Positions 1 to 64,000 of a stretch of DNA of 64,000 nt are shown one piece after another. Origin of the DNA: Amycolatopsis sp. QT-25 (GTDB lineage: Bacteria > Actinomycetota > Actinomycetes > Mycobacteriales > Pseudonocardiaceae); contig NZ_CP120210.1 of the NCBI RefSeq assembly GCF_029369745.1, positions 806,001 to 870,000 of the forward strand. Reading direction: 5' to 3'. The stretch's first letter is position 1. Each line of letters opens with the position of its first letter. Made by a program: the position numbers and the translations under genes. A model generated the notes under the pieces. It searched no databases, was not told the DNA's origin, and worked only from the letters and a program-made list of their open reading frames with translations.

Positions 1-615
1 CATGGAACGGAGATCCACCCAGTTCGTGAGCAGGCGCCTCGGTACAGCGGTACCTCGAAGTGAGCCGTGATCAAGTTCGCGAAGCAAAGCCTTCGGATGG
101 CATCCGCCTTTCTGGATCGCTTCGATCAAGAGCGCCTCTACCCACTCGGCGTCCCCGAGCTGTCGCGCCGTGTCCGTCGTGGCCCGGACCAACGGCGCCA
201 AGGGAACTCCGTTTCGGAGGACCGGAGACGGCAAATGGATCGTCCGTTCCATCGTCACGAAGCCGGTGCTGCGGATCTTCCGATCATGCGGGATCAGCAG
301 ATGCAGACCCGTGTTCGGCGGCATCGTGGGTGTGCGCAGTCCGTGCCGCCGACAGGCTTCGAATCCGGTGAGAACCGCGTCCGCCCCGCCGTGCAGGAGC
401 CCCGCGGTCACGAGCTGCTCGCTCGTGGGTTCGTTGTTGTGCAACAGGATGATGCCCGGCAGCAAGCGTTGCCAGGGGCCGCCGGGAAGGCAGCGGGTGT
501 AGATCGTCCGGCTGCTCATCTCGAGGCTCTCCAGCTCGGATGCGCGGACGACGCCGTTGCGACTCCGTTCGTGCAGCAGTTCGGGATGCTGAGCCCATCT
601 CCCCCGTTTGGTCAT
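1..615 (-). CDS. AbiEi-like / DUF559-type protein, 3' end outside window
   Basis: Reads leftward from ATG 615 to the window edge with no stop, giving the first 205 residues. An in-frame stop lies 51 nt upstream of the ATG, so this start is well bounded. The N-terminal third resembles the winged-helix part of actinomycete AbiEi-like proteins, including PGGPWQRLLPGI at residues 44-55. A central part follows with GLRTPTMPPNTGLHLLIPHD at 92-111. The gene at 50607-51506 has a comparable layout and ends in a DUF559 nuclease-like domain; the matching end here is not visible. No convincing Shine-Dalgarno is seen. A pair of DnaA-box-like 9-mers lies 54 nt upstream. The role in the cell is unknown; an antitoxin- or nuclease-type role is inference from fold only. 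Confidence 0.7.
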   Translation of the reverse strand, partial: MTKRGRWAQHPELLHERSRNGVVRASELESLEMSSRTIYTRCLPGGPWQRLLPGIILLHNNEPTSEQLVTAGLLHGGADAVLTGFEACRRHGLRTPTMPPNTGLHLLIPHDRKIRSTGFVTMERTIHLPSPVLRNGVPLAPLVRATTDTARQLGDAEWVEALLIEAIQKGGCHPKALLRELDHGSLRGTAVPRRLLTNWVDLRSM

Positions 616-669
616 GTAGCTCAGCGTGAACCCGAAGCGACCTGTCCCGCTAGAGCCGATTTACCGACC

Positions 670-696
670 TGTGGATAACTGCCCCATTGTGGATAA
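670..696 (-). promoter_or_regulatory. Pair of DnaA-box-like 9-mers upstream of the left-edge gene
   Basis: On the minus strand TTATCCACA occurs twice, at 678-670 and 696-688, separated by 9 nt. Both copies match the consensus DnaA box exactly. The proximal copy ends 54 nt before the ATG at 615. A similar pair sits 52 nt before the related gene at 50607. A regulatory role is inferred from this repeated placement. Confidence 0.5.
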
Positions 697-705
697 CTCA
701 GCTCC

Positions 706-764
706 AAGTACATGAAGGCCCCCTTCCTTGCGCCTAGCGCAAGGAAGGGGGCCTTCATGTACTT
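706..764. repeat. Palindrome family 1, copy 1 (28-bp arms)
   Basis: The left arm 706-733 and right arm 737-764 are perfectly complementary, with a 3-nt centre. It lies 19 nt beyond the sdhB stop, at the 3' end of sdhCDAB and just upstream of the divergently placed left-edge gene. Copies at 11700-11762, 19437-19495 and 22453-22513 share the core but have different, still self-complementary ends. It could act as a terminator working in either direction, although no T-run follows. Confidence 0.85.
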
Positions 765-783
765 ACCGACCGAGTCAGAAGCG

Positions 784-1554
784 TCAGACGCGTTTGAAGA
801 GCAGAGCGCGCTTGACTTCCTGAATGGCTTTCGTCACCTGGATGCCGCGCGGGCACGCGTCGGTGCAGTTGAAGGTCGTCCGGCAGCGCCAGACACCTTC
901 GGAGTCGTTCAAGATGTCGAGCCGCTCTTCGGCGCCTTCGTCACGCGAGTCGAAGATGAACCGGTGCGCGTTGACGATCGCGGCCGGGCCGAAGTACGAG
1001 CCGTCGTTCCAGTACACCGGGCACGAGGACGTGCAGCAGGCGCACAGGATGCACTTGGTCGTGTCGTCGAACCGGTCGCGGTCGGCCTGCGACTGGATCC
1101 GCTCACGCGTCGGCTCGTTCCCGTAGGCGATCAGGTACGGCTTCACGGCCTTGTACGCCTCGAAGAACGGGTCCATGTCGACGTAAAGGTCCTTGAGCGT
1201 CGTCAGGCCCTTGATCGGCGCGATGGTGATCGTCGTCTTCTTGCCGCCGGTCTCCAGCAGGTCCTTCATCAGGACCTTGCACGCCAGCCGGTTGATGCCG
1301 TTGATCTGCATCGCGTCGGAACCGCAGACGCCGTGCGCGCACGAGCGCCGGAACGAGAACGTCCCGTCGATGTAGTCCTTCACGTAGAAGAGCAGGTTCA
1401 GCAGCCGGTCGGTGCGCTGCGCCGGGACGTCGTAGGACTCCCAGTGCGGCTCGGTGTCGACTTCGGGGTTGAACCGGAGGATCTTCAGCGTGACGGTGAT
1501 CGGCGTGTGGTCGGAGGACACGGCCTCCGACTTCTCGGGGGTTGCCGTGGTCAT
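784..1554 (-). CDS. sdhB: Succinate dehydrogenase iron-sulfur subunit SdhB
   Basis: This 256-residue subunit passes electrons from the flavin of SdhA to the membrane anchor in TCA-cycle complex II. The [2Fe-2S] site reads SCAHGVCGSDAM followed by RLAC further on; the third ligand is Asp instead of Cys, as in E. coli SdhB. The C-terminal half has the [4Fe-4S] motif CILCACCTSSCPVYW and the [3Fe-4S] motif CRTTFNCTDACPRG. The start overlaps the sdhA stop by one base, so the two are translationally coupled. It is the last gene of sdhCDAB and is followed by a large palindrome that could end the transcript. Confidence 0.97.
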   Translation of the reverse strand: MTTATPEKSEAVSSDHTPITVTLKILRFNPEVDTEPHWESYDVPAQRTDRLLNLLFYVKDYIDGTFSFRRSCAHGVCGSDAMQINGINRLACKVLMKDLLETGGKKTTITIAPIKGLTTLKDLYVDMDPFFEAYKAVKPYLIAYGNEPTRERIQSQADRDRFDDTTKCILCACCTSSCPVYWNDGSYFGPAAIVNAHRFIFDSRDEGAEERLDILNDSEGVWRCRTTFNCTDACPRGIQVTKAIQEVKRALLFKRV

Positions 1555-3308
1555 CAGTACTTCCGCTCCATCGGTTCGTAGCGGGTGAAGGTCACCGGCT
1601 TGTAGTCCAGTCGGATGTCGGCGGTCAGCTCGGAACCCTGCTTGTAGGCCATGGTGTGCCGCATGAAGTTCGTGTCGTCGCGGTTCGGGTAGTCCTCGCG
1701 CGCGTGGCCGCCGCGGGACTCCTTGCGCGCCAGGGCGCCGACGACCAGGACCTCGGCGAGTTCGAGCAGGAAGCCCAGCTCGACGGCCTCGAGGACGTCG
1801 GTGTTGTACCGCTTCCCCTTGTCCGACACGGTGATGCGGCTGTACCGCTCCTTCAGCGCCTGCACGTCGGTCAGCGCCTGCTTCAGCGTGTCTTCCGTGC
1901 GGTACACCGAGGCGTGCGAGTCCATCGTCCGCTGCAGTTCGGTGCGGATGTCGGCGACGCGTTCGTCACCGTGCTCCGAAAGCAGCAGGGCCAGCTGGTC
2001 CTCCACCACGCGGGTCGGGTTCTCCGGCAGCTCGATGTGCTCGTGCGCCAGCGCGTACTCGGCGGCGGCGATGCCGGCCCGGCGGCCGAACACGTTGATG
2101 TCCAGCAGCGAGTTGGTGCCGAGCCGGTTCGAGCCGTGCACGGAAACGCACGCCACCTCGCCTGCGGCGTACAGGCCGGGGATGACGTTCTCGTTGTCCC
2201 GCAACGCCTCGCCGTGGATGTTGGTCGGGATGCCGCCCATCACGTAGTGGCAGGTCGGGAACACCGGCACCGGTTCGGTGACCGGGTCGACGCCCAGGTA
2301 CGTCCGCGAGAACTCCATGATGTCCGGGAGTTTCGCGTTCAGCGTCTCTTCCGGGATGTGCGTGACGTCGAGGACGACGTAGTCCTTGTTCGGCCCGCAG
2401 CCGCGGCCCTGCAGCACTTCCTGCACCATCGACCGGGCGACGATGTCACGCGGCGCGAGGTCCTTGATGGTGGGGGCGTAGCGCTCCATGAACCGCTCGC
2501 CGTCGGCGTTGCGGAGGATGCCGCCCTCACCGCGCACGGCTTCGGAAATGAGGATGCCGAGCCCGGCCAGACCTGTCGGGTGGAACTGGAAGAACTCCAT
2601 GTCCTCCAGCGGCAGGCCCTTGCGGAAGATGATGCCGAGGCCGTCACCGGTGAGGGTGTGCGCGTTCGACGTCGTCTTGAAGATCTTGCCCGCGCCGCCG
2701 GTGGCGAACACGATCGACTTCGCCTGGAAGACGTGCAGCTCGCCGGTCGCCAGCTCGTAGGCGACGACGCCGGAAGCGGCCGGGTTGCCGTCCTCGTCCG
2801 GGGTCAGCACCAGGTCGAGCACGTAGAACTCGTTGAAGAACTCCGTGCCGTGCTTGACGCAGTTCTGATACAGCGTCTGCAGGATCATGTGCCCGGTGCG
2901 GTCCGCGGCGTAGCAGGCGCGGCGTACCGCGGCCTTGCCGTGGTCACGGGTGTGCCCGCCGAAGCGGCGCTGGTCGATCTTGCCTTCGGGCGTCCGGTTG
3001 AACGGCAGGCCCATCTTCTCGAGGTCGAGGACCGCGTCGATGGCTTCCTTCGCCATGATCTCGGCGGCGTCCTGGTCGACCAGGTAGTCGCCACCCTTGA
3101 TCGTGTCGAAGGTGTGCCACTCCCAGTTGTCCTCTTCGACGTTCGCCAGCGCGGCGCACATACCGCCCTGGGCGGCACCGGTGTGCGAACGCGTCGGGTA
3201 GAGCTTGGTGAGGACCGCGGTGCGGGCACGCTGGCCGGACTCGATGGCCGCGCGCATGCCGGCGCCACCGGCGCCGACGATCACCACGTCGTACTTGTGG
3301 AACTGCAT
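1554..3308 (-). CDS. sdhA: Succinate dehydrogenase flavoprotein subunit SdhA
   Basis: The 584-residue catalytic subunit oxidises succinate to fumarate with covalently bound FAD. The N-terminus carries the dinucleotide-binding motif VVIVGAGGAGMRAA. The FAD-attachment region is RSHTGAAQGGMCAAL, and active-site segments include FGGHTRDHGK, FQFHPTG and the late HGSNRLGTNSLLD. Its length is normal for the family. It lies 45 nt after sdhD and overlaps the following sdhB by one base. Nothing in it suggests fumarate-reductase specialisation, and its anchor genes are adjacent. Confidence 0.97.
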   Translation of the reverse strand: MQFHKYDVVIVGAGGAGMRAAIESGQRARTAVLTKLYPTRSHTGAAQGGMCAALANVEEDNWEWHTFDTIKGGDYLVDQDAAEIMAKEAIDAVLDLEKMGLPFNRTPEGKIDQRRFGGHTRDHGKAAVRRACYAADRTGHMILQTLYQNCVKHGTEFFNEFYVLDLVLTPDEDGNPAASGVVAYELATGELHVFQAKSIVFATGGAGKIFKTTSNAHTLTGDGLGIIFRKGLPLEDMEFFQFHPTGLAGLGILISEAVRGEGGILRNADGERFMERYAPTIKDLAPRDIVARSMVQEVLQGRGCGPNKDYVVLDVTHIPEETLNAKLPDIMEFSRTYLGVDPVTEPVPVFPTCHYVMGGIPTNIHGEALRDNENVIPGLYAAGEVACVSVHGSNRLGTNSLLDINVFGRRAGIAAAEYALAHEHIELPENPTRVVEDQLALLLSEHGDERVADIRTELQRTMDSHASVYRTEDTLKQALTDVQALKERYSRITVSDKGKRYNTDVLEAVELGFLLELAEVLVVGALARKESRGGHAREDYPNRDDTNFMRHTMAYKQGSELTADIRLDYKPVTFTRYEPMERKY

Positions 3309-3353
3309 AGGGATGCTCCGCTTATCAGGAATCGAGCACTGTGTGGTGGGGCG

Positions 3354-3773
3354 TCAGTTGGCCGAGATGCCGGGATCGAAGGTGAAGATCACCATCGTGC
3401 CGACGGCGAGGATCAGCACCATCGAGACGTAGAGCACGATCTTCAGCCAGAACCGGGTGCTGTCCTTGCGGGCGTAGTCGTCGATGATGGTGCGCAGCCC
3501 GTTGCCGCCGTGGATCTCGGCGAGCCACAGCATCGACAGGTCCCAGAACTGCCAGAACGGCGAAGCCCAGCGACCGGCGACGAAGCCCCAGTTGATGCGG
3601 TGCACGCCGCCGTCGAGGATGTTCATGATGAACAGGTGGCCGAGCACCAGCACGATCAGGGCGAGGCCCGAGATGCGCATGAACAGCCAGCTGTAGAGCT
3701 CGAAGTTGCTGCGGCGGGCAGCGGGGCGCTTCGGCGAGCGCGGCTTGTCGAGTGCGAGAACTTCGGATGCCAT
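3354..3773 (-). CDS. sdhD: Succinate dehydrogenase hydrophobic membrane anchor SdhD
   Basis: A 139-residue protein with three hydrophobic helices. The first contains RISGLALIVLVLGHLFIMNI, with a His suited to heme b binding. ATG 3773 was chosen because it is only 2 nt after the sdhC stop and the reading frame upstream of it does not look like protein. Together with SdhC it anchors the SdhAB dimer and forms the quinone site. Position and topology identify it; the sequence itself is less conserved than SdhA or SdhB. Confidence 0.93.
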   Translation of the reverse strand: MASEVLALDKPRSPKRPAARRSNFELYSWLFMRISGLALIVLVLGHLFIMNILDGGVHRINWGFVAGRWASPFWQFWDLSMLWLAEIHGGNGLRTIIDDYARKDSTRFWLKIVLYVSMVLILAVGTMVIFTFDPGISAN

Positions 3774-3775
3774 GG

Positions 3776-4219
3776 TCAGTGCCCCCCGAACATAACTTCG
3801 ACGGTGCGCTTCATCATGAAGAAGGCACCGGGAATCATCACCACGACCCAGATGGCCAGGATGGTCCAGAGCATCGGCTTCTGGAACTTCGGTCCCTTTT
3901 CCCAGAAGTCGACCAGCATGACCCGGATGCCGTTGAGCGCGTGGAACAGCACCGCGCCGACGAGGCCGACCTCGAGCAGGTTGACCAGTGGGGTCTTGTA
4001 GGTCTCGATGACCTCGTTGTACGTGTCGGGTGACACGCGCACGAGCGCGGTGTCGAGCACGTGCACGAAGAGGAAGAAGAATGTCAGCACGCCGGTGATG
4101 CGGTGCAGCACCCAGGACCACATACCGGGGTCGCCCCGGTAGAAGGTCCCTTGCCGGCGTGAGGCACCCGCCCGATCGCTCGCGGCCGCCTCGGGGGCAG
4201 CGCTAGCCGTGGTGGACAT
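3776..4219 (-). CDS. sdhC: Succinate dehydrogenase cytochrome b556 subunit SdhC
   Basis: A 147-residue anchor subunit. After a hydrophilic N-terminus of about 40 residues, the motif WSWVLHRITGVLTFFFLFVH gives the first helix and a heme-ligand His, followed by two more helices. ATG 4219 is supported by GGAGG 10 nt upstream on the minus strand; an upstream in-frame ATG at 4333 lacks such support. It is the first gene of sdhCDAB, so the operon promoter should lie in the 535-bp divergent gap to the bmp gene. Confidence 0.92.
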   Translation of the reverse strand: MSTTASAAPEAAASDRAGASRRQGTFYRGDPGMWSWVLHRITGVLTFFFLFVHVLDTALVRVSPDTYNEVIETYKTPLVNLLEVGLVGAVLFHALNGIRVMLVDFWEKGPKFQKPMLWTILAIWVVVMIPGAFFMMKRTVEVMFGGH

Positions 4220-4754
4220 CGGTGAACGGCCTCCAACGTCATGGCTTGGGCCCGCTGACCGCTGGTTTCCGCGCCTGCCGCCGGGACGTCCACCTGGGGA
4301 CGGCTCCGGCGACGGTGCCGAGATCATGGTCATCGAGCGTGGATGAAAACGATGCTAGACCCGCACCTCACGGTGGGCTCACCTCCGGGTTCGTCTGTGT
4401 GATGGACCAGACATCGGGACCCTTCCACGATCGGGTGACGCGGGGCCGGTAACTCACCGGTTCGTCCACTGTGGACGGGACGGGGGAGGCGGGGATGTCC
4501 TGAACGGTGTGTGACGATCTTGGGTCCGTCCCGCGGCCAGGGGCCGGGTACGGCCTGCGTTTTACTCCGCCGCGATCACCGTGCGTACCGCGTTCGTCGC
4601 GCGTACGATTCATGAGTAAACGTTTGTGTTACGTAGCGTGCCTTTCCTATGGCGGCTAAGCGGCCGTTAGGTACCGTCTCTCGGTCGAACCCGGCACTGT
4701 CGCCGGGTCGTTTCTTCGGACCATCCGCTGGATCAGCGGGGAGGGAGACACACG
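4220..4754. other. Divergent intergenic region between sdhC and the bmp operon
   Basis: No open frame here looks like protein. The stretch must hold the promoters of sdhCDAB (leftward) and of the bmp operon (rightward), but no hexamer pair is convincing enough to name. A small hairpin, CCCGGC at 4690-4695 with GCCGGG at 4702-4707, followed by TCGTTTCTT, lies in the presumed bmp leader and could attenuate transcription. Confidence 0.4.
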
Positions 4755-5903
4755 TTGCGTCGCATGCGTGGAACCGCGCTGGCCGCCGCCGCCATGGCCG
4801 GTGCTCTGGTACTGGCCGGGTGCGCGAAGGATTCAGGTGCGGGGAACAACAACAACGCGAGCACCGGGGACCAGTCCGCCGGTTGCGTGACGGCGCCGAA
4901 GCCGCCCGCCGCGGCGGCCGCCTCGACCAGCACCAGCCAGGCCGGTGAGAAGGTCGACGGCAGCAAGCTCAAGGTCGCGCTGGCCTTCGACGTGGGCGGC
5001 CGTGGCGACGCGTCGTTCAACGACTCCGCCGCCGCCGGTACCGACAAGGCGAAGGCCGACCTCGGTGTCACGTCGGTCACCGAAAGCACCGCCGCCGCGA
5101 CCGAGGACGAGGCCGCGAAGTCGCAGCGTCTCGACCAGCTCGCCTCGCAGGGCTTCAGCCCGGTCATCGCGGTCGGCTTCGCCTACGCCAAGGCCGTCGG
5201 CGCCATCGCGCCGAAGTACCCGAACACCCAGTTCGCGATCGTCGACGACGACTCCGTCAAGGCGCCGAACGTCACCCCGCTGGTCTTCGCCGAGGAGCAG
5301 GGCTCGTTCCTGGCCGGTGTCGCCGCCGCCTACAAGTCGAAGAAGTGCCACGTCGGCTTCGTCGGTGGCGTGAACACGCCGCTGATCCAGAAGTTCGAGG
5401 CCGGCTTCCTCCAGGGCGTGAAGGCCGCTTCGAACAAGGCCAAGATCGAGGACGAATACCTCACCCCGGCCGGTGACTTCTCCGGGTTCCAGGACCCAGC
5501 GAAGGGCAACGTGAAGGCCGCCGCGCAGATCGCCAAGGGCGCGGACGTGATCTACCACGCCGCCGGCGCCTCCGGTAAGGGCGTTTTCGAGGCCGCGAAG
5601 TCCAACAACGCCATGGCCATCGGCGTCGACTCCGACCAGTACAACCAGAAGACGGTCGAGGCGTCGAAGGACGTCATCGTCACCTCGATGCTCAAGCGCG
5701 TCGACGTGGCGGTGTTCGACTACCTGCGCGCGCTGGCGAAGGGTGACCTGTCGTCGCTGCCGAAGCGGTTCGACCTCAAGGTCGACGGCATCGGCTACGC
5801 CACCTCCGGTGGCAAGGTCGACGACATCAAGGACGTCCTCGACGGCTACAAGGCGCAGATCGTCTCCGGGGCGATCACCGTCTCGGACAAGCCGCAGAAG
5901 TAA
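4755..5903 (+). CDS. BMP-family nucleoside-binding lipoprotein of an ABC importer
   Basis: This 382-residue substrate-binding protein has a signal peptide ending in the lipobox LAGC, so it should be anchored outside the membrane by a lipidated Cys. The mature part follows the BmpA/PnrA pattern, with LKVALAFDVGGRGDASFND near the start and a late IGVDSDQYNQ. TTG 4755 is preferred because GGGAGGGAG lies 7 nt upstream; the in-frame ATG at 4764 is too far from it. It heads the operon with the ATPase, two permeases, cdd and deoA, so the ligand is probably a nucleoside (context plus family knowledge). The low-complexity Ser/Ala/Thr stretch after the lipobox is a usual linker. Confidence 0.9.
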   Translation: MRRMRGTALAAAAMAGALVLAGCAKDSGAGNNNNASTGDQSAGCVTAPKPPAAAAASTSTSQAGEKVDGSKLKVALAFDVGGRGDASFNDSAAAGTDKAKADLGVTSVTESTAAATEDEAAKSQRLDQLASQGFSPVIAVGFAYAKAVGAIAPKYPNTQFAIVDDDSVKAPNVTPLVFAEEQGSFLAGVAAAYKSKKCHVGFVGGVNTPLIQKFEAGFLQGVKAASNKAKIEDEYLTPAGDFSGFQDPAKGNVKAAAQIAKGADVIYHAAGASGKGVFEAAKSNNAMAIGVDSDQYNQKTVEASKDVIVTSMLKRVDVAVFDYLRALAKGDLSSLPKRFDLKVDGIGYATSGGKVDDIKDVLDGYKAQIVSGAITVSDKPQK

Positions 5904-5958
5904 GCTTCACCAGGGGGCCCGAAGTATGTTTTCCCGCTGAGGGCCGATCGTGACCGTG

Positions 5959-5991
5959 GGGCTCGGGAGGGTTGACCACCCTTCCGAGCCC
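5959..5991 (+). terminator. Hairpin between binding-protein and ATPase genes
   Basis: GGGCTCGGGAGGGT pairs with ACCCTTCCGAGCCC (one G-U pair), giving a 14-bp stem with a 5-nt loop inside the operon. No T-run follows. Such hairpins after binding-protein genes commonly stabilise or partially terminate mRNA so that more binding protein than transporter is made; that role is inferred here. Confidence 0.55.
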
Positions 5992-6026
5992 TCACCTGTT
6001 TGACTCCCAGAACTGGATGGCTTTTC

Positions 6027-7568
6027 ATGAGCGCTTCCCAGCCGGCCGTGCAGCTGACCGGGATCACGAAGCGGTTCCCCGGTGTCGTCGCCAACTCCGA
6101 CGTCAACCTCACCGTCGCCAAGGGCGAGGTGCACGCTGTCTGCGGTGAGAACGGCGCGGGCAAATCGACCCTGATGAAGATCCTGTACGGCATGCAGCAG
6201 CCGGACGAGGGCGACATCGCGATCAACGGCGAACCGGTGAAACTGCGCAACCCGCAGGACGCCATCAAGGCCGGGATCGGGATGGTCCACCAGCACTTCA
6301 TGCTGGCCGACAACCTGACCGTGGGGGAGAACGTCTTCCTCGGCGCGGAGAAACTGCACGGCATCGGCCGCGCGGCCAGGGCGAAGCTGGCGGAGCTGGC
6401 CGGACGGGTCGGCCTGCGCGCCCGGCCGGACGCGCTGCTCGAAGAACTCGGCGTCGCCGACCGCCAGCGCGTGGAGATCGTGAAGGTGCTCTACCGCGGC
6501 GCTCGGATCATCATCCTCGACGAGCCCACCGCGGTGCTCGTGCCGCAGGAGGTCGAGGCGCTGTTCGAGACCGTCCGCGCGATGAAGAAGGACGGTTTCA
6601 CCTTCCTCTTCATCTCGCACAAGCTCGACGAGGTGCGCGCGATCGCCGACACGGTCACCGTGATCCGCCGCGGCACCACCGTCGGCACGGCCGATCCGAA
6701 GACGATCACCTCACGTGAGCTGGCCGAGATGATGGTCGGCTCGGAGTTGCCCAGCCCCGAGACCCGCGAGTCCACGGTGACCGATCGGCCCGTCCTCCGG
6801 CTGGACGACGTCTGCTTGCGCGTCGAGGGTTCCGAGCGCAACGTGCTCGACCACATCTCCTTCACCGTGCACGCGGGCGAGGTGCTCGGGATCGCCGGTG
6901 TCGAGGGCAACGGGCAGACCGAACTCGTCGAGACGATCATGGGCATGCGCAAGGGCGGCGGCCGGATCGAACTGACCGAGGCCGACGGCGAAGTCGTCGA
7001 GCTGTACAAGCTGGGGACGCTCGCCCGCCGCGAGGCCGGGATCGGCTACATCGCCGAAGACCGCACGCGGCACAGCCTCCTGCTCACGCAACCCTTGTGG
7101 CTCAACCGGATCCTCGGCTACCAGACCCGCGAACCGGTCGCGAAAGGACAGTTGCTCGACATCGTCGGCGCGCGTGAGGACACCCGCCGCATCGTCGCGC
7201 AGTACGACGTCCGCACGCCGGGCATCGACGTCGCGGCCGCCGCGCTTTCCGGTGGCAACCAGCAGAAGCTGATCGTCGGTCGCGAGCTTTCCGGCGACCC
7301 GGTGCTGCTCATCGCGTCGCATCCGACGCGGGGTGTCGACGTCGGCGCGCAGGCGCTGATCTGGGAGCAGATCCGCCGGGCCCGCGCGGCCGGGCTGGCC
7401 GTGCTGCTGGTCTCCGCCGACCTCGACGAGCTGATCGGGCTTTCCGACACCATTCAGGTCATGCTGCGCGGACGACTGGTCGGCGAGGCCGATCCCGCGA
7501 CCGTGACCCCGCAGGAACTGGGTTCCGCGATGACGGGTGCTTCCGACTTCGAAGAAGGTGTGGCGTGA
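6027..7568 (+). CDS. Nucleoside ABC transporter ATP-binding protein (two ABC domains)
   Basis: A 513-residue protein with two fused nucleotide-binding domains, as in sugar and nucleoside importers of the RbsA/NupO type. The first domain has Walker A GENGAGKST near residue 45 and Walker B IIILDEPTAVL. The second has a degenerate P-loop, GVEGNGQTE, and the signature LSGGNQQK; LIASHPTRGVD stands where the second Walker B is expected. The first domain reads GVADRQRVEI where a full signature would be expected, a common asymmetry in this family. ATG 6027 was chosen from the family N-terminus; its ribosome site is weak. It energises the two permeases that follow. Confidence 0.93.
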   Translation: MSASQPAVQLTGITKRFPGVVANSDVNLTVAKGEVHAVCGENGAGKSTLMKILYGMQQPDEGDIAINGEPVKLRNPQDAIKAGIGMVHQHFMLADNLTVGENVFLGAEKLHGIGRAARAKLAELAGRVGLRARPDALLEELGVADRQRVEIVKVLYRGARIIILDEPTAVLVPQEVEALFETVRAMKKDGFTFLFISHKLDEVRAIADTVTVIRRGTTVGTADPKTITSRELAEMMVGSELPSPETRESTVTDRPVLRLDDVCLRVEGSERNVLDHISFTVHAGEVLGIAGVEGNGQTELVETIMGMRKGGGRIELTEADGEVVELYKLGTLARREAGIGYIAEDRTRHSLLLTQPLWLNRILGYQTREPVAKGQLLDIVGAREDTRRIVAQYDVRTPGIDVAAAALSGGNQQKLIVGRELSGDPVLLIASHPTRGVDVGAQALIWEQIRRARAAGLAVLLVSADLDELIGLSDTIQVMLRGRLVGEADPATVTPQELGSAMTGASDFEEGVA

Positions 7569-7611
7569 AAAGGTTCGCGGTTTACGGCACTCAGGGCGTG
7601 GGAGGCACAGC

Positions 7612-8700
7612 GTGAGCAGCTGGCGTACGCGGCTGCTGCCGCCTCTGCTCGCGATCGTGTTCGCCGTCATCCTGACGGCCATCGCGCTGATCATTTCGGG
7701 CGCCGACCCGCTCCAGGCCTACGGCACGATGATCGGCCAGCTCTTCAAGGGCTCGACGGCCGTCGACACGGTGAACCTGGCGACGGTCTACTACCTGTCC
7801 GGGCTCGCGGTGGCCATCGGCTTCCAGATGAACCTCTTCAACATCGGTGTCGAGGGCCAGTACCGGTTCGCCGCCATCGTCACCGCGATCATCGGCGGGG
7901 CACTGCGGCTGCCGCCGGTGATCCACGTGCTGGCGATCCTGGTCGTCGCGGTGGCCAGCGGCATGCTGTACGCGGCCATCCCGGCCGTGCTGAAGGTGAC
8001 CCGTGGCGTTTCCGAGGTGATCTCGACGATCATGCTGAACGCGATCGTCGGCGGCATCGTGGCGTTCCTGGTGAACGCGGATCAGTTCGGCGTGCAGACC
8101 GGCAACAACATCGCCACCCGCGAGATCGCCGAGACCGGCCGGATCTCCGGCATCCCGATCGGGTCCGGTGAGCTGTTCGGTTTCGTGTTCATCGCGGCGC
8201 TGATCGGCGCGGCCTACTGGTTCATGCTCAACCGGACCCGGTTCGGGTTCGAGCTCAAGGCCTCCGGCGAATCGACGACGGCGGCGGCCGCCGGCGGCGT
8301 GAACGCCAAGAAGATGACGCTGATCGCGATGCTGCTTTCCGGTGGCGTCGCCGGCCTGGTCGCGATGCCGGAACTGCTCGGCCGCGACTTCAGCTACGGC
8401 ATCACCTCGACCCAGATGTACGGCTTCACCGGTATCGCGGTCGCCCTGCTCGGCCGCAACCACCCGGCGGGGATCGCGCTGGGCGCCCTGCTGTGGGCGT
8501 TCCTCGACCGGTCCGCGGTGTCGCTCGAGCAGATCAACGTGTCCAAGGAGATCGCCACCATCATGCAGGGCGTGATCGTGCTGTCGGTCGTCATCGCGTA
8601 CGAGATCGTGCGCCGCGCGGACCTGGCCGCCGAACAGCGTCGCGTCGGTCGCGCGCTGGCGGGCAAGGGTTCCAGCGTTTCCGAGGGAGGTGCGGTGTGA
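7612..8700 (+). CDS. Nucleoside ABC transporter permease, subunit 1
   Basis: A 362-residue integral membrane protein of the BPD_transp_2 (RbsC/NupP-like) family with about nine to ten hydrophobic segments. It contains the conserved block MNLFNIGVEGQYRFAAI and the later FKASGES-like segment FELKASGESTTAAAAGG that contacts the ATPase. GTG 7612 has GGGAGG about 6 nt upstream and removes a non-homologous N-terminal extension. It lies 43 nt after the ATPase gene. It pairs with the permease at 8738 to form the translocation pore. Confidence 0.9.
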   Translation: MSSWRTRLLPPLLAIVFAVILTAIALIISGADPLQAYGTMIGQLFKGSTAVDTVNLATVYYLSGLAVAIGFQMNLFNIGVEGQYRFAAIVTAIIGGALRLPPVIHVLAILVVAVASGMLYAAIPAVLKVTRGVSEVISTIMLNAIVGGIVAFLVNADQFGVQTGNNIATREIAETGRISGIPIGSGELFGFVFIAALIGAAYWFMLNRTRFGFELKASGESTTAAAAGGVNAKKMTLIAMLLSGGVAGLVAMPELLGRDFSYGITSTQMYGFTGIAVALLGRNHPAGIALGALLWAFLDRSAVSLEQINVSKEIATIMQGVIVLSVVIAYEIVRRADLAAEQRRVGRALAGKGSSVSEGGAV

Positions 8701-8737
8701 CCACCACCGCCGACGTACTTTTCACCGCGGAGGCGGC

Positions 8738-10009
8738 ATGACCACGAACGTTCTGTCGCCCGACACGGGCGGCGCCACCATGCCGGTGAAGCCGACGAAG
8801 CGGCGCCTCCCCGGCTGGCTCAAGGGCGCCATCTGGGGGCTGCTGGCGGTCGGCGTGCTCGCGATCGCGTCGTACGCCACCGGCGTCAACACGCTGACCT
8901 CGACCAACACCGCGCACACCGCGCTGAGGCTGGCGCTGCCGATCCTGCTCTGCGCGCTCGGCGGCCTCTGGGCCGAACGCGCCGGCGTGATCAACATCGG
9001 CCTCGAAGGCATGATGATCCTCGGCACCTGGGGTGCCGCCTGGGGCGCGTACCACGGCGGGGTCTGGGCCGGGCTGATCTCGGCGGTCGTGTTCGGCGCG
9101 CTCGGCGGGCTGCTGCACGCCGTCGCGACGGTGACCTTCAACGTCAACCACATCGTCTCCGGTGTGGCGATCAACCTCCTCGGCCTCGGGGTGGCGAAGT
9201 ACCTGGCGAACCTGGTGTTCACCCCGCTTTCGGGGAACCCGCGCCAGTCGCCGCCGGTCCCGAAGTTCGACACCTATTCGGCGACGTTCCTCTCGGACTG
9301 GCTTTCGGATCTGGAGAAGATGCAGCGCGTCTTCGTCTCCGACCTCGCCGGCATTCTCAACGGCCTGGTCACCGAGGTCGCGCCCCTGACGATGATCGCG
9401 ATCGCGCTGGTGCCGATCAGCTATCTCGTGCTGTGGCGGACGCGGTTCGGCCTGCGGCTGCGGTCCTGCGGCGAGAACCCGGTGGCGGCCGAATCCCTCG
9501 GCGTGAACGTCTACCTGCACAAGTACGTCGCCATGATCATCTCCGGCGGGCTCGCCGGAATGGGCGGCGCGTCGCTCGTGTTGCTCGCGGGCGGGGCGGA
9601 CTACCTGGAGAACCAGACCAACAACCGCGGATACATCGGCCTCGCGGCGATGATCTTCGGCAACTGGCGCCCTGGCGGCCTGCTCGGTGGCGCGGCGCTG
9701 TTCGGTTACGCGGACGGCCTCCAGCTCGCCGGTGGCGGCACCGCGGTGCTCGCGCTGCTGTACGGCGCGGTGATCCTGCTGGCCGTGCTCGTGGCGGTGC
9801 AGTTGTTCCGCCGTCAGTGGATCGCTTCCGCGCTCGGGGTCGTGGGCGCCGGTCTGCTGTACGCGATCTACTGGACGAACGAAGACCTGCCCAGCGACTT
9901 GATCCCGTACACCGCGCACTTCGTGACGCTGATCGTGCTGGCGGTGGCTTCGCAGCGGCTGCGGCCGCCCAAGGCGGATGGCGCGCTGTACCGGCGAGGT
10001 GAGGACTGA
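8738..10009 (+). CDS. Nucleoside ABC transporter permease, subunit 2
   Basis: A 423-residue partner permease. The family block WAERAGVINIGLEGMMILG is present, as is the coupling segment LRLRSCGENPVAAESLGV. The C-terminus has extra hydrophobic segments after about residue 340, making it longer than many NupQ-type permeases. ATG 8738 follows GCGGAGGCGG closely. The cdd start codon comes directly after its stop, which ties transport to nucleoside catabolism in one transcript. Confidence 0.9.
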   Translation: MTTNVLSPDTGGATMPVKPTKRRLPGWLKGAIWGLLAVGVLAIASYATGVNTLTSTNTAHTALRLALPILLCALGGLWAERAGVINIGLEGMMILGTWGAAWGAYHGGVWAGLISAVVFGALGGLLHAVATVTFNVNHIVSGVAINLLGLGVAKYLANLVFTPLSGNPRQSPPVPKFDTYSATFLSDWLSDLEKMQRVFVSDLAGILNGLVTEVAPLTMIAIALVPISYLVLWRTRFGLRLRSCGENPVAAESLGVNVYLHKYVAMIISGGLAGMGGASLVLLAGGADYLENQTNNRGYIGLAAMIFGNWRPGGLLGGAALFGYADGLQLAGGGTAVLALLYGAVILLAVLVAVQLFRRQWIASALGVVGAGLLYAIYWTNEDLPSDLIPYTAHFVTLIVLAVASQRLRPPKADGALYRRGED

Positions 10010-10010
10010 C

Positions 10011-10400
10011 ATGGCGGAGTACGACTGGGATGCCCTGCGGGCTCAGGCCGTCGAGGCGGCGAAGTCGGCGTACGCGCCGTACTCGGGCCTGCACGTCGGT
10101 GTCGCCGGTGTGGTGGACGACGGCCGGATCGTCGTCGGCTGCAACGTCGAAAACGCTTCGTACGGCTTGGGAATGTGCGCGGAATGCACGATGGCGGGGC
10201 AGCTGCGGCTGACCGGCGGCGGCAAGCTCGTCGCCGTCGCCTGCCGCAGTGGTGAAGGCGATCTGCTGATGCCGTGCGGGCGCTGCCGTCAGATCCTGTT
10301 CGAGCACGGTGGTCCCGACTGCCTGGTGGACACCCCGAGCGGCATCCTGCCGATGTCTTCGGTGCTGCCGGACGCGTTCGGGCCGGACGACCTGCCATGA
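10011..10400 (+). CDS. cdd: Cytidine deaminase
   Basis: A 129-residue tetrameric-type enzyme that converts cytidine and deoxycytidine to uridine and deoxyuridine. The catalytic zinc site is visible as NVENASYGLGMCAECT, with the Cys ligand and general-acid Glu, and MPCGRCRQ, with two further Cys ligands. The start is one base after the upstream permease stop. The gene overlaps deoA by the sequence ATGA. Its product uridine or deoxyuridine is then a substrate for the DeoA-type phosphorylase encoded next. Confidence 0.95.
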   Translation: MAEYDWDALRAQAVEAAKSAYAPYSGLHVGVAGVVDDGRIVVGCNVENASYGLGMCAECTMAGQLRLTGGGKLVAVACRSGEGDLLMPCGRCRQILFEHGGPDCLVDTPSGILPMSSVLPDAFGPDDLP

Positions 10401-11677
10401 CCGCGTTCGCCGCCGTCGACGTCATCCGCGCGAAGCGGGACGGCGAACGGCTCACCGACGAGCAGATCGACTGGACGATCGACGCGTACACACGCGGCGA
10501 CCTCGCCGAGGAGCAGATGGCCGCGCTCGCGATGGCCGTCTTCCTGCGGGGGATGGACTCCGGTGAGATCGCGCGCTGGACCGGCGCGATGATCTCGTCG
10601 GGGGAGCGGCTCGACCTGAAGGTCGGCCGCCCGACCATCGACAAGCATTCGACGGGCGGGGTCGGTGACAAGATCACCCTCCCGCTGGCGCCGCTCGTCG
10701 CGGCCTGCGGGGCGGCCGTGCCGCAGTTGTCCGGGCGCGGGCTCGGGCACACGGGCGGGACACTCGACAAGCTGGAGTCGATCCCCGGCTGGCGTGCCGC
10801 CTTGTCGACATCGGAGATCATCCGGCAGCTCGACGAGGTCGGCGCGGTGGTCTGCGCGGCCACGTCCGGGCTGGCTCCCGCGGACAAGAAGCTGTACGCG
10901 CTGCGGGACGTGACTTCGACGGTGGAGTCGATCCCGCTGATCGCGAGCTCGATCATGAGCAAGAAGATCGCGGAAGGTTCGGCTGGGCTCGTCCTCGATG
11001 TGAAGACCGGTTCGGGCGCGTTCATGAAGACGCTTCCGCAGGCCCGCGAACTCGCGCGGACCCTGGTGGAGATCGGGACCGCGCACGGCGTCGCGACGAC
11101 GGCGCTGATCACGGACATGAACGTGCCGCTGGGACATGCCGTCGGGAACGCGATCGAGGTCGCGGAGTCGGTCGAGGTGCTGCGCGGCGGTGGCCCGGCC
11201 GACGTCGTCGAGCTGACCGTGTCGTTGGCGAGGGAGATGCTGGCGCTGGCGGGATTGTCCGAGGTGGACCCGGCCGCGGTGCTCGCGTCGGGGAAGGCCT
11301 ACGAGACATGGTGCCGGATGATCGCCGCGCAGGGCGGGGATCCGGACGCTGCTTTGCCGCGGCCCGAGCACGTCCATGTCGTCGAGGCGCCTGCGGACGG
11401 TGTGTTGTCTTCGCTGGACGCCTATTCGGTCGGGGTCGCCGCTTGGCGGCTCGGGGCCGGGCGGGCGCGCAAGGAGGATCCGGTGCAGGCCGCGGCCGGC
11501 GTGTTGTGCCTGGCGAAGCCGGGCGACAAGGTTTCCGCCGGGCAGCCGCTGCTGGAGCTGCACACCGATACGCCGGAGGCTGTTCCTTCGGCTCTCGCTG
11601 CGCTCACGGACGCCTACGCCGTCTCCTCGGATGCCCCGGCCTCCGCTTCGCTCGTCCTGGAGACCGTGCGGCCCTGA
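10397..11677 (+). CDS. deoA: Thymidine / pyrimidine-nucleoside phosphorylase
   Basis: A 426-residue glycosyltransferase-fold enzyme that cleaves thymidine or deoxyuridine with phosphate to the base and 2-deoxyribose-1-phosphate. The phosphate-binding loop KHSTGGVGDK, the block SGRGLGHTGGTLDKLESIPG and the dimer motif GSGAFMKT are all present. The C-terminal alpha/beta domain ends normally. ATG 10397 overlaps the cdd stop by 4 nt. It is the last gene of the transporter operon and is followed by palindrome family 1. The sugar phosphate it makes can be consumed by deoC at 24936 after mutase action. Confidence 0.95.
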   Translation: MTAFAAVDVIRAKRDGERLTDEQIDWTIDAYTRGDLAEEQMAALAMAVFLRGMDSGEIARWTGAMISSGERLDLKVGRPTIDKHSTGGVGDKITLPLAPLVAACGAAVPQLSGRGLGHTGGTLDKLESIPGWRAALSTSEIIRQLDEVGAVVCAATSGLAPADKKLYALRDVTSTVESIPLIASSIMSKKIAEGSAGLVLDVKTGSGAFMKTLPQARELARTLVEIGTAHGVATTALITDMNVPLGHAVGNAIEVAESVEVLRGGGPADVVELTVSLAREMLALAGLSEVDPAAVLASGKAYETWCRMIAAQGGDPDAALPRPEHVHVVEAPADGVLSSLDAYSVGVAAWRLGAGRARKEDPVQAAAGVLCLAKPGDKVSAGQPLLELHTDTPEAVPSALAALTDAYAVSSDAPASASLVLETVRP

Positions 11678-11699
11678 TCGCGATCCGCGTGGTAGGCCC

Positions 11700-11762
11700 A
11701 GAAGTACATGAAGGCCCCCTTCCTTGCGCCTAGCGCAAGGAAGGGGGCCTTCATGTACTTCT
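11700..11762. repeat. Palindrome family 1, copy 2 (30-bp arms)
   Basis: A perfect inverted repeat with a 3-nt centre between the convergent ends of deoA (11677) and the coiled-coil gene (11790). The core is identical to copy 1, while the ends are extended by complementary bases (AGA on the left, TCT on the right). Placement between convergent genes fits a two-way terminator. Confidence 0.85.
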
Positions 11763-11789
11763 GACGTGCTTCGGCGCGCTACGAGCGGA

Positions 11790-12878
11790 TCAGTCGGTGG
11801 TCTCGTCGGTACCGTCGGCCTTGGTCTTGCCGTCGGCCGCCTTGGGCGCCCGGCCGTTGCGCGAGCTGCGCCGCGGCTGACGCGGGGCGGGCGGCGGCGG
11901 GGAGATCTGCTGCACGGCCGGGCCACCGCCGAGCATCAGCTCCGCGAAGGTCGCCATCGCCTCGTCCAGCTGGCCGCCGATGCGGCGCACGGACTCGTCG
12001 TTGCTCCTGCGCACCAGCGAGTCGACCGAGTCGGTGTCCGGCTGCTTCTGCAGCGTGCTCTCGACCTTCGACAGACCGGAGCGGATCGAGCCGTCGAGGT
12101 CGCCGAGGCGGCCGGTGAAGCCGTCTTCGACCTTGTCGAGGCGCTCGGCCAGGTCGTCGAGGCGCGAGGTGACCTTTTCGAGGCGGTCGCCGAGGCCGTC
12201 GAGGCGGTCCGAAGCGTCGATCATCTCGCCGGTCTCGGTCAGCGCGGTCTTGACCGCCTCGGTGTTCGCGATGAGGCTTTCCTTGGTCGCCTTGTCGAGG
12301 TTCTCGACGCGGGTGCGCAGTTCGCGGTCGACGGTGTCGACGCGGTCGCGCAGGGCCGACTCGGCCTGCTCGACGCGCTCGCGCACCGGGCCGATCACCG
12401 ACTGCGGGAGCGCGTCGGTCTTCACGTCCTGCTTGTCGAGGTGCGCGCCGAGTTCGTCGAGACGGCGGTGGATGTTCTGGAGCTTGTCCTCGAGCCCGTC
12501 CATCCGGCCCCCGACGCCTTCCAGGCGCGCGGCCATGCCGTCGAGGCGGCCGTCGAGCTGGGCGAACGGCTTGGCGAGCTTGTCGACGATGCTTTCCACG
12601 GCGCGGGTCAGCGCGGCGATCGCGGTGTCCTGCGCTTCGAGCCGCGACATGGTCTCGTCGAGACGTTCGGCGAGCACGCTCGTCTCGGTGCGGTCGGGCA
12701 TCTCCGAGAGCCGCTTGCGCACCGCGCCGAGCGAGTCGACCGGGGCCAGACGTGCGTAGATGTCGTCGAGCGCGTCGAAGATCTGCTGCTGTTCGCTCTC
12801 ACGCACTTCGGCCGCGCGCACCAGCATGTTGCGCATCCGGTCGAAGGACGGGGCGGCAATGTGGTTGTCAGTGGTCAC
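11790..12878 (-). CDS. Long coiled-coil protein, function unknown
   Basis: A 362-residue cytoplasmic protein with no signal peptide or membrane segment. Residues about 20-310 are nearly continuous heptad-like helix, rich in Asp, Glu, Leu, Arg and Lys, with repeated blocks such as LDGLGDRLEKVTSRLDDLAE. A Pro/Arg/Lys-rich tail of about 50 residues follows. It ends facing deoA across palindrome family 1 and is divergent from add. The shape suggests a scaffold or polymerising protein, for example one involved in polar growth or chromosome organisation, but no family was recognised and this is inference only. Confidence 0.8.
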   Translation of the reverse strand: MTTDNHIAAPSFDRMRNMLVRAAEVRESEQQQIFDALDDIYARLAPVDSLGAVRKRLSEMPDRTETSVLAERLDETMSRLEAQDTAIAALTRAVESIVDKLAKPFAQLDGRLDGMAARLEGVGGRMDGLEDKLQNIHRRLDELGAHLDKQDVKTDALPQSVIGPVRERVEQAESALRDRVDTVDRELRTRVENLDKATKESLIANTEAVKTALTETGEMIDASDRLDGLGDRLEKVTSRLDDLAERLDKVEDGFTGRLGDLDGSIRSGLSKVESTLQKQPDTDSVDSLVRRSNDESVRRIGGQLDEAMATFAELMLGGGPAVQQISPPPPAPRQPRRSSRNGRAPKAADGKTKADGTDETTD

Positions 12879-13088
12879 TGCGGTGTCCTTCGTGGGCGGG
12901 GAAATGGGAGGGACGTGACGTGAAGCTTATCCATTGCGAAATTGCGCTGCGTATGGCCCCCGGGTATCGGACAATGTCGAGCTCTGCCCCTGATGGCCGA
13001 TTCAGCCCGTGATCGACAAAGCCGAGGGTTAACCAGAGCGTACGAGTTACCACCATGTAGGGGAATGACCGGCTGGTTACCGTTACGT

Positions 13089-14198
13089 ATGTCCTCTGAA
13101 AGCAGCAGGCACGGCCTCCCGGAGGCGGTACTGGCCCGCGCTCCGAAGGTTCTCCTCCATGACCACCTGGACGGCGGACTGCGTCCCGCCACGGTCGCCG
13201 AACTCGCCGAACGGACCGGCTACCGGTCCTTGCCGACCAGTGATCCCGTCGAACTCGGCCGGTGGTTCCGCGACGCCGCCGATTCCGGCTCCCTCGTCTC
13301 GTACCTCGAGACGTTCGCGCATACCTGCGGTGTCATGCAGACCGAGGAAGCGCTGGTCAGAGTAGCTACCGAAGCGGTGGAAGACCTCGCGGCGGACGGC
13401 GTCGTCTACGCCGAGGTGCGCTATGCCCCCGAACTCTTCGTCGAACGCGGACTGTCACTCGATGCGGTGGTCGAGGCCATTCAGGCCGGATTCGCCGAAG
13501 GTGAACGGAGAGTGGCGGACGGCGGCGGCCGGATCCGTGTCGGGACGTTGCTCTGCGCGATGCGCCAGCACGCCAGGGCGCTGGAGATCGCCGGTCTCGC
13601 CGTCCGCTACCGCGACGCCGGCGTGGTCGGGTTCGACATCGCCGGACCGGAAGACGGATTTCCGCCTACCGGATATCTCGACGCATTCGAGTTCCTGCGG
13701 ACGAACAATGCGCATTTCACCATTCACGCCGGGGAGGCGTTCGGGCTGCCGTCCATTCGGGAGGCGATTCAGCATTGCGGTGCCGAGCGGCTCGGCCACG
13801 GGGTGCGCATCGTCGAGGACATCAAGACCGACAGCGACGGCACGGTCCATTTGGGACGGTTGGCCGCCTACGTCCGCGACCGCCGGATCCCGCTGGAGAT
13901 CTGCCCCACGTCCAATGTCCAGACCGGAGCGGCACGCTCGATCGGCGAGCATCCGATCGGCCTGCTCACCCGGCTGCGGTTCCGCGTCACCGTCAACACC
14001 GACAACCGGCTGATGAGCGGCTGCTCGATGACCAGCGAATTCGCGGCGCTGGCCGAGGCGTTCGGCTTCGGGCTCGCCGATCTCGAGTGGTTCACCATCA
14101 ATGCGATGAAATCCGCGTTCCTCGATTTCGATCAGCGGCTCGACATCATCACCACGGTCATCGAGCCGGGCTATGCCGCCTTGCGTTCGTTAGCATAG
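13089..14198 (+). CDS. add: Adenosine deaminase
   Basis: A 369-residue TIM-barrel metalloenzyme that deaminates adenosine and deoxyadenosine to inosine forms. The metal-binding HDHLDGG near residue 25, the catalytic HAGEAFG, the [10 protein letters not shown] block and the late NTDNRLMSG are all visible; NTDN in place of the usual TDD is also what I recall for mycobacterial Add. ATG 13089 matches the family N-terminus but has only a weak ribosome site. Its product inosine feeds the purine-nucleoside phosphorylase at 40620. Confidence 0.94.
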
Positions 14199-14254
14199 AC
14201 AACTATCGTTCACTATATAGGAAAACTTTCTCAATTAGTGGAACGGTGGTCATC

Positions 14255-15463
14255 ATGACGCAGGTCGGGGACGTGGGGGTCGGAGGAAAAAGACGCTGGC
14301 TCGTCCTCGCGCTCGGCCTCGCCGCGCAGACCGCAAGCTGTTCGTTCCTCTACGGTCTCCCGTTCCTGGTGCCATCCATGCAGCGTGCGGAGGGGTTGTC
14401 GCTCGCCGAAGCGGGAACCGTGGTCGCGGCGCCGAGTCTTGGCCTGTTGTTCACCTTGATCCTGTGGGGCGCGGCCGCGGACCGTTACGGAGAGCGTTTG
14501 GTAATGGCCCTCGGGCTCGGCGGTTCGGGGTTACTCCTCGTGTACGCGGCCGTCGGCGACCACTCGCTCGCGGTCCTCTTCGGAGTGTTTCTGCTCGCCG
14601 GTGCGAGCACCGCGTCAGTGAACGCCGCGAGCGGCCGGGCCGTCCTCGGCTGGTTCGGCCCGGCCGAGCGGGGCTTCGCGATGGGTATCCGCCAGATGGC
14701 CCAGCCGCTCGGGGTGGGCGTCGCCGCCTTCGGTCTCCCGCCGCTCGCGGATCGCTGGGGTTTCCAGGTTTCGCTCATCCTGCCCGCGTCGACCGCGATC
14801 GCCGTCGCGCTGCTCGTCGCCCGGCTGCTGGTCGATCCGCCGCGTCCCGAGGCCGAAGCGGGCAAGCGGGAGAAGCCGCCGTCGCCGTACCGGAAGCCGG
14901 CGTTGTGGCGGGTCCACGGCGCGAGCGCGCTGCTGGTGGTCCCGCAGTTCACGGTCTCCGCCTTCACACCCGTGTACCTGGTGACCATGCACGGCTGGAC
15001 GGCGGCGTCCGCGGGCTGGTTCGTCGGCGCCGTCCAGATCCTCGGCGCGTTGGGCAGGATCGTGTCGGGTTACTGGTCCGACCGCGCCGGCAGCAGGCTG
15101 CGGCCGATGCGGCAGCTGGCGGTCGCGAGCGCCGCGGTGATGCTGCTGGTCGCGCTCGGGGACGCGACGTGGCCGTGGCTGGTGCTGCTCGCGCTCGTGC
15201 TGGCCGCGGTGATCACCGTGTCGGACAACGGGCTCGGGTTCACCGCCTCGGCGGAGATGGCCGGGCTCGCGTGGGCGGGACGGGCGATGGGCACGCAGAA
15301 CACCGGCCAGAACATCGCCGCGGCACTCACGCCGCCGCTGCTGGGCCTCGTGATCGGTGATGCGCGGTACGCCTTGGCGTTCTGCGTGGCCGCGGTCTTC
15401 CCGATGCTCGCCGTGGCGGTGGTGCCCGTCAGGCACGAAAAGGACCCCTCAGGACGAACCTGA
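14255..15463 (+). CDS. MFS transporter, substrate unknown
   Basis: A 402-residue membrane protein with about twelve hydrophobic helices in two halves, split by the hydrophilic loop around PPRPEAEAGKREKPPSPYRK. The MFS loop motif appears as WGAAADRYGERLVMALGLG near residue 65 and as GYWSDRAGSR in the second half. ATG 14255 was chosen because the upstream part of the frame overlaps add. The 57 bp after add is AT-rich (around CACTATATAGGAAAACTTTC), which hints at its own promoter. Closeness to add makes a purine-related solute possible, but nothing in the protein proves it. A terminator hairpin overlaps its stop. Confidence 0.85.
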   Translation: MTQVGDVGVGGKRRWLVLALGLAAQTASCSFLYGLPFLVPSMQRAEGLSLAEAGTVVAAPSLGLLFTLILWGAAADRYGERLVMALGLGGSGLLLVYAAVGDHSLAVLFGVFLLAGASTASVNAASGRAVLGWFGPAERGFAMGIRQMAQPLGVGVAAFGLPPLADRWGFQVSLILPASTAIAVALLVARLLVDPPRPEAEAGKREKPPSPYRKPALWRVHGASALLVVPQFTVSAFTPVYLVTMHGWTAASAGWFVGAVQILGALGRIVSGYWSDRAGSRLRPMRQLAVASAAVMLLVALGDATWPWLVLLALVLAAVITVSDNGLGFTASAEMAGLAWAGRAMGTQNTGQNIAAALTPPLLGLVIGDARYALAFCVAAVFPMLAVAVVPVRHEKDPSGRT

Positions 15464-15473
15464 GGGGCCCTTT
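15439..15473. terminator. Terminator hairpin between MFS gene and acidic-protein gene
   Basis: AAAGG-A-CCCCTCAGG pairs with CCTGAGGGG-C-CCTTT across a 5-nt loop, giving 14 base pairs with one mismatch and an A/T outer end. It overlaps the MFS stop codon and lies 11 nt from the convergent gene at 15484, so it could serve both. Confidence 0.75.
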
Positions 15474-15483
15474 CGCGGGTGGA

Positions 15484-16725
15484 TCAGACTACCGTGAGGC
15501 GGTTCTCGAAGGTCTCGACGAGCTTGCGCCACTCGGACTGCTCGGCGTCGAACGGAGCGCTCGGCTCCAGGCGCGACGGGTCCGGCCGCAGCACGAACGA
15601 CACCAGCCAGCCAAGGCTTTCGTTGCCGGCCAGCGCGGTCTCGACGCTGTCGTCCTCGGCCCATTCGGCGGCGTCGGTGATCAGCTCGACGGCCAGCTCC
15701 AGCTGGGTCGGGTCGATCGCCTCGGGGCCTTCGGCGATGTCGTCGGCGATCCCGTTCAGCACGTAGGTGTTCTCGGCGTCGACGTCGATCTCGAGCTCAC
15801 CCGCGATGGCCTTCGTGGTCACCTCGTCCCAAGTGGACACGTGGGAGAGGTCGTTGTCCGCCAGTTCCTTGTCGTCCGCGATCGCGCGGACGAGGGCCTT
15901 CTCGGAGGTGAAGACGTCGATCTCGCCTTCGCTGCCGAGGAAGATCGGCTTGTCGTCGAGGTAGCAGCGCAGCGTGTAGTACTCGGCGCCGGAGGTGATG
16001 ATCTTGATCGGGTCGATGCCGACCTCGCCCCAGAACCCGACGGGCTCGTCGTCGTCGTCCTCGTCATCGACATCGTCGACGAGGTCCTCGTCGACGGCGG
16101 CCGCTTCGGCTTCGGCGGACTCCGCGAGGAAGGTCGCGAGCTCCTCCGCCGTCTGCTCCAGCACCTTCTCGTCGACGTCGGGCGCGGTCACCAGACCGTC
16201 GATCGCGTCGAGGACGGTGTCCCACTTCTCGGAGACCGCCTGCGACAGGTCCGCCCAGAGACGCTCGCCGTCGCGGCCGGAGAAGGGCAGCGTGCCCTGA
16301 TCCAGCAGCGAGAAGCTCTCGTGCGCGTCGAGGACTTCGTGGACCTCTTCGAGCTCGCACACGTCCGCGAGCGAACGCACGATGCCGATGATCTCGGCCA
16401 GCTCACCGAGCGTCCACTGGTCCGGCTTCTCGGCGACCAGCTCGGGGACACCCACCAGGTCGTAGGTGTGGTCGTCGTCCGGGATCAGCTCGGGCACGTT
16501 CAGCGCGGGCACGACCTCCCACGCCGGGTGGTCGAGCAGGTCGTGCTGCTCGGAGGTCCGAACGAAGGCGGCGAGATGCGCGGCGTCCGGGAAGGCGTAC
16601 AGGTCTTCCTCGTCGCCGAGGAAGGCTTCCCATTCCTCGCCGTCTTCCCGCCAGCGCGGCGCCCAGAGGGTGACGACGTCACCTTGGGGCAGGCCGAGTT
16701 CGATCGGGATGATGTCCTGTGCCAT
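15484..16725 (-). CDS. Conserved acidic protein, function unknown
   Basis: A strongly acidic 413-residue protein that starts MAQDIIPIELGLPQGDVVTL and has an Asp/Glu-rich run around residues 215-232 (DDVDDEDDDDEP). Hydrophobic and aromatic positions before and after this run suggest two globular parts. There is no signal peptide or membrane helix. It is divergent from the DUF3516 helicase with 153 bp between the starts. A similar acidic protein is, from memory, Rv3311 in the corresponding M. tuberculosis region. Relatives are sometimes called primosomal proteins without evidence that I know of. Confidence 0.85.
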   Translation of the reverse strand: MAQDIIPIELGLPQGDVVTLWAPRWREDGEEWEAFLGDEEDLYAFPDAAHLAAFVRTSEQHDLLDHPAWEVVPALNVPELIPDDDHTYDLVGVPELVAEKPDQWTLGELAEIIGIVRSLADVCELEEVHEVLDAHESFSLLDQGTLPFSGRDGERLWADLSQAVSEKWDTVLDAIDGLVTAPDVDEKVLEQTAEELATFLAESAEAEAAAVDEDLVDDVDDEDDDDEPVGFWGEVGIDPIKIITSGAEYYTLRCYLDDKPIFLGSEGEIDVFTSEKALVRAIADDKELADNDLSHVSTWDEVTTKAIAGELEIDVDAENTYVLNGIADDIAEGPEAIDPTQLELAVELITDAAEWAEDDSVETALAGNESLGWLVSFVLRPDPSRLEPSAPFDAEQSEWRKLVETFENRLTVV

Positions 16726-16878
16726 TCCTAAGCCCTCTCGGATTACCGCCTGTGTGCGCGCGACCGGGCGTTGCCTGCCCGATGGGTGCGCGGTACCGCG
16801 AAGCCTACGGGTTTCCGGCTGAGGGCGCGATCACCCCTCGCCAAGAAGCGACCAACGGATGGCACGATAGGTCCTCTG

Positions 16879-19383
16879 ATGACACTTACAGACCTCCTGC
16901 CTGCGCGTCCCGACCCCGACTCGCTGTTCGAAGCCTTCTCCACCTGGACGGCCGAGCGCGGACTCGAGCTGTACCCGGCGCAGGAAGAGGCCATCATCGA
17001 AGTGGTCTCCGGGGCGAACCTGATCCTGTCGACACCGACGGGCTCGGGAAAGAGCCTGGTCGCCGTCGGGGCGCACTTCACCGCGCTCGCGCACGGCCGC
17101 CGCAGTTACTACACGGCGCCGATCAAGGCGCTCGTCTCGGAGAAGTTCTTCCAGCTCATCGAGATCTTCGGCGCGGAGAACGTCGGCATGATGACCGGCG
17201 ACTCGGCGGTCAACGCCGACGCGCCGATCATCTGCTGCACGGCGGAAATCCTGGCGAACATGGCGCTGCGCTTCGGTGCCGACGCGCCGGTCGGACAGGT
17301 GATCGCGGACGAGTTCCACTTCTATTCGGAGCCGGATCGCGGCTGGGCCTGGCAGGTGCCGCTGCTGGAACTGCCGAAGGCGCAGTTCGTGCTGATGTCG
17401 GCGACGCTGGGCGACGTCTCGTTCTTCGAGAAGGACCTCACCCGCCGGACGGGCCGTCCGACCGCGGTGGTCACCTCGGTGGAGCGGCCGGTGCCGCTGA
17501 CCTTCCGCTACGCGCTGACGCCGTTGCACGAGACGATGTCCGAGCTGCTCCACGGCGGTCAGTCGCCGGTGTACGTCGTGCACTTCTCGCAGGCCGCGGC
17601 GATCGAACGCGCGCAGACGCTGATGAGCATCAACGTCACCTCGAAGGCGGAGAAGGAGGCCATCGCCGAGACGCTCGGCGACTTCCGGTTCTCGGCCGGG
17701 TTCGGGAAGACGCTGTCGCGGCTGGTCCGGCACGGGATCGGCGTGCACCACGCCGGCATGTTGCCGAAGTACCGGCGTCTGGTCGAGCAGCTCGCGCAGG
17801 CCGGGTTGCTGAAGGTGATCTGCGGGACCGACACCCTCGGCGTCGGCATCAACGTACCTATTCGCACGGTGGTCTTCTCGGCGCTGACGAAGTACGACGG
17901 CGTACGGCAGCGGCATCTCAAGGCGCGCGAGTTCCACCAGATCGCCGGTCGCGCCGGCCGCGCCGGGTACGACACCGACGGCTACGTCGTCGTGCAGGCA
18001 CCGGACCACGTCGTCGAAAACGCCAAGGCGCTGGAGAAGGCGGGCGACGATCCGAAGAAGAAAAAGAAGATCGTCCGCAAGAAGGCACCCGAAGGGTTCG
18101 TCAACTGGACGGAGAGCACCTTCGACCGGCTGATCGCGGCCGAGCCGGAACCGCTGACGTCGAGCTTCCAAGTGAGCCACTCGATGCTGCTGAACGTCGT
18201 CTCGCGGCCGGGCAACGCGTTCGACTCGATGCGGCATCTGCTGGAGGACAACCATTCCGACCGTCCCGCCCAGCGGAAACTGATCCTGCGCGCGATCGCG
18301 ATCTACCGCGCGCTGCTCGCGGCGGGGGTCGTGGAACGGCTCGGCGAACCCGACGAGCAGGGCCGCATCGTGCGGCTCACCGTGGACCTGCAGTTCGACT
18401 TCGCGCTGAACCAGCCGCTTTCGCCGTTCGCGCTGGCCGCGATCGAACTCCTCGACGTCGAGTCGCCGTCCTATCCGCTCGACGTGGTGTCCATTGTGGA
18501 ATCCACTGTGGACAATCCGCGTCCGGTGCTGTCGCAGCAGCAGTTCAAGGCGCGGGGTGAAGCCGTTCAGGCGATGAAGGCCGAGGGCATCGAGTACGAC
18601 GAGCGGATGGAGCTGCTCGAGAACGTCACGTATCCGAAACCGCTCGAAGAACTGCTGGAAGCGGCGTATTCCCGCTACCGGCAAGGGCATCCGTGGGTCG
18701 AGGACTACGAGCTCAAGCCGAAGTCCGTCGTGCGCGACATGTACGAGCGCGCGATGAACTTCGTGGAGTACATCGGTTTCTACCAGCTCGCCCGGTCGGA
18801 AGGGCTGGTGCTGCGGTACCTCACCGACACCTACGACTCGCTGCGGCACACGGTTCCCGACGAGGCGAAGACCGAGGGGTTGCAAGACCTCATCGAATGG
18901 CTCGGCGAACTGGTGCGCCAGGTCGACTCCAGCCTCCTGGACGAATGGGAAGCCCTGCGTCATCCGGAAGAGGAAGGCCCGGTGTCGACGAGGCCACCGT
19001 CCGAGCCGCCCGCGGTCACGCGGAACGAGCGGGCGTTCCGGGTGCTCGTGCGGAACGAGCTGTTCCGCCGGGTGGAGCTGGCCTCGCGGCGGGCGTACGG
19101 GACGCTCGGCGAACTGGACGCCGCGTCGGGCTGGGACGCCGACGCGTGGGAAGACGCCATCGAGGACTACTTCGACGAGCACGAAACCCTCGGCATCGGC
19201 CCGGACGCGCGCGGGCCCAAGCTGCTGATCATCGAGAAGGAGACGGAGATCTGGCGGGTGCGGCAGATCTTCGACGATCCGGCAGGCGACCACGACTGGG
19301 GCATCAGCGCCGAGGTCGACCTGGCGGCTTCGGACGAGGCGGGCTCGGCGGTCATCCGGATCACGGCGGTGGACCAGCTCTGA
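16879..19383 (+). CDS. DEAD/DEAH-box helicase with DUF3516 C-terminus
   Basis: An 834-residue superfamily 2 helicase. Motif I is TPTGSGKS near residue 55, motif II DEFH, motif III SAT and motif VI QIAGRAGRAG, and the first and second helicase domains are complete. A basic insert with consecutive Lys residues (DPKKKKKIVRKK) follows. The C-terminal 400 residues match what I know as the actinobacterial DUF3516 region. ATG 16879 removes an upstream stretch that looks non-coding. The target, RNA or DNA, cannot be read from the sequence; relatives resemble Ski2-type RNA helicases. Confidence 0.92.
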   Translation: MTLTDLLPARPDPDSLFEAFSTWTAERGLELYPAQEEAIIEVVSGANLILSTPTGSGKSLVAVGAHFTALAHGRRSYYTAPIKALVSEKFFQLIEIFGAENVGMMTGDSAVNADAPIICCTAEILANMALRFGADAPVGQVIADEFHFYSEPDRGWAWQVPLLELPKAQFVLMSATLGDVSFFEKDLTRRTGRPTAVVTSVERPVPLTFRYALTPLHETMSELLHGGQSPVYVVHFSQAAAIERAQTLMSINVTSKAEKEAIAETLGDFRFSAGFGKTLSRLVRHGIGVHHAGMLPKYRRLVEQLAQAGLLKVICGTDTLGVGINVPIRTVVFSALTKYDGVRQRHLKAREFHQIAGRAGRAGYDTDGYVVVQAPDHVVENAKALEKAGDDPKKKKKIVRKKAPEGFVNWTESTFDRLIAAEPEPLTSSFQVSHSMLLNVVSRPGNAFDSMRHLLEDNHSDRPAQRKLILRAIAIYRALLAAGVVERLGEPDEQGRIVRLTVDLQFDFALNQPLSPFALAAIELLDVESPSYPLDVVSIVESTVDNPRPVLSQQQFKARGEAVQAMKAEGIEYDERMELLENVTYPKPLEELLEAAYSRYRQGHPWVEDYELKPKSVVRDMYERAMNFVEYIGFYQLARSEGLVLRYLTDTYDSLRHTVPDEAKTEGLQDLIEWLGELVRQVDSSLLDEWEALRHPEEEGPVSTRPPSEPPAVTRNERAFRVLVRNELFRRVELASRRAYGTLGELDAASGWDADAWEDAIEDYFDEHETLGIGPDARGPKLLIIEKETEIWRVRQIFDDPAGDHDWGISAEVDLAASDEAGSAVIRITAVDQL

Positions 19384-19436
19384 CGCTTCGTGAGTGGTAG
19401 GGACGATTCCTACCGTCCTTGCCGCTCACCACCTGT

Positions 19437-19495
19437 GAGTACATGAAGGCCCCCTTCCTTGCGCCAGACGCAAGGAAGGGGGCCTTCATGTACTC
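19437..19495. repeat. Palindrome family 1, copy 3
   Basis: Same arms as the other copies, but with outer ends GAG/CTC and an altered centre that reads CCAGA flanked by GCG and CGC. It is located 53 nt after the helicase stop. The matched changes on both arms are the key feature. Confidence 0.85.
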
Positions 19496-19569
19496 CACGG
19501 TCGTCATGTTCGCCCCAGCCGAAGCGTCATGGCCGTCGAACCAGAGCCCCACCATGAACGCCATGTCGC

Positions 19570-19885
19570 CTCCATGAGCCGGGCCCGGTCGAGGCCACCC
19601 GCGACCAGCGGCGTGCACCCGATGTCGCGGACCAGTTCGCTCACTTCGCCGACTTGTCACCGCAGATCGGTACCGCCGGCGGACGGCCGCCGAACATCGG
19701 CGGAGTCATCCTCCAGACGTCCACGTGGCCTCAACGGCCTGGTCAGCAGACGGGACTGCAGCCGGCGGACGGCGAAGGTCGAGTACTCGCTGACGGACCT
19801 TGGGACCACGCTGCTGGCGCCCATCGAAGCCTTCGGGGAGTGGGCGTCCAGGCACGGCGACGAGGTGATGGCGGCGCAGGACGAG
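19570..19885 (+). pseudogene. Remnant of an HxlR-family transcriptional regulator
   Basis: One frame keeps the C-terminal half of an HxlR winged-helix domain: LNGLVSRRD, then VEYSLTDLGTTLLAPIEAF followed by GEWASRHGDEVMAAQDE, which corresponds to the family pattern GLVSR..KVEYSLTxLG...P...W..HGDEVM. The upstream part is disrupted: pieces resembling the RFxDLxxxIGG and LTQTLR segments lie in another frame, and no clean start or N-terminal helix is visible. At least one frameshift is therefore implied. The frame also runs into the 21-nt repeats downstream. It is most likely a decayed regulator of a lost or nearby gene. Confidence 0.5.
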
Positions 19886-19900
19886 GTAACCCGGTTAGGC

Positions 19901-19980
19901 GTAACTCGCGTGCTTGGAGGCGTAACTCGCGTGATTGGACGGCGAACTAGCGTGCTTGGAGGCGTAACTCGTGTGATCGG
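19901..19980. repeat. 21-nt tandem repeat array, site 1
   Basis: Four units: GTAACTCGCGTGCTTGGAGGC (19901-19921, counted as 21 nt), a 22-nt copy with ATTGGAC, a 20-nt copy starting GAACTAGCG, and a partial copy GTAACTCGTGTGATCGG. A decayed copy precedes them at about 19886. The same unit recurs at 50424, 51494 and 55494. Confidence 0.75.
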
Positions 19981-20000
19981 GGGTCGCTCTGGCTCACCGA

Positions 20001-20055
20001 GTCCGTGAAGGCCTCCTTGAGGGACGCTGGGTCCCTCAAGGAGGCCTTCACGGAC
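20001..20055. repeat. Palindrome family 2, copy 1 (25-bp arms)
   Basis: The left arm 20001-20025 begins GTCCGTGAAGGCCTCC and the right arm 20031-20055 is its exact complement, around a 5-nt centre. It lies between the HxlR remnant and the 3' end of the ferredoxin gene. The second copy, at 29001-29057, differs by a C-G to T-A pair change, which keeps the pairing. Confidence 0.85.
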
Positions 20056-20102
20056 CGGGCCGGGGAGTCGACCGCGACCGGGAATTCAGGACATCCCACG
20101 GC

Positions 20103-20297
20103 CTACGCGAGCGAGAGTGCCTGACCAGGGCAGATGTGCACGGCGGTGCGCGCGTTCTCTTCGGCTTCAGCGCCTTTTGGTTCGGCGTTCAGCACGATGA
20201 CCGTTCCGTCGTCCTCGCTCTGGTCGAACAGATCGGGGTCGGTGAGCACGCACTGGCCCGCGCCCACACACTTCCCGGTGTCCGCGATGATCTTCAT
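20103..20297 (-). CDS. Three-cysteine ferredoxin, P450 redox partner
   Basis: A 64-residue ferredoxin of the small actinomycete type. Cys10, Cys16 and Cys56 (motifs KCVGAGQC and ICPG) are the only cysteines, so a [3Fe-4S] cluster is expected. GGAGG stands directly before ATG 20297 on the minus strand. It begins 8 nt after the P450 stop, and the pair is almost certainly co-transcribed. It would carry electrons to that P450. No ferredoxin reductase is present in the window. Confidence 0.93.
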   Translation of the reverse strand: MKIIADTGKCVGAGQCVLTDPDLFDQSEDDGTVIVLNAEPKGAEAEENARTAVHICPGQALSLA

Positions 20298-20305
20298 GGA
20301 TCCTC

Positions 20306-21520
20306 CTACCAGGTGACCGGAAGGGCGTGGAGGCCGTAGATCGACGAGTCGTGCTTGAACGGCAGCTCGTCGACCGGAACGGCGATCCGGATGCCCGGAA
20401 TACGCTTGAACAGCGTATCGAACACGATCTGGAGTTCCATCCGCGCGAGATTCTGGCCAAGGCACTGATGCACGCCGAACCCGAACGCCACATGGTGCCG
20501 CGCGCCGCGTTCGATGTCGAAGGTGTCGGGGTTCTCGAACCCGTCCGGGTCGTGGTTGCCCGCGTTGCTCAGGCCGACGACGCCCTCACCCGCGCGGATG
20601 AGCGTGCCGCCGATCTCGACGTCCGCCGTGGCGACACGTGAGGTGGCGATCTCCGCGATGGTGAAGATCCGCAGGAGTTCTTCGATCGCGGGCAGGGTCT
20701 TGTCCGGGTCCGCCTTGATCTTCGCCAGCTGGTCCGGGTTCTCCAGCAGGGTCACCGTGCCGAGCGAGATCATGTTCGCCGTCGTCTCGTGCCCGGCGAT
20801 GAGCAGCAGGAACGCCAGGCCCACGAGTTCGTCGTGGTCCTCCTCGCCCGCTTCCCGCTGCTTCAGGATTTGACGGCCGAGAAGATCGTCTTCGGTCGCG
20901 TCCGCTTCCTTCTTGGTGACGAGTTCGTCGAGATAGTGCTCGAGTCGCTCGAACGCGGTCATCCGTTCTTCGGCGGTGACTTCCCGGCTGAGCATCTTGG
21001 AACTGCAGGCCTGGAAGAAATCATGGTCCGCATACGGGACACCGAGCAGTTCGCAGATCACCAAGGACGGGACCGGCAGGGAAAGCGCCTGAACGAGGTC
21101 GGCGGGTCGGGGACCGGCGAGCAAGGCGTCGATGTGCTCGTCGACGATCTGCTGGATCCGCGGCTGGAGCGCTTTCATGCGTTTGACGGTGAATTCGCCG
21201 ACCACGTCCCGCCTGGCCCGGCTGTGTTCAGGCGGGTCCATCGCGATGAGCGACGGGCGGAACGGCTTGTCTTCGCGGCGGATCTGCCGCGCGACCATCA
21301 TCGGGAACGAAGGATTCTGCCGGTCGGAGCTGAAATGCGGGCTGCTCAGCATTTCGCGGATGTCCTCGAGCCGGGTGAGTGCCCAAGCCGTCTGGCCGGA
21401 CGGCAGGCCGACCCGGGAAATCGGACTTTCCGCGCGAAGCTTCTCGTATTCGGGCGGCGGCGAAAACGGGCATTTCCGTTCCAGCGGCAAGGTCGCGGTG
21501 GTTTCCTCGACGTCGGTCAT
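20306..21520 (-). CDS. Cytochrome P450 (CYP105-like)
   Basis: A complete 404-residue soluble bacterial P450. The oxygen-activating I-helix motif is AGHETT, the K-helix ExxR is EELLR, and the heme-binding loop is FGFGVHQCLGQ with its Cys thiolate. An intact heme loop and partner ferredoxin indicate an active monooxygenase. The substrate is unknown. The CYP105-like call rests on overall motif style (for example HHVAFGFGVHQCLG), not on an alignment. It is divergent from a TetR gene 214 bp away, the usual arrangement for a local repressor. Confidence 0.93.
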   Translation of the reverse strand: MTDVEETTATLPLERKCPFSPPPEYEKLRAESPISRVGLPSGQTAWALTRLEDIREMLSSPHFSSDRQNPSFPMMVARQIRREDKPFRPSLIAMDPPEHSRARRDVVGEFTVKRMKALQPRIQQIVDEHIDALLAGPRPADLVQALSLPVPSLVICELLGVPYADHDFFQACSSKMLSREVTAEERMTAFERLEHYLDELVTKKEADATEDDLLGRQILKQREAGEEDHDELVGLAFLLLIAGHETTANMISLGTVTLLENPDQLAKIKADPDKTLPAIEELLRIFTIAEIATSRVATADVEIGGTLIRAGEGVVGLSNAGNHDPDGFENPDTFDIERGARHHVAFGFGVHQCLGQNLARMELQIVFDTLFKRIPGIRIAVPVDELPFKHDSSIYGLHALPVTW

Positions 21521-21669
21521 CGGGTCGTCCTTCCCCAGGTGTCGGGTGGCTCGGGCGGTAGCGGACAGGGAACCCCAAAAGATATGCGGATGGTTTCATT
21601 CCGCTTATGCCACCAAGGTACTCAAGCGGAGACAGGTCGTCCACTCGCGAAGGAGTGGTTTCCCGGAGC

Positions 21670-21696
21670 ACGTGAGGGGCATGTCCTCACGTGCGA
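21670..21696. promoter_or_regulatory. Inverted repeat before the TetR gene, candidate operator
   Basis: GCACGTGAGG and CCTCACGTGC form perfect 10-bp arms around a 7-nt centre, ending 38 nt before the tetR start. A second partial dyad, GCGGA...TCCGC, lies near 21587-21605, closer to the P450 start. Either could bind the TetR protein; an RNA hairpin in the tetR leader is the alternative. Confidence 0.45.
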
Positions 21697-21734
21697 GAAT
21701 CACGGCCCTGAAGGACCTTCGAGAGGCGAGGATC

Positions 21735-22373
21735 ATGACTGCCGACCCCGAGACCCGCTTGCGCGCCGACGCGCGCCGGAACCGGGATCAGATCCTGGCC
21801 GCCGCGAGAGCCATCTTCGCCGCCCAGGGCGCCGAGGTCCCGATGGAGGAGATCGCACGCTCGGCGGGCGTCGGCGTCGGCACCCTCTACCGGCGCTTCC
21901 CGGACCGGGACGCGTTGATCCGGGCGGTCGCCGTCGACAACTTCGACCGGGTGCTCAGGGACGCGAAAGCCGCGAGGGACCAGGAGTCCTCCGACTGGGA
22001 CGCCCTGATCCGGCTCCTGCACCAGTCGATGGAACTCCAGCTGAGCATCCAGCTCGCGATGGTGTCGCCCCGGGCACTGGTGATCCTGAAGAGCGACCCG
22101 GCGATCAAGGCCCTGCGTGACGAGCTGGTCCTGGTGATGGACGCCTTCGTCCGGGGCGCGCAGGCGGAGGGCAGGCTCCGGACGGACGTCGGCACGGGTG
22201 ACGTCGCCATCCTGTTCGCGACGTTGCTGCGGCAGATGCCGGGCAAGGGCCAGGAGGTCGCGCGGATGGCGGCCCGGCGCTGCATCGGGATCATGATCGA
22301 CGGCTTGCGGGCCGCCGAGGCGAGCGAGCCGCTCCCGGGCCGGGCCTTGACCGGCGCCGACCTGGATCCGTGA
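21735..22373 (+). CDS. TetR-family transcriptional regulator
   Basis: A 212-residue repressor-type protein. The N-terminal helix-turn-helix is intact, with MEEIARSAGVGVGTLYRRFP at about residues 37-56. The C-terminal ligand-binding part is all-helical, as usual. ATG 21735 is preceded by a purine-rich GAGGCGAGG. Its position, divergent from the P450-ferredoxin pair, suggests that it controls that pair and itself; the ligand could be the P450 substrate (inference). The 3' end faces the short aldehyde dehydrogenase across palindrome family 1. Confidence 0.9.
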   Translation: MTADPETRLRADARRNRDQILAAARAIFAAQGAEVPMEEIARSAGVGVGTLYRRFPDRDALIRAVAVDNFDRVLRDAKAARDQESSDWDALIRLLHQSMELQLSIQLAMVSPRALVILKSDPAIKALRDELVLVMDAFVRGAQAEGRLRTDVGTGDVAILFATLLRQMPGKGQEVARMAARRCIGIMIDGLRAAEASEPLPGRALTGADLDP

Positions 22374-22452
22374 ATCCGTGAAGCCGTCGCCCCGGGGTGG
22401 GCCCTCTTCGCCGAGCAGCTCCCGCCGCGACAGCCGGCACGGCTTACTTCCG

Positions 22453-22513
22453 GCAGTACATGAAGGCACCCTTCCTTGCGCCTAGCGCGAGGAAGGGTGC
22501 CTTCATGTACTGC
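22453..22513. repeat. Palindrome family 1, copy 4
   Basis: The arms differ from the other copies by one compensated pair (C-G to A-T within GGCACCC/GGGTGCC) and one wobble pair, and the ends are GCAG/CTGC. It lies between the convergent tetR and short aldehyde dehydrogenase genes. A lone half arm, GTACATGAAGG, occurs again near 22586. Confidence 0.85.
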
Positions 22514-22639
22514 TTCAGGTCTGGCGGGCGTGTCCGCGGGCAGCCCAGCCGGAGTGCTATGCCACTTTGACCGCGCCCTCGGCGTGTACATGAAGGGCCT
22601 CTACGTAGTCCAGGGTGTCCAACTGTCCGAATCGGGTGG

Positions 22640-23498
22640 TCAGACGCCCAGCGGATGCCAGACGGTCTTCGCTTCCAGGTACCGCCGCAGCCGTGCGATG
22701 TCGGCGTCGGCGGTCCAGTCCGGTTCGACGTCCGGGACGGTCAGGACGCGCTTCACGGTGCCTGCGGCATCGCGCGCCAGGTCCGCCCGCGCGGCCGGCT
22801 CGGCGCCCGCCGGGTCGAGGGCGTTGACGTCTCCGTGCGAAGCCAGCCACGAGCCCAGTTCCGCCGCGCGACCGGTCAGGATGTTCGCGACCCCGCCGGG
22901 CAGGTCGGAAGTCGCCAGGACCTCCGAAAGCGTGATCGCGGGCAGCGGCCGGTCCGCGCTGGAGACCACCACGGCCGTCGAACCCGTCGCCAGCACCGGC
23001 GCGAGCACGCTCACCAGGCCGAGCAACGACGACCGCTGCGGGGCCAGCACACCCACCACCCCGGTCGGTTCCGGGACGGTGAAGGAGAAGTACGGACCGG
23101 CGACCGGGTTCGCGCCACCGAGCACGGTCGCGATCTTGTCCGTCCAGCCCGCGTACCAGACCCAGCGGTCGATCGAAGCGTCCACAAGGGACTGTGCCTT
23201 CTTCGCCGCGATGCCTTCGGACGCGGCGACCTCCGCGACGAACTGCTCGCGGCGGCCTTCCAGCATCTCCGCGACCCGGTACAGCACCTGGCCGCGGTTG
23301 TACGCGGTCGCCGCCGACCAGCCACCGAAAGCCTTGCGGGCGGCGGAAACCGCGTCGCGGACGTCCTTACGGGACGCGTGCGAGGCGTTCGCCAGGAACT
23401 TGCCCTTGCTGTCGGTGACCGGATACACCCGGCCCGACTCCGAGCGCGGGAACTTGCCGCCGATGTAGAGCTTGTAGGTCTTCGCCACCGAAATACGG

Positions 23499-23506
<8 letters not shown>
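22640..23506 (-). CDS. Short aldehyde-dehydrogenase-like protein without catalytic half
   Basis: A 288-residue relative of aldehyde dehydrogenase that ends where the catalytic-cysteine domain should begin. The N-terminal half is recognisable: YKLYIGGKFPRSESGRVYPV, AARKAFGGW and GVVGVLAPQ. The Asn of PWNF, the GSTxVG loop and the active Cys are all absent. ATG 23506 overlaps the end of the full-length enzyme gene by 8 nt. Frame, start and neighbours look intact, so it appears to be a maintained protein, perhaps a partner or regulatory subunit of the enzyme at 23499, and not recent decay. Confidence 0.85.
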
Positions 23507-24932
<1,426 letters not shown>

Positions 24933-24935
24933 GGG

Positions 24936-25910
24936 TCAGTCCACCGTCACGTAGTCGGGACCGCTGTAGTGGCCGTCGGCCTGGGTGCGGCGCTGCAGCA
25001 GGAGGTCGTTGAGCAGGCTGGACGCCCCGAACCGGAACAGATCCGGGGTCAGCCACTGCTCGCCGGCGACCTCGTGCACCGCGACCAGGTACTTGATCGC
25101 GTCCTTGGTGGTCCGGATGCCACCGGCGGGTTTGACGCCGCGCAGTTCACCGGTCTGGACGAACCAGTCGCGGACGGCCTGCAGCATCACGTGCGTGACC
25201 GGCAGCGTCGCGGCGGGCGAGACCTTGCCGGTGGAGGTCTTGATGAAGTCGCCGCCCGCCAGCAGCGCGAGCCAGGACGCGCGGCGGACGTTGTCGTAGG
25301 TGGCCAGCTCACCGGTTTCGAGAATGACCTTCAGGTGAGCGTCGCCACAAGCGGCCTTGATCGCCTGGATCTCCTCGAAGACCTCCAGGTAGCGGCCTTC
25401 CAGGAAGGCGCCGCGATCGATCACCATGTCGATTTCGGCGGCTCCGGCGTCGACGGCGATCTTCGTGTCGGCCAGCTTGACCTCGCGGCTCGTGCGGCCT
25501 GCCGGGAAACCGGTGGCGACACTCGCCACGTGGATGCCGGTGCCGCGGAGCGCCTCGACAGCCGTCTCGGCCATGTCCGGGTACACGCACACGGCCGCGA
25601 CCCGCGGGGTGTCCGGGCGGTCCGGATCCGGCCGCATGGCCTTCGCGGCGAGCGCGCGGACCTTGCCCCGGGTGTCGGCGCCTTCGAGGGTCGTCAGGTC
25701 GACCATCGAAATGGCGGTGTCGATGGCCCAGAGCTTGGCGGCCTTCTTGATGCTGCGCGTGCCGAGTCCCGCCGCCCGCTGCTCGACGCCGACCTGGTCG
25801 ACGCCAGGCAGCCCGTGCAGGAACCGGCGCAGGCTCGCCTCGTCGCGAGTCGCGTCCGTCAGCGGCGACGGGGTGGCCGTCGCCGCTGACGAGCTGGTCG
25901 TAGCTGTCAT
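24936..25910 (-). CDS. deoC: Deoxyribose-phosphate aldolase
   Basis: A 324-residue class I aldolase that splits 2-deoxyribose-5-phosphate into acetaldehyde and glyceraldehyde-3-phosphate. The Schiff-base Lys lies in DFIKTSTGK and the proton-relay Lys in GVKPAGGIR; VCVYPD and EIDMVIDRG are also typical. The first 40 residues (a Thr/Ser/Ala-rich start, then FLHGLPGVDQVGVEQRAAGL) make it longer than E. coli DeoC but resemble other actinomycete forms. It completes the pathway begun by deoA and purine phosphorylase. It is part of a close-packed minus-strand series. Confidence 0.95.
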   Translation of the reverse strand: MTATTSSSAATATPSPLTDATRDEASLRRFLHGLPGVDQVGVEQRAAGLGTRSIKKAAKLWAIDTAISMVDLTTLEGADTRGKVRALAAKAMRPDPDRPDTPRVAAVCVYPDMAETAVEALRGTGIHVASVATGFPAGRTSREVKLADTKIAVDAGAAEIDMVIDRGAFLEGRYLEVFEEIQAIKAACGDAHLKVILETGELATYDNVRRASWLALLAGGDFIKTSTGKVSPAATLPVTHVMLQAVRDWFVQTGELRGVKPAGGIRTTKDAIKYLVAVHEVAGEQWLTPDLFRFGASSLLNDLLLQRRTQADGHYSGPDYVTVD

Positions 25911-25929
25911 ACGGGTGAGTGTAGGCGGC

Positions 25930-27099
25930 CTACAGGCTGGGCACCGGGGGCTGGGCGGCGGCCAGCGCGGGCAGCGCGGGCAGCACCGGCGCGCAGAACT
26001 CGGAGATCATCGGGAGCTGACGCTTGAGCGCGGCGTCCGGTGAAGCGGTGATGTCCACCGTGGCCAGCGTGGAGATGTTCTTGCCGGAGTCGTCCTGGAA
26101 GCTGAGGGTGGCGAAGCCCGGCAGGTCGCCGCCGTGGCCCCAGATCGAGATGTCCTCGGCGCAGGCGCCTGCCGTCTTGAGGTTCAGCTTCATCAGGCCG
26201 AGGCCGTACTCCATGCCGCCACCCACCGGGACCGTCTTCTTCATCTGCGCGAGCAGCTCCGCGGGCAGCAGACGCCCGCCGAACAGCGCCTCGAAAAAGC
26301 GGTTGAGGTCCTTGCCCGAGGACACCATGCCGCCCGCGCCGAAGTAACGCGAGTAGTTGTAGGTGGTGACGTCGGTGAGGCCACGCGGCGCGTCGTACAG
26401 CTGCTCGTAACCACGGGCGGCCGGGCGGATCAGGAACGGGAAGTCACGGGGGAGCGAGGTGTCGCGCAGGTGCAGCGGCCCGGTGACGCGCTCGGCGAGC
26501 GCGCATTCCAGCGGCTTCCGGGTGATCTTCTCGACCAGCAGACCGAGGACGTTGTAGCCGGTGTTCGAGTACGCCCAGCTCGTGCCGGGTTCGAACTGCA
26601 GCGGCTGCTTCGACACGCTCAGGCGGATCTGGTCGTCGCTGTCGAAATGCGCGAAGCGTTCGGTGTCGACCTCCGGACCGGACGCCCAGGTGTCCTCGGT
26701 GGCCAGGTCGCGCGGGAGGCCGCTGGTGTGCTGCAGCAGCTGGCGGACGGTGATCGGCTCCGGATACGGCAGCAGCCCCGGCAGATAGCGCCGCACGGGC
26801 TCGTCCAGCCCGACGCGCTTCTCGGCCACGAGCTGCAGGACCAGGGTCGCGACGAACACCTTCGACACACTCGCGATCCGCCACCGGCCCGACGCGTCGG
26901 GCTTACCCGGCCGGTCGATGTCCGCGACGCCGCTGACGCCACGGAATCCGTCGGAGACGGCGACCATGCCGGGGATGCCCGCGGCGATCGCCGCGTCCAT
27001 CGCGGTTTGGCGTGGATCGGTCTTCCCGGCCGCCGCCGCCGGGAAGGCGGTGACGGAAAGCAGTGCGGCACAAGCGATCGCGACGATACTTCGGCGCAT
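25930..27099 (-). CDS. Secreted serine hydrolase, beta-lactamase / DD-peptidase fold
   Basis: A 389-residue exported protein. Its signal peptide ends near AFPAAAA (residue about 24). The nucleophile motif SVSK is at residues 77-80, YSN lies in WAYSNTGYNVLG, and the third-box equivalent is HGG in WGHGGDLPGF. This is the class C beta-lactamase-like family (PF00144), which includes D-Ala-D-Ala carboxypeptidases and esterases; no true beta-lactamase role is implied. It is 19-20 nt from the genes on each side, so it could share their transcript, although the function seems unrelated to deoC. Confidence 0.88.
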   Translation of the reverse strand: MRRSIVAIACAALLSVTAFPAAAAGKTDPRQTAMDAAIAAGIPGMVAVSDGFRGVSGVADIDRPGKPDASGRWRIASVSKVFVATLVLQLVAEKRVGLDEPVRRYLPGLLPYPEPITVRQLLQHTSGLPRDLATEDTWASGPEVDTERFAHFDSDDQIRLSVSKQPLQFEPGTSWAYSNTGYNVLGLLVEKITRKPLECALAERVTGPLHLRDTSLPRDFPFLIRPAARGYEQLYDAPRGLTDVTTYNYSRYFGAGGMVSSGKDLNRFFEALFGGRLLPAELLAQMKKTVPVGGGMEYGLGLMKLNLKTAGACAEDISIWGHGGDLPGFATLSFQDDSGKNISTLATVDITASPDAALKRQLPMISEFCAPVLPALPALAAAQPPVPSL

Positions 27100-27119
27100 G
27101 TGATGACCCCCGGTCCAAG

Positions 27120-27764
27120 TCAGGCTTCCAGTTCGGATACGTCCTTCTTACGCGGTTTCCGCTTCACGACGACACCACCCCAGAACGCCAGGCCGGTGAT
27201 CTTCACCGTCGGCGCGGTCGGCGGCGCCGGGGGCGTCCCGGCGCGATCCTCCAGCTCGAAGGCACCCATGAAGCCGATTCCGGTGACGTCCACGTTGATG
27301 TCGTCGGGCACGATGATGTCGATCCCGCCCATGATCGCGACCGCGGTGATCGTCGAATGCTTCTCGGCGAACCGCGCGTGCCGCAGATCGAGCTCGGCGC
27401 CGCCCCAGAACGCGAAGCTGTTGTGCTGCGAGGGAACGACCCAGCTGCCCTTGCGCGACGCGCCGGACATGACGGCGATCGACGCGCCGGAGCCCGGATG
27501 CCCGCCGATGCGATCGTCGGGCAGGCCGAGCGCGCGCGACGCGGACGGCTGGATCGCCGAACGGGACTGCGGCAGATCCGCGGTGACCGGCTTGAGGTCG
27601 CCGACGGTCTTGGCCGCGTAGACGATGGTGAGCCGTTCCTCCAGCTCGTTGATGGTGATGCGCCCTTCGGACATCGCCGCGTGCAGCACCTGCGCGACCT
27701 GCTCACGGTCGGCGTCGGAGATGCGCATCTGTTCGGGGCCCGGCAGGGCCGGCTCTTCACTCAC
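27120..27764 (-). CDS. DUF1707 protein with LiaF-like C-terminal domain
   Basis: A 214-residue protein. The N-terminal DUF1707 domain contains MRISDADREQVAQVLHAAMS followed by GRITINELEERL at residues 13-45. The second half has short beta-type repeats with FWGGAELDLRHA, GGIDIIVPDDINV and FWGGVVVKR, as in the cell-wall-stress LiaF/YvqF-like domain. GTG 27764 fits the usual SEEP start; ATG 27728 (MRISD) is the alternative. There is no membrane helix. Two other DUF1707 genes are at 62281 and 62697. Confidence 0.85.
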   Translation of the reverse strand: MSEEPALPGPEQMRISDADREQVAQVLHAAMSEGRITINELEERLTIVYAAKTVGDLKPVTADLPQSRSAIQPSASRALGLPDDRIGGHPGSGASIAVMSGASRKGSWVVPSQHNSFAFWGGAELDLRHARFAEKHSTITAVAIMGGIDIIVPDDINVDVTGIGFMGAFELEDRAGTPPAPPTAPTVKITGLAFWGGVVVKRKPRKKDVSELEA

Positions 27765-27833
27765 CCGCAGGAGCCTAGCGCCGACGGGAAGGCCGAGCGT
27801 CCGACTTGTGGTCGACACTGGCATCATCCGGTG

Positions 27834-28289
27834 ATGGGGAACGCACTACCCGGCGCCCTGGAGCTGCCGGATGGGATGAAGGTACGTGGACGGGGCCTGG
27901 GTCGTCCCTGGCCAGAGGGACCTTCACCGGAATTCGGACTGTATTTGGGCGGCGCGAAGCTGCGCCGCAAGCACGAGCACAAAATGGACTGGGAACGGGC
28001 GTGGATCCGCTGGCCCGACTTCCTCCTGCCGGCGGACTGGGCGGAGGCGCGGCACCGGATCGTCGACCTGCACACCCGGGCGGCGGCGGGCGAAGCCGTC
28101 GAGGTCGCCTGTTACGGCGGAGTGGGGCGGACCGGCACGGTGCTGTCCTGTCTCGCCACCCTTTCCGGGCTGAGCGCCGACGAGGCGGTGGCGTGGGCGC
28201 GGGCCAACCACGACAAGCGTTCGGTGGAGATGCCCTGGCAGCGCCGTTGGGTCGGGTGGTTCGCGCGGCAAAACCGACGGCTAAATTGA
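27834..28289 (+). CDS. Protein-tyrosine-phosphatase-like protein
   Basis: A 151-residue single-domain protein. The P-loop is [10 protein letters not shown], matching Cys-x5-Arg, but the His that usually precedes the Cys is Ala. An upstream Trp/Asp-rich segment ([13 protein letters not shown]) would hold the general acid. ATG 27834 directly follows an in-frame GTG. It is divergent from the DUF1707 gene with 69 bp between and ends 5 nt before upp. Activity is plausible because the Cys and Arg are kept; the substrate is unknown. Confidence 0.8.
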
Positions 28290-28294
28290 CCGGC

Positions 28295-28918
28295 ATGGAT
28301 GTGCACGTCGTTGATCACCCGCTGGCCAAGGCCAGGCTCTCCACCATGCGCGACGCGCGCGCCGACAGCGCCGCCTTCCGCGCGGCGCTGCACGAACTGA
28401 CCGTCATGCTGGTCTACGAAGCCACCCGCGACATGCCTGTGCGGATCGAACGGATCCACACGCCGGTGGCCCGCACCGACGGCTACGCGCTGGCGAGCCC
28501 GCCGTTGCTGGTGCCGGTGCTGCGCGCCGGGCTCGGGATGGCGGATCAGGCGCACAAGCTGATCCCGGACGCCCAAATGGGTTTCGTCGGCCTCGCCCGC
28601 GACGAGGAGACGCTCAAGCCGACGCCGTACCTGGAGTCGCTGCCCGAATCGCTCGCCGACCGGCCGGTGATGGTGCTCGACCCGATGCTCGCGACCGGCG
28701 GCTCGATGGAGTACACGATCCGGCTGCTCACCGATCGGGGCGCCACCGACGTCACCGCCATCTGCGCGCTCGCCGCGCCCGAGGGCATCGAGCACCTGGA
28801 GAAGACCGGGCTGCCGCTGCGGGTGGTGACCGCGAGCATCGACGAGCGGCTGAACGATTCCGGCTTCATCGTGCCGGGCCTCGGGGACGCGGGGGACCGG
28901 CAGTACGGGGCCGTCTGA
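28295..28918 (+). CDS. upp: Uracil phosphoribosyltransferase
   Basis: A 207-residue enzyme that makes UMP from uracil and PRPP. The PRPP loop [11 protein letters not shown], the dimer/catalytic [10 protein letters not shown] and the uracil-binding C-terminal [13 protein letters not shown] are clear. ATG 28295 is 5 nt after the phosphatase-like gene, with a weak ribosome site that suggests coupling to it. It salvages the uracil released by pyrimidine-nucleoside phosphorylase and so completes the pyrimidine branch present in this window. Confidence 0.96.
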
Positions 28919-28948
28919 CCCGCCTTCACCGCCGGTCACTCTCTACGG

Positions 28949-28974
28949 ATCGCGTTCTGCCCGCTAAACGCGAC
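28949..28974. repeat. Short hairpin repeat (CGCGTT..AACGCG), copy 1
   Basis: ATCGCGTTCTGCCCGCTAAA and the following CGCG contain complementary CGCGTT and AACGCG arms. A near-identical copy lies at 29107-29130. The two copies flank palindrome family 2, copy 2. Confidence 0.6.
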
Positions 28975-29000
28975 GCGCTCACCGGGGGACGGGTCGCAAG

Positions 29001-29057
29001 AGTCCGTGAAGGTCTCCTTGAGGGACTCTGGGTCCCTCAAGGAGACCTTCACGGACT
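29001..29057. repeat. Palindrome family 2, copy 2 (26-bp arms)
   Basis: A perfect inverted repeat around a 5-nt centre between upp (ends 28918) and the convergent TetR gene (ends 29121). Compared with copy 1, one C-G pair is replaced by T-A on both arms and each end is extended by a complementary base. Confidence 0.85.
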
Positions 29058-29106
29058 GTCGACCGACGTGAACGCGCCGCCGGGCCAGCGCAGTCGGCCG
29101 GCCGGA

Positions 29107-29130
29107 CCGCGTTCAGCCCGCTAAACGCGG
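29107..29130. repeat. Short hairpin repeat (CGCGTT..AACGCG), copy 2
   Basis: CCGCGTT and AACGCGG pair, and an inner AGC/GCT pairing follows after one mismatch. It overlaps the stop codon of the TetR gene at 29121. Confidence 0.6.
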
Positions 29131-29717
29131 CGCAGCCAGCCCGAGGCGTTCGCCCGCAGCGCGGTTTCGTAAGCGGTGCTCACGGTGAACTTCTCCGGCA
29201 GGTTCCCGTTCAGCTCCAGCGACACCAGCCCGTGCACGAAGCCCCAGCACGCCACGGTGACGACCTCGGGCGGCAGGTCGGCGAAGACGCCGTCGGCGAT
29301 GGCCTCGCGGATCGTCTCCTCCAGCGGTGCCATCGTGGCGCGAGCCTGCTCGGCGGTCTCGTTCGCCGGTTCGAAACCCGGTACCGACTTCGTGAACATG
29401 ATCGCGTAGAGATGCGGATCGGCCAGCGCGCTTTCCCGGTACGCGACGCCGAGCCGCACGAGGTCCTCGACCGGGTCGCCGCTCAGGGTGACCCGGGACA
29501 TCCGGACGCCGAAGCGCCGGAAGCCCTCGGCGAAGAGGGCACCGACGAGCTCGGTCTTCCCGCCGAAGAGTGAATAGACCGCGGTGGTGGACGTGCCGAC
29601 GTCGGCGGCCAGTTTGCGGAGACTCAGTGCCTTCGGGCCGTCGGCCGAGATGAGCTCACCGGCGCGGTCCAGTAGTTTCAGCCGGAGACTCTCGTCGTGC
29701 GTCTTGGGGCGGGGCAT
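29121..29717 (-). CDS. TetR-family regulator with WHG-type C-terminal domain
   Basis: A 198-residue regulator. The helix-turn-helix is LSLRKLAADVGTSTTAVYSL at about residues 31-50. The C-terminal domain carries CWGFVHGLVSLEL, the Trp-(x)-His-Gly signature of the PF13305-type domain. It is divergent from a MerR gene with an 85-bp shared control region. TAACGCAACGCTGTTA at 29729-29744, just before its start, is a candidate operator, so it may regulate itself and perhaps the MerR operon. The ligand is unknown. Confidence 0.9.
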   Translation of the reverse strand: MPRPKTHDESLRLKLLDRAGELISADGPKALSLRKLAADVGTSTTAVYSLFGGKTELVGALFAEGFRRFGVRMSRVTLSGDPVEDLVRLGVAYRESALADPHLYAIMFTKSVPGFEPANETAEQARATMAPLEETIREAIADGVFADLPPEVVTVACWGFVHGLVSLELNGNLPEKFTVSTAYETALRANASGWLRRV

Positions 29718-29728
29718 GCCGGCCAGGG

Positions 29729-29744
29729 TAACGCAACGCTGTTA
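29729..29744. promoter_or_regulatory. Candidate TetR operator
   Basis: TAACGCAACGCTGTTA has complementary ends (TAAC/GTTA) and lies 12 nt before the TetR start codon at 29717. Only the short symmetry and the position support it. Confidence 0.3.
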
Positions 29745-29764
29745 TCAATCGCTCGGATTCGCGG

Positions 29765-29795
29765 TTGACCTGGAGCGCACTCCAGGTCGTAGTGT
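29765..29795 (+). promoter_or_regulatory. MerR-type promoter with dyad in a 19-bp spacer
   Basis: The -35 element TTGACC (29765-29770) and the -10 element TAGTGT (29790-29795) are 19 bp apart. The dyad ACCTGGAG-CGCA-CTCCAGGT (29768-29787) fills the spacer. A long spacer with a central dyad is the hallmark of promoters activated by MerR-family proteins. The expected start of transcription falls at or next to the ATG at 29803, so the mRNA is probably leaderless. Confidence 0.8.
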
Positions 29796-29802
29796 CGTTC
29801 GC

Positions 29803-30200
29803 ATGAGCTACTCGATAGCGGAAGCCGCGCGACGTAGCGGACTGTCCATCGACACTCTCCGGTACTACGAGCGCATCGAACTCGTCGAGCCCCCGGCGCG
29901 GGACGCCGCGGGGCGCCGCGCCTACACCGACGACGACCTCGGGTGGCTGGGGTTCCTGACCAAGCTGCGCTTGACCGGCATGCCCATCAAGCGGATGCGG
30001 GAGTACGCCTCCCTGCGCCACCACGGGGCGGCGAGCGCGGGGCGGCGCAAGGCGATCCTCGTCGACCAGCGCGAATCGGTCGCCGACCGGATCGCCGAGT
30101 TGCAGACCTGTCTCGACATCCTCGACTACAAGATCGACCACTACGACCAGGTGGAGCGCAAGGTGCTCGGCACCGGTGCCACCGTGGAGGGAATTTCAGC

Positions 30201-30204
<4 letters not shown>
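29803..30204 (+). CDS. MerR-family transcriptional regulator
   Basis: A 133-residue regulator starting [20 protein letters not shown], with the standard winged-helix ([11 protein letters not shown]) and a C-terminal coiled-coil dimerisation helix ([20 protein letters not shown]). The C-terminal part has one Cys and no metal-binding cluster, so it belongs with the group linked to organic or redox signals, not with the metal sensors (inference). The start is fixed by the promoter immediately upstream. It overlaps the first aldo/keto reductase by GTGA, so regulator and enzymes form one operon. Confidence 0.93.
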
Positions 30205-31184
<980 letters not shown>

Positions 31185-31209
31185 CACCGAAAGAAGGGCG
31201 AGAGAGATC

Positions 31210-32211
<1,002 letters not shown>

Positions 32212-32257
32212 ACACGGCGAAGCCGGCGCCCGGTCAGGGGCGCCGGCTTCGCCGTGT
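32212..32257. terminator. Terminator hairpin between the reductase operon and hisS
   Basis: ACACGGCGAAGCCGGCGCC (32212-32230) pairs perfectly with 32239-32257, giving a 19-bp stem around an 8-nt loop. It separates convergent genes, touching the hisS stop, and should work in both directions. Confidence 0.85.
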
Positions 32258-33543
32258 CAGAGCAGGGAAGTGACCGCCGGGACCACGCCGTCGAGGGCCA
32301 CCGTCCGCTGCTCGCGGGTCTCGAGACCGCGGACGGTCACGTTCCCGGCGTCCCAGTCCTCCTGGCCGACGATCACCACGGCCCGCGCCCCGGCCTTGTC
32401 GGCCCGGGTGAGTTCCTTGCCCAGCTTGCGGAGTTCGACGGGTGTCGACGTGCGCAGACCGGCCTTCCGCAGCCGTCCCGCGACCGCGCGCGCGGCGTCC
32501 GTGAGTTCCTCGACCACCGGGATCACCGCGACATCGACCTCACTGCGCGGCTTCGGGGTGAGGCCGTGGGTGTCGAGGAAGTCGATCAGCGTGACGTCGC
32601 CCATGCCGAAGCCGATCCCGGGGATCTGCTGCGACGTGAACAACGACGCCAGGTCGCTGTACCGGCCGCCGCCGAAGAGGGCACGGCGGTTCTCCGGCGA
32701 GGTGTCGAAGACCTCGAACACGGTCGACGTGTAGTACGCGAGCCCGCGCACGATCATCGGGTCGAAGGTGATCAGGTCCGCGGCGCCGCTGTTGAGCACC
32801 TTGACCAGGTTCGAGTTCTCCTTGACCTGCTCCGGCAGCTCGTCGAGCAGAGCCGCGCCGGACGACAGGGTCTCGGTCAGCTTCCGGAACTGCTTGTCGG
32901 TCAGCCCGATCTCGGCCGCGAGGTCGCCGAGTTTCGTCCGCTCCGACTTCTCCCAGCGGTCCACCAGGGTGAACACCCGCGGGAGCTGCTCCGCGGTCAC
33001 GCCGACGATGTCGGTGAGCGCCGACGAGAGCAGGTTCCGGTCGTTGGCCCGCACCTGGAACAGGTCCGGGGTCGCCCCGAGCGCGCTCATCATGTCGTGG
33101 ACGAGCTCGAAGATCTCGATCTCGCAGTTCGCGCTGTCCGAACCGAAGATGTCCGCGTTGATCTGCCAGTGCTCGCGGACCCGGCCACGTTGCGGCCGCT
33201 CGTAGCGGTGGCAGTTCGGGTGGCTGTACCAGCGCACCGGGAACTGCAGCGACTTCGCGTTTCCCGCGATCATCCTGGCGACCGACGGCGTCATCTCCGG
33301 GCGCAGCGCCAGCCGCTCGCCGCCCTTGGTGGTCAGCGTGTACAGCTGCTGGTCCGCGATCTCCTGTCCGGACTTCCGCTCGTAGATCTCGGCGGGTTCG
33401 AGGATCGGCCCGTCGTAGCGGAGGAAACCGCGCAGTTCGAGCACGTCGTAGAGATGACCGAACACCTGCGTCCGGACGGACATCTCGGCGGGCAGGAAGT
33501 CGCGGGTCCCCTTGGCGGGGGCTGTCGGCAGGTATTCAGGCAC
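32257..33543 (-). CDS. hisS: Histidyl-tRNA synthetase, atypical form
   Basis: A 428-residue class II synthetase. Motif 2 is RYERPQRGRVREHWQ, and the HisRS-specific block is IVRGLAYYTSTVFEVF. Two places depart from common bacterial HisS: RGLAYYT stands where RGLDYYT is usual, and the motif 3 region reads GIGFGMGDVTLIDFL instead of a GLERL-type sequence, so the usual motif 3 Arg is absent. The C-terminal anticodon-binding domain (VDVAVIPV...) is present. Similar variants exist in some other bacterial groups (memory). It is not beside the usual actinobacterial hisS neighbours, so it could be a second copy. Confidence 0.88.
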   Translation of the reverse strand: MPEYLPTAPAKGTRDFLPAEMSVRTQVFGHLYDVLELRGFLRYDGPILEPAEIYERKSGQEIADQQLYTLTTKGGERLALRPEMTPSVARMIAGNAKSLQFPVRWYSHPNCHRYERPQRGRVREHWQINADIFGSDSANCEIEIFELVHDMMSALGATPDLFQVRANDRNLLSSALTDIVGVTAEQLPRVFTLVDRWEKSERTKLGDLAAEIGLTDKQFRKLTETLSSGAALLDELPEQVKENSNLVKVLNSGAADLITFDPMIVRGLAYYTSTVFEVFDTSPENRRALFGGGRYSDLASLFTSQQIPGIGFGMGDVTLIDFLDTHGLTPKPRSEVDVAVIPVVEELTDAARAVAGRLRKAGLRTSTPVELRKLGKELTRADKAGARAVVIVGQEDWDAGNVTVRGLETREQRTVALDGVVPAVTSLL

Positions 33544-33644
33544 GTCAGCAAGCTTAACGAGCCGTTTCCACCGCTTTCCTCAGGGGAAGGCCACGCCGTA
33601 CGCGGCGGTCGGATCCGCCGCCCAGGCAGGACGGCTCCGGGGTG

Positions 33645-34844
33645 CTAACCCGAAACACCACTCACGACCACTCCGCGCGCAAGGACCAGCCGGACGTTCC
33701 GGAGCGCGGAAAGATCGGCGAGCGGATCGCCGTCCACCACCAGCACGTCGGCGCTCAGGCCCGCGGCGAGCCGCCCGGTCACGTCGCCGAGGCCGAGGCC
33801 GGCGGCGCTGTCCTCGGTCGCGATCTCGAGGATCCGGCGTCGTCCGAAACCGAGCCATTCGTAGAGTTCGAGAGCGCCGACGGGGTCGTCGAAGACCGAA
33901 CCGGGCAACCCGGCGTCCGTCCCCGCCAGGAGTGGGACGCCCAGTTCCTCCAGCCAGGAGAGGCGGCCGTAGACGGTCTTCGCGAGTTCCTCGCCCATGC
34001 GCTCGGCCAGCATTCGCCAGTTGCGGCTGCTCGTCGAACACGCCGCGATACCCTCGGCCGCCATCCGGCGGGCGACGTCTTCGCGCCTGTCCTGCCGCTG
34101 CGGCCCGGTCAGCCACGTGCAGTGCTCGATGGTGCGGACGCCCGCCTCGACCGACGCTTCGATCGCGTCGGCGCCGTGGGCGTGCGCCGCGACCGGAAGC
34201 CCGTGGCGCGCCGCGTGTTCGACGATCACGCGCAGCGCCCGGACGTCGAACTGCGACTCCCACATGTCCGCGCCGCCCTCGGTGATCTGGCCACCGCTGG
34301 CCATCACCTTGATCACGTTCGCGCCGGCGGCCGCGTCGGCGTCGATCAGAGCCCGGATCGCGGCGTCGTCCGCGACCTCGCCACCGAAGAAATGGCAGTG
34401 TCCACTAGGGACGGTCAGCGGAGTGCCCGCCGTCAGCAGACGGGGAGCGGCGACCCGTTCAGCCGCCAGCTCCGCGCGGACCCGCGCGCCCAGCGCGTCG
34501 CGATCTCCGAGGTCTCGCACCGTCGTGACGCCGCTGCGCAACAGCTGTCCCAGCCGGTCTTTGGCACCTGCGCGCAGCGCTTCGTCTTCGCTCGCCAAGA
34601 AGTTCGGCAACATCTCGTGCGTGGCGTCGAACGCTAGGTGCACGTGGGCGTTGAACAGCCCGGGCAGCAAGGTGGAGCCCGGGAAATCGAGCCTTTCGGC
34701 GTCCGGTGCCGCCCGCGGGGCGACTTCGGCGCGAAGACCCGCTGCAAGGACGCGGTCACCCTCGACGAGAACGGCGCCGTCTTCGAGAGGTGTGCCCGGG
34801 CGCGGCAGGATCCGGCTCGCCGTCACCAGCAACTGCGCTGTCAT
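33645..34844 (-). CDS. Metal-dependent amidohydrolase
   Basis: A 399-residue amidohydrolase of the imidazolonepropionase/prolidase-like group. Metal ligands are visible in FNAHVHLAF (HxH), a likely carbamylated Lys in NVIKVMASGG, His residues in AAHAHG and TIEHC, and the catalytic Asp in GTDAG. It overlaps the upstream membrane-protein gene by 4 nt and is the last member of the XRE-metallopeptidase-membrane protein operon. The substrate is unknown; the cytosolic location fits the absence of a signal peptide. Confidence 0.9.
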   Translation of the reverse strand: MTAQLLVTASRILPRPGTPLEDGAVLVEGDRVLAAGLRAEVAPRAAPDAERLDFPGSTLLPGLFNAHVHLAFDATHEMLPNFLASEDEALRAGAKDRLGQLLRSGVTTVRDLGDRDALGARVRAELAAERVAAPRLLTAGTPLTVPSGHCHFFGGEVADDAAIRALIDADAAAGANVIKVMASGGQITEGGADMWESQFDVRALRVIVEHAARHGLPVAAHAHGADAIEASVEAGVRTIEHCTWLTGPQRQDRREDVARRMAAEGIAACSTSSRNWRMLAERMGEELAKTVYGRLSWLEELGVPLLAGTDAGLPGSVFDDPVGALELYEWLGFGRRRILEIATEDSAAGLGLGDVTGRLAAGLSADVLVVDGDPLADLSALRNVRLVLARGVVVSGVSG

Positions 34845-35980
34845 GGTGTGCTCCCGGAGACGGCGGCGGAGAGGGCGAGCAGCGGCCGCACGTCGGATTC
34901 GATGTCCGCGGCGCCGCCGGGAAGCACGAGCTTCGCGCGCCCGTCGGTCTCTTCACCCGCCGTCTGCCGGGCGATCGCCGTCTTCAGCGCCTCCGCGGCC
35001 GCGCGGGGATCGTCGGCGGCGAGCGCGGTCAGATCGGTGTCCAGATAGGGGCTCAGCTGGACGAGCCCGTCGCGGATCTCGATCACGCGGCGGTAGTACC
35101 GGCGGTGGACGGTGCGCGGGCGCCACCGCTCCCACCGTCCCTGCGGCGTGGTCCGGAGCACGATGTTCGGGTAGACCCCGGCCAACGCGGTCCACAACGG
35201 GGTGAGCTCGTCGTGGTGGCGCTGGTGCTGGCGGCGGCGTCGCAGCGCGGCGAACCGCGCGCGGACACCCGGATAGGTGACCCCGGCGAGGAAGAGCACG
35301 CTTCCGAGGAGCACCAGCGGAACGGCGACGGTGAGCAGAAGCGGGATCGACGGCCCGAACGCCCACGCGATCACGATGTACAGCGCGCGGAAGACACTGC
35401 CCACCGCAAGGCAGATCAGCCCGGCGGCACCGAGTTTCAGCCCGGTCTTCAGATGCCGGTCCGCCGCGCGGACGTACCGGAAGATCCACCAGGCGCAGGC
35501 GGCGAGGCCGTAGATCAGGTAGCTCCCGGCGCCCAGGTAGAACAACGCCACGCCGGGCTCGTGCACGAGCTTCGGGCTCAGCGCGAGCCCTCGCACCCCC
35601 GGCGGGGTGATGGCCATCGCGACCAGCATCAGCGCGATCGCGCCGGAGAGCGGGATCAGCTCGAAGAGCACCCGTCCCGGCCGGCGCGGTCCCAGCTCGG
35701 AACCGAGGAACACGATCAACAGCGCGCACACCCCGATGGCGAGCAGGATGTTGTTGACCAGGCGTCCGGTGCCTTTGCCCGTCAGCCCGTCCAGCCAGCC
35801 GGAGACCACCTTCTGCTGGGCGAGGAAGGAGCCGGCGACGCAGACGATCGTGACCGTGATCGCCCAGTTCGGCAGCCGCCGGGGCGCCCGGTACGTCTGG
35901 TAGATCCGCCAGGCGAGCGCGGTCGCGAACAACACCATCGCCACGACGTTGAGCGGGGAGAACAGCGAATTCACAGCCAC
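34841..35980 (-). CDS. Seven-TM membrane protein, MAB_1171c-like (DUF6545)
   Basis: A 379-residue protein with seven hydrophobic helices in the first 235 residues. A cytosolic basic region follows (RFAALRRRRQHQRHHDELTP), then a helical domain with LWTALAGVYPNIVLRTTPQG and YYRRVIEIRDGL. This layout matches what databases name the MAB_1171c family putative transporter; no transported substrate is established to my knowledge. It overlaps the metallopeptidase gene by 10 nt and the amidohydrolase gene by 4 nt, so all are expressed together. Confidence 0.85.
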   Translation of the reverse strand: MAVNSLFSPLNVVAMVLFATALAWRIYQTYRAPRRLPNWAITVTIVCVAGSFLAQQKVVSGWLDGLTGKGTGRLVNNILLAIGVCALLIVFLGSELGPRRPGRVLFELIPLSGAIALMLVAMAITPPGVRGLALSPKLVHEPGVALFYLGAGSYLIYGLAACAWWIFRYVRAADRHLKTGLKLGAAGLICLAVGSVFRALYIVIAWAFGPSIPLLLTVAVPLVLLGSVLFLAGVTYPGVRARFAALRRRRQHQRHHDELTPLWTALAGVYPNIVLRTTPQGRWERWRPRTVHRRYYRRVIEIRDGLVQLSPYLDTDLTALAADDPRAAAEALKTAIARQTAGEETDGRAKLVLPGGAADIESDVRPLLALSAAVSGSTP

Positions 35981-36492
35981 CCTTGATGGTCGCCCAGCGC
36001 GCCTTGGACACGGCGGACGTCATCGTCGTCGGCGCGACGGGGAATCGTGTAGTTCAAGACCGACGCCCATTCGAGGATGATGGTCGCCACGGTCTCGGCT
36101 TCCCATTCGTGCGCCTCATCGTAGGAGGTGCGGCGTAAAGCGCGGTGTACCGCGTCGCTGTCCAGACCGGTGGCCGGGCCGCGCAGGAAATCGGCGGGTT
36201 CGGCGTCGCCGCCGGGATGGTGATCGGCGAGCATGTGCCCGAGTTCGTGCAGGATGATGTGGTCTTGATGAGACTTCGTGGTCTCCTGCTGGAAGAAGAT
36301 GTAGTCCGCCGAACCGGTGGCGATCCAGCAGCCGAAGGGACCCGGCACCTCCAGCGGATACGGCATCAGCCGGATCGGCCTGCCCCGCTGCTCGCCGAGC
36401 CGCTCGCAGAGCACGCCGACGTCGAGCGGTGGTTCGATGTCGAGCTTGTTCAGCATCTTGCGGCAGCGTTTGCGGAGTTCCCGTTCCTTCAT
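35971..36492 (-). CDS. ImmA/IrrE-type zinc metallopeptidase
   Basis: A 173-residue protease-like protein. The zinc site is HELGH in IILHELGHMLADHHPG at about residue 80, with a downstream Glu in HEWEAETVATII as the probable third ligand. ImmA/IrrE proteases are known to cut their partner HTH repressor in mobile elements and stress regulation. ATG 36492 overlaps the XRE gene by 4 nt, so the obvious partner is that XRE protein. The basic N-terminus (MKERELRKRCRKML) is normal for the family. Confidence 0.9.
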   Translation of the reverse strand: MKERELRKRCRKMLNKLDIEPPLDVGVLCERLGEQRGRPIRLMPYPLEVPGPFGCWIATGSADYIFFQQETTKSHQDHIILHELGHMLADHHPGGDAEPADFLRGPATGLDSDAVHRALRRTSYDEAHEWEAETVATIILEWASVLNYTIPRRADDDDVRRVQGALGDHQGWL

Positions 36493-36881
36493 CGGCTTTC
36501 GCCCGGCTGGTCGCGTTCGGCGCGTTCGTACCGTTCGACGAGTTCCAGCAGGTCCATGACCTGACGCCGGCCTTGCGGGGAGAGTTCCTGCGCGCGCATG
36601 GCCATGAGCTTCGCCTCTCCGACGGGGTGCGGTTCCTGATCTTCGAAGAAGTAGGTGATCGGTACCCCGAACAGTTTCGCCAGCGCTTCGACGTAGTGGA
36701 TCTTCGGATTGACGCGTTTGCCCGTGGCGAGCTGCTGGAGGTACGCGGGCGACATGGTGGGCCCGCCGGCGCGATCGATCGCCGCGGACAGCTCGCGATA
36801 GCTGTGCGGGGCGCCTTCGTTCGCGCGCGCCGAATCGATCAGCGCGCTCAGTTTCTGGGCGAAGGTCTGGTACGGCGACAT
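36489..36881 (-). CDS. XRE-family helix-turn-helix regulator
   Basis: A 130-residue DNA-binding protein. The HTH covers about residues 27-80: SYRELSAAIDRAGGPTMSPA, then YLQQLATGKR and IHYVEALAKLFGVPITYFF. The C-terminal tail is helical and charged (RRQVMDLLELVERYERAERD) and could hold the site cut by the adjacent ImmA/IrrE protein. GGATGGGGGG precedes ATG 36881. It is the first gene of a four-gene operon, and its probable promoter is the overlapping divergent pair at 36951-36987. Confidence 0.9.
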   Translation of the reverse strand: MSPYQTFAQKLSALIDSARANEGAPHSYRELSAAIDRAGGPTMSPAYLQQLATGKRVNPKIHYVEALAKLFGVPITYFFEDQEPHPVGEAKLMAMRAQELSPQGRRQVMDLLELVERYERAERDQPGESR

Positions 36882-36950
36882 GACCCCCCATCCGTTCCAA
36901 GGTCCTGTTCCGTGGTCGGAGTGTAACGCGATCCGTCCTGTCCGCAGCTG

Positions 36951-36987
36951 TTGACAGGCTATGTATGCAGTGGTTTACAGTTGTCAA
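36951..36987. promoter_or_regulatory. Overlapping divergent promoters and dyad upstream of the XRE operon
   Basis: TTGACA (36951-36956) and TGTCAA (36982-36987) form an inverted pair. Rightward, TTGACA is followed 17 bp later by TTTACA, and transcription would begin near 36987. Leftward, TTGACA on the minus strand is followed after 16 bp by TACATA, and transcription would begin near 36953, 72 nt before the XRE start. The two promoters overlap fully, so they should exclude each other, and a regulator bound to the dyad would affect both. The -35 elements are perfect; the -10 elements are weak. Confidence 0.5.
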
Positions 36988-37008
36988 GCGGTTTCGTTCC
37001 GTGTTTCG

Positions 37009-37069
37009 GCCTCTCGCTCCGGAATCCGTGCCCTGGGGGTGCACGGACACCGGAGTGAGAGGCGTTTTT
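37009..37069 (+). terminator. Long hairpin A with T-run, candidate end of a short RNA
   Basis: 37009-37022 pairs with 37050-37063 (14 bp, one G-U). An inner stem, TCCGTGC with GCACGGA, follows, and the loop is CCTGGGGGT (37032-37040). GTTTTT comes immediately after, which gives an intrinsic-terminator shape on the plus strand. Only a short transcript from the promoter near 36951 lies upstream, so this may be both the body and the end of a small RNA of about 80 nt. Confidence 0.6.
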
Positions 37070-37110
37070 CCGGGCGGGTGCACAAGATCGTGCCGGATGT
37101 AGTACGCTTA

Positions 37111-37207
37111 GGCAGCCAAGGTTGATCGCCGTCACGGCGAACCCTTGGCCTAGGCCTGTTGCCGGAGGTCGACCCCCAGGGCTTCCGGTGACAGGCCCCT
37201 TACTTTT
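37111..37207 (+). ncRNA. Candidate structured RNA with two hairpins (B and C)
   Basis: Hairpin B: GCCAAGG (37115-37121) pairs with CCTTGGC (37143-37149), and inner TCGCCG pairs with CGGCGA. Hairpin C: GGCCTGTTGCCGGA (37153-37166) pairs with TCCGGTGACAGGCC (37184-37197), including two G-U pairs, and is followed by CCTTACTTTT. A -10-like TACGCT (37103-37108) precedes. The loop of C contains ACCCCCAGG, exactly complementary to the loop of hairpin A; the match extends to 11 nt. No protein frame explains the stretch. It does not resemble tRNA, SRP RNA or any riboswitch that I recognise. Confidence 0.55.
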
Positions 37208-37212
37208 ACAGG

Positions 37213-37258
37213 GCAATTCGTCATCTGGTCGCGTATGCGCGACCAGATGACGAATTGC
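37213..37258. repeat. Palindrome family 3, copy 1 (21-bp arms)
   Basis: Perfect arms begin GCAATTCGTCATCTGGTCGC on the left, around TATG in the centre. It lies 9 nt past the 3' end of the flavodoxin gene, probably as its terminator. The outer AATTCGTCA element recurs at 61647-61722. Confidence 0.8.
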
Positions 37259-37267
37259 GTGGAGGGA

Positions 37268-37720
37268 TCAGGGCATGAGCGTGGCGGCCAGGGTGCCGCC
37301 CAGTTCGAAGCAGGCTTTCAACTCCGCTTTGCCCGGTTTTCCGGTGACGAGCACCGGAGAAGCCGCGCTCTCCCAGCCGAGTCCGGTGGTGATGCCCTCG
37401 ATTCCGCGCACGGTGCCCGAGGTGTCGTTGTCGCCGTGCACGAAGAACCCGAACGGCCGTCCGCGCGTGGAATCCAGGCACGGGTAATAGACGGTGTCGA
37501 AGAAATGCTTCAGCGCGCCGGACATGTAACCCAGATTCGCCGGGGTGCCGAGCAGGTAGCCATCGGCATCGAGGACGTCGGGCACGGTCGCGCCCAACGC
37601 CGCGCGGCGCACCACGTCGACGCCCTCGATGTCCGGATGGTTCGCGCCGGAGAGCACGGCCTCGAACATCTCCTGCGTCGAGGGCGACGGCGTGTGGTGG
37701 ACGATCAGCAACCTCGGCAC
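37268..37720 (-). CDS. Flavodoxin-like / NAD(P)H-dependent FMN reductase-like protein
   Basis: A 150-residue flavodoxin-fold protein. The N-terminal phosphate loop is VHHTPSPSTQEMFEAVLSG, and the flavin-ring segment is GTPANLGYMSGALKHFFDTV, typical of the WrbA/NADPH-FMN-reductase group. It would bind FMN and act in electron transfer or quinone reduction in the cytosol. It begins 1 nt before the next gene's stop region ends (37722), so it is probably co-transcribed with the phosphosugar mutase, although no functional link is obvious. Confidence 0.85.
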   Translation of the reverse strand: MPRLLIVHHTPSPSTQEMFEAVLSGANHPDIEGVDVVRRAALGATVPDVLDADGYLLGTPANLGYMSGALKHFFDTVYYPCLDSTRGRPFGFFVHGDNDTSGTVRGIEGITTGLGWESAASPVLVTGKPGKAELKACFELGGTLAATLMP

Positions 37721-37721
37721 G

Positions 37722-39368
37722 TCAGGTCAGCCGGGACTCGATGTCGGCCCGGACCGCGGCCAGGCGTGCGTCCGCCGCGGCGCGTGCGTTGGCGAGATCG
37801 CCGGACACCGGCTCCTTCACCTGGAGATACGCCTTCAGCTTCGGCTCGGTTCCGGACGGCCTGATGACGACGCGCAGGCCTTCGCCGGTCAGGCGGAGGA
37901 CGTCGGCGTCGGGCAGGAGGTCTTCCATCGTGACGTCGCCGCCGCCCAGCGACGCCGGGGGAGCGCCGCGCAGCCCGGCCATCAGCCGCTCCCGCACCGA
38001 CAGATCGGTGACCCGTAGCGAGACCTGATCCGTCACGTGCACTCCGTGCTTCACGGCCAGTTCGTCGAGGACGTCCAGCGGTCCGCGGCCCGCCGCGCGC
38101 AGGGAAGCGGCCAGCCCCGCGGCGAACACGGCGGCGGAGATGCCGTCCTTGTCGCGCACGAAACCGGGGTTCACGCAGAGACCGAGCGCCTCTTCGTAGG
38201 CGAACACGAGGCCTTCGCCCGCGCGGACGAGCCATTTGAAGCCGGTCAACGTCTCCGCGTAACGCGCTCCGAACTCCTTCGCGATCTCGCCGAGCATCGA
38301 CGAGGACACGATCGTCGTGGCCACCAGCGGATCCGTGCCGACGGTTTTGTCCACAGTGGACAGAATGTGCCAACCGAGCAGAACACCGGTTTCGTCACCG
38401 CGCAGCATCCGCCACGAACCGTCCCGCTCGCGCACGCCCAGCGCGCAGCGGTCGGCGTCGGGGTCGAGCGCGATCGCCAGCTCCGCGTCCACTTCGGACG
38501 CCAGCGCCAGCAACAGATCCGTCGCGCCCGGTTCCTCCGGATTGGGGAAGGCGACCGTCGGGAAGTCGGGATCGGGCGTGGCCTGCTCCGCGACCAAGTG
38601 GAGATCGCCGAAACCGGCGCGGTCGAACGCCGCGCGCAAGGTGTCCGCGCCGACGCCGTGCAACGCCGTCGCGGCGACCCTGACTTCGCGCTCCGGGCCG
38701 CGTGGCAGAAGCGCGACCTTCGCGAGATACGCGTCGCGGAGCTCGTCGCCCAGCACCTCGGCGCCCGGCTCCCGCGGCACGCTGATCGCCGGGAGGGCGG
38801 CTTCGATGGCCCGCTCGATCTGACCGTCCGAGGGCGGCACGATCTGGCCGCCCGAGGCGTCGTAGAGCTTGTAACCGTTGTCGGCGGGGGGATTGTGCGA
38901 CGCGGTGATCTGGATCCCCGCGACCGCGCCGAGTTCCAGGACGGCGAACGCGAGCACCGGGGTGGGCAGCGGACCGGGGAGCACCTTCACCACGAATCCG
39001 GCGGCCGTCAGCACCTCGGCGGCGGCCTTGGCGAAGGCTTCCGAACCGTGCCGCGCGTCGCGGCCGACCACCACGACCCCGCCCGGATGCCCTTGCGCGA
39101 CCAGCCAGGCCGCGACCCCGGCCGTCGTCCGGGTGACGACCGCGACGTTCATCCCGTTGGGGCCCGCCCGCACCGGGCCGCGCAGCCCGGCGGTGCCGAA
39201 TTCGAGCGGGCCGGCCATCCGGTCCGCGAGTTCGTCCGCCGCACCGGCTTCGCCGCCCATCGCGCGGGCGAGGATGTTCTGCAGTTCGACGCGGGAATCG
39301 TCGTCCGGATCGTCGGCGATCCAGCGGAAGGCCCGATCCCGGAGATCCGAGGTCAAGGAAGTCGTCAC
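37722..39368 (-). CDS. pmmB: Phosphosugar mutase (PmmB-like; possible phosphopentomutase)
   Basis: A 548-residue alpha-D-phosphohexomutase-family enzyme. The phosphoserine loop is TASHNPPADNGYK, the metal loop is DPDADRCALG, the sugar-specificity loop is GFKWL plus YEEALG, and the C-terminal phosphate-binding segment is RPSGTEPK. It is annotated as phosphomannomutase PmmB in relatives (memory), and the related YeeC/PGM2-type enzymes act on pentose phosphates. Its position beside purine-nucleoside phosphorylase and within a deoxyribose pathway makes conversion of (deoxy)ribose-1-phosphate to 5-phosphate a reasonable proposal. Confidence 0.88.
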   Translation of the reverse strand: MTTSLTSDLRDRAFRWIADDPDDDSRVELQNILARAMGGEAGAADELADRMAGPLEFGTAGLRGPVRAGPNGMNVAVVTRTTAGVAAWLVAQGHPGGVVVVGRDARHGSEAFAKAAAEVLTAAGFVVKVLPGPLPTPVLAFAVLELGAVAGIQITASHNPPADNGYKLYDASGGQIVPPSDGQIERAIEAALPAISVPREPGAEVLGDELRDAYLAKVALLPRGPEREVRVAATALHGVGADTLRAAFDRAGFGDLHLVAEQATPDPDFPTVAFPNPEEPGATDLLLALASEVDAELAIALDPDADRCALGVRERDGSWRMLRGDETGVLLGWHILSTVDKTVGTDPLVATTIVSSSMLGEIAKEFGARYAETLTGFKWLVRAGEGLVFAYEEALGLCVNPGFVRDKDGISAAVFAAGLAASLRAAGRGPLDVLDELAVKHGVHVTDQVSLRVTDLSVRERLMAGLRGAPPASLGGGDVTMEDLLPDADVLRLTGEGLRVVIRPSGTEPKLKAYLQVKEPVSGDLANARAAADARLAAVRADIESRLT

Positions 39369-39397
39369 CGAGTCAGCCTACGGGTACGTTGGGGAGG

Positions 39398-40555
39398 GTG
39401 CGCTTGATCTTCACTTCTCTGGTGAGTCATGGTCATCTCTATCCCCTACTACCGCTCGCCGTCGCCGCTCGTGACGCCGGGCACGAAGTCGTGTTCGCCA
39501 CCGGTGACGACATGCTGACGACCGTCGAAAAGGCCGGTCTGGCCGTGGAAAGCGCCGGATTCGGGATACGGGAGGCGTTCGAGTCGGTCGCCGGGCCCGA
39601 CGCTCTCAAGCCCCACGCCTCCGACACTCCGCCCGAGTCGTTTCATCCCATTATCGGCGAAGTGTTCGGGAATGTGCTGCCTCGGCGGTTCGTCGCCGAT
39701 CTCACGCCGTTGCTGGAGCGGCAACGGCCCGATCTCGTCGTCTACGAAATCGGCAACGCCGGGGGCGCCATCGCCGCCCACCTCGCCGGCATTCCCGCGA
39801 TCGGGCACGGTTTCGGCCGCTTCTCCCCGGATGACGTCTTGGACGTCATGTACGGCCGCCTCGGGGAATTCGCCGCGGAGGTCGGATTCGAAGGCGTGAA
39901 CCTGCCGTCCTTCGGCGATCCTGTCGTCGACATCTGCCCGGAATCGGTGCAAGCGCCGGAGTTCCTGGCCGAAGCGAACCGGATCCCGCTGCGTCCCGTC
40001 GGCTGGGCCGAACCGGGAGACCTCCCGGCGGGCGTGGTCGGCCGGGACAAGAGCCGTCCGCTGATCTACCTCACCCTCGGGACGGCCTTCGGCGACGAAA
40101 ACGTGTTGAAACGGGCCATCGGCGGTCTCGCGCGGCTCGACGCGGACGTCCTCGTCGCGGCGGGACCGACGGTGGATCCGGCGGCGCTGGGCGAACTCCC
40201 TGGCAATGTCCGGGTCGAGGTCTGGGTGCCGCAGGTCGATCTCCTGCCGTACGTCGACCTCGTGGTCCACCACGGTGGCAGTGGGACGACGCTGGGTGCC
40301 TTCGGCGCCGGGCTGCCCCAGCTGGTGCTGCCGCAGGGGGCGGATCAGTTCACCAACGCCGAAGCCGTCGTCGCGGCCGGGGTGGGCACGCGGCTGATCG
40401 GCGCCGACGTCGTCGAGGATCTCATCTCCGAACAGGCGCGCGAGCTGCTCACCGACGAAACGGTGCACGGCACGGCGCGGAAGCTCGCCGACGAGGTCGC
40501 CGCGATGCCTTCGCCCGCGGAGGTCGCACTGCGATTGCCCGAGTTCGCCGGCTGA
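39398..40555 (+). CDS. UDP-glycosyltransferase-like protein (GT1 / MGT family)
   Basis: A 385-residue GT-B fold enzyme. The C-terminal donor-binding signature is VVHHGGSGTTLGAFGAGLPQ followed by LVLPQGADQFTNAE, as in macrolide and antibiotic glycosyltransferases; the N-terminal acceptor domain starts LIFTSLVSHGHLYPLLPLA. GTG 39398 is favoured because TACGTT (39385-39390) has -10 form and places the transcript start at the GTG, so the mRNA would be leaderless; TTG 39389 and TTG 39404 are alternatives. It stands alone, with no biosynthetic cluster nearby, so the acceptor may be a xenobiotic or a macrolide being inactivated (inference). Confidence 0.85.
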   Translation: MRLIFTSLVSHGHLYPLLPLAVAARDAGHEVVFATGDDMLTTVEKAGLAVESAGFGIREAFESVAGPDALKPHASDTPPESFHPIIGEVFGNVLPRRFVADLTPLLERQRPDLVVYEIGNAGGAIAAHLAGIPAIGHGFGRFSPDDVLDVMYGRLGEFAAEVGFEGVNLPSFGDPVVDICPESVQAPEFLAEANRIPLRPVGWAEPGDLPAGVVGRDKSRPLIYLTLGTAFGDENVLKRAIGGLARLDADVLVAAGPTVDPAALGELPGNVRVEVWVPQVDLLPYVDLVVHHGGSGTTLGAFGAGLPQLVLPQGADQFTNAEAVVAAGVGTRLIGADVVEDLISEQARELLTDETVHGTARKLADEVAAMPSPAEVALRLPEFAG

Positions 40556-40562
40556 TATGGAT

Positions 40563-40611
40563 GCGGGCAGGCCCCCTTCTCCGCTCAGCCGGGGGAAGGG
40601 GGCCTGCCCGC
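40563..40611. terminator. Terminator hairpin between glycosyltransferase and PNP genes
   Basis: GCGGGCAGGCCCCCTTC (40563-40579) pairs perfectly with 40595-40611, forming a 17-bp stem with a 15-nt loop. It separates convergent genes. Its interior resembles palindrome family 1 in composition (GGCCCCCTTC) but has different ends. Confidence 0.8.
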
Positions 40612-40619
40612 GCGAAGTC

Positions 40620-41405
40620 TCAGGCGCGGGCGACGAGTTCCTTGAGCAGGGTGCCCATGCGGGTGGCCGACTGGCGGCCCGCTTCGAGAACCTCTTCGTG
40701 GTTCAGCGGCTCCCCGGTCATCCCGGCCGCCAGGTTGGTCACCAGCGAAAGCCCGAACGCCTCCACCCCGGCGGCGCGGGCGGCGATGGCCTCCAGCACC
40801 GTCGACATGCCGACGAGGTCGGCGCCGAGCGTCCGCAGCATGCGGATCTCCGCCGGGGTCTCGAAATGCGGTCCGGTCAGCCCCGCGTAGACGCCCTCTT
40901 CCAGCGAAGGGTCGATTTCGCGCGCGATGTCGCGCAGCCGCTTCGAGTAGAGATCCGTCAGGTCGACGAAGTGCGCGCCGACGATCGGCGAACGCGCGGT
41001 CAGGTTCAGATGGTCGGAGATCAGCACCGGCTGTCCGACCCGGAAACCCTCGCGCAGGCCGCCCGCGGCGTTGGTCAGCAACACCGTCCTGGCGCCCACC
41101 GCCGCGGCGGTGCGCACGTTGTGCACGACCGGATCGATGCCCTTGCCCTCGTAGAAATGCGTGCGACCCAGCAGGATCAGCGCGCGTTTCCCGCCGACGC
41201 GGACCGACCGGACGGTTCCCCCGTGCCCGACCGCGCCCGGCGCGACGAATCCGGGCAGTTCGCCCAGCGGGATCTCCGCCTCGGGCTCCCCGATGACGTC
41301 CGCCGCCGGGCGCCAGCCCGAACCGAGCACGACGGCGATGTCGTGCTTCTCGACGCCGGTGCGCTCGGCGATGGCGGCGGCCGCCGCGACCTCGTTCTCA
41401 CTCAT
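40620..41405 (-). CDS. deoD: Purine-nucleoside phosphorylase (trimeric type)
   Basis: A 261-residue enzyme that splits inosine and guanosine, and their deoxy forms, to base and (deoxy)ribose-1-phosphate. The phosphate loop VVLGSGW, the block [18 protein letters not shown] and [11 protein letters not shown] are typical of the trimeric human-like class. Asn in LVTNLAAG fits a preference for 6-oxopurines, so adenosine would first need Add. The symbol follows mycobacterial usage; punA would also be suitable. The ATG at 41405 overlaps the stop of a truncated ABA4-like frame. Confidence 0.94.
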
Positions 41406-41567
41406 GCGACGAGCGTATCCGGACGGCTCGCCCGAGCAGGAACGCCACCGGCCCGAACGGGGACAGGAAGAGGGTGAGCGCCAGGAGCGGGCCGGTCGCC
41501 AGTGGGTGAATCCGGTGCTCGCGGGATTCGAGGTGCATCCAGCGCGCGATGACCAGGTCGAAGGGGG
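41398..41567 (-). pseudogene. C-terminal remnant of an ABA4-like (DUF4281) membrane protein
   Basis: Directly after the kinase stop, the minus strand encodes about 55 residues with [20 protein letters not shown], then a hydrophobic helix and [13 protein letters not shown], ending in a stop inside the start region of the purine phosphorylase gene. This corresponds to the end of ABA4-like proteins (FDLFVGRW...SRERGIHP...GPxGFLLY). The N-terminal two thirds and a start codon are missing. It looks like the remains of a gene cut off by the rearrangement that placed the kinase gene here. Identification is by motif memory only. Confidence 0.6.
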
Positions 41568-43340
41568 CTAGTCGTCGATGACGAGCGAAAGCGCGACGGG
41601 CTCGAAGATCGCCGTCTTCGCGGAGTTCTCCTGCTCGATCGGCGAGGTCACCGAAAGGATCCAGAGGTCCGTGCCTTCGCTGAACAGGTCCATGTACGTC
41701 GTGCGGGTGATGCTCTCGTTCGCGGAGTCCCGGTTCCCGGTGGCGCGCTCGGTCGTCCGGTAGGTGTACCGCTGGCTGTCGTCCCCCCGGCCGGGCACGG
41801 TGGTGGGCTCGCCGATGAGGGCGATCTCCGGATGCTGGCTCTTGAGCCAGCTGAGGTAGGCGGGCGGCGAGCTGCTCGACAGGAAACCGTTCAGCCGCTC
41901 GAGCCGGATGGCCTGGCGGCCGTCGGGCGAGACGTACTGCACCACGGTGCTCGGTGTCCCTCTGGTGACGTGCGGGGCGACGAACTTCTGCCAGCCCTCC
42001 GGGACACCGATGCTGAACCGGCCGCCCTTGAGACCGTTCACCGTGCTGGCGTCACCTTGCTGCGTGATCAGTTTCGGCGGCGGCCGAGTGACGATCGTGT
42101 CGCCCTGCTGCACCTTCTCCGGCGGCCGCAGCTCCTGCCCGCCGGCGGTCCTGGCCAGCACGAACCCGCCGCCCGCGGCCAGCAGGAAGAGCACGATCGA
42201 CGCGAGCGTCAGCACCACGATGGCGGCCGGCGACCGGCCCGGCCGGCGAGGTGGCGGCGGGGAGACGGTCGGCATCGGCGCGAGTTCGGCCGGAGGGGAC
42301 GGCGCCGCGGCGGGCTGGTTCAGGAACGGCAGCGGACCGGGGTCGGCGGCGAGTGCCGAACTCGTCCCCTCGCCCGGCTTTTCCGGCTTGACCGGCTTGA
42401 TCACCTGGGTGTCGGTCGCGTCCAGATGCGCGGTGGTCTTCTTGCCGTCGGGCGTGTGGAACAGCTCCGCGGGGAAGAGGTCGATGAGTGTCTTGGCCTG
42501 CAACGGGTACAGGCGGCGCCGCACCTCGCGCAGCGTGATCCGCTTCGACGGCTCCTTCTTCATGAGCGCGCCGATCACGTCGGCCAGCGGACCGGGGCCG
42601 GGTTTCGGCACCTTCCCGTTGACGACCTTGCCGACCGTTTCGAGCGGGTCGCCGTCGGCGTCGTAGGGCGGCGAGCCCTCGATGGCGGCGAACAGCGTCG
42701 TGCCGAGACCCCACAGGTCGGCGGCGGGAACGACGGCGCCGCCGGAGGCGACCTCCGGTGCGATGTAGGCGGGGGAGCCCAGCATCATCCCCGTGCGGGT
42801 CATGGTGGCTTCGGAGACGTTGCGCGCGATGCCGAAGTCGGTGAGCTTGATGCGCCCGTCCCCCGCGACCAGGACGTTCCCCGGTTTGACGTCACGATGG
42901 GTGATCCCGGCGGCGTGCGCGGCTTCGAGCGCGGACGCCACGGCGATGCCGACGGCCGCCGCCTGCTCGACCGTCAGCGGCCCGTGGTCGCGCAGGATGT
43001 GCGCGAGGCTGCGCGACGGCAGCAGCTCCATGACCACGAACGGTTCGTCGTTCTCGCGCGCGACGTCGTGCAGGATGATCACGTTCGGGTGACTCAGCAC
43101 GGCGATCGCGCGGGCTTCGCGCAGGGTCCGTTCGCGCAGTTCGTCGGCCTGCGAGGCCGGGACGCCGGGCGGGAGGCGGACCTCTTTGACCGCGACCGGA
43201 CGGTGCAGGAACTCGTCGTAAGCCGACCAGACCGTGCCCATCGACCCTGAGCCGATGACCGAGCGCAACCGGTATCGCCCGGCGACTACACGCTTCTCGT
43301 CGCCGGGACTCTCGCTGGGCTCGGTGGTGTCGGACGGCAC
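41568..43340 (-). CDS. Membrane-bound serine/threonine protein kinase
   Basis: A 590-residue PknB-type kinase. The kinase domain (about residues 18-280) has the glycine loop GSGSMGTVWSAY, catalytic Lys in VAVKEV, HRDVKPGNV, DFGIAR and APE, all intact. A proline-rich juxtamembrane part follows, then one membrane helix at about 370-393 (VVLTLASIVLFLLAAGGGFV) and an extracellular domain of about 195 residues that lacks PASTA-like repeats and resembles sensor domains of other actinomycete kinases. It is divergent from mutA. The signal and targets are unknown. Confidence 0.93.
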   Translation of the reverse strand: MPSDTTEPSESPGDEKRVVAGRYRLRSVIGSGSMGTVWSAYDEFLHRPVAVKEVRLPPGVPASQADELRERTLREARAIAVLSHPNVIILHDVARENDEPFVVMELLPSRSLAHILRDHGPLTVEQAAAVGIAVASALEAAHAAGITHRDVKPGNVLVAGDGRIKLTDFGIARNVSEATMTRTGMMLGSPAYIAPEVASGGAVVPAADLWGLGTTLFAAIEGSPPYDADGDPLETVGKVVNGKVPKPGPGPLADVIGALMKKEPSKRITLREVRRRLYPLQAKTLIDLFPAELFHTPDGKKTTAHLDATDTQVIKPVKPEKPGEGTSSALAADPGPLPFLNQPAAAPSPPAELAPMPTVSPPPPRRPGRSPAAIVVLTLASIVLFLLAAGGGFVLARTAGGQELRPPEKVQQGDTIVTRPPPKLITQQGDASTVNGLKGGRFSIGVPEGWQKFVAPHVTRGTPSTVVQYVSPDGRQAIRLERLNGFLSSSSPPAYLSWLKSQHPEIALIGEPTTVPGRGDDSQRYTYRTTERATGNRDSANESITRTTYMDLFSEGTDLWILSVTSPIEQENSAKTAIFEPVALSLVIDD

Positions 43341-43468
43341 GGCCCAATTGTGGCGTATGCCCGCGTGACGGCCCTATGCGCCGTGCCCTGTCGGAGTGAA
43401 CAGGCCACCCCTTCGGCGCGACTAGCGTCACAGGTAACGCCACTTGAGGGCCGTTAGCATCGATGGTT

Positions 43469-45348
43469 ATGACGGAAGTGGCCGAGACGGAGTCAGTGCC
43501 GACCCGCGGCGAGCCCGACGCGCCCGAGGAGCTGAAGCTCGCCGCGGAGTTCCCGGAAGCGAGCCGGGACCAGTGGCGGGAACTCGTCGCCGGCGTGCTG
43601 CGCAAGAGCGGTGCCATCGACGAGTCCTTCGACGGCCCGCCCGAAAGCAAGCTCGTCACCCGGACGTACGACGGCCTGGAGATCCAGCCGCTCTACACCG
43701 CCGACGACGCCGTCGAGGGAACGGGTTTCCCCGGCCTTCCGCCGTTCGTGCGAAATGCGCGGCCCGAGGGTGCGGTGACGACCGGCTGGGACATCCGTGC
43801 CCGCTACGCGCGCCGTGACGCGAAGGCCACGAACACCGCGATCCTCGCCGATCTCGAAGGCGGCGTCAGCTCCCTCTGGCTGCGCGCCGGCGCCACCGGG
43901 GTCCCCGTCGCCGATCTGGGTGACGCACTGAACGAGGTCTACGTCGACCTCGCGCCCGTCACCCTCGACGCGGGCGAAGAGTACGAAGCCGCCGCGAACG
44001 AGTTGTTTGCCCTTTTCGCCGAACGGGAGATCCCGGCGAGCGCGGTCACCGCGACCCTCGGCGCCGACCCGATCGGGTCGGCCGCGCGCACCGGTTCGGC
44101 GCATCCGCTCGCCCCCGCCGCGGAACTGGCGGCGCGGGTCGCCGGCAGTCACCCGAAGGTGCGGACGATCGTCGCCGACGGGCTGCCCTTCCACGAGGCG
44201 GGCGGCTCCGACGCGCAGGAGCTCGGCGCGACCATCGCCGCGGGCGTCGCGTACCTGCGGGCGCTGACCGAAGCGGGGCTGGACGTCGACACCGCGGCCG
44301 GGCAGCTCGAATTCCGGCTCGCCGCCACCGCCGACCAATTCCTCACGATCGCCAAGTTCCGCGCCGCGCGCCGCCTCTGGGCCCGGGTCACCGAGGTCTC
44401 CGGCGGCAAGGGAGCGGGCATGCGGCAGCACGCGGTCACCTCGCCCGCGATGCTGACCCAGCGTGACCCGTGGGTGAACATGCTGCGCACCACGCTCGCC
44501 TGTTTCGGGGCCGGGGTCGGCGGCGCGGACGCGATCACCGTGCTCCCCTTCGACGCCGCGATCGGCCAGCCGGACGCGTTCTCCGCGCGGATCGCGCGCA
44601 ACACGCACGCCGTCTTGCTGGAGGAAGCCAAACTGGCCGGGGTGATCGACCCGGCGGGCGGCTCCTGGTACGTCGAGAATCTCACCGAAGACCTGGCCAA
44701 GGCCGCGTGGCGCGAGTTCACCGCCATCGAGGCGGCAGGTGCTATCGAGGCCGAACTGGCCTCGGGTGCGCTCGCCGCGCGGCTCGCGGAAACCTGGGAG
44801 AAACGGTCCAAGCGGCTCGCGACCCGGCGCGATCCGATCACCGGCGTCAGCGAATTCCCCAACCTGACTGAGAAAACCGTCGTCCGTGATGTCGTCGAAG
44901 ACCTGCCGGGCGGCGGCCTGCCGAGGCACCGGTACGCCGAGGCGTTCGAAGCCCTGCGGGACCGGGCGGACGCGCATCCGAGCCGTCCCCGCGTCTTCCT
45001 CGCCACGCTCGGCCCGGTCGCGGCGCACACCGCGCGGGCGAGCTTCGCGGCGAACCTGTTCCAAGCGGGCGGGATCGAGGCCGTGAACCCCGGCGCCCCC
45101 AAGGACATCGACGGCGTCATCGCGGAATTCCGGGCCAGCGGAACGAAGATGGCCTGTCTCTGCGGTAGCGACACTTCCTACGCGGAGGAAGCCGACAGCG
45201 TCGCGAAGGCGTTGAAGGAGGCGGGCGCCACGTCGGTGCTTCTCGCCGGTAAACCCGGCGATCACGCGGACGTCTCGGGCTACCTCTTCACCGGTTGCGA
45301 CGCCCTGGAAATCCTGACCGGCACGTTGAACGAGCTCGGAGTGCAGTG

Positions 45349-45349
<1 letters not shown>
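43469..45349 (+). CDS. mutA: Methylmalonyl-CoA mutase small subunit
   Basis: A 626-residue non-catalytic partner of MutB. The barrel domain is recognisable ([47 protein letters not shown]). The C-terminal B12-type domain lacks the DxHxxG cobalamin-ligand motif (it reads [18 protein letters not shown]), as is normal for the small subunit. ATG 43469 sits 8 nt after TAGCAT (43455-43460), a -10-like element, so a leaderless start there is preferred to ATG 43463. Its stop overlaps the mutB start. With MutB it interconverts methylmalonyl-CoA and succinyl-CoA. Confidence 0.93.
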
Positions 45350-47517
<2,168 letters not shown>

Positions 47518-47520
47518 ACC

Positions 47521-48519
47521 TTGCCGCGCAGGATCGACGTCGGGGCACTGGTCGAGGGGGTCCTCGCAGGCGACCGCGGCCTGCTGTCGCGGGCGATCAC
47601 GCTCGTCGAGTCGAACCGCGAGGATCACCGGGCACAGGCACAGGAGCTGCTGGTCGAACTGCTCCCGCACGCGGGCGGCGCACGGCGCGTCGGCATCACC
47701 GGCGTCCCCGGTGTCGGCAAGTCGACTTTCATCGACCAGCTCGGTACGGATCTCACCGAGGCCGGGCACAAGGTCGCCGTGCTGGCCGTCGACCCGTCGT
47801 CGACGCGGACCGGCGGGTCGATCCTGGGTGACAAGACCAGGATGGCGCGGCTCGCGGTGGACCCGAAGGCGTTCATCCGCCCTTCGCCGACTTCGGGCAC
47901 GCTCGGCGGTGTCGCGCGGGCGACCCGCGAAACGATCGTGCTGATGGAAGCGGCCGGGTACGACATCGTGCTCGTCGAGACCGTCGGCGTCGGGCAGTCC
48001 GAAGTGACCGTGGCGAACATGGTCGACTGCTTCCTGTTCCTGACCCTCGCCCGCACCGGCGACCAGTTGCAGGGCATCAAGAAGGGCGTTCTCGAACTGG
48101 CCGACGTCATCGCGGTCAACAAGGCCGACGGCGACCACGAACGGGACGCGAAACGCGCGGCCCGCGAACTGGCCGGTGCCCTGCGGATGATCTACGGGCG
48201 GGACGCCGAATGGACCCCGCCGGTGCTGACCTGCAGCGCGCTCACCGACGTCGGACTGGACGAGGTGTGGGCCGAGATCGGCCGTCACCGTGCCGTGCTG
48301 GCCGCGTCGGGGGAACTGGACGCCCGGCGACGGCGGCAGCAGGTGGAGTGGACCTGGTCGATGGTCCGCGAACAACTGCTCGGCAGGCTCGCCGCGCATC
48401 CGGACGTGCGAGCGGCCGTCCCGGACGTCGAACGGGCGGTCCGTGACGGTGAACTGACCCCGACGCTGGCCGCGCAACGGATTCTGGAGGCGTTCTCCGG
48501 TCCTCCGCGTGGCGGCTGA
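47521..48519 (+). CDS. meaB: MeaB / ArgK-type GTPase, methylmalonyl-CoA mutase chaperone
   Basis: A 332-residue G3E-family GTPase that guards methylmalonyl-CoA mutase against inactivation and helps load cobalamin. Walker A is GVPGVGKST, switch regions include DPSSTRTGGSILGDKTRM and VETVGVGQSE, and the base-recognition motif is NKAD. The start is TTG 47521, supported by AGGAG nine bases upstream and by its position 3 nt after mutB. C-terminal helices for dimerisation are present, so the protein is complete. Confidence 0.94.
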   Translation: MPRRIDVGALVEGVLAGDRGLLSRAITLVESNREDHRAQAQELLVELLPHAGGARRVGITGVPGVGKSTFIDQLGTDLTEAGHKVAVLAVDPSSTRTGGSILGDKTRMARLAVDPKAFIRPSPTSGTLGGVARATRETIVLMEAAGYDIVLVETVGVGQSEVTVANMVDCFLFLTLARTGDQLQGIKKGVLELADVIAVNKADGDHERDAKRAARELAGALRMIYGRDAEWTPPVLTCSALTDVGLDEVWAEIGRHRAVLAASGELDARRRRQQVEWTWSMVREQLLGRLAAHPDVRAAVPDVERAVRDGELTPTLAAQRILEAFSGPPRGG

Positions 48520-48591
48520 CGCGGGAACCCGGCAGAGTGCAGAATCGGATCCGCGCTCTGTCGACGAACCGAGCGCCGACGAAAGGGAGTC

Positions 48592-48888
48592 ATGCCGAAA
48601 AGGTCTCGTCTCGGGCGGCTTGCCGGACTCGCCGCCGCCGGGCTGGTCGTCTGCGCGCCGGTCGCGCAGGCCAAGGAGATCCAGGCGCCCGCGCCGGTGA
48701 TCGCGCAGGCGGCGGTGCACGAGGTGCCGCGCCAGGCGCCCCCGGGACCGGTGCTCGACCCCGCCGAGACCGACAAGGCCAACAGCCAGGAGACCAAGAA
48801 CAAGATCATCGCGGGTGTCGTCGCGGCCGTCTTGCTGGGCCTGGTGATCCTCGGCCGTCGCGCCCGTTCCAAGAAGAAGAAGTCCTGA
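48592..48888 (+). CDS. Small secreted or membrane-anchored protein, unknown function
   Basis: A 98-residue protein. A basic N-terminus and hydrophobic stretch ending VAQA form a signal peptide (cut near residue 27). A Pro/Ala-rich middle follows, then one helix (IIAGVVAAVLLGLVILG) and a strongly basic end, RRARSKKKKS. This is the layout of a small surface protein anchored by its C-terminal helix. GGGAG lies before the ATG. It follows meaB by 72 nt but has no evident link with the mutase. No family was recognised. Confidence 0.75.
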   Translation: MPKRSRLGRLAGLAAAGLVVCAPVAQAKEIQAPAPVIAQAAVHEVPRQAPPGPVLDPAETDKANSQETKNKIIAGVVAAVLLGLVILGRRARSKKKKS

Positions 48889-49126
48889 GCCGCGACCGGT
48901 AAGTAGAAGGACTCTCCGCTTAGCCCGGACCGAATTCCCGACGCCGTTCAACGCAGATCCACTACCGGCCATCTCCGGCTCGATCACTCGACGAGCGGCT
49001 TGTCATCTGCATGGTGCACGATCTATCGCAAATGCGTATCACAGATCGAACGGCACCCAGCGTGCCTTCCGCGACCACTCGTACGGTGGTAGACGAAGGT
49101 GACTGTGTCGCGGGAGGAGGTGCGGC

Positions 49127-50425
49127 GTGACGGTGCTCGATTCACGTCCGGACATTCCAGGCGACCCCGAGGGTCGCGTCGTTGCCCCTATAGAGGCGTC
49201 CACCGCGCTGATCCCCGAGGCCGGCATCAGCATGGCATCTGTGCATGACCTTGGTGCCGGACGCGGTCCTTTCTGGCTCGACGACTGGCTCCGCGCGAAC
49301 GCCACCGACGTTCTCGCGTGGCGCCGGCACATCCACGCGCACCCGGAGCTTTCCCGCCACGAGTTCGCCACGACCGAAATGGTCGTGTCCCTGCTCCGCG
49401 CGGTCGGGCTCAAGCCGTGGGTGCTGCCCACGGGCACCGGCGTCGTCTGCGACATCGGCAGCGGGGACCGCTGCGTCGCCCTGCGCGCCGACATGGACGC
49501 CCTGCCGCTGACCGAGGCCACCGGCCTCCCGTACGCCTCCAAGACCGAAGGCGCCGCGCACATGTGCGGGCACGACGCGCACACCGCGATCCTGCTGGGC
49601 GCGGCGCGGGCGCTGGCGGGCGCGCCGGAGCTGCCGGGCCGCGTGCGGCTGATCTTCCAGGCCGCCGAGGAGGTCATGCCCGGTGGCGCGCTGGACATGA
49701 TCGCCGCCGGCGCGATGGACGGTGTCGAGCGGATCTACGGGCTGCACTGCGACCCGCAGCTCGAGGTCGGCAAGGTCGGGCTGCGCGAAGGTGCGCTGAC
49801 CTCCGCCGCCGACCTCATCGAGCTGCGGCTCACCTCGCCGGGTGGGCACACCTCGCGGCCGCATCTGACCGCGGACCTGGTGCACGCGCTGGGCACCGTG
49901 ATCACGTCGCTGCCCGCGGTCCTTTCGCGGCGCGTCGACCCGCGCTCCGGGACCGTGCTGGTCTGGGGCGCGGTGCACGCCGGGCAGGCCGCCAACGCGG
50001 TCCCGCAGGACGGGGTGCTGCGCGGCACGCTCCGTACGGCCGACCACGACGTCTGGACGATGCTGGAGCCGCTCGTCGCGTCTTCGGTGGAGTCGCTGCT
50101 CGCGCCGACCGGCGTCGGGTTCTCCCTCGACTACCGCCGCGGCGTGCCGCCGGTCGTCTCCGACCCGGAGTCGCACGCGCTGATGCGTGCCGGTGTCGAA
50201 GCCGCGTTGGGCGAGGCCGCCGTGGCCGGCACCGAGCAATCGTCCGGTGGCGAGGACTTCGGATGGTATCTGGAGCACGTCCAGGGCGCCTTCGCGCGCC
50301 TCGGCGTCTGGTCCGGCGAAGGCCCGATGGCCGACATCCACCGCCCGACCTTCACCCTCGACGAGCGTTCGCTCCTGTGCGGTGTCCGCACCCTGGTCCA
50401 CACGGCCCTGGCCACCCTCGCTTGA
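49127..50425 (+). CDS. M20-family amidohydrolase / aminoacylase
   Basis: A 432-residue zinc peptidase-like amidohydrolase. The family landmarks are WRRHIHAHPELSRHEF, ADMDALPL, the metal site MCGHDAHT and catalytic QAAEEVMPGG, with a lid domain (SPGGHTSRPH) and the late Asp/His ligand region GGEDFGWYLE. GTG 49127 follows GGGAGGAGG closely. Relatives AmiA1/AmiB1 occupy the same neighbourhood in M. tuberculosis (memory). It would hydrolyse N-acyl amino acids or similar amides in the cytosol; the real substrate cannot be read from the sequence. Confidence 0.92.
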   Translation: MTVLDSRPDIPGDPEGRVVAPIEASTALIPEAGISMASVHDLGAGRGPFWLDDWLRANATDVLAWRRHIHAHPELSRHEFATTEMVVSLLRAVGLKPWVLPTGTGVVCDIGSGDRCVALRADMDALPLTEATGLPYASKTEGAAHMCGHDAHTAILLGAARALAGAPELPGRVRLIFQAAEEVMPGGALDMIAAGAMDGVERIYGLHCDPQLEVGKVGLREGALTSAADLIELRLTSPGGHTSRPHLTADLVHALGTVITSLPAVLSRRVDPRSGTVLVWGAVHAGQAANAVPQDGVLRGTLRTADHDVWTMLEPLVASSVESLLAPTGVGFSLDYRRGVPPVVSDPESHALMRAGVEAALGEAAVAGTEQSSGGEDFGWYLEHVQGAFARLGVWSGEGPMADIHRPTFTLDERSLLCGVRTLVHTALATLA

Positions 50426-50486
50426 GTTACGGCTTCGATCACGCGAGTTACGGCTTCGATCACGCGAGTTACGTCTCTGCGCACGG
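50424..50486. repeat. 21-nt tandem repeat array, site 2
   Basis: Two identical 21-nt units starting GAGTTACGGCTTCGATCACG (50424-50444 and 50445-50465) are followed by a diverged third unit, GAGTTACGTCTCTGCGCACGG. On the opposite strand this is the same unit as at 19901. The array begins at the stop codon of the M20 gene. Confidence 0.85.
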
Positions 50487-50518
50487 GTGTTCGGTCCTAT
50501 CGATCCCGAACACCCGTG
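50482..50518 (+). terminator. Hairpin downstream of the M20 gene
   Basis: CACGGGTGTTCGG (50482-50494) pairs perfectly with CCGAACACCCGTG (50506-50518), around an 11-nt loop. It lies between the 21-nt array and the DnaA-box-like pair and probably ends the M20 transcript. Confidence 0.65.
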
Positions 50519-50525
50519 CACAAAG

Positions 50526-50554
50526 TTGTCCACAACCTGGGCGAGTTATCCACA
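50526..50554 (+). promoter_or_regulatory. Pair of DnaA-box-like 9-mers upstream of the DUF559 gene
   Basis: TTGTCCACA (50526-50534) and TTATCCACA (50546-50554) stand 11 nt apart; the second ends 52 nt before GTG 50607. TTGTCCACA is the form preferred in Streptomyces and TTATCCACA the general consensus (known). The left-edge gene has the same pairing at the same distance. Confidence 0.5.
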
Positions 50555-50606
50555 GCCCAGGAAACGCCCCTTCCCAAGATCGATCCGGTCGCCGATTCTC
50601 GAAGAT

Positions 50607-51506
50607 GTGATCAATTGGGGAGGACGACAGGGGGCGGTCTCGCGTAGCGAGGCCGACAAGATCTTGGGGCGGCGAGTCGTCGTCGAAGGGCTGGCGCGTG
50701 GTGTGCTGGCTCAGCCATGGCGAGGCGTGGTCGTCCACGCGGCGGATCTGCTCAGCTTGCCGTGCCTGGCACAGGCGGCACTGCTCGCGGTTGGCCCACC
50801 AGCAGTGCTTTCCGGCGTGACTTCTCTTGCCCTGCATGGGATTTCGGCTGCCGACAGTACTGTCGTCCACCTGACCGTTCCTTACTCGAGACGGGTCCAA
50901 TCGAGGTCTGGGCTGGTCGTGCACAGGGCGGAATTCCATCCGGCCGATGTACTCGAACTGGACGGACTTCCCGTGTTCCCGTTGAACCGCGCGCTGGCCG
51001 ACCACCTCTGCGACGGCGACAAGCGAACAGCGTTCGCCGCGCTCGAAGAGGCGCTGCACAACCTCGCACCGGAACACCGGGGAGTCCTGCACGGCAACGT
51101 CCGGGATCGCATTCTCGACCGCCGCGACCGACGAGGTATCCACAGGGCACAGATGCTGCTCGCGCTCGCTACGGGCGAGGCCGAATCGCCGCCGGAGAGC
51201 ATTCTTCGCTTGATCGTCGTGGAGGCCGGGCTGCCGGTACCGGTCGCACAGTACGAGGTCGCCACCATCGACGGGCGGAAGCTGTACGTGCTCGACCTCG
51301 CGTGGCCCGAAGCGCGTATCGCCCTGGAATACGACGGCTACGCCGCACACGAGGGCAGGCAGGGCCATGACGCGGAGCGGGACGCCAGGATGGCGGCGCG
51401 CGGGTGGATCACGATCCGCGCGACGGCGCCCGATCTGCGGGATCCACGACGGTTGCTGGCGGAATTATGCGGAGCGTTCGAGCGTCGTACGGCGCGACTC
51501 GCGTGA
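50607..51506 (+). CDS. AbiEi-like N-terminus with DUF559 nuclease-like C-terminus
   Basis: A 299-residue protein. The N-terminal part, with VSRSEADKILGRRVVVEGLA and WRGVVVHAADLL, resembles the winged-helix AbiEi-type region. The C-terminal 100 residues contain VLDLAWPEARIALEYDGYAA, then RDARMAARGWITIRAT, which is the DUF559 (Vsr-like PD-(D/E)XK) pattern with Asp and Glu in place. The GTG at 50607 is the only start compatible with the domain boundaries. The role is unknown; such genes are abundant and variable in actinomycetes. Its 3' end runs into the third 21-nt repeat array. Confidence 0.8.
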   Translation: MINWGGRQGAVSRSEADKILGRRVVVEGLARGVLAQPWRGVVVHAADLLSLPCLAQAALLAVGPPAVLSGVTSLALHGISAADSTVVHLTVPYSRRVQSRSGLVVHRAEFHPADVLELDGLPVFPLNRALADHLCDGDKRTAFAALEEALHNLAPEHRGVLHGNVRDRILDRRDRRGIHRAQMLLALATGEAESPPESILRLIVVEAGLPVPVAQYEVATIDGRKLYVLDLAWPEARIALEYDGYAAHEGRQGHDAERDARMAARGWITIRATAPDLRDPRRLLAELCGAFERRTARLA

Positions 51507-51573
51507 TGGGAGATGCGACTCACGTGATTAAAGGCGCGATTCGCGTGATTGAAGGCGTAACTCGCGGGATCAG
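51494..51573. repeat. 21-nt tandem repeat array, site 3
   Basis: Units begin at 51494, 51515, 51536 and 51557, exactly 21 nt apart (GCGACTCGCGTGAT, GCGACTCACGTGATT, GCGATTCGCGTGATT, GTAACTCGCGGGAT). The array covers the stop codons of both the DUF559 gene and the convergent GGCT-like gene. Confidence 0.85.
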
Positions 51574-52028
51574 CCGCTGATGCCTTGGCAGGGGCGGGTG
51601 CGGAGCGCGTCGACGTAGTCGGCGGGGGCGCCCGCGGCTTCGGCGGCGTCGGCCAGCACGCCGAGATAGCGGGCTGAAGGGAGACCGCCCTCGTAGGCGT
51701 CCAGGACGTACAGCCACGCCAGGACGGAGCCGTCCATGGTCTGCACGCGGAGCCGGATCTTGGAGTGGATGCCCAGCTCGCCGCCTTCCCAGCGGTCGAG
51801 GCCGTCTTCGTCCAGCGGCGTGACGTCGTACAGCACCACGAAGACCCGGGAGCCGGGGTCTTCGACGATGGTCGCCAGCGCGCCTTCCCAGCCGAGGTCC
51901 TCGCCGCCGAAGGTCAACCTCCAGCCCTCCAGCCAGCCGGTGCCGGCCATGGGCGAGTGCGGAGCGCGCTCCAGCATCTGGGCGGGCTCCATATTGGATC
52001 CATACGCGGCATACAACGGCACGGGCAC
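51570..52028 (-). CDS. Gamma-glutamylcyclotransferase-like protein
   Basis: A 152-residue protein of the GGCT/AIG2 fold. It opens with LYAAYGSNMEPAQM, the YGSN substrate loop, and continues with GWRLTFGGEDLGWEGALATI. The catalytic Glu is expected in the DRWEGGELGIHSK region. Such enzymes release 5-oxoproline from gamma-glutamyl amino acids, but many bacterial relatives are untested. It is divergent from the LpdA-type gene, as is a similar gene (Rv3304, from memory) in M. tuberculosis. Confidence 0.85.
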   Translation of the reverse strand: MPVPLYAAYGSNMEPAQMLERAPHSPMAGTGWLEGWRLTFGGEDLGWEGALATIVEDPGSRVFVVLYDVTPLDEDGLDRWEGGELGIHSKIRLRVQTMDGSVLAWLYVLDAYEGGLPSARYLGVLADAAEAAGAPADYVDALRTRPCQGISG

Positions 52029-52149
52029 AGCCTAGCGACCCGGCGGTCACCCGGCTGGACGCACATGCCGTGTCCGGCCACTCAATCCGACCAGCGGTCG
52101 CCCGCGTACGGTAAACGCAGTCACAGACACCGCAGCGAGGAGGAGACCG

Positions 52150-53553
52150 GTGACCAAGATCGTGATCATGGGCGGAGGCCCCGCCGGTTACGAAGCGGCA
52201 CTGGTCGCGGCCCAGCACGGAGCCGACGTCACCGTCGTCGAACGGGACGGCCTCGGCGGCGCGTGCGTGCTCTACGACTGCGTCCCGTCGAAGACGTTCA
52301 TCGCCTCCTCCGGCGCGCTCGCGAACATGCACGACCTCCGTGAGCTCGGCATCAACACCGACATGGCCGACACCAGTGTCGACCTGCCGACCGTCCACGG
52401 CCGGGTGAAGGGCCTCGCGCTCGCGCAGTCCGCCGACATCCGCGCGCGCGTCCAGCGTGAGGGTGTCCGCGTCGTCATCGGACAGGCCCGCTTCGACGAC
52501 GACGAGGCCGGGCTCGCGGCGCACAAGGTCGCCGTCACCGCCCCCGACGGCTCGACCGAGGTGCTCGACGCCGACGTCGTCCTCATCTCGACCGGCGCCA
52601 CCCCGCGGGTGCTGCCCGGCGCGGTGCCGGACGGCGAGCGCATCCTCGACTGGCGCCAGCTCTACGACCTGCGCGAGCTGCCCGAGCACCTGGCCGTCAT
52701 CGGTTCGGGTGTCACCGGCGCCGAATTCGCCTCCGCCTACACCGAGATGGGCGTCAAGGTCACCGTCGTGTCCAGTCGCGACCGCGTGCTCCCGCACGAG
52801 GACGCCGACGCCGCCGCCGTGCTCGAAGAGGTCTTCTCGCAGCGCGGCACCACGGTCGTCAAGCAGGCCCGCGCCGACAAGGTCGTGCGCACCGCAAAGG
52901 GCGTCGAGATCCACCTCTCCGACGGCCGCGTGATCGAAGCCAGCCACGCGCTGATGACCGTCGGTTCGGTGCCCAACACCGCCGACATCGGCCTGGAGAA
53001 GGTCGGCATCGAGCCCGGCCCCGGCGGCTTCATCGGTGTCGACCGCGTTTCGCGCACCAGCGCGCCCGGGATCTACGCCGCCGGCGACTGCACCGGGGTG
53101 CTCATGCTCGCTTCCGTGGCCAGCATGCAGGGCCGTATCGCCATGTGGCACGCGCTCGGCGAGGGGGTCGCGCCGATCAAGCTCAAGACCGTCGCCGCCA
53201 ACGTGTTCACCCACCCCGAGATCGCGACCGTCGGCATCAGCCAGCAGGCGATCGATTCGGGTGAGGTGCCCGCCCGCACCATCATGCTCCCGCTCGCGAC
53301 GAACGCCCGCGCGAAGATGGAAGGCCTGCGACGCGGTTTCGTGAAGCTGTTCTGCCGCCCCGCCACCGGCGTGGTCGTCGGTGGGGTGGTCGTGGCGCCG
53401 ACGGCGAGCGAACTCATCCTTCCCATCGCGCTCGCCGTCCAGAACCAGCTCACAGTGGAACATCTGGCACTGACATTTTCGGTGTACCCGTCGCTGTCGG
53501 GGTCGATCACCGAGGCGGGCCGCCAGCTCATGCGGCACGACGACTTGGACTGA
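52150..53553 (+). CDS. lpdA: LpdA-type NAD(P)H:quinone reductase (flavoprotein disulfide reductase family)
   Basis: A 467-residue FAD/NAD enzyme. The FAD loop is IVIMGGGPAGYEAALVA, the CX4C pair lies in GGACVLYDCVPSK, NAD binding is VIGSGVTGAEFAS, and GIYAAGDCTG closes the FAD site. The C-terminal catalytic His-Glu of true lipoamide dehydrogenases (HPTLSE) is missing: the segment reads SVYPSLSGS. This agrees with the M. tuberculosis LpdA group, which reduces quinones and not lipoamide. GTG 52150 has AGGAGGAG upstream. Confidence 0.88.
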   Translation: MTKIVIMGGGPAGYEAALVAAQHGADVTVVERDGLGGACVLYDCVPSKTFIASSGALANMHDLRELGINTDMADTSVDLPTVHGRVKGLALAQSADIRARVQREGVRVVIGQARFDDDEAGLAAHKVAVTAPDGSTEVLDADVVLISTGATPRVLPGAVPDGERILDWRQLYDLRELPEHLAVIGSGVTGAEFASAYTEMGVKVTVVSSRDRVLPHEDADAAAVLEEVFSQRGTTVVKQARADKVVRTAKGVEIHLSDGRVIEASHALMTVGSVPNTADIGLEKVGIEPGPGGFIGVDRVSRTSAPGIYAAGDCTGVLMLASVASMQGRIAMWHALGEGVAPIKLKTVAANVFTHPEIATVGISQQAIDSGEVPARTIMLPLATNARAKMEGLRRGFVKLFCRPATGVVVGGVVVAPTASELILPIALAVQNQLTVEHLALTFSVYPSLSGSITEAGRQLMRHDDLD

Positions 53554-53633
53554 TCTCCGCCGTCGAAGCAACCCTTGGCGGGATGTCCGCGTCCAGCGCG
53601 TGTCGGTGTTTCGTTGACGGCTAGGGGTTTTTC

Positions 53634-54098
53634 GTGGTTCGCAGGGTGCTCGCCGGAGTGATGGCGATCGGGGCGGTGGTGCTGGCGGGGCCGGCGACCG
53701 GGTTCGCTCAACAACCCCGGCCCGAGCCCGGTGGGGTCACGGTGCAGCTCAACGACGACACGGCCTACGAACTCGGACTCGTCGGCAAGTACGTGCACGG
53801 CGACTTCAACGTGGCGCTGGCCCAATGCCCCGGCGACGGACTGAAGGCGCCGAAGTCGACGACGTTCTCTTCGCCGGTGTTGAGCATCGGGAAGTACGAC
53901 TACGGCCCGCTCATCGGCGTCCCGGCGAACATCAGTGCCGAGGTCACCCTCAAGGAGGGCACCGCTCCGGGCAGCTACCCGCTGACCGTCAACTGCAACG
54001 GAAAGTCCTATACGGCAACGTTTTCCGTTCCTCCCCGGCAGGTGAACGCGGTGCCCGCCGGTGCCGCTCACGCCGGTGACGGCAGCATGTCGTCCTGA
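53634..54098 (+). CDS. Secreted beta-rich protein next to sortase, tail motif variant 1
   Basis: A 154-residue protein with a signal peptide (VRRVLAGVMAIGAVVLAG...FAQ). The mature region looks beta-rich and contains two Cys (LAQCPGDG and VNCNGK) suited to a disulfide. It ends PPRQVNAVPAGAAHAGDGSM, which resembles the tail of the protein at 54934. There is no C-terminal helix or LPxTG. It lies 152 nt before the sortase gene. Start GTG 53634 has only a modest AGGGG upstream. It may be a substrate of the neighbouring sortase (inference). Confidence 0.75.
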   Translation: MVRRVLAGVMAIGAVVLAGPATGFAQQPRPEPGGVTVQLNDDTAYELGLVGKYVHGDFNVALAQCPGDGLKAPKSTTFSSPVLSIGKYDYGPLIGVPANISAEVTLKEGTAPGSYPLTVNCNGKSYTATFSVPPRQVNAVPAGAAHAGDGSMSS

Positions 54099-54183
54099 TC
54101 CTCCTCATCGCGATGATTTCGTGACCTGGGCGGGCAACCGTTCGGCCGCGCCTGGCGTCTGGCAGTCGTGGGGGTGAACGACG

Positions 54184-54215
54184 AACCGGTCCCGGTCTGG
54201 GGGCCGGGACCGGTT
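54184..54215 (+). terminator. Hairpin between the first secreted protein and the sortase gene
   Basis: AACCGGTCCCGG (54184-54195) pairs perfectly with CCGGGACCGGTT (54204-54215) around an 8-nt loop. It could end the upstream gene or balance expression of the sortase. Confidence 0.6.
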
Positions 54216-54250
54216 CCGTCGCTCCCGCGCCGCTTCCGTGAGGGGTGCAC

Positions 54251-54928
54251 ATGAAGTCGACGTGGTGGCGAGGACGACAGGCGCCGTTGGTGCTCGCGAC
54301 CGTCCTGCCGGCCGTCTTGGCGACGCTGGCGATCGTCCTGTCCAGACCGGGGGAGACCGGGCAGGCCGCTCCGCCGCAGGTCACGGAGCAGGCCGGAACC
54401 TCGAAGGCGTCGCCGAGCGCCGCGCCGGAGCCGGAGCAGGAGCCCGCGAGCGAGTCCGTCACCGAGGGGCTGCCGAAGGCCGATCCGCTCTCGATCGACG
54501 TACCGAAGATCGAGGCGAAGTCCAGTCTGGTCCCCCTGGGGCTCAACGCGGACAACACCGTCGAGGTCCCGCCGATCACCCGGCCGATGCAGGCGGGCTG
54601 GTACGTGCACGGGCCGACTCCGGGGGAGGTCGGGCCCTCGGTGATCCTCGGGCACGTGGACGGGAACAAGCAGAAGGGCATTTTCTTCCGGCTGAAGGAA
54701 CTGGCGCCCGGCGACAAGGTCTCGATCGTCCGGAAGGACGGCGAGAAGGCCGAGTTCGCGGTCACGAAGGTCGAGCGAGTGGCGAAGGACAGGTTCCCCA
54801 CCGACGCGGTCTACGGCGACACCACCGAGCCGGAGTTGCGGCTCATCACCTGCGGCGGGGTCTTCGACAAGGCGTCGCACAACTATCTCGACAACATCAT
54901 CGTTTTCGCCCGGTTGATCGCGAGGTGA
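54251..54928 (+). CDS. Class F sortase
   Basis: A 225-residue membrane-anchored transpeptidase. It has an N-terminal hydrophobic anchor (VLATVLPAVLATLAIVL), a disordered Pro/Glu/Ala linker and the sortase domain from about residue 80. The catalytic His is in ILGHVDG, the Cys in LITCGG and the Arg near VFARLIAR at the very end, all in order. ATG 54251 is preferred to GTG 54245 because GAGGGG lies 6 nt before it. It is followed after 5 nt by a secreted protein and preceded by a related one, so these are the natural candidates for its substrates. Confidence 0.92.
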   Translation: MKSTWWRGRQAPLVLATVLPAVLATLAIVLSRPGETGQAAPPQVTEQAGTSKASPSAAPEPEQEPASESVTEGLPKADPLSIDVPKIEAKSSLVPLGLNADNTVEVPPITRPMQAGWYVHGPTPGEVGPSVILGHVDGNKQKGIFFRLKELAPGDKVSIVRKDGEKAEFAVTKVERVAKDRFPTDAVYGDTTEPELRLITCGGVFDKASHNYLDNIIVFARLIAR

Positions 54929-54933
54929 CTCCC

Positions 54934-55431
54934 ATGATCAGGTCCGCCTTGGTGGTGGCGTGCGGCGTGGCCTTGGCCGCCCCGGCCGTCACGTACGCAC
55001 AGGACACCCCGACCTTCACCCCGCCACCGATGCAGTACCCGTTCGTCGCCGTCTCCCCGTCGAAGTCGACGGCGGGGGAGGACGTCCTGGTCTCGGTCGG
55101 CTGCGCGAAGGACGACTTCGGCGAGGTGAAGTCGATGGTGCTGGACCGGATCGGGACCTTCGAAATGACCTCGGAGGATCCGATGATCCTCGGTGCCGTG
55201 GCGCATGTCAGCGCCAAGGCGAAGCCGGGCTTCTACGCGGTCAAGGCGACCTGCAAGACGGCGACGGTGACGATCAACCTCGAAGTCGCGCCGGTCAACA
55301 CTCCGGCGGTGTCCCCGTCTCCGTCGGCCAAGCCACCGAAGGCGGCGCCACCGAAGGCGGTGCCCGCGCCGGGGCGTCAGGTTTCGAAGATCCCGGTGGG
55401 CGCGCCGCAGACCGGCGGCGATGGGACGTGA
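54934..55431 (+). CDS. Secreted beta-rich protein next to sortase, tail motif variant 2
   Basis: A 165-residue protein with a signal peptide ending TYAQD. Two Cys (SVGCAKDD and KATCKT) lie in a beta-rich region comparable with that of the protein at 53634. A Pro/Lys/Ala linker with repeated PPKAAPPKAVP follows, then the tail RQVSKIPVGAPQTGGDGT. The tail contains GAPQTGG, somewhat like a sortase recognition element, but has no following membrane helix or basic anchor. It starts 5 nt after the sortase stop, in the same operon. Confidence 0.78.
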   Translation: MIRSALVVACGVALAAPAVTYAQDTPTFTPPPMQYPFVAVSPSKSTAGEDVLVSVGCAKDDFGEVKSMVLDRIGTFEMTSEDPMILGAVAHVSAKAKPGFYAVKATCKTATVTINLEVAPVNTPAVSPSPSAKPPKAAPPKAVPAPGRQVSKIPVGAPQTGGDGT

Positions 55432-55493
55432 CTGGCCGGGACGGTCGGCGCCAACGGTGTCTCAGGTACGTACTGCCGGTGCGCGGGGTGGCG

Positions 55494-55553
55494 GGCTCGC
55501 GTGTTCGAAGGGACGACACGCGTGACTGGATGGACGACACGCGGCGGAATCCT
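55494..55553. repeat. 21-nt tandem repeat array, site 4 (diverged)
   Basis: Three units with 21-nt period: GGCTCGCGTGTTCGAAGGGA, GACACGCGTGACTGGATGGA and GACACGCGGCGGAAT. It sits in the 273-bp gap between the sortase operon and the convergent glpK. The core (A/T)CGCGTG matches the other three arrays. Confidence 0.65.
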
Positions 55554-55704
55554 GGCGAAGCCGGTCGAGAGGGGAAGATCCAAGACGGCGCACGACCCGG
55601 ATCATCCCCCTCGCCTTCATCACCGCTCCAGTGCGACACCGGTGGCAGTGGCAGGCGAATAGCGGTCCATCGGAACCGTCCCTGCCACTCACCAGCCCTC
55701 GGGG

Positions 55705-57219
55705 TCAGCTTTCGTCGTCGACCCAGTCGAAGGTCTTCGTGACGGCCTTCTTCCAGTTGCGGTACTCGGATTCGCGGCGGGCCTCGGCCATCGACGGGTC
55801 CCACTGCTTGTCCTGCGCCCAGTTGGTGCGGATGTCGTCTTCACCCTCCCAGAAGCCCACCGCGAGACCGGCCGCGTAGGCAGCGCCGAGCGCGGTGGTC
55901 TCGTTGACCACCGGGCGGATCACCGGCACGCCGAGGATGTCGGCCTGGAACTGCATCAGCAGTTCGTTGACGACCATGCCGCCGTCGACCTTCAGCGACT
56001 TGAGCGGGACACCGGAGTCGGCGTTCATCGCGTCGATGACCTCGCGCGACTGGAACGCTGTCGCCTCCAGGACCGCCCGCGAGATGTGGCCCTTGTTGAC
56101 GAACCGGGTGAGCCCGACGATCGCGCCGCGGGCGTCGGAGCGCCAGTACGGTGCGAAGAGGCCCGAGAACGCCGGCACGAAGTACGCGCCACCGTTGTCC
56201 TCCACGGTGCGGGCGTACTGCTCGACTTCGGCCGCGGAGCCGATCAGACCGAGGTTGTCCCGCAGCCACTGCACGAGCGAACCGGTGACCGCGATCGATC
56301 CTTCGAGCGCGTACACCGTGTCCTTCGAGCCGATCTTGTAGCAGACCGTGGTGAGCAGCCCGTTGTCCGACATGACCTTCTCGGTGCCCGTGTTGAGCAG
56401 CATGAAGTTGCCGGTGCCGTAGGTGTTCTTCGCTTCACCCGGCGAAAGGCAGGCCTGCCCGAAGGTCGCCGCCTGCTGGTCGCCGAGGATGCCCGAGATC
56501 GGGACCCCGGCCAGCGCGCCCTTCTCGCGGACCTTGCCGTAGGTCTCCGAGGACGACCGGATCTCCGGGAGCATCGACAGCGGGATCGTCATCTCTTCGG
56601 CGATCTCGGCGTCCCAGGTCAGCGTGTCGAGGTCCATCAGCATGGTGCGCGACGCGTTGGTCGGGTCGGTGACGTGCACGCCACCGTCGACCCCGCCGGT
56701 CATGTTCCACAGCACCCACGTGTCCATGTTGCCGAAGACGAGGTCACCGGCCTCGGCCTTCGCGCGGGCGCCGTCGACGTTGTCGAGGATCCACTTGATC
56801 TTCGGTCCGGAGAAGTAGGTCGCCAGCGGCAGGCCCACCTTCGCGCGGTACCGCTCCTGTCCGCCGCCCAGCGCCCCCAGGTCGCTGACGATCTTGTCCG
56901 TGCGGGTGTCCTGCCACACGATGGCGTTGTACACCGGCTTGCCGGTGGTGCGGTCCCAGACCAGCGTGGTCTCACGCTGGTTGGTGATGCCGACCGCGAC
57001 GATGTCGCCCGCGACCAGGTCGCCCTTGGCCAGCGCGCCCGCGGCGACGGCCCGTGTGTTCTCCCAGATCTCTTCGGCGTTGTGCTCGACCCAGCCCGCC
57101 TTCGGGAAGATCTGCTCGTGTTCGCGCTGGTCGACGGCGACCACCCGGCCGGAGTGGTCGAAGATCATGCAGCGGGTCGACGTGGTGCCCTGGTCGATCG
57201 CGGCTACGTACGAAGTCAT
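55705..57219 (-). CDS. glpK: Glycerol kinase
   Basis: A 504-residue FGGY-family kinase that forms glycerol-3-phosphate with ATP. The N-terminal phosphate loop [13 protein letters not shown], the glycerol-contact segment [11 protein letters not shown], the block [18 protein letters not shown] and [20 protein letters not shown] are all typical. Its length is normal. It lies 13 nt after glpF on the same strand, so channel and kinase form one operon that traps entering glycerol. The product is oxidised by GlpD, encoded divergently. Confidence 0.97.
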
Positions 57220-57232
57220 CGAAGCTCCAGTC

Positions 57233-57988
57233 TCAGGTCAGGTTGTGGACGGCGAGGAAGAGGAGGGCGGCCAGGGCGCTGCCGACCAGCGGGCCGGCGA
57301 CCGGGATCCAGGAATAACCCCAGTTCGGGTTGGCCTTGTTCTTGATCGGCAGCAGGAACGCGTACGCGATGCGGGGGCCGAGGTCCCGTGCCGGGTTGAT
57401 GGCGTAACCGGTCGGGCCACCGAGGGACTGGCCGATGACCAGCACGACGAACGCCACACCCGCGTAGCCGAGCGCGGAGTTGCCGAAGTTCGGGGTGCCG
57501 CCTTCGCCCGTGGCGTTGGCGTAAACCGGGCTGAGCAGGATCCACGCGACCAGTACGAAGGTGCCGATGATCTCGGTGACGAGGTTCCAAGCCTTGTTCG
57601 GGATCTGCGGCGCGGTGGAAAAGATGCCGAGCGTCTCGTCGCCTCGCGGATGGTCGTCGAACTGGAGCTTGTAGGCGGCCCAGCAGAGCACGGCGCCGAG
57701 GATCGCGCCGATCAGCTGCCCGGCGAAATAGATCGGGACGTCCGCCCACTTCGTCTTGTCCGCGATGGCGAGGCCCAGCGTCACCGCGGGGTTGAGGTGC
57801 GCGCCGCTCGGCGCGGCGATGCTGGCACCGGCGAAGACCGCGAACGCCCACCCGAGGGTGATCATCACGATGCCCCCGTCGTGACCGTTGTTCTTGCGCA
57901 ACACGTGGTTGGCGACCACGCCGTTGCCCAACAGGATCAGGACCGCCGTTCCCAGCAGCTCCCAGACGAAGATGGCTCCCGCACTCAC
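57233..57988 (-). CDS. glpF: Glycerol uptake facilitator (aquaglyceroporin)
   Basis: A 251-residue MIP-family channel with six helices and the two pore signatures [11 protein letters not shown] and [13 protein letters not shown]. Asp after the second NPAR points to the glycerol-conducting subgroup and not to a strict water channel (family knowledge). GTG 57988 has GGAGG 7 nt upstream; the GTG at 58030 lacks this and is rejected. It heads the glpFK operon and faces away from glpD across a 234-bp control region. Confidence 0.93.
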
Positions 57989-58222
57989 CGCTAGACCTCC
58001 ACTTTGGACATTCCGCGCAGGGTCGATCACGGTGTGCTACGGCGCCCTTGCCGACCCACGTCCGTGGCACGTTACCGTCGCGTATTTGTTCCTTCCAGGC
58101 ATCGGGAGAATCAATCCTTCCAAGATCGACGAGGGTTACGCCACACGTGTCACCCGCATAACGGACCGGTCGCGGCCGATCGTGCGATGCTGGAGTCACA
58201 GCGGCACAAGGAGGAATGTCAC
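57989..58222. promoter_or_regulatory. Divergent control region glpF / glpD
   Basis: This 234-bp stretch must contain both promoters and the binding site of any shared regulator; no regulator gene is adjacent. ACACGTGT (58143-58150) is a short perfect palindrome and the clearest symmetric element. GGAGG at about 58210 is the glpD ribosome site. No -10/-35 pair is convincing. Confidence 0.4.
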
Positions 58223-59962
58223 GTGGCAAGCTCTCAGCGCGAAGCCGAAAACAGCCCCGCCAGGCTGGGACCGCTCAAGCGGGAAGAGTCTTGGCAGCGG
58301 CTGGGTGGGGACAAGTTCGACCTCGTCGTCATCGGCGGCGGAGTGGTCGGGGCGGGCACGGCGCTCGACGCCGCCACCCGCGGCCTGCGGGTCGCCCTCG
58401 TCGAAGCGCGCGACCTCGCGTCGGGGACGTCGAGCCGGTCCAGCAAGCTCTTCCACGGCGGGCTCCGGTACCTCGAACAGCTGGAATTCGGTCTGGTGCG
58501 GGAAGCCCTGCGCGAACGCGAGCTGATGCTGACGACGATCGCCCCGCATCTGGTGAAACCGGTCAGTTTCCTGTACCCGCTGACCCACCGGATCTGGGAG
58601 CGTCCGTACACCGCGGCCGGGCTGCTGATGTACGACACGATGGGTGGCGCGCGGTCGGTCCCCGGCCAGAAGCATCTCAGCCGCGCGGGCGCGCTGCGGA
58701 TGGTTCCCGCGCTGAAGCGGTCCGCGTTGATCGGCGGGATCCGTTACTACGACGCGCAATCCGACGACGCGCGGCATACGATGACGGTCGCCCGCACCGC
58801 CGCGCACTACGGCGCCGTGGTGCGCACCTCCACCCAGGTGGCCGGTTTCCTCCGCGAGGCAGACCGTGTTTCCGGTGTCCGCGTGCGCGACGTCGAGGAC
58901 GGCCGCGAGACCGAGGTCCACGCCTCCGCGGTGATCAACTGCACCGGCGTCTGGACCGACGAACTGCAGCGCCTTTCCGGTGGCCGCGGCCGGTTCCGCG
59001 TGCGGGCGAGCAAGGGTGTGCACATCGTCGTCCCGCGCGACCGGATCGTCTCGGAATCGGGCATGATCCTGCGCACCGAGAAATCCGTGCTGTTCGTCAT
59101 CCCGTGGCGCAACCACTGGATCGTCGGGACCACCGACACCGACTGGAACCTCGACCTCGCGCATCCCGCCGCGACGAAGCACGACATCGACTACCTCCTC
59201 GAACACGTCAACACCGTGCTCGCGACCCCGCTGACGCACGACGACATCGAAGGCGTCTACGCGGGCCTTCGGCCTTTGCTGGCCGGGGAGAGCGAAGAGA
59301 CGTCGAAGCTTTCGCGGGAGCACGCGGTCGCCAGGGTCGCGCCGGGACTGGTCGCGATCGCGGGTGGCAAGTACACGACGTACCGGGTGATGGCGGCCGA
59401 CGCCGTCGACGCCGCGGCTGTCGACCTTCCCGGCAGGCCGCAGCCGTCCATCACGGACAAGGTGCCGCTGCTGGGCGCCGACGGGTACCACGCGCTGGTG
59501 AACCAGGCCGACCAGCTGGCGAGCGAGCACGGGCTGCACCCGTACCGCGTCCGGCATCTGCTCGACCGCTACGGCTCGATGGTGCACGAGGTCCTCGCGC
59601 TCGGCGAAGGACGGCCGGAGCTGTTGAAGCCGCTGGAGCACGCTCCGGACTACCTCGGCGTCGAGGTCGTCTACGCGGCCAGCCACGAGGGCGCGCTTCA
59701 CCTGGAAGACGTGCTCGCGCGCCGGACGCGGATCTCGATCGAGTACGCGCACCGCGGTGTCGACTGCGCGGCACAGGTCGCCGCGCTGGTGGGTGAGGTG
59801 CTCGGCTGGTCGAAGGACGAAGAGAAGCGTGAGGTCGAGGTGTACCAGGCGCGGGTCGAGGCGGAACGGGAGTCCCAGTCGCAGCCGAGCGACGAGGCCG
59901 CCGACGCGTTGCGTTCGGCCGCGCCGGAAGCACGGTCCGGGATCATCGGACCGGTGAGTTGA
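58223..59962 (+). CDS. glpD: Aerobic glycerol-3-phosphate dehydrogenase
   Basis: A 579-residue FAD enzyme that oxidises glycerol-3-phosphate to dihydroxyacetone phosphate and passes electrons to quinone. The FAD motif is LVVIGGGVVGAGTALDAATR, with SGTSSRSSKLFHGGLRYLEQ shortly after, and the block FVIPWRNHWIVGTTDTDW is diagnostic. The C-terminal helical domain is complete, with a Glu-rich end. GTG 58223 is set by AAGGAGG upstream. It corresponds to mycobacterial GlpD2 in gene neighbourhood. It should act at the membrane inner face. Confidence 0.96.
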   Translation: MASSQREAENSPARLGPLKREESWQRLGGDKFDLVVIGGGVVGAGTALDAATRGLRVALVEARDLASGTSSRSSKLFHGGLRYLEQLEFGLVREALRERELMLTTIAPHLVKPVSFLYPLTHRIWERPYTAAGLLMYDTMGGARSVPGQKHLSRAGALRMVPALKRSALIGGIRYYDAQSDDARHTMTVARTAAHYGAVVRTSTQVAGFLREADRVSGVRVRDVEDGRETEVHASAVINCTGVWTDELQRLSGGRGRFRVRASKGVHIVVPRDRIVSESGMILRTEKSVLFVIPWRNHWIVGTTDTDWNLDLAHPAATKHDIDYLLEHVNTVLATPLTHDDIEGVYAGLRPLLAGESEETSKLSREHAVARVAPGLVAIAGGKYTTYRVMAADAVDAAAVDLPGRPQPSITDKVPLLGADGYHALVNQADQLASEHGLHPYRVRHLLDRYGSMVHEVLALGEGRPELLKPLEHAPDYLGVEVVYAASHEGALHLEDVLARRTRISIEYAHRGVDCAAQVAALVGEVLGWSKDEEKREVEVYQARVEAERESQSQPSDEAADALRSAAPEARSGIIGPVS

Positions 59963-60001
59963 TCCCCGCTGCCGAATGGTGTGCCACGCGCGCAGAGATC
60001 G

Positions 60002-60031
60002 TTGCCTGATCGGGTGAATCTGGCATAGCGT
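60002..60031 (+). promoter_or_regulatory. Candidate promoter for the aldehyde dehydrogenase at 60178
   Basis: TTGCCT (60002-60007) and TAGCGT (60026-60031) are 18 bp apart, a plausible housekeeping promoter. Transcription would begin near 60038, leaving a leader of about 140 nt. Confidence 0.35.
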
Positions 60032-60177
60032 CGGCCGTCCGAGCCCGCGCGGTCGAAGGCCCCGCTATCGCGGTGGCGGGCCCTTCACCGCGAACGGGAG
60101 AAGTTCGATCAGCGCCCTGCCGACGTCGATGGCGGCTGCGGGCTCCCTGATCGGACACCGATGCGGAAGGCGGCCTT

Positions 60178-61641
60178 GTGGTGTTTCTCGACTCGTCGAC
60201 GTGGACGGACCGGATCTTCGCCGGCGGTTCCTGGGTGCCCGGTTCCGGTGGCACCCGTGACGTGACGGAGCCCGCGACCGGTGCGGTGCTGGGAAGCGTG
60301 GGCATCGCCTCGGCCGGGGACGCCGCGGAAGCGGCGGAAACCGCGGCCGAGGCGCAGCGGGCGTGGGCGGCGACACCGCACGTCCGGCGTGCCGCCGTCC
60401 TGCGCGAGGCCGCGCGATCGTGGTCCGAGTACGCCGACGAGATCCGCTGGTGGAACGTCCGTGAGGTCGGCGCCGTGCCCGGAGTCGCGGGTTTTTCCCT
60501 GCACGTCGCCGAGCAGGAGTGCTACGAGGCGGCGGCCCTGCCCGGCCGCCCGTACGGCGAACTCCTGCCGAGCGAAGAACCGCGGCTTTCGATGGCGCGC
60601 CGGGTCCCGGCCGGTGTCGTCGCGGTGATCTCGCCGTTCAACATGCCGATCATCCTGGGCATCCGTTCGGTCGCCCCGGCGCTGGCGCTGGGGAACGCGG
60701 TCATCCTCAAGCCGGATCCGCGTACCGCCGTCACCGGTGGCGTGGTCTTGGCACGGATCTTCGAGGAAGCCGGTCTGCCTCCGGGTGTGCTGCAGATGCT
60801 GCCCGGCGGCGCGGACGTCGGCGAGACACTGGTGACGCATCCGGCGGTCCGCGTCATCTCGTTCACCGGGTCGACCGGCGCCGGGCGCAAGGTCGGCGAA
60901 CTCGCCGGAAAGCACCTGAAGCGGGCGCATCTGGAACTGGGCGGGAACTCCGCGCTCATCGTGCTCGACGACGCGGACGTCGACGAAGCCGCCGGAGTCG
61001 CCGCGTTCGGCTCCTTCTTCCACCAGGGCCAGATCTGCATGACCACCGGACGGCACCTGGTGCACGAGCGGCTCTACGACGACTTCGTCGAGCGGCTGGC
61101 GGCGAAGGCGGCCGCGTTGCGGGTGGGCGACCCGGCGCGGGACGAGGTCGCGCTCGGGCCGATCATCGACGCCGGGCAGCGGGACAAGATCCACGAGCTG
61201 GTGACGGCCAGTGTCGCGGCGGGGGCGCGGGTCGCCGCCGGCGCCGAATACGACCGGCTGTTCTACTCCGCGACGGTGCTCGCCGACGTGCCGGCGACGG
61301 CGCCCGCGGTCGCCGAGGAGATCTTCGGCCCGGTCGCGCCGGTCGTGCGGTTCTCCGACGCGGAGGAGGCCATCCGCCTCGCCACGGCGAGCGAATACGG
61401 GCTCTCGCTGGGGATCGTCACCCGCGATGTCCTCAAAGGACTGGAGCTGGCCGACCGCGTCCCGACCGGGATCGTGCACATCAACGACCAGACCGTCAGC
61501 GACGAGGCGAACAGTCCCTTCGGTGGCGTCGCCGCTTCGGGTACCGGAAGCCGTTTCGGCGGCGCGGCGGCGAACATCGAGGCCTTCACCGAGACCCGCT
61601 GGGTCACCGTCCGCAACCCCCCACCCACCTACCCGTTCTGA
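60178..61641 (+). CDS. Aldehyde dehydrogenase, benzaldehyde-dehydrogenase-like
   Basis: A 487-residue enzyme. The cofactor segment reads VISPFNMPIILGIRSVAPAL (SPFN in place of the common PWNF), with FTGSTGAGRK, LELGGNSALIV and the catalytic Cys in GQICMTTGRH, followed by EEIFGPVAPVV. The SPFN form and GQICM context are typical of benzaldehyde or vanillin dehydrogenases, so an aromatic aldehyde is the likely substrate (inference). GTG 60178 follows a GGAAGG ribosome site. It is a single gene, ending in a family 3 palindrome. Confidence 0.9.
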   Translation: MVFLDSSTWTDRIFAGGSWVPGSGGTRDVTEPATGAVLGSVGIASAGDAAEAAETAAEAQRAWAATPHVRRAAVLREAARSWSEYADEIRWWNVREVGAVPGVAGFSLHVAEQECYEAAALPGRPYGELLPSEEPRLSMARRVPAGVVAVISPFNMPIILGIRSVAPALALGNAVILKPDPRTAVTGGVVLARIFEEAGLPPGVLQMLPGGADVGETLVTHPAVRVISFTGSTGAGRKVGELAGKHLKRAHLELGGNSALIVLDDADVDEAAGVAAFGSFFHQGQICMTTGRHLVHERLYDDFVERLAAKAAALRVGDPARDEVALGPIIDAGQRDKIHELVTASVAAGARVAAGAEYDRLFYSATVLADVPATAPAVAEEIFGPVAPVVRFSDAEEAIRLATASEYGLSLGIVTRDVLKGLELADRVPTGIVHINDQTVSDEANSPFGGVAASGTGSRFGGAAANIEAFTETRWVTVRNPPPTYPF

Positions 61642-61646
61642 CCCTT

Positions 61647-61722
61647 CGCAATTCGTCACCTACTTGCCCTCGGTCGAGCTCCGGCGCCGGTAAGCGGCCA
61701 GGCAATTAGGTGACGAATTGCG
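61647..61722. repeat. Palindrome family 3, copy 2 (16-bp outer arms, longer loop)
   Basis: CGCAATTCGTCACCTA (61647-61662) and TAGGTGACGAATTGCG (61707-61722) are exact complements, with a weaker inner TTGCC/GGCAA pairing and an interrupted centre. It separates the convergent aldehyde dehydrogenase and GNAT genes. The AATTCGTCA end is shared with 37213-37258. Confidence 0.75.
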
Positions 61723-61728
61723 AGGGGG

Positions 61729-62259
61729 TCAGGCGGTGCGGCGCCAGCGGATGAGGCGTTCCCCGGTCGGGGCCGGTTCCAGTTCGGGCCCGACCAGGGT
61801 GAACCCGCATTTGCGGGCGACCGAGGCGGAGACCTCGTTCGTCTCCTCGTAGCGGTAGCTGACCTCGCGCAGGCCGAGTCCGCCGAATCCGAAGCGCAGG
61901 GCCGCGTTGAGCGCGGTGCTCGCGACGCCTTTGCCCCTGGACGCCGCACGCACCCAGACCGACGCCTCCGCGTACCCGGTGTCGAAGTCGAGATCCCGCA
62001 GGCCGACCTCGCCCAGCAACTCCCCGGTCGTCGGCTCGGCCACCGCCCAGGAGCAACGTTCGTCACCGGCCCACTGGGCCGCGCGCAGCGCGACGTACTC
62101 GGTCGCCTCGTCCAGATCCCGTAAACGATAGTTCAGGACGTACTTGCGATGCGTCGGGTCGGCGAAGGCCGCGACCAGCGCCGGACGGTCGTCGAGGGCC
62201 TTGTCCGCCCGCAGCTGCCGCAGGTAGTACTCGCCCGCGTTGATCTCCACCGGTTCCAC
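61729..62259 (-). CDS. GNAT-family N-acetyltransferase
   Basis: A 176-residue acetyltransferase of the RimJ/RimL-like GNAT group. The acetyl-CoA pyrophosphate loop is SRGKGVAS, preceded by the beta-strand AEASVWV and followed by RKCGFTLVG. It is complete and starts with MEPVEINAGEYYLRQLRAD. The acceptor could be a protein N-terminus or a small amine; the sequence does not say. It follows two DUF1707 genes at 21 nt, probably in one transcript with the carboxylase gene upstream. Confidence 0.9.
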   Translation of the reverse strand: MEPVEINAGEYYLRQLRADKALDDRPALVAAFADPTHRKYVLNYRLRDLDEATEYVALRAAQWAGDERCSWAVAEPTTGELLGEVGLRDLDFDTGYAEASVWVRAASRGKGVASTALNAALRFGFGGLGLREVSYRYEETNEVSASVARKCGFTLVGPELEPAPTGERLIRWRRTA

Positions 62260-62280
62260 TCTTCGAGGGTAACCGGCCTC

Positions 62281-62676
62281 TCAGCGACGGCGACTCATGA
62301 TCAGCGCGACGGCCAGTGGCAGCAAGAAGACCAGGAACGTCCCCCGGGTGAAGAAGAACAGCGCGATCGCCACCGCCGCCGCGATCGGCACGGCGCCGGC
62401 CGCCAGCCATTTCGACGGCGGGGCGTCGTTCTTCGCGGACGCCTGCGCCACACCGGGCATCGGTGGCAGGGGGAGCAGCGCGGCGGGCCGGGGCGAGGGC
62501 AGATCCGTGAACAGCGGTTCCAGATCGCTCACCATACGCGCGGCACTGACCTTCGCTGACCGCGAACCGAACTCGTCGAGGTCGAGTCTGCCGGTGCGGA
62601 CATGCTCTTCCAGCGCTTCGAGCGCGTCTTGGCGTTCGGCGTCGCTCAGCCGCATGTCCGGTCTCTCGGCACTCAC
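62281..62676 (-). CDS. DUF1707 protein with two C-terminal membrane helices
   Basis: A 131-residue protein. The DUF1707 domain covers residues 5-60 (MRLSDAERQDALEALEEHVR, GRLDLDEFGSRSA, DLEPLFTDLP). After a Pro-rich linker, two helices follow (AAGAVPIAAAVAIALFFF and FLVFLLPLAVALIM), ending in RRR. The DUF1707 domain should therefore lie in the cytosol at the membrane. It is a neighbour and probable paralogue of the gene at 62697. The function is unknown; family members are associated with cell envelope processes only by context. Confidence 0.85.
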   Translation of the reverse strand: MSAERPDMRLSDAERQDALEALEEHVRTGRLDLDEFGSRSAKVSAARMVSDLEPLFTDLPSPRPAALLPLPPMPGVAQASAKNDAPPSKWLAAGAVPIAAAVAIALFFFTRGTFLVFLLPLAVALIMSRRR

Positions 62677-62696
62677 GTCCCGAGTCTACGGGCGAT

Positions 62697-63161
62697 TCAA
62701 CGGTCCAGTTCCCGCCGACGTTGTTTCCCGAGCTTCTTGTGCGCGTTCTCCCAGCCCTTGCCCCAGATGCCTTCGCCGACGGCGCTGATCCCGATCGGGA
62801 CGAGGATGAACCACCAGGTGACCCCGGTGGTGACGATGAGCACGATGGAGGCGATGAAGAGGATCGGCAGGAGCGCGCCCATGATCCGTTGCATCGGAGG
62901 GACGTCCGCCCACGACGACGCCGGTTTCCCCGGCTCGCTCACGGCCGGCTTGGGCGCGTCGGAGAGCGGATGTGGTCCGGGCAGGTCCGCGAAGATCCCG
63001 GTCAGGTCGCCGCGTGTCTTGGCGGCGGTGACCTGGGCGGACCGCTCCCCGAACTCGTCGAGGTCGATCCGGCCCACGCTCAAGTGCTCGCCGAGCGCTG
63101 CCAGCGCGGACTCACGATCCTGATCACTGATCCGCAGCCGCGGTGACGGAACCTCGCTCAC
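62697..63161 (-). CDS. DUF1707 protein with two membrane helices and a basic tail
   Basis: A 154-residue protein, starting at GTG 63161 (VSEVPSPRLRISDQDRESAL). The DUF1707 domain is at the N-terminus, then an Ala/Pro linker, two helices (GALLPILFIASIVLIVTTGV and a second WWFILVPIGISAV), and the charged tail WENAHKKLGKQRRRELDR. It differs from the following gene mainly in the tail. The tandem pair probably arose by duplication. It begins 45 nt after the acyl-CoA carboxylase gene. Confidence 0.83.
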   Translation of the reverse strand: MSEVPSPRLRISDQDRESALAALGEHLSVGRIDLDEFGERSAQVTAAKTRGDLTGIFADLPGPHPLSDAPKPAVSEPGKPASSWADVPPMQRIMGALLPILFIASIVLIVTTGVTWWFILVPIGISAVGEGIWGKGWENAHKKLGKQRRRELDR

Positions 63162-63206
63162 CCTTGCGATGGTAGGCCGGGCGAGGCCCGCCGACCATGA
63201 CAATCG

Positions 63207-64000
63207 TCAGTCTTTGAGCTCGAACAGCTGGGTCCCCTGGGTGACCGCCGCGCCGACCTCGATCGAAAGCCCGGTCACGGTGCCCGCTTTGTGCGCGGTG
63301 ACCGGGTTCTCCATCTTCATCGCTTCGAGCACGACGACCAGCTCGCCCGCTTCGACCCGCTGGCCCTCTTCGACGGCGATCTTGACGATGGTGCCCTGCA
63401 TCGGCGCGGTGACCGCGTCGCCGCTCACCGCGGCCCTGGTGCCGCCCGCGCGCTTGCGCGGTTTGGCCTTGACGGCCGTCCCGCCACCGCCACCGGCGTC
63501 GAGCGAGAAGCCGCCGGGAAGCGACACTTCGAGGCGGCGGCCGCCGACCTCGACGACGACGTTCTGGCGGGGCTGCTCTTCCTCGGCCTCAGTGGCTTCC
63601 GGGGCCACGAACGGCTCGATCCGATTGTCGAACTCGGTCTCGATCCAGCGGGTGTGCACGCTGAAACCGTTCTCGTCGCCGACGAAGGCCGGGTCGGTCA
63701 CGATCACCCGGTGGAACGGCAGGACCGTCGCCATCCCGTCGGCGACCATCTCGGCCAGCGCGCGGCGGCTGCGCTCGAGCGCGTTCTGCCGGTCCGAGCC
63801 GGTGACGATGAGCTTCGCGAGCATCGAGTCGAACTGACCGCCGATGACGCTGCCGGATTCGACGCCCGAGTCGACCCGGACCCCCGGACCGCTGGGCGCG
63901 ACGAACTTCGTCACGGTGCCGGGCGCGGGCAGGAAGCCGCGGCCGGCGTCCTCGCCGTTGATGCGGAATTCGATCGAGTGGCCGCGCGGCTCCGGGTCCT
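63207..64000 (-). CDS. Acetyl/propionyl-CoA carboxylase alpha subunit, 3' part only
   Basis: The open frame enters from the right edge with no start in the window, giving the last 264 residues. The first part is the end of the biotin carboxylase domain ([10 protein letters not shown], then [20 protein letters not shown]). The C-terminus is the biotin carrier domain with the biotinylated Lys in EAMKMEN and a preceding [12 protein letters not shown]. It is most like the AccA3-type subunit shared by actinomycete carboxylases (memory). If it serves propionyl-CoA carboxylase, it would feed the methylmalonyl-CoA mutase encoded at 43469-48519. Confidence 0.93.

Follow-up and report, generated by a model that had tools for sequence, protein, structure and literature searches.

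Why three strong hairpins should stand in a row between an operon for an EspR-like XRE regulator and a convergent FMN_red-like gene, with the loops of the first and the third complementary to one another, is the question raised by this locus of Amycolatopsis. The window analysed is a 64-kb stretch of an 8.01-Mb genome (G000), and its initial annotation had proposed a structured-RNA locus whose hairpins A, B, and C would be either one RNA folded by a kissing-loop contact or two small RNAs whose loops pair. Folding returned all three hairpins at the coordinates claimed for them (Table 1), and the folds and the loop complement support the structured-RNA assignment. For the plus strand of 36980-37207 the folding energy is -123.7 kcal/mol, where shuffled sequences average -91.7 (z -7.0), and the minus strand is also stable relative to shuffles (z -6.5); since both strands fold well, folding alone carries no strand information, and the plus-strand orientation is instead drawn from the tails, the promoter-like elements, and conservation.

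Table 1. Features of the RNA locus and neighbouring genes, in window coordinates.
Feature	Coordinates	Strand	Basis or remark
MAB_1171c-family putative transporter (DUF6545), gene after immA	34841..35980	-	NCBIfam NF042915 E 7e-103; PF20182 E 2e-26
immA-like protein, HELGH motif	35971..36492	-	motif in translation
xre, EspR-like HTH regulator	36489..36881	-	HTH_3 PF01381 3e-5; PDB EspR chains E 5e-10
Promoter-like element of hairpin A	36951..36979	+	TTGACA 36951-36956, 17-nt spacer, TTTACA 36974-36979
Candidate XRE operator GTATGCAGTGGTTTACAG	36963..36980		overlaps A promoter, in front of xre
Hairpin A (G-loop hairpin)	37009..37063	+	fold
A loop CCCTGGGGGT	37031..37040	+	complement of C loop
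GTTTTT tail of A	37064..37069	+	terminator-like, part of genus only
TGTAGTACGCT, conserved element just upstream of B-C	37098..37108	+	possible -10 TACGCT 37103-37108, between A and B
Hairpin B, 5' hairpin of proposed B-C small RNA	37115..37149	+	lower-stem cells 100% paired
Hairpin C, 3' hairpin, T-rich tail	37153..37197	+	fold
C-loop segment ACCCCCAGGGC	37172..37182	+	complementary to A
FMN_red-like gene, convergent, downstream of B-C	37268..37720	-	PF03358 E 1e-5

The impression that the locus belongs to no recognised Rfam family held: no family reached its gathering score anywhere in the 64-kb window, and at E up to 5 the site itself gave weak matches only, six of the seven being microRNA families. 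ARAGORN found no tRNA or tmRNA. An 85-aa minus-strand ORF across the locus was considered and rejected as showing no coding sign, being interrupted by stops in 36 of 55 loci (ungapped, same start), and a match (L021) from a different family of the order, which shares only 25 nt in surroundings unlike the locus, was taken by eye for coding sequence and set aside. An almost loopless inverted repeat (CAATTCGTCATCTGGTCGCG...) occupies 37208-37262, between B-C and the FMN_red gene; it is perhaps a terminator shared by the two, and its conservation in aligned relatives is poor.

The protein on the near side of the locus qualifies as EspR-like by its HTH domain and its sequence match to EspR (3r1f, E 4.6e-10), and the similarity to the EspR chains of Mycobacterium tuberculosis spans residues 5-84. 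A possible difference from EspR is the Amycolatopsis neighbourhood, in which xre is followed by genes for an ImmA-like and a MAB_1171c-family protein and faces an RNA hairpin. The HELGH motif of the ImmA-like protein supplies the HExxH of ImmA/IrrE-type proteases; its match to Pfam Peptidase_M78 (E 0.025, 14.8 bits) falls under the curated cut-off of 22, and no PDB match was found at E up to 5. On the far side, a relative of the FMN_red-like gene is present in all 69 Amycolatopsis loci tabulated.

The loop complement stated in the initial annotation is exact over 11 nt, GCCCTGGGGGT (37030-37040) pairing with the C-loop segment. When 31,988 windows of 24 nt, covering both strands of the 64 kb, were scanned for duplexes with the C loop, the best partner, excluding the strand opposite C itself, was A, which reached -28.2 kcal/mol in the windows that begin at 37025 and 37029, followed by a site at 46933 (-26.4 kcal/mol). 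The leader of xre, considered as a main target of B-C, was rejected, its duplex with the C loop being unexceptional (1294 of the 31,988 windows as good or better). Loss of the complement in close relatives, which had been named as grounds for abandoning the idea, is not general: of 56 B-C loci with xre, 53 retain 10 nt of it, one retains 8 nt, one has it broken, and one lacks A. The A loops of these 56 loci read CCCTGGGGGT (48), CTCTGGGGGT (5), TGCTGGGGGT (1), and CCCCGGGAGT (1), with none in the last; the first two form 10 consecutive pairs with ACCCCCAGGG, the second through one G.U, and TGCTGGGGGT forms 8. The stable complement to a small RNA that a sponge should carry is thus present, at 11 nt in the window and 10 nt in the 53 loci. 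Paired changes between A and C, proposed earlier as a check, are invisible within the genus because the C loop is invariant.

Hairpins B and C behave as a unit of their own. A covariance model of B-C run over 390 genomes of the family found one copy each in 68 of 80 Amycolatopsis genomes and, outside that genus, a single weak match in one other genus. Hairpin C shows no variation over its 45 nt in the first 20 loci, and 63 of the 68 Amycolatopsis loci share the identical sequence; the core of its loop, CGACCCCCAGGGC, is found in 68/68, and hairpin B has compensating both-sided changes in two pairs (20 sequences). Just upstream, TGTAGTA of the TGTAGTACGCT element is likewise kept in 68/68 loci, whether A is present or not, and TACGCT would be the -10 of a promoter for B-C.

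Hairpin A has both-sided changes in 6 of 20 stem pairs (16 sequences) and a loop core that is invariant in the same 16 sequences while the stem varies and covaries. The claim of overlapping divergent promoters fared unevenly: a plus-strand TTGAC-N18-TTTAC arrangement precedes A in all 55 A-type loci, but a simple sigma-70 scan reported no promoter, the TTGACA/TTTACA pair included. Given the overlap, transcription from the A promoter and from the xre promoter would be mutually exclusive. The T-run noted 3' of A is there in the window, but at least four T are found in only 18 of 55 loci and the run is absent in 37. The one terminator-like site in the same scan is a small stem inside the 3' arm of C (37179-37198), a call that covers neither hairpin A nor hairpin C as a whole. 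That the region might be only the 5' leader of xre, the other ground on which the idea was to be given up, is unlikely from the layout of the sequence, as both A and B-C are situated past the shared xre promoter region.

The presence of A follows xre within the genus. Sixty-nine Amycolatopsis loci were tabulated, namely the 68 with B-C and L115 (G146), and xre and immA adjoin in 57 of them and are absent from 12. An intact A loop, CTGGGGGT, is found in 55 of the 57 loci with xre and in 0/12 without; the two exceptions are L070, whose loop reads CCCCGGGAGT, and L082, which has no A, and the exceptional genomes are G161, whose hairpin A is retained but mismatches the C loop at two positions, and G168, which has xre and no A. 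A sequence that would be the operator bound by the XRE protein, ATGCAGTGG, has nearly the same distribution (56/57 with xre, 0/12 without), L082 reading ATGCAGTCG. B-C without A was seen in the 12 loci lacking xre, one of which (L076) contains TGGGGGT, but at another place. Conversely, G146 keeps the operator, xre, and A, and B-C is absent. At the place of A, 7 of the 12 loci without xre and A (L016, L019, L020, L046, L049, L053, and L061) carry CCCTCGG(A/G)GTTGA, which may be a relic or some other element.

Hairpins with a TGGGGGT loop also stand beside other xre genes. On unrelated stems, they lie on the divergent side of the xre match, at a distance of roughly 120-310 nt, in Sciscionella, Tamaricihabitans, A. 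jejuensis, A. suaedae, A. palatopharyngis, and several other genera, as well as at a second Amycolatopsis xre paralogue. Among 114 further EspR-like xre regions (Amycolatopsis B-C loci excluded; related species and five repeats included, so that 109 are distinct, with no repeat among the matches), 26 hold such a hairpin, representing by eye perhaps a dozen distinct stems. In the same regions the reverse complement of the motif gave 0 and the other 20 letter orders gave 0-3, and shuffles that kept dinucleotides approximately only gave a mean of 0.02, no single run of the 100 exceeding 1. The choice of motif followed its first sighting, and among regions added later 17 of 91 were positive (7/40 and 10/51). 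Both strands of 440,028 nt of flanking sequence contain TGGGGGT 13 times and the hairpin 0 times. The window's own hairpin A, with an inner uninterrupted stem of 7 bp, scores 19, below the threshold of 20 used in the xre-region and flank scans.

No TGGGGGT hairpin was found at Lentzea, Streptomyces, and Actinophytocola loci, some of which have other GGGGG hairpins (L265, L293). Among 23 further loci, L435 (G405) is a new case and L415-L418 (genus g23) repeat a known stem; L420 scores 14, four loci of genus g20 (L436, L438, L439, and L440) have GGGGGA variants, and the rest have none. The G-loops of g20 read GGGGGAGU, GGGGGAGG, GGGGGAUG, or GGGGGAGUG. The idea that they covary with C-rich loops of the same genus found no support, four matched pairs scoring 31 against 28-33 for permuted ones, which is not significant. 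A terminator-like hairpin of g20 (L475, L477-L487, L489, and L496) mostly keeps a C-rich loop (GACCCCCAGC, GACTCCCCCAC) across species; the gene before it we take, from its C-terminus, to be rbpA. In three xre relatives without a G-loop hairpin (L178, L180, and L182), the divergent side apparently opens, by eye, with an ORF for a small secreted protein, and this suggests that a protein in some cases and an RNA in others is under the control of the xre family.

The C loop, too, extends beyond Amycolatopsis. Its exact 15-mer, GTCGACCCCCAGGGC, is present in 80 of 307 genomes and 21 of 46 genera of the family and is commoner than a reversed control. Among the 61 places listed, 13 fold, in a short fold, as a hairpin with the C loop: seven in genus g39 (7/7 genomes), five of nine places in genera g34/35/57, and L139; in the other four of those nine a shorter stem is possible and the short fold favours another structure. 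Across 15 sequences, chosen for their ability to form the hairpin, 10 of 11 pairs have both-sided changes and the stems are unrelated across genera, with a covariation score of 0.74 against 0.27 for shuffled and at most 0.16 for slid alignments. Two genomes of g35 (G222 and G223; L128-L131) each hold two C-loop 15-mers, all four matched by the C-hairpin model.

At E 0.05, a general C-hairpin model had matches in 195 of the 390 genomes of the family; the weak matches were for the most part uninformative. Among 20 weaker matches, clear C-loop hairpins were recognised by eye at L345 (Sciscionella), L346/L347 (g29), L348 (g20), L355 and the arrays L360/L361 (g38), L351/L352 (g35), and L358 (g60); all of these sites also lie inside open frames of at least 184 codons (292 at L345, 390 at L355), so they may be coding. 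Of 66 further places, 50 were looked at (30 loci and 20 regions, leaving out 16 of G392), and 5 of the 50 scored at least 15. A search for such loops, run without a shuffled control, found candidate hairpins with the loop ACCCCCAG in G-loop genomes of four other genera, Sciscionella G390 (L345), g38 G228 (L355), Tamaricihabitans G394 (L473), and G381 (L464), in each on a different contig from the G-loop. Candidates in genus g23 (L362, and L462 with a ACACCCCCGG loop) were set aside as weak. The hairpins at L360 and L361 consist of two ACCCCCAG loops in a row with further C-rich-loop hairpins between, giving the appearance of a tandem 6C-like array. A 6C-like hairpin pair with the loop ACACCCCCGG is similar in two genera, at L462 (G094) and L470 (G394), below the Rfam cut-off, and L464, in a genome (G381) that also has an xre-linked G-loop hairpin, shows consecutive hairpins with loops TGACCCCCAGG and TAACCCCCAGG.

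The known RNA that these elements call to mind is 6C (RF01066; B11 in mycobacteria), which likewise presents a C-rich loop on a stable hairpin; the loop sequence CGACCCCC followed by GGG occurs in both, the consensus of 6C loop 1 being gaCCCCCCggg. In B-C, by contrast, there is a single C-rich loop, of five C and an A (CGACCCCCAGGG against CGACCCCCCGGG in 6C), on the 3' hairpin. PMC8388888 defines 6C by two hairpins, each with at least six C, and PMC10470900 has repression by B11/6C depend on its two C-rich loops and a G-tract; hairpin B lacks a C-rich loop, and the loop of hairpin C contains five C. RF01066 had no match in the window at gathering or at the site at E up to 5, and none at gathering in 17 loci of relatives, where L129 reached 30.7 bits against 47. 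In g34/35/57 the C-loop hairpin is followed by another whose loop is also rich in C (five or six), which is the 6C architecture, and the same holds for G402 (L358, g60); a 6C match at E 0.001 is absent from all eight genomes of g34/35/57. A true 6C lies elsewhere in the G000 genome, separate from B-C. Judged by sequence and predicted structure, the C loop belongs to a wider family that resembles 6C RNA without matching Rfam 6C.

The sequence analysis shows the structures, the loop complement, their conservation, and the linkage of A-type hairpins to xre; expression of the RNAs, their pairing in the cell, control by XRE and ImmA, and the targets of B-C are inferred. The reading that we prefer, to which we give just short of an even chance, is that hairpin A is an XRE-controlled antagonist, or sponge, of a 6C-like small RNA, B-C. 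The locus would then consist of two small plus-strand RNA units. B-C would be a small RNA of about 95 nt resembling 6C, with the C-rich loop of its 3' hairpin suited to gripping G-rich sequences, and hairpin A would be a separate short RNA made from the promoter facing xre, its loop mimicking a G-rich target and pairing with the C loop so that B-C is titrated or inactivated. The EspR-like XRE presumably keeps the A promoter down and the ImmA-like protease presumably lifts this repression after a signal; A, once made, would release the targets of B-C.

Between the two models offered at the outset, two small RNAs whose loops pair fit better than one RNA with a kissing loop, because B-C occurs without A in the 12 loci lacking xre, A occurs without B-C in G146, and in the four other genera (Sciscionella, Tamaricihabitans, G381, and G228) the contig with the G-loop hairpin is not the one with the C-loop hairpin. 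A single RNA, read from the A promoter through to C so that an A-C kiss masks the C loop, beside a short free B-C, would suit the 37 of 55 loci in which A has no T-run and the A-to-C loop distance, which despite divergence stays at 132-143 nt in 54 of 55 loci, but L083, with 188 nt, departs from that spacing, and with the separate occurrences just given we consider it unlikely. We hold it likewise unlikely that the G-loop hairpin linked to xre serves as a leader or terminator, or as a binding site for a protein or the ribosome, its match to the C loop being secondary. The G-loops in genera without an established C-loop RNA, at the second xre paralogue of Amycolatopsis, and in G146, which has no B-C, would be expected if so, as would a g20 loop of GGGGGA rather than GGGGGU and a matched-partner test without significance; yet the complement of the Amycolatopsis A loop runs to 10 nt, beyond the shared 7-nt core, and five CUCUGGGGGU variants retain it through G.U.

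Hairpin A could also be aimed at canonical 6C RNA, instead of or besides B-C, since the duplex of its loop with 6C loop 1 has an energy of -20.6 kcal/mol (against -23.2 for the C loop; -24.8 against -26.2 with longer loops), and the G-loops of Sciscionella and g23 pair more strongly with 6C (-21.6 and -19.3) than with their own C-loop candidates (-18.8 and -15.8). Canonical 6C is moreover present, over the cut-off, in all 13 other-genera genomes tested, the 13 copies listed reading CGACCCCCCGG, as well as in G000. We nevertheless think this target quite improbable: the invariant U before GGGGG fits ACCCCCA and not ACCCCCC, the longest Watson-Crick run of nine G-loops is 6-7 with 6C but 7-10 with the B-C loop, rising to 11 for A, and in the 64-kb duplex analysis the B-C loop is a better partner than either 6C loop for each of nine G-loops. 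Ordinary terminators or spacer hairpins, free of any regulatory role, would explain the T-rich tail of C, and these genomes hold many GC-rich terminator-like hairpins, but a loop kept on changing stems across genera and the motif-specific statistic would be unexpected of terminators, and we regard this explanation as very improbable.

Known RNA sponges are often derived from mRNA or tRNA or linked to Hfq. The proposed antagonist shares with sponges in general the titration of a small RNA through complementary pairing, and differs in that Amycolatopsis A is a dedicated hairpin linked to a repressor/protease operon. In Campylobacter, according to PMC8687705, CJnc180 and CJnc190 form a pair in which the antagonist is a cis-encoded antisense RNA; A differs in its arrangement, since it shares its strand with B-C in a tandem order, is complementary to it over no more than a loop, and is tied to xre. 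In the open literature, searched at title level, we found no report of an antagonist of 6C and no small-RNA study of this Amycolatopsis locus, and the literature searched held no description of a class of xre-linked antagonist hairpins.

The RNA pair is real and conserved, and the best view of it is that a 6C-like small RNA stands beside its antagonist, a hairpin linked to xre that belongs to a wider class. For the family as a whole, we propose tentatively, and with somewhat less than even credence, that EspR-like XRE/ImmA operons of Pseudonocardiaceae encode, opposite the repressor gene, a dedicated hairpin with an invariant UGGGGGU loop as a switchable sponge for an ACCCCCA-loop, 6C-like RNA family, so that the output of the repressor and protease may be the release of a small-RNA regulon. 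Small RNAs of the 6C type are widespread in actinomycetes; if the proposal is true, a loop-complementary RNA under a repressor and a protease would explain how such a small RNA is switched off, and XRE/ImmA/MAB_1171c operons would gain an output.
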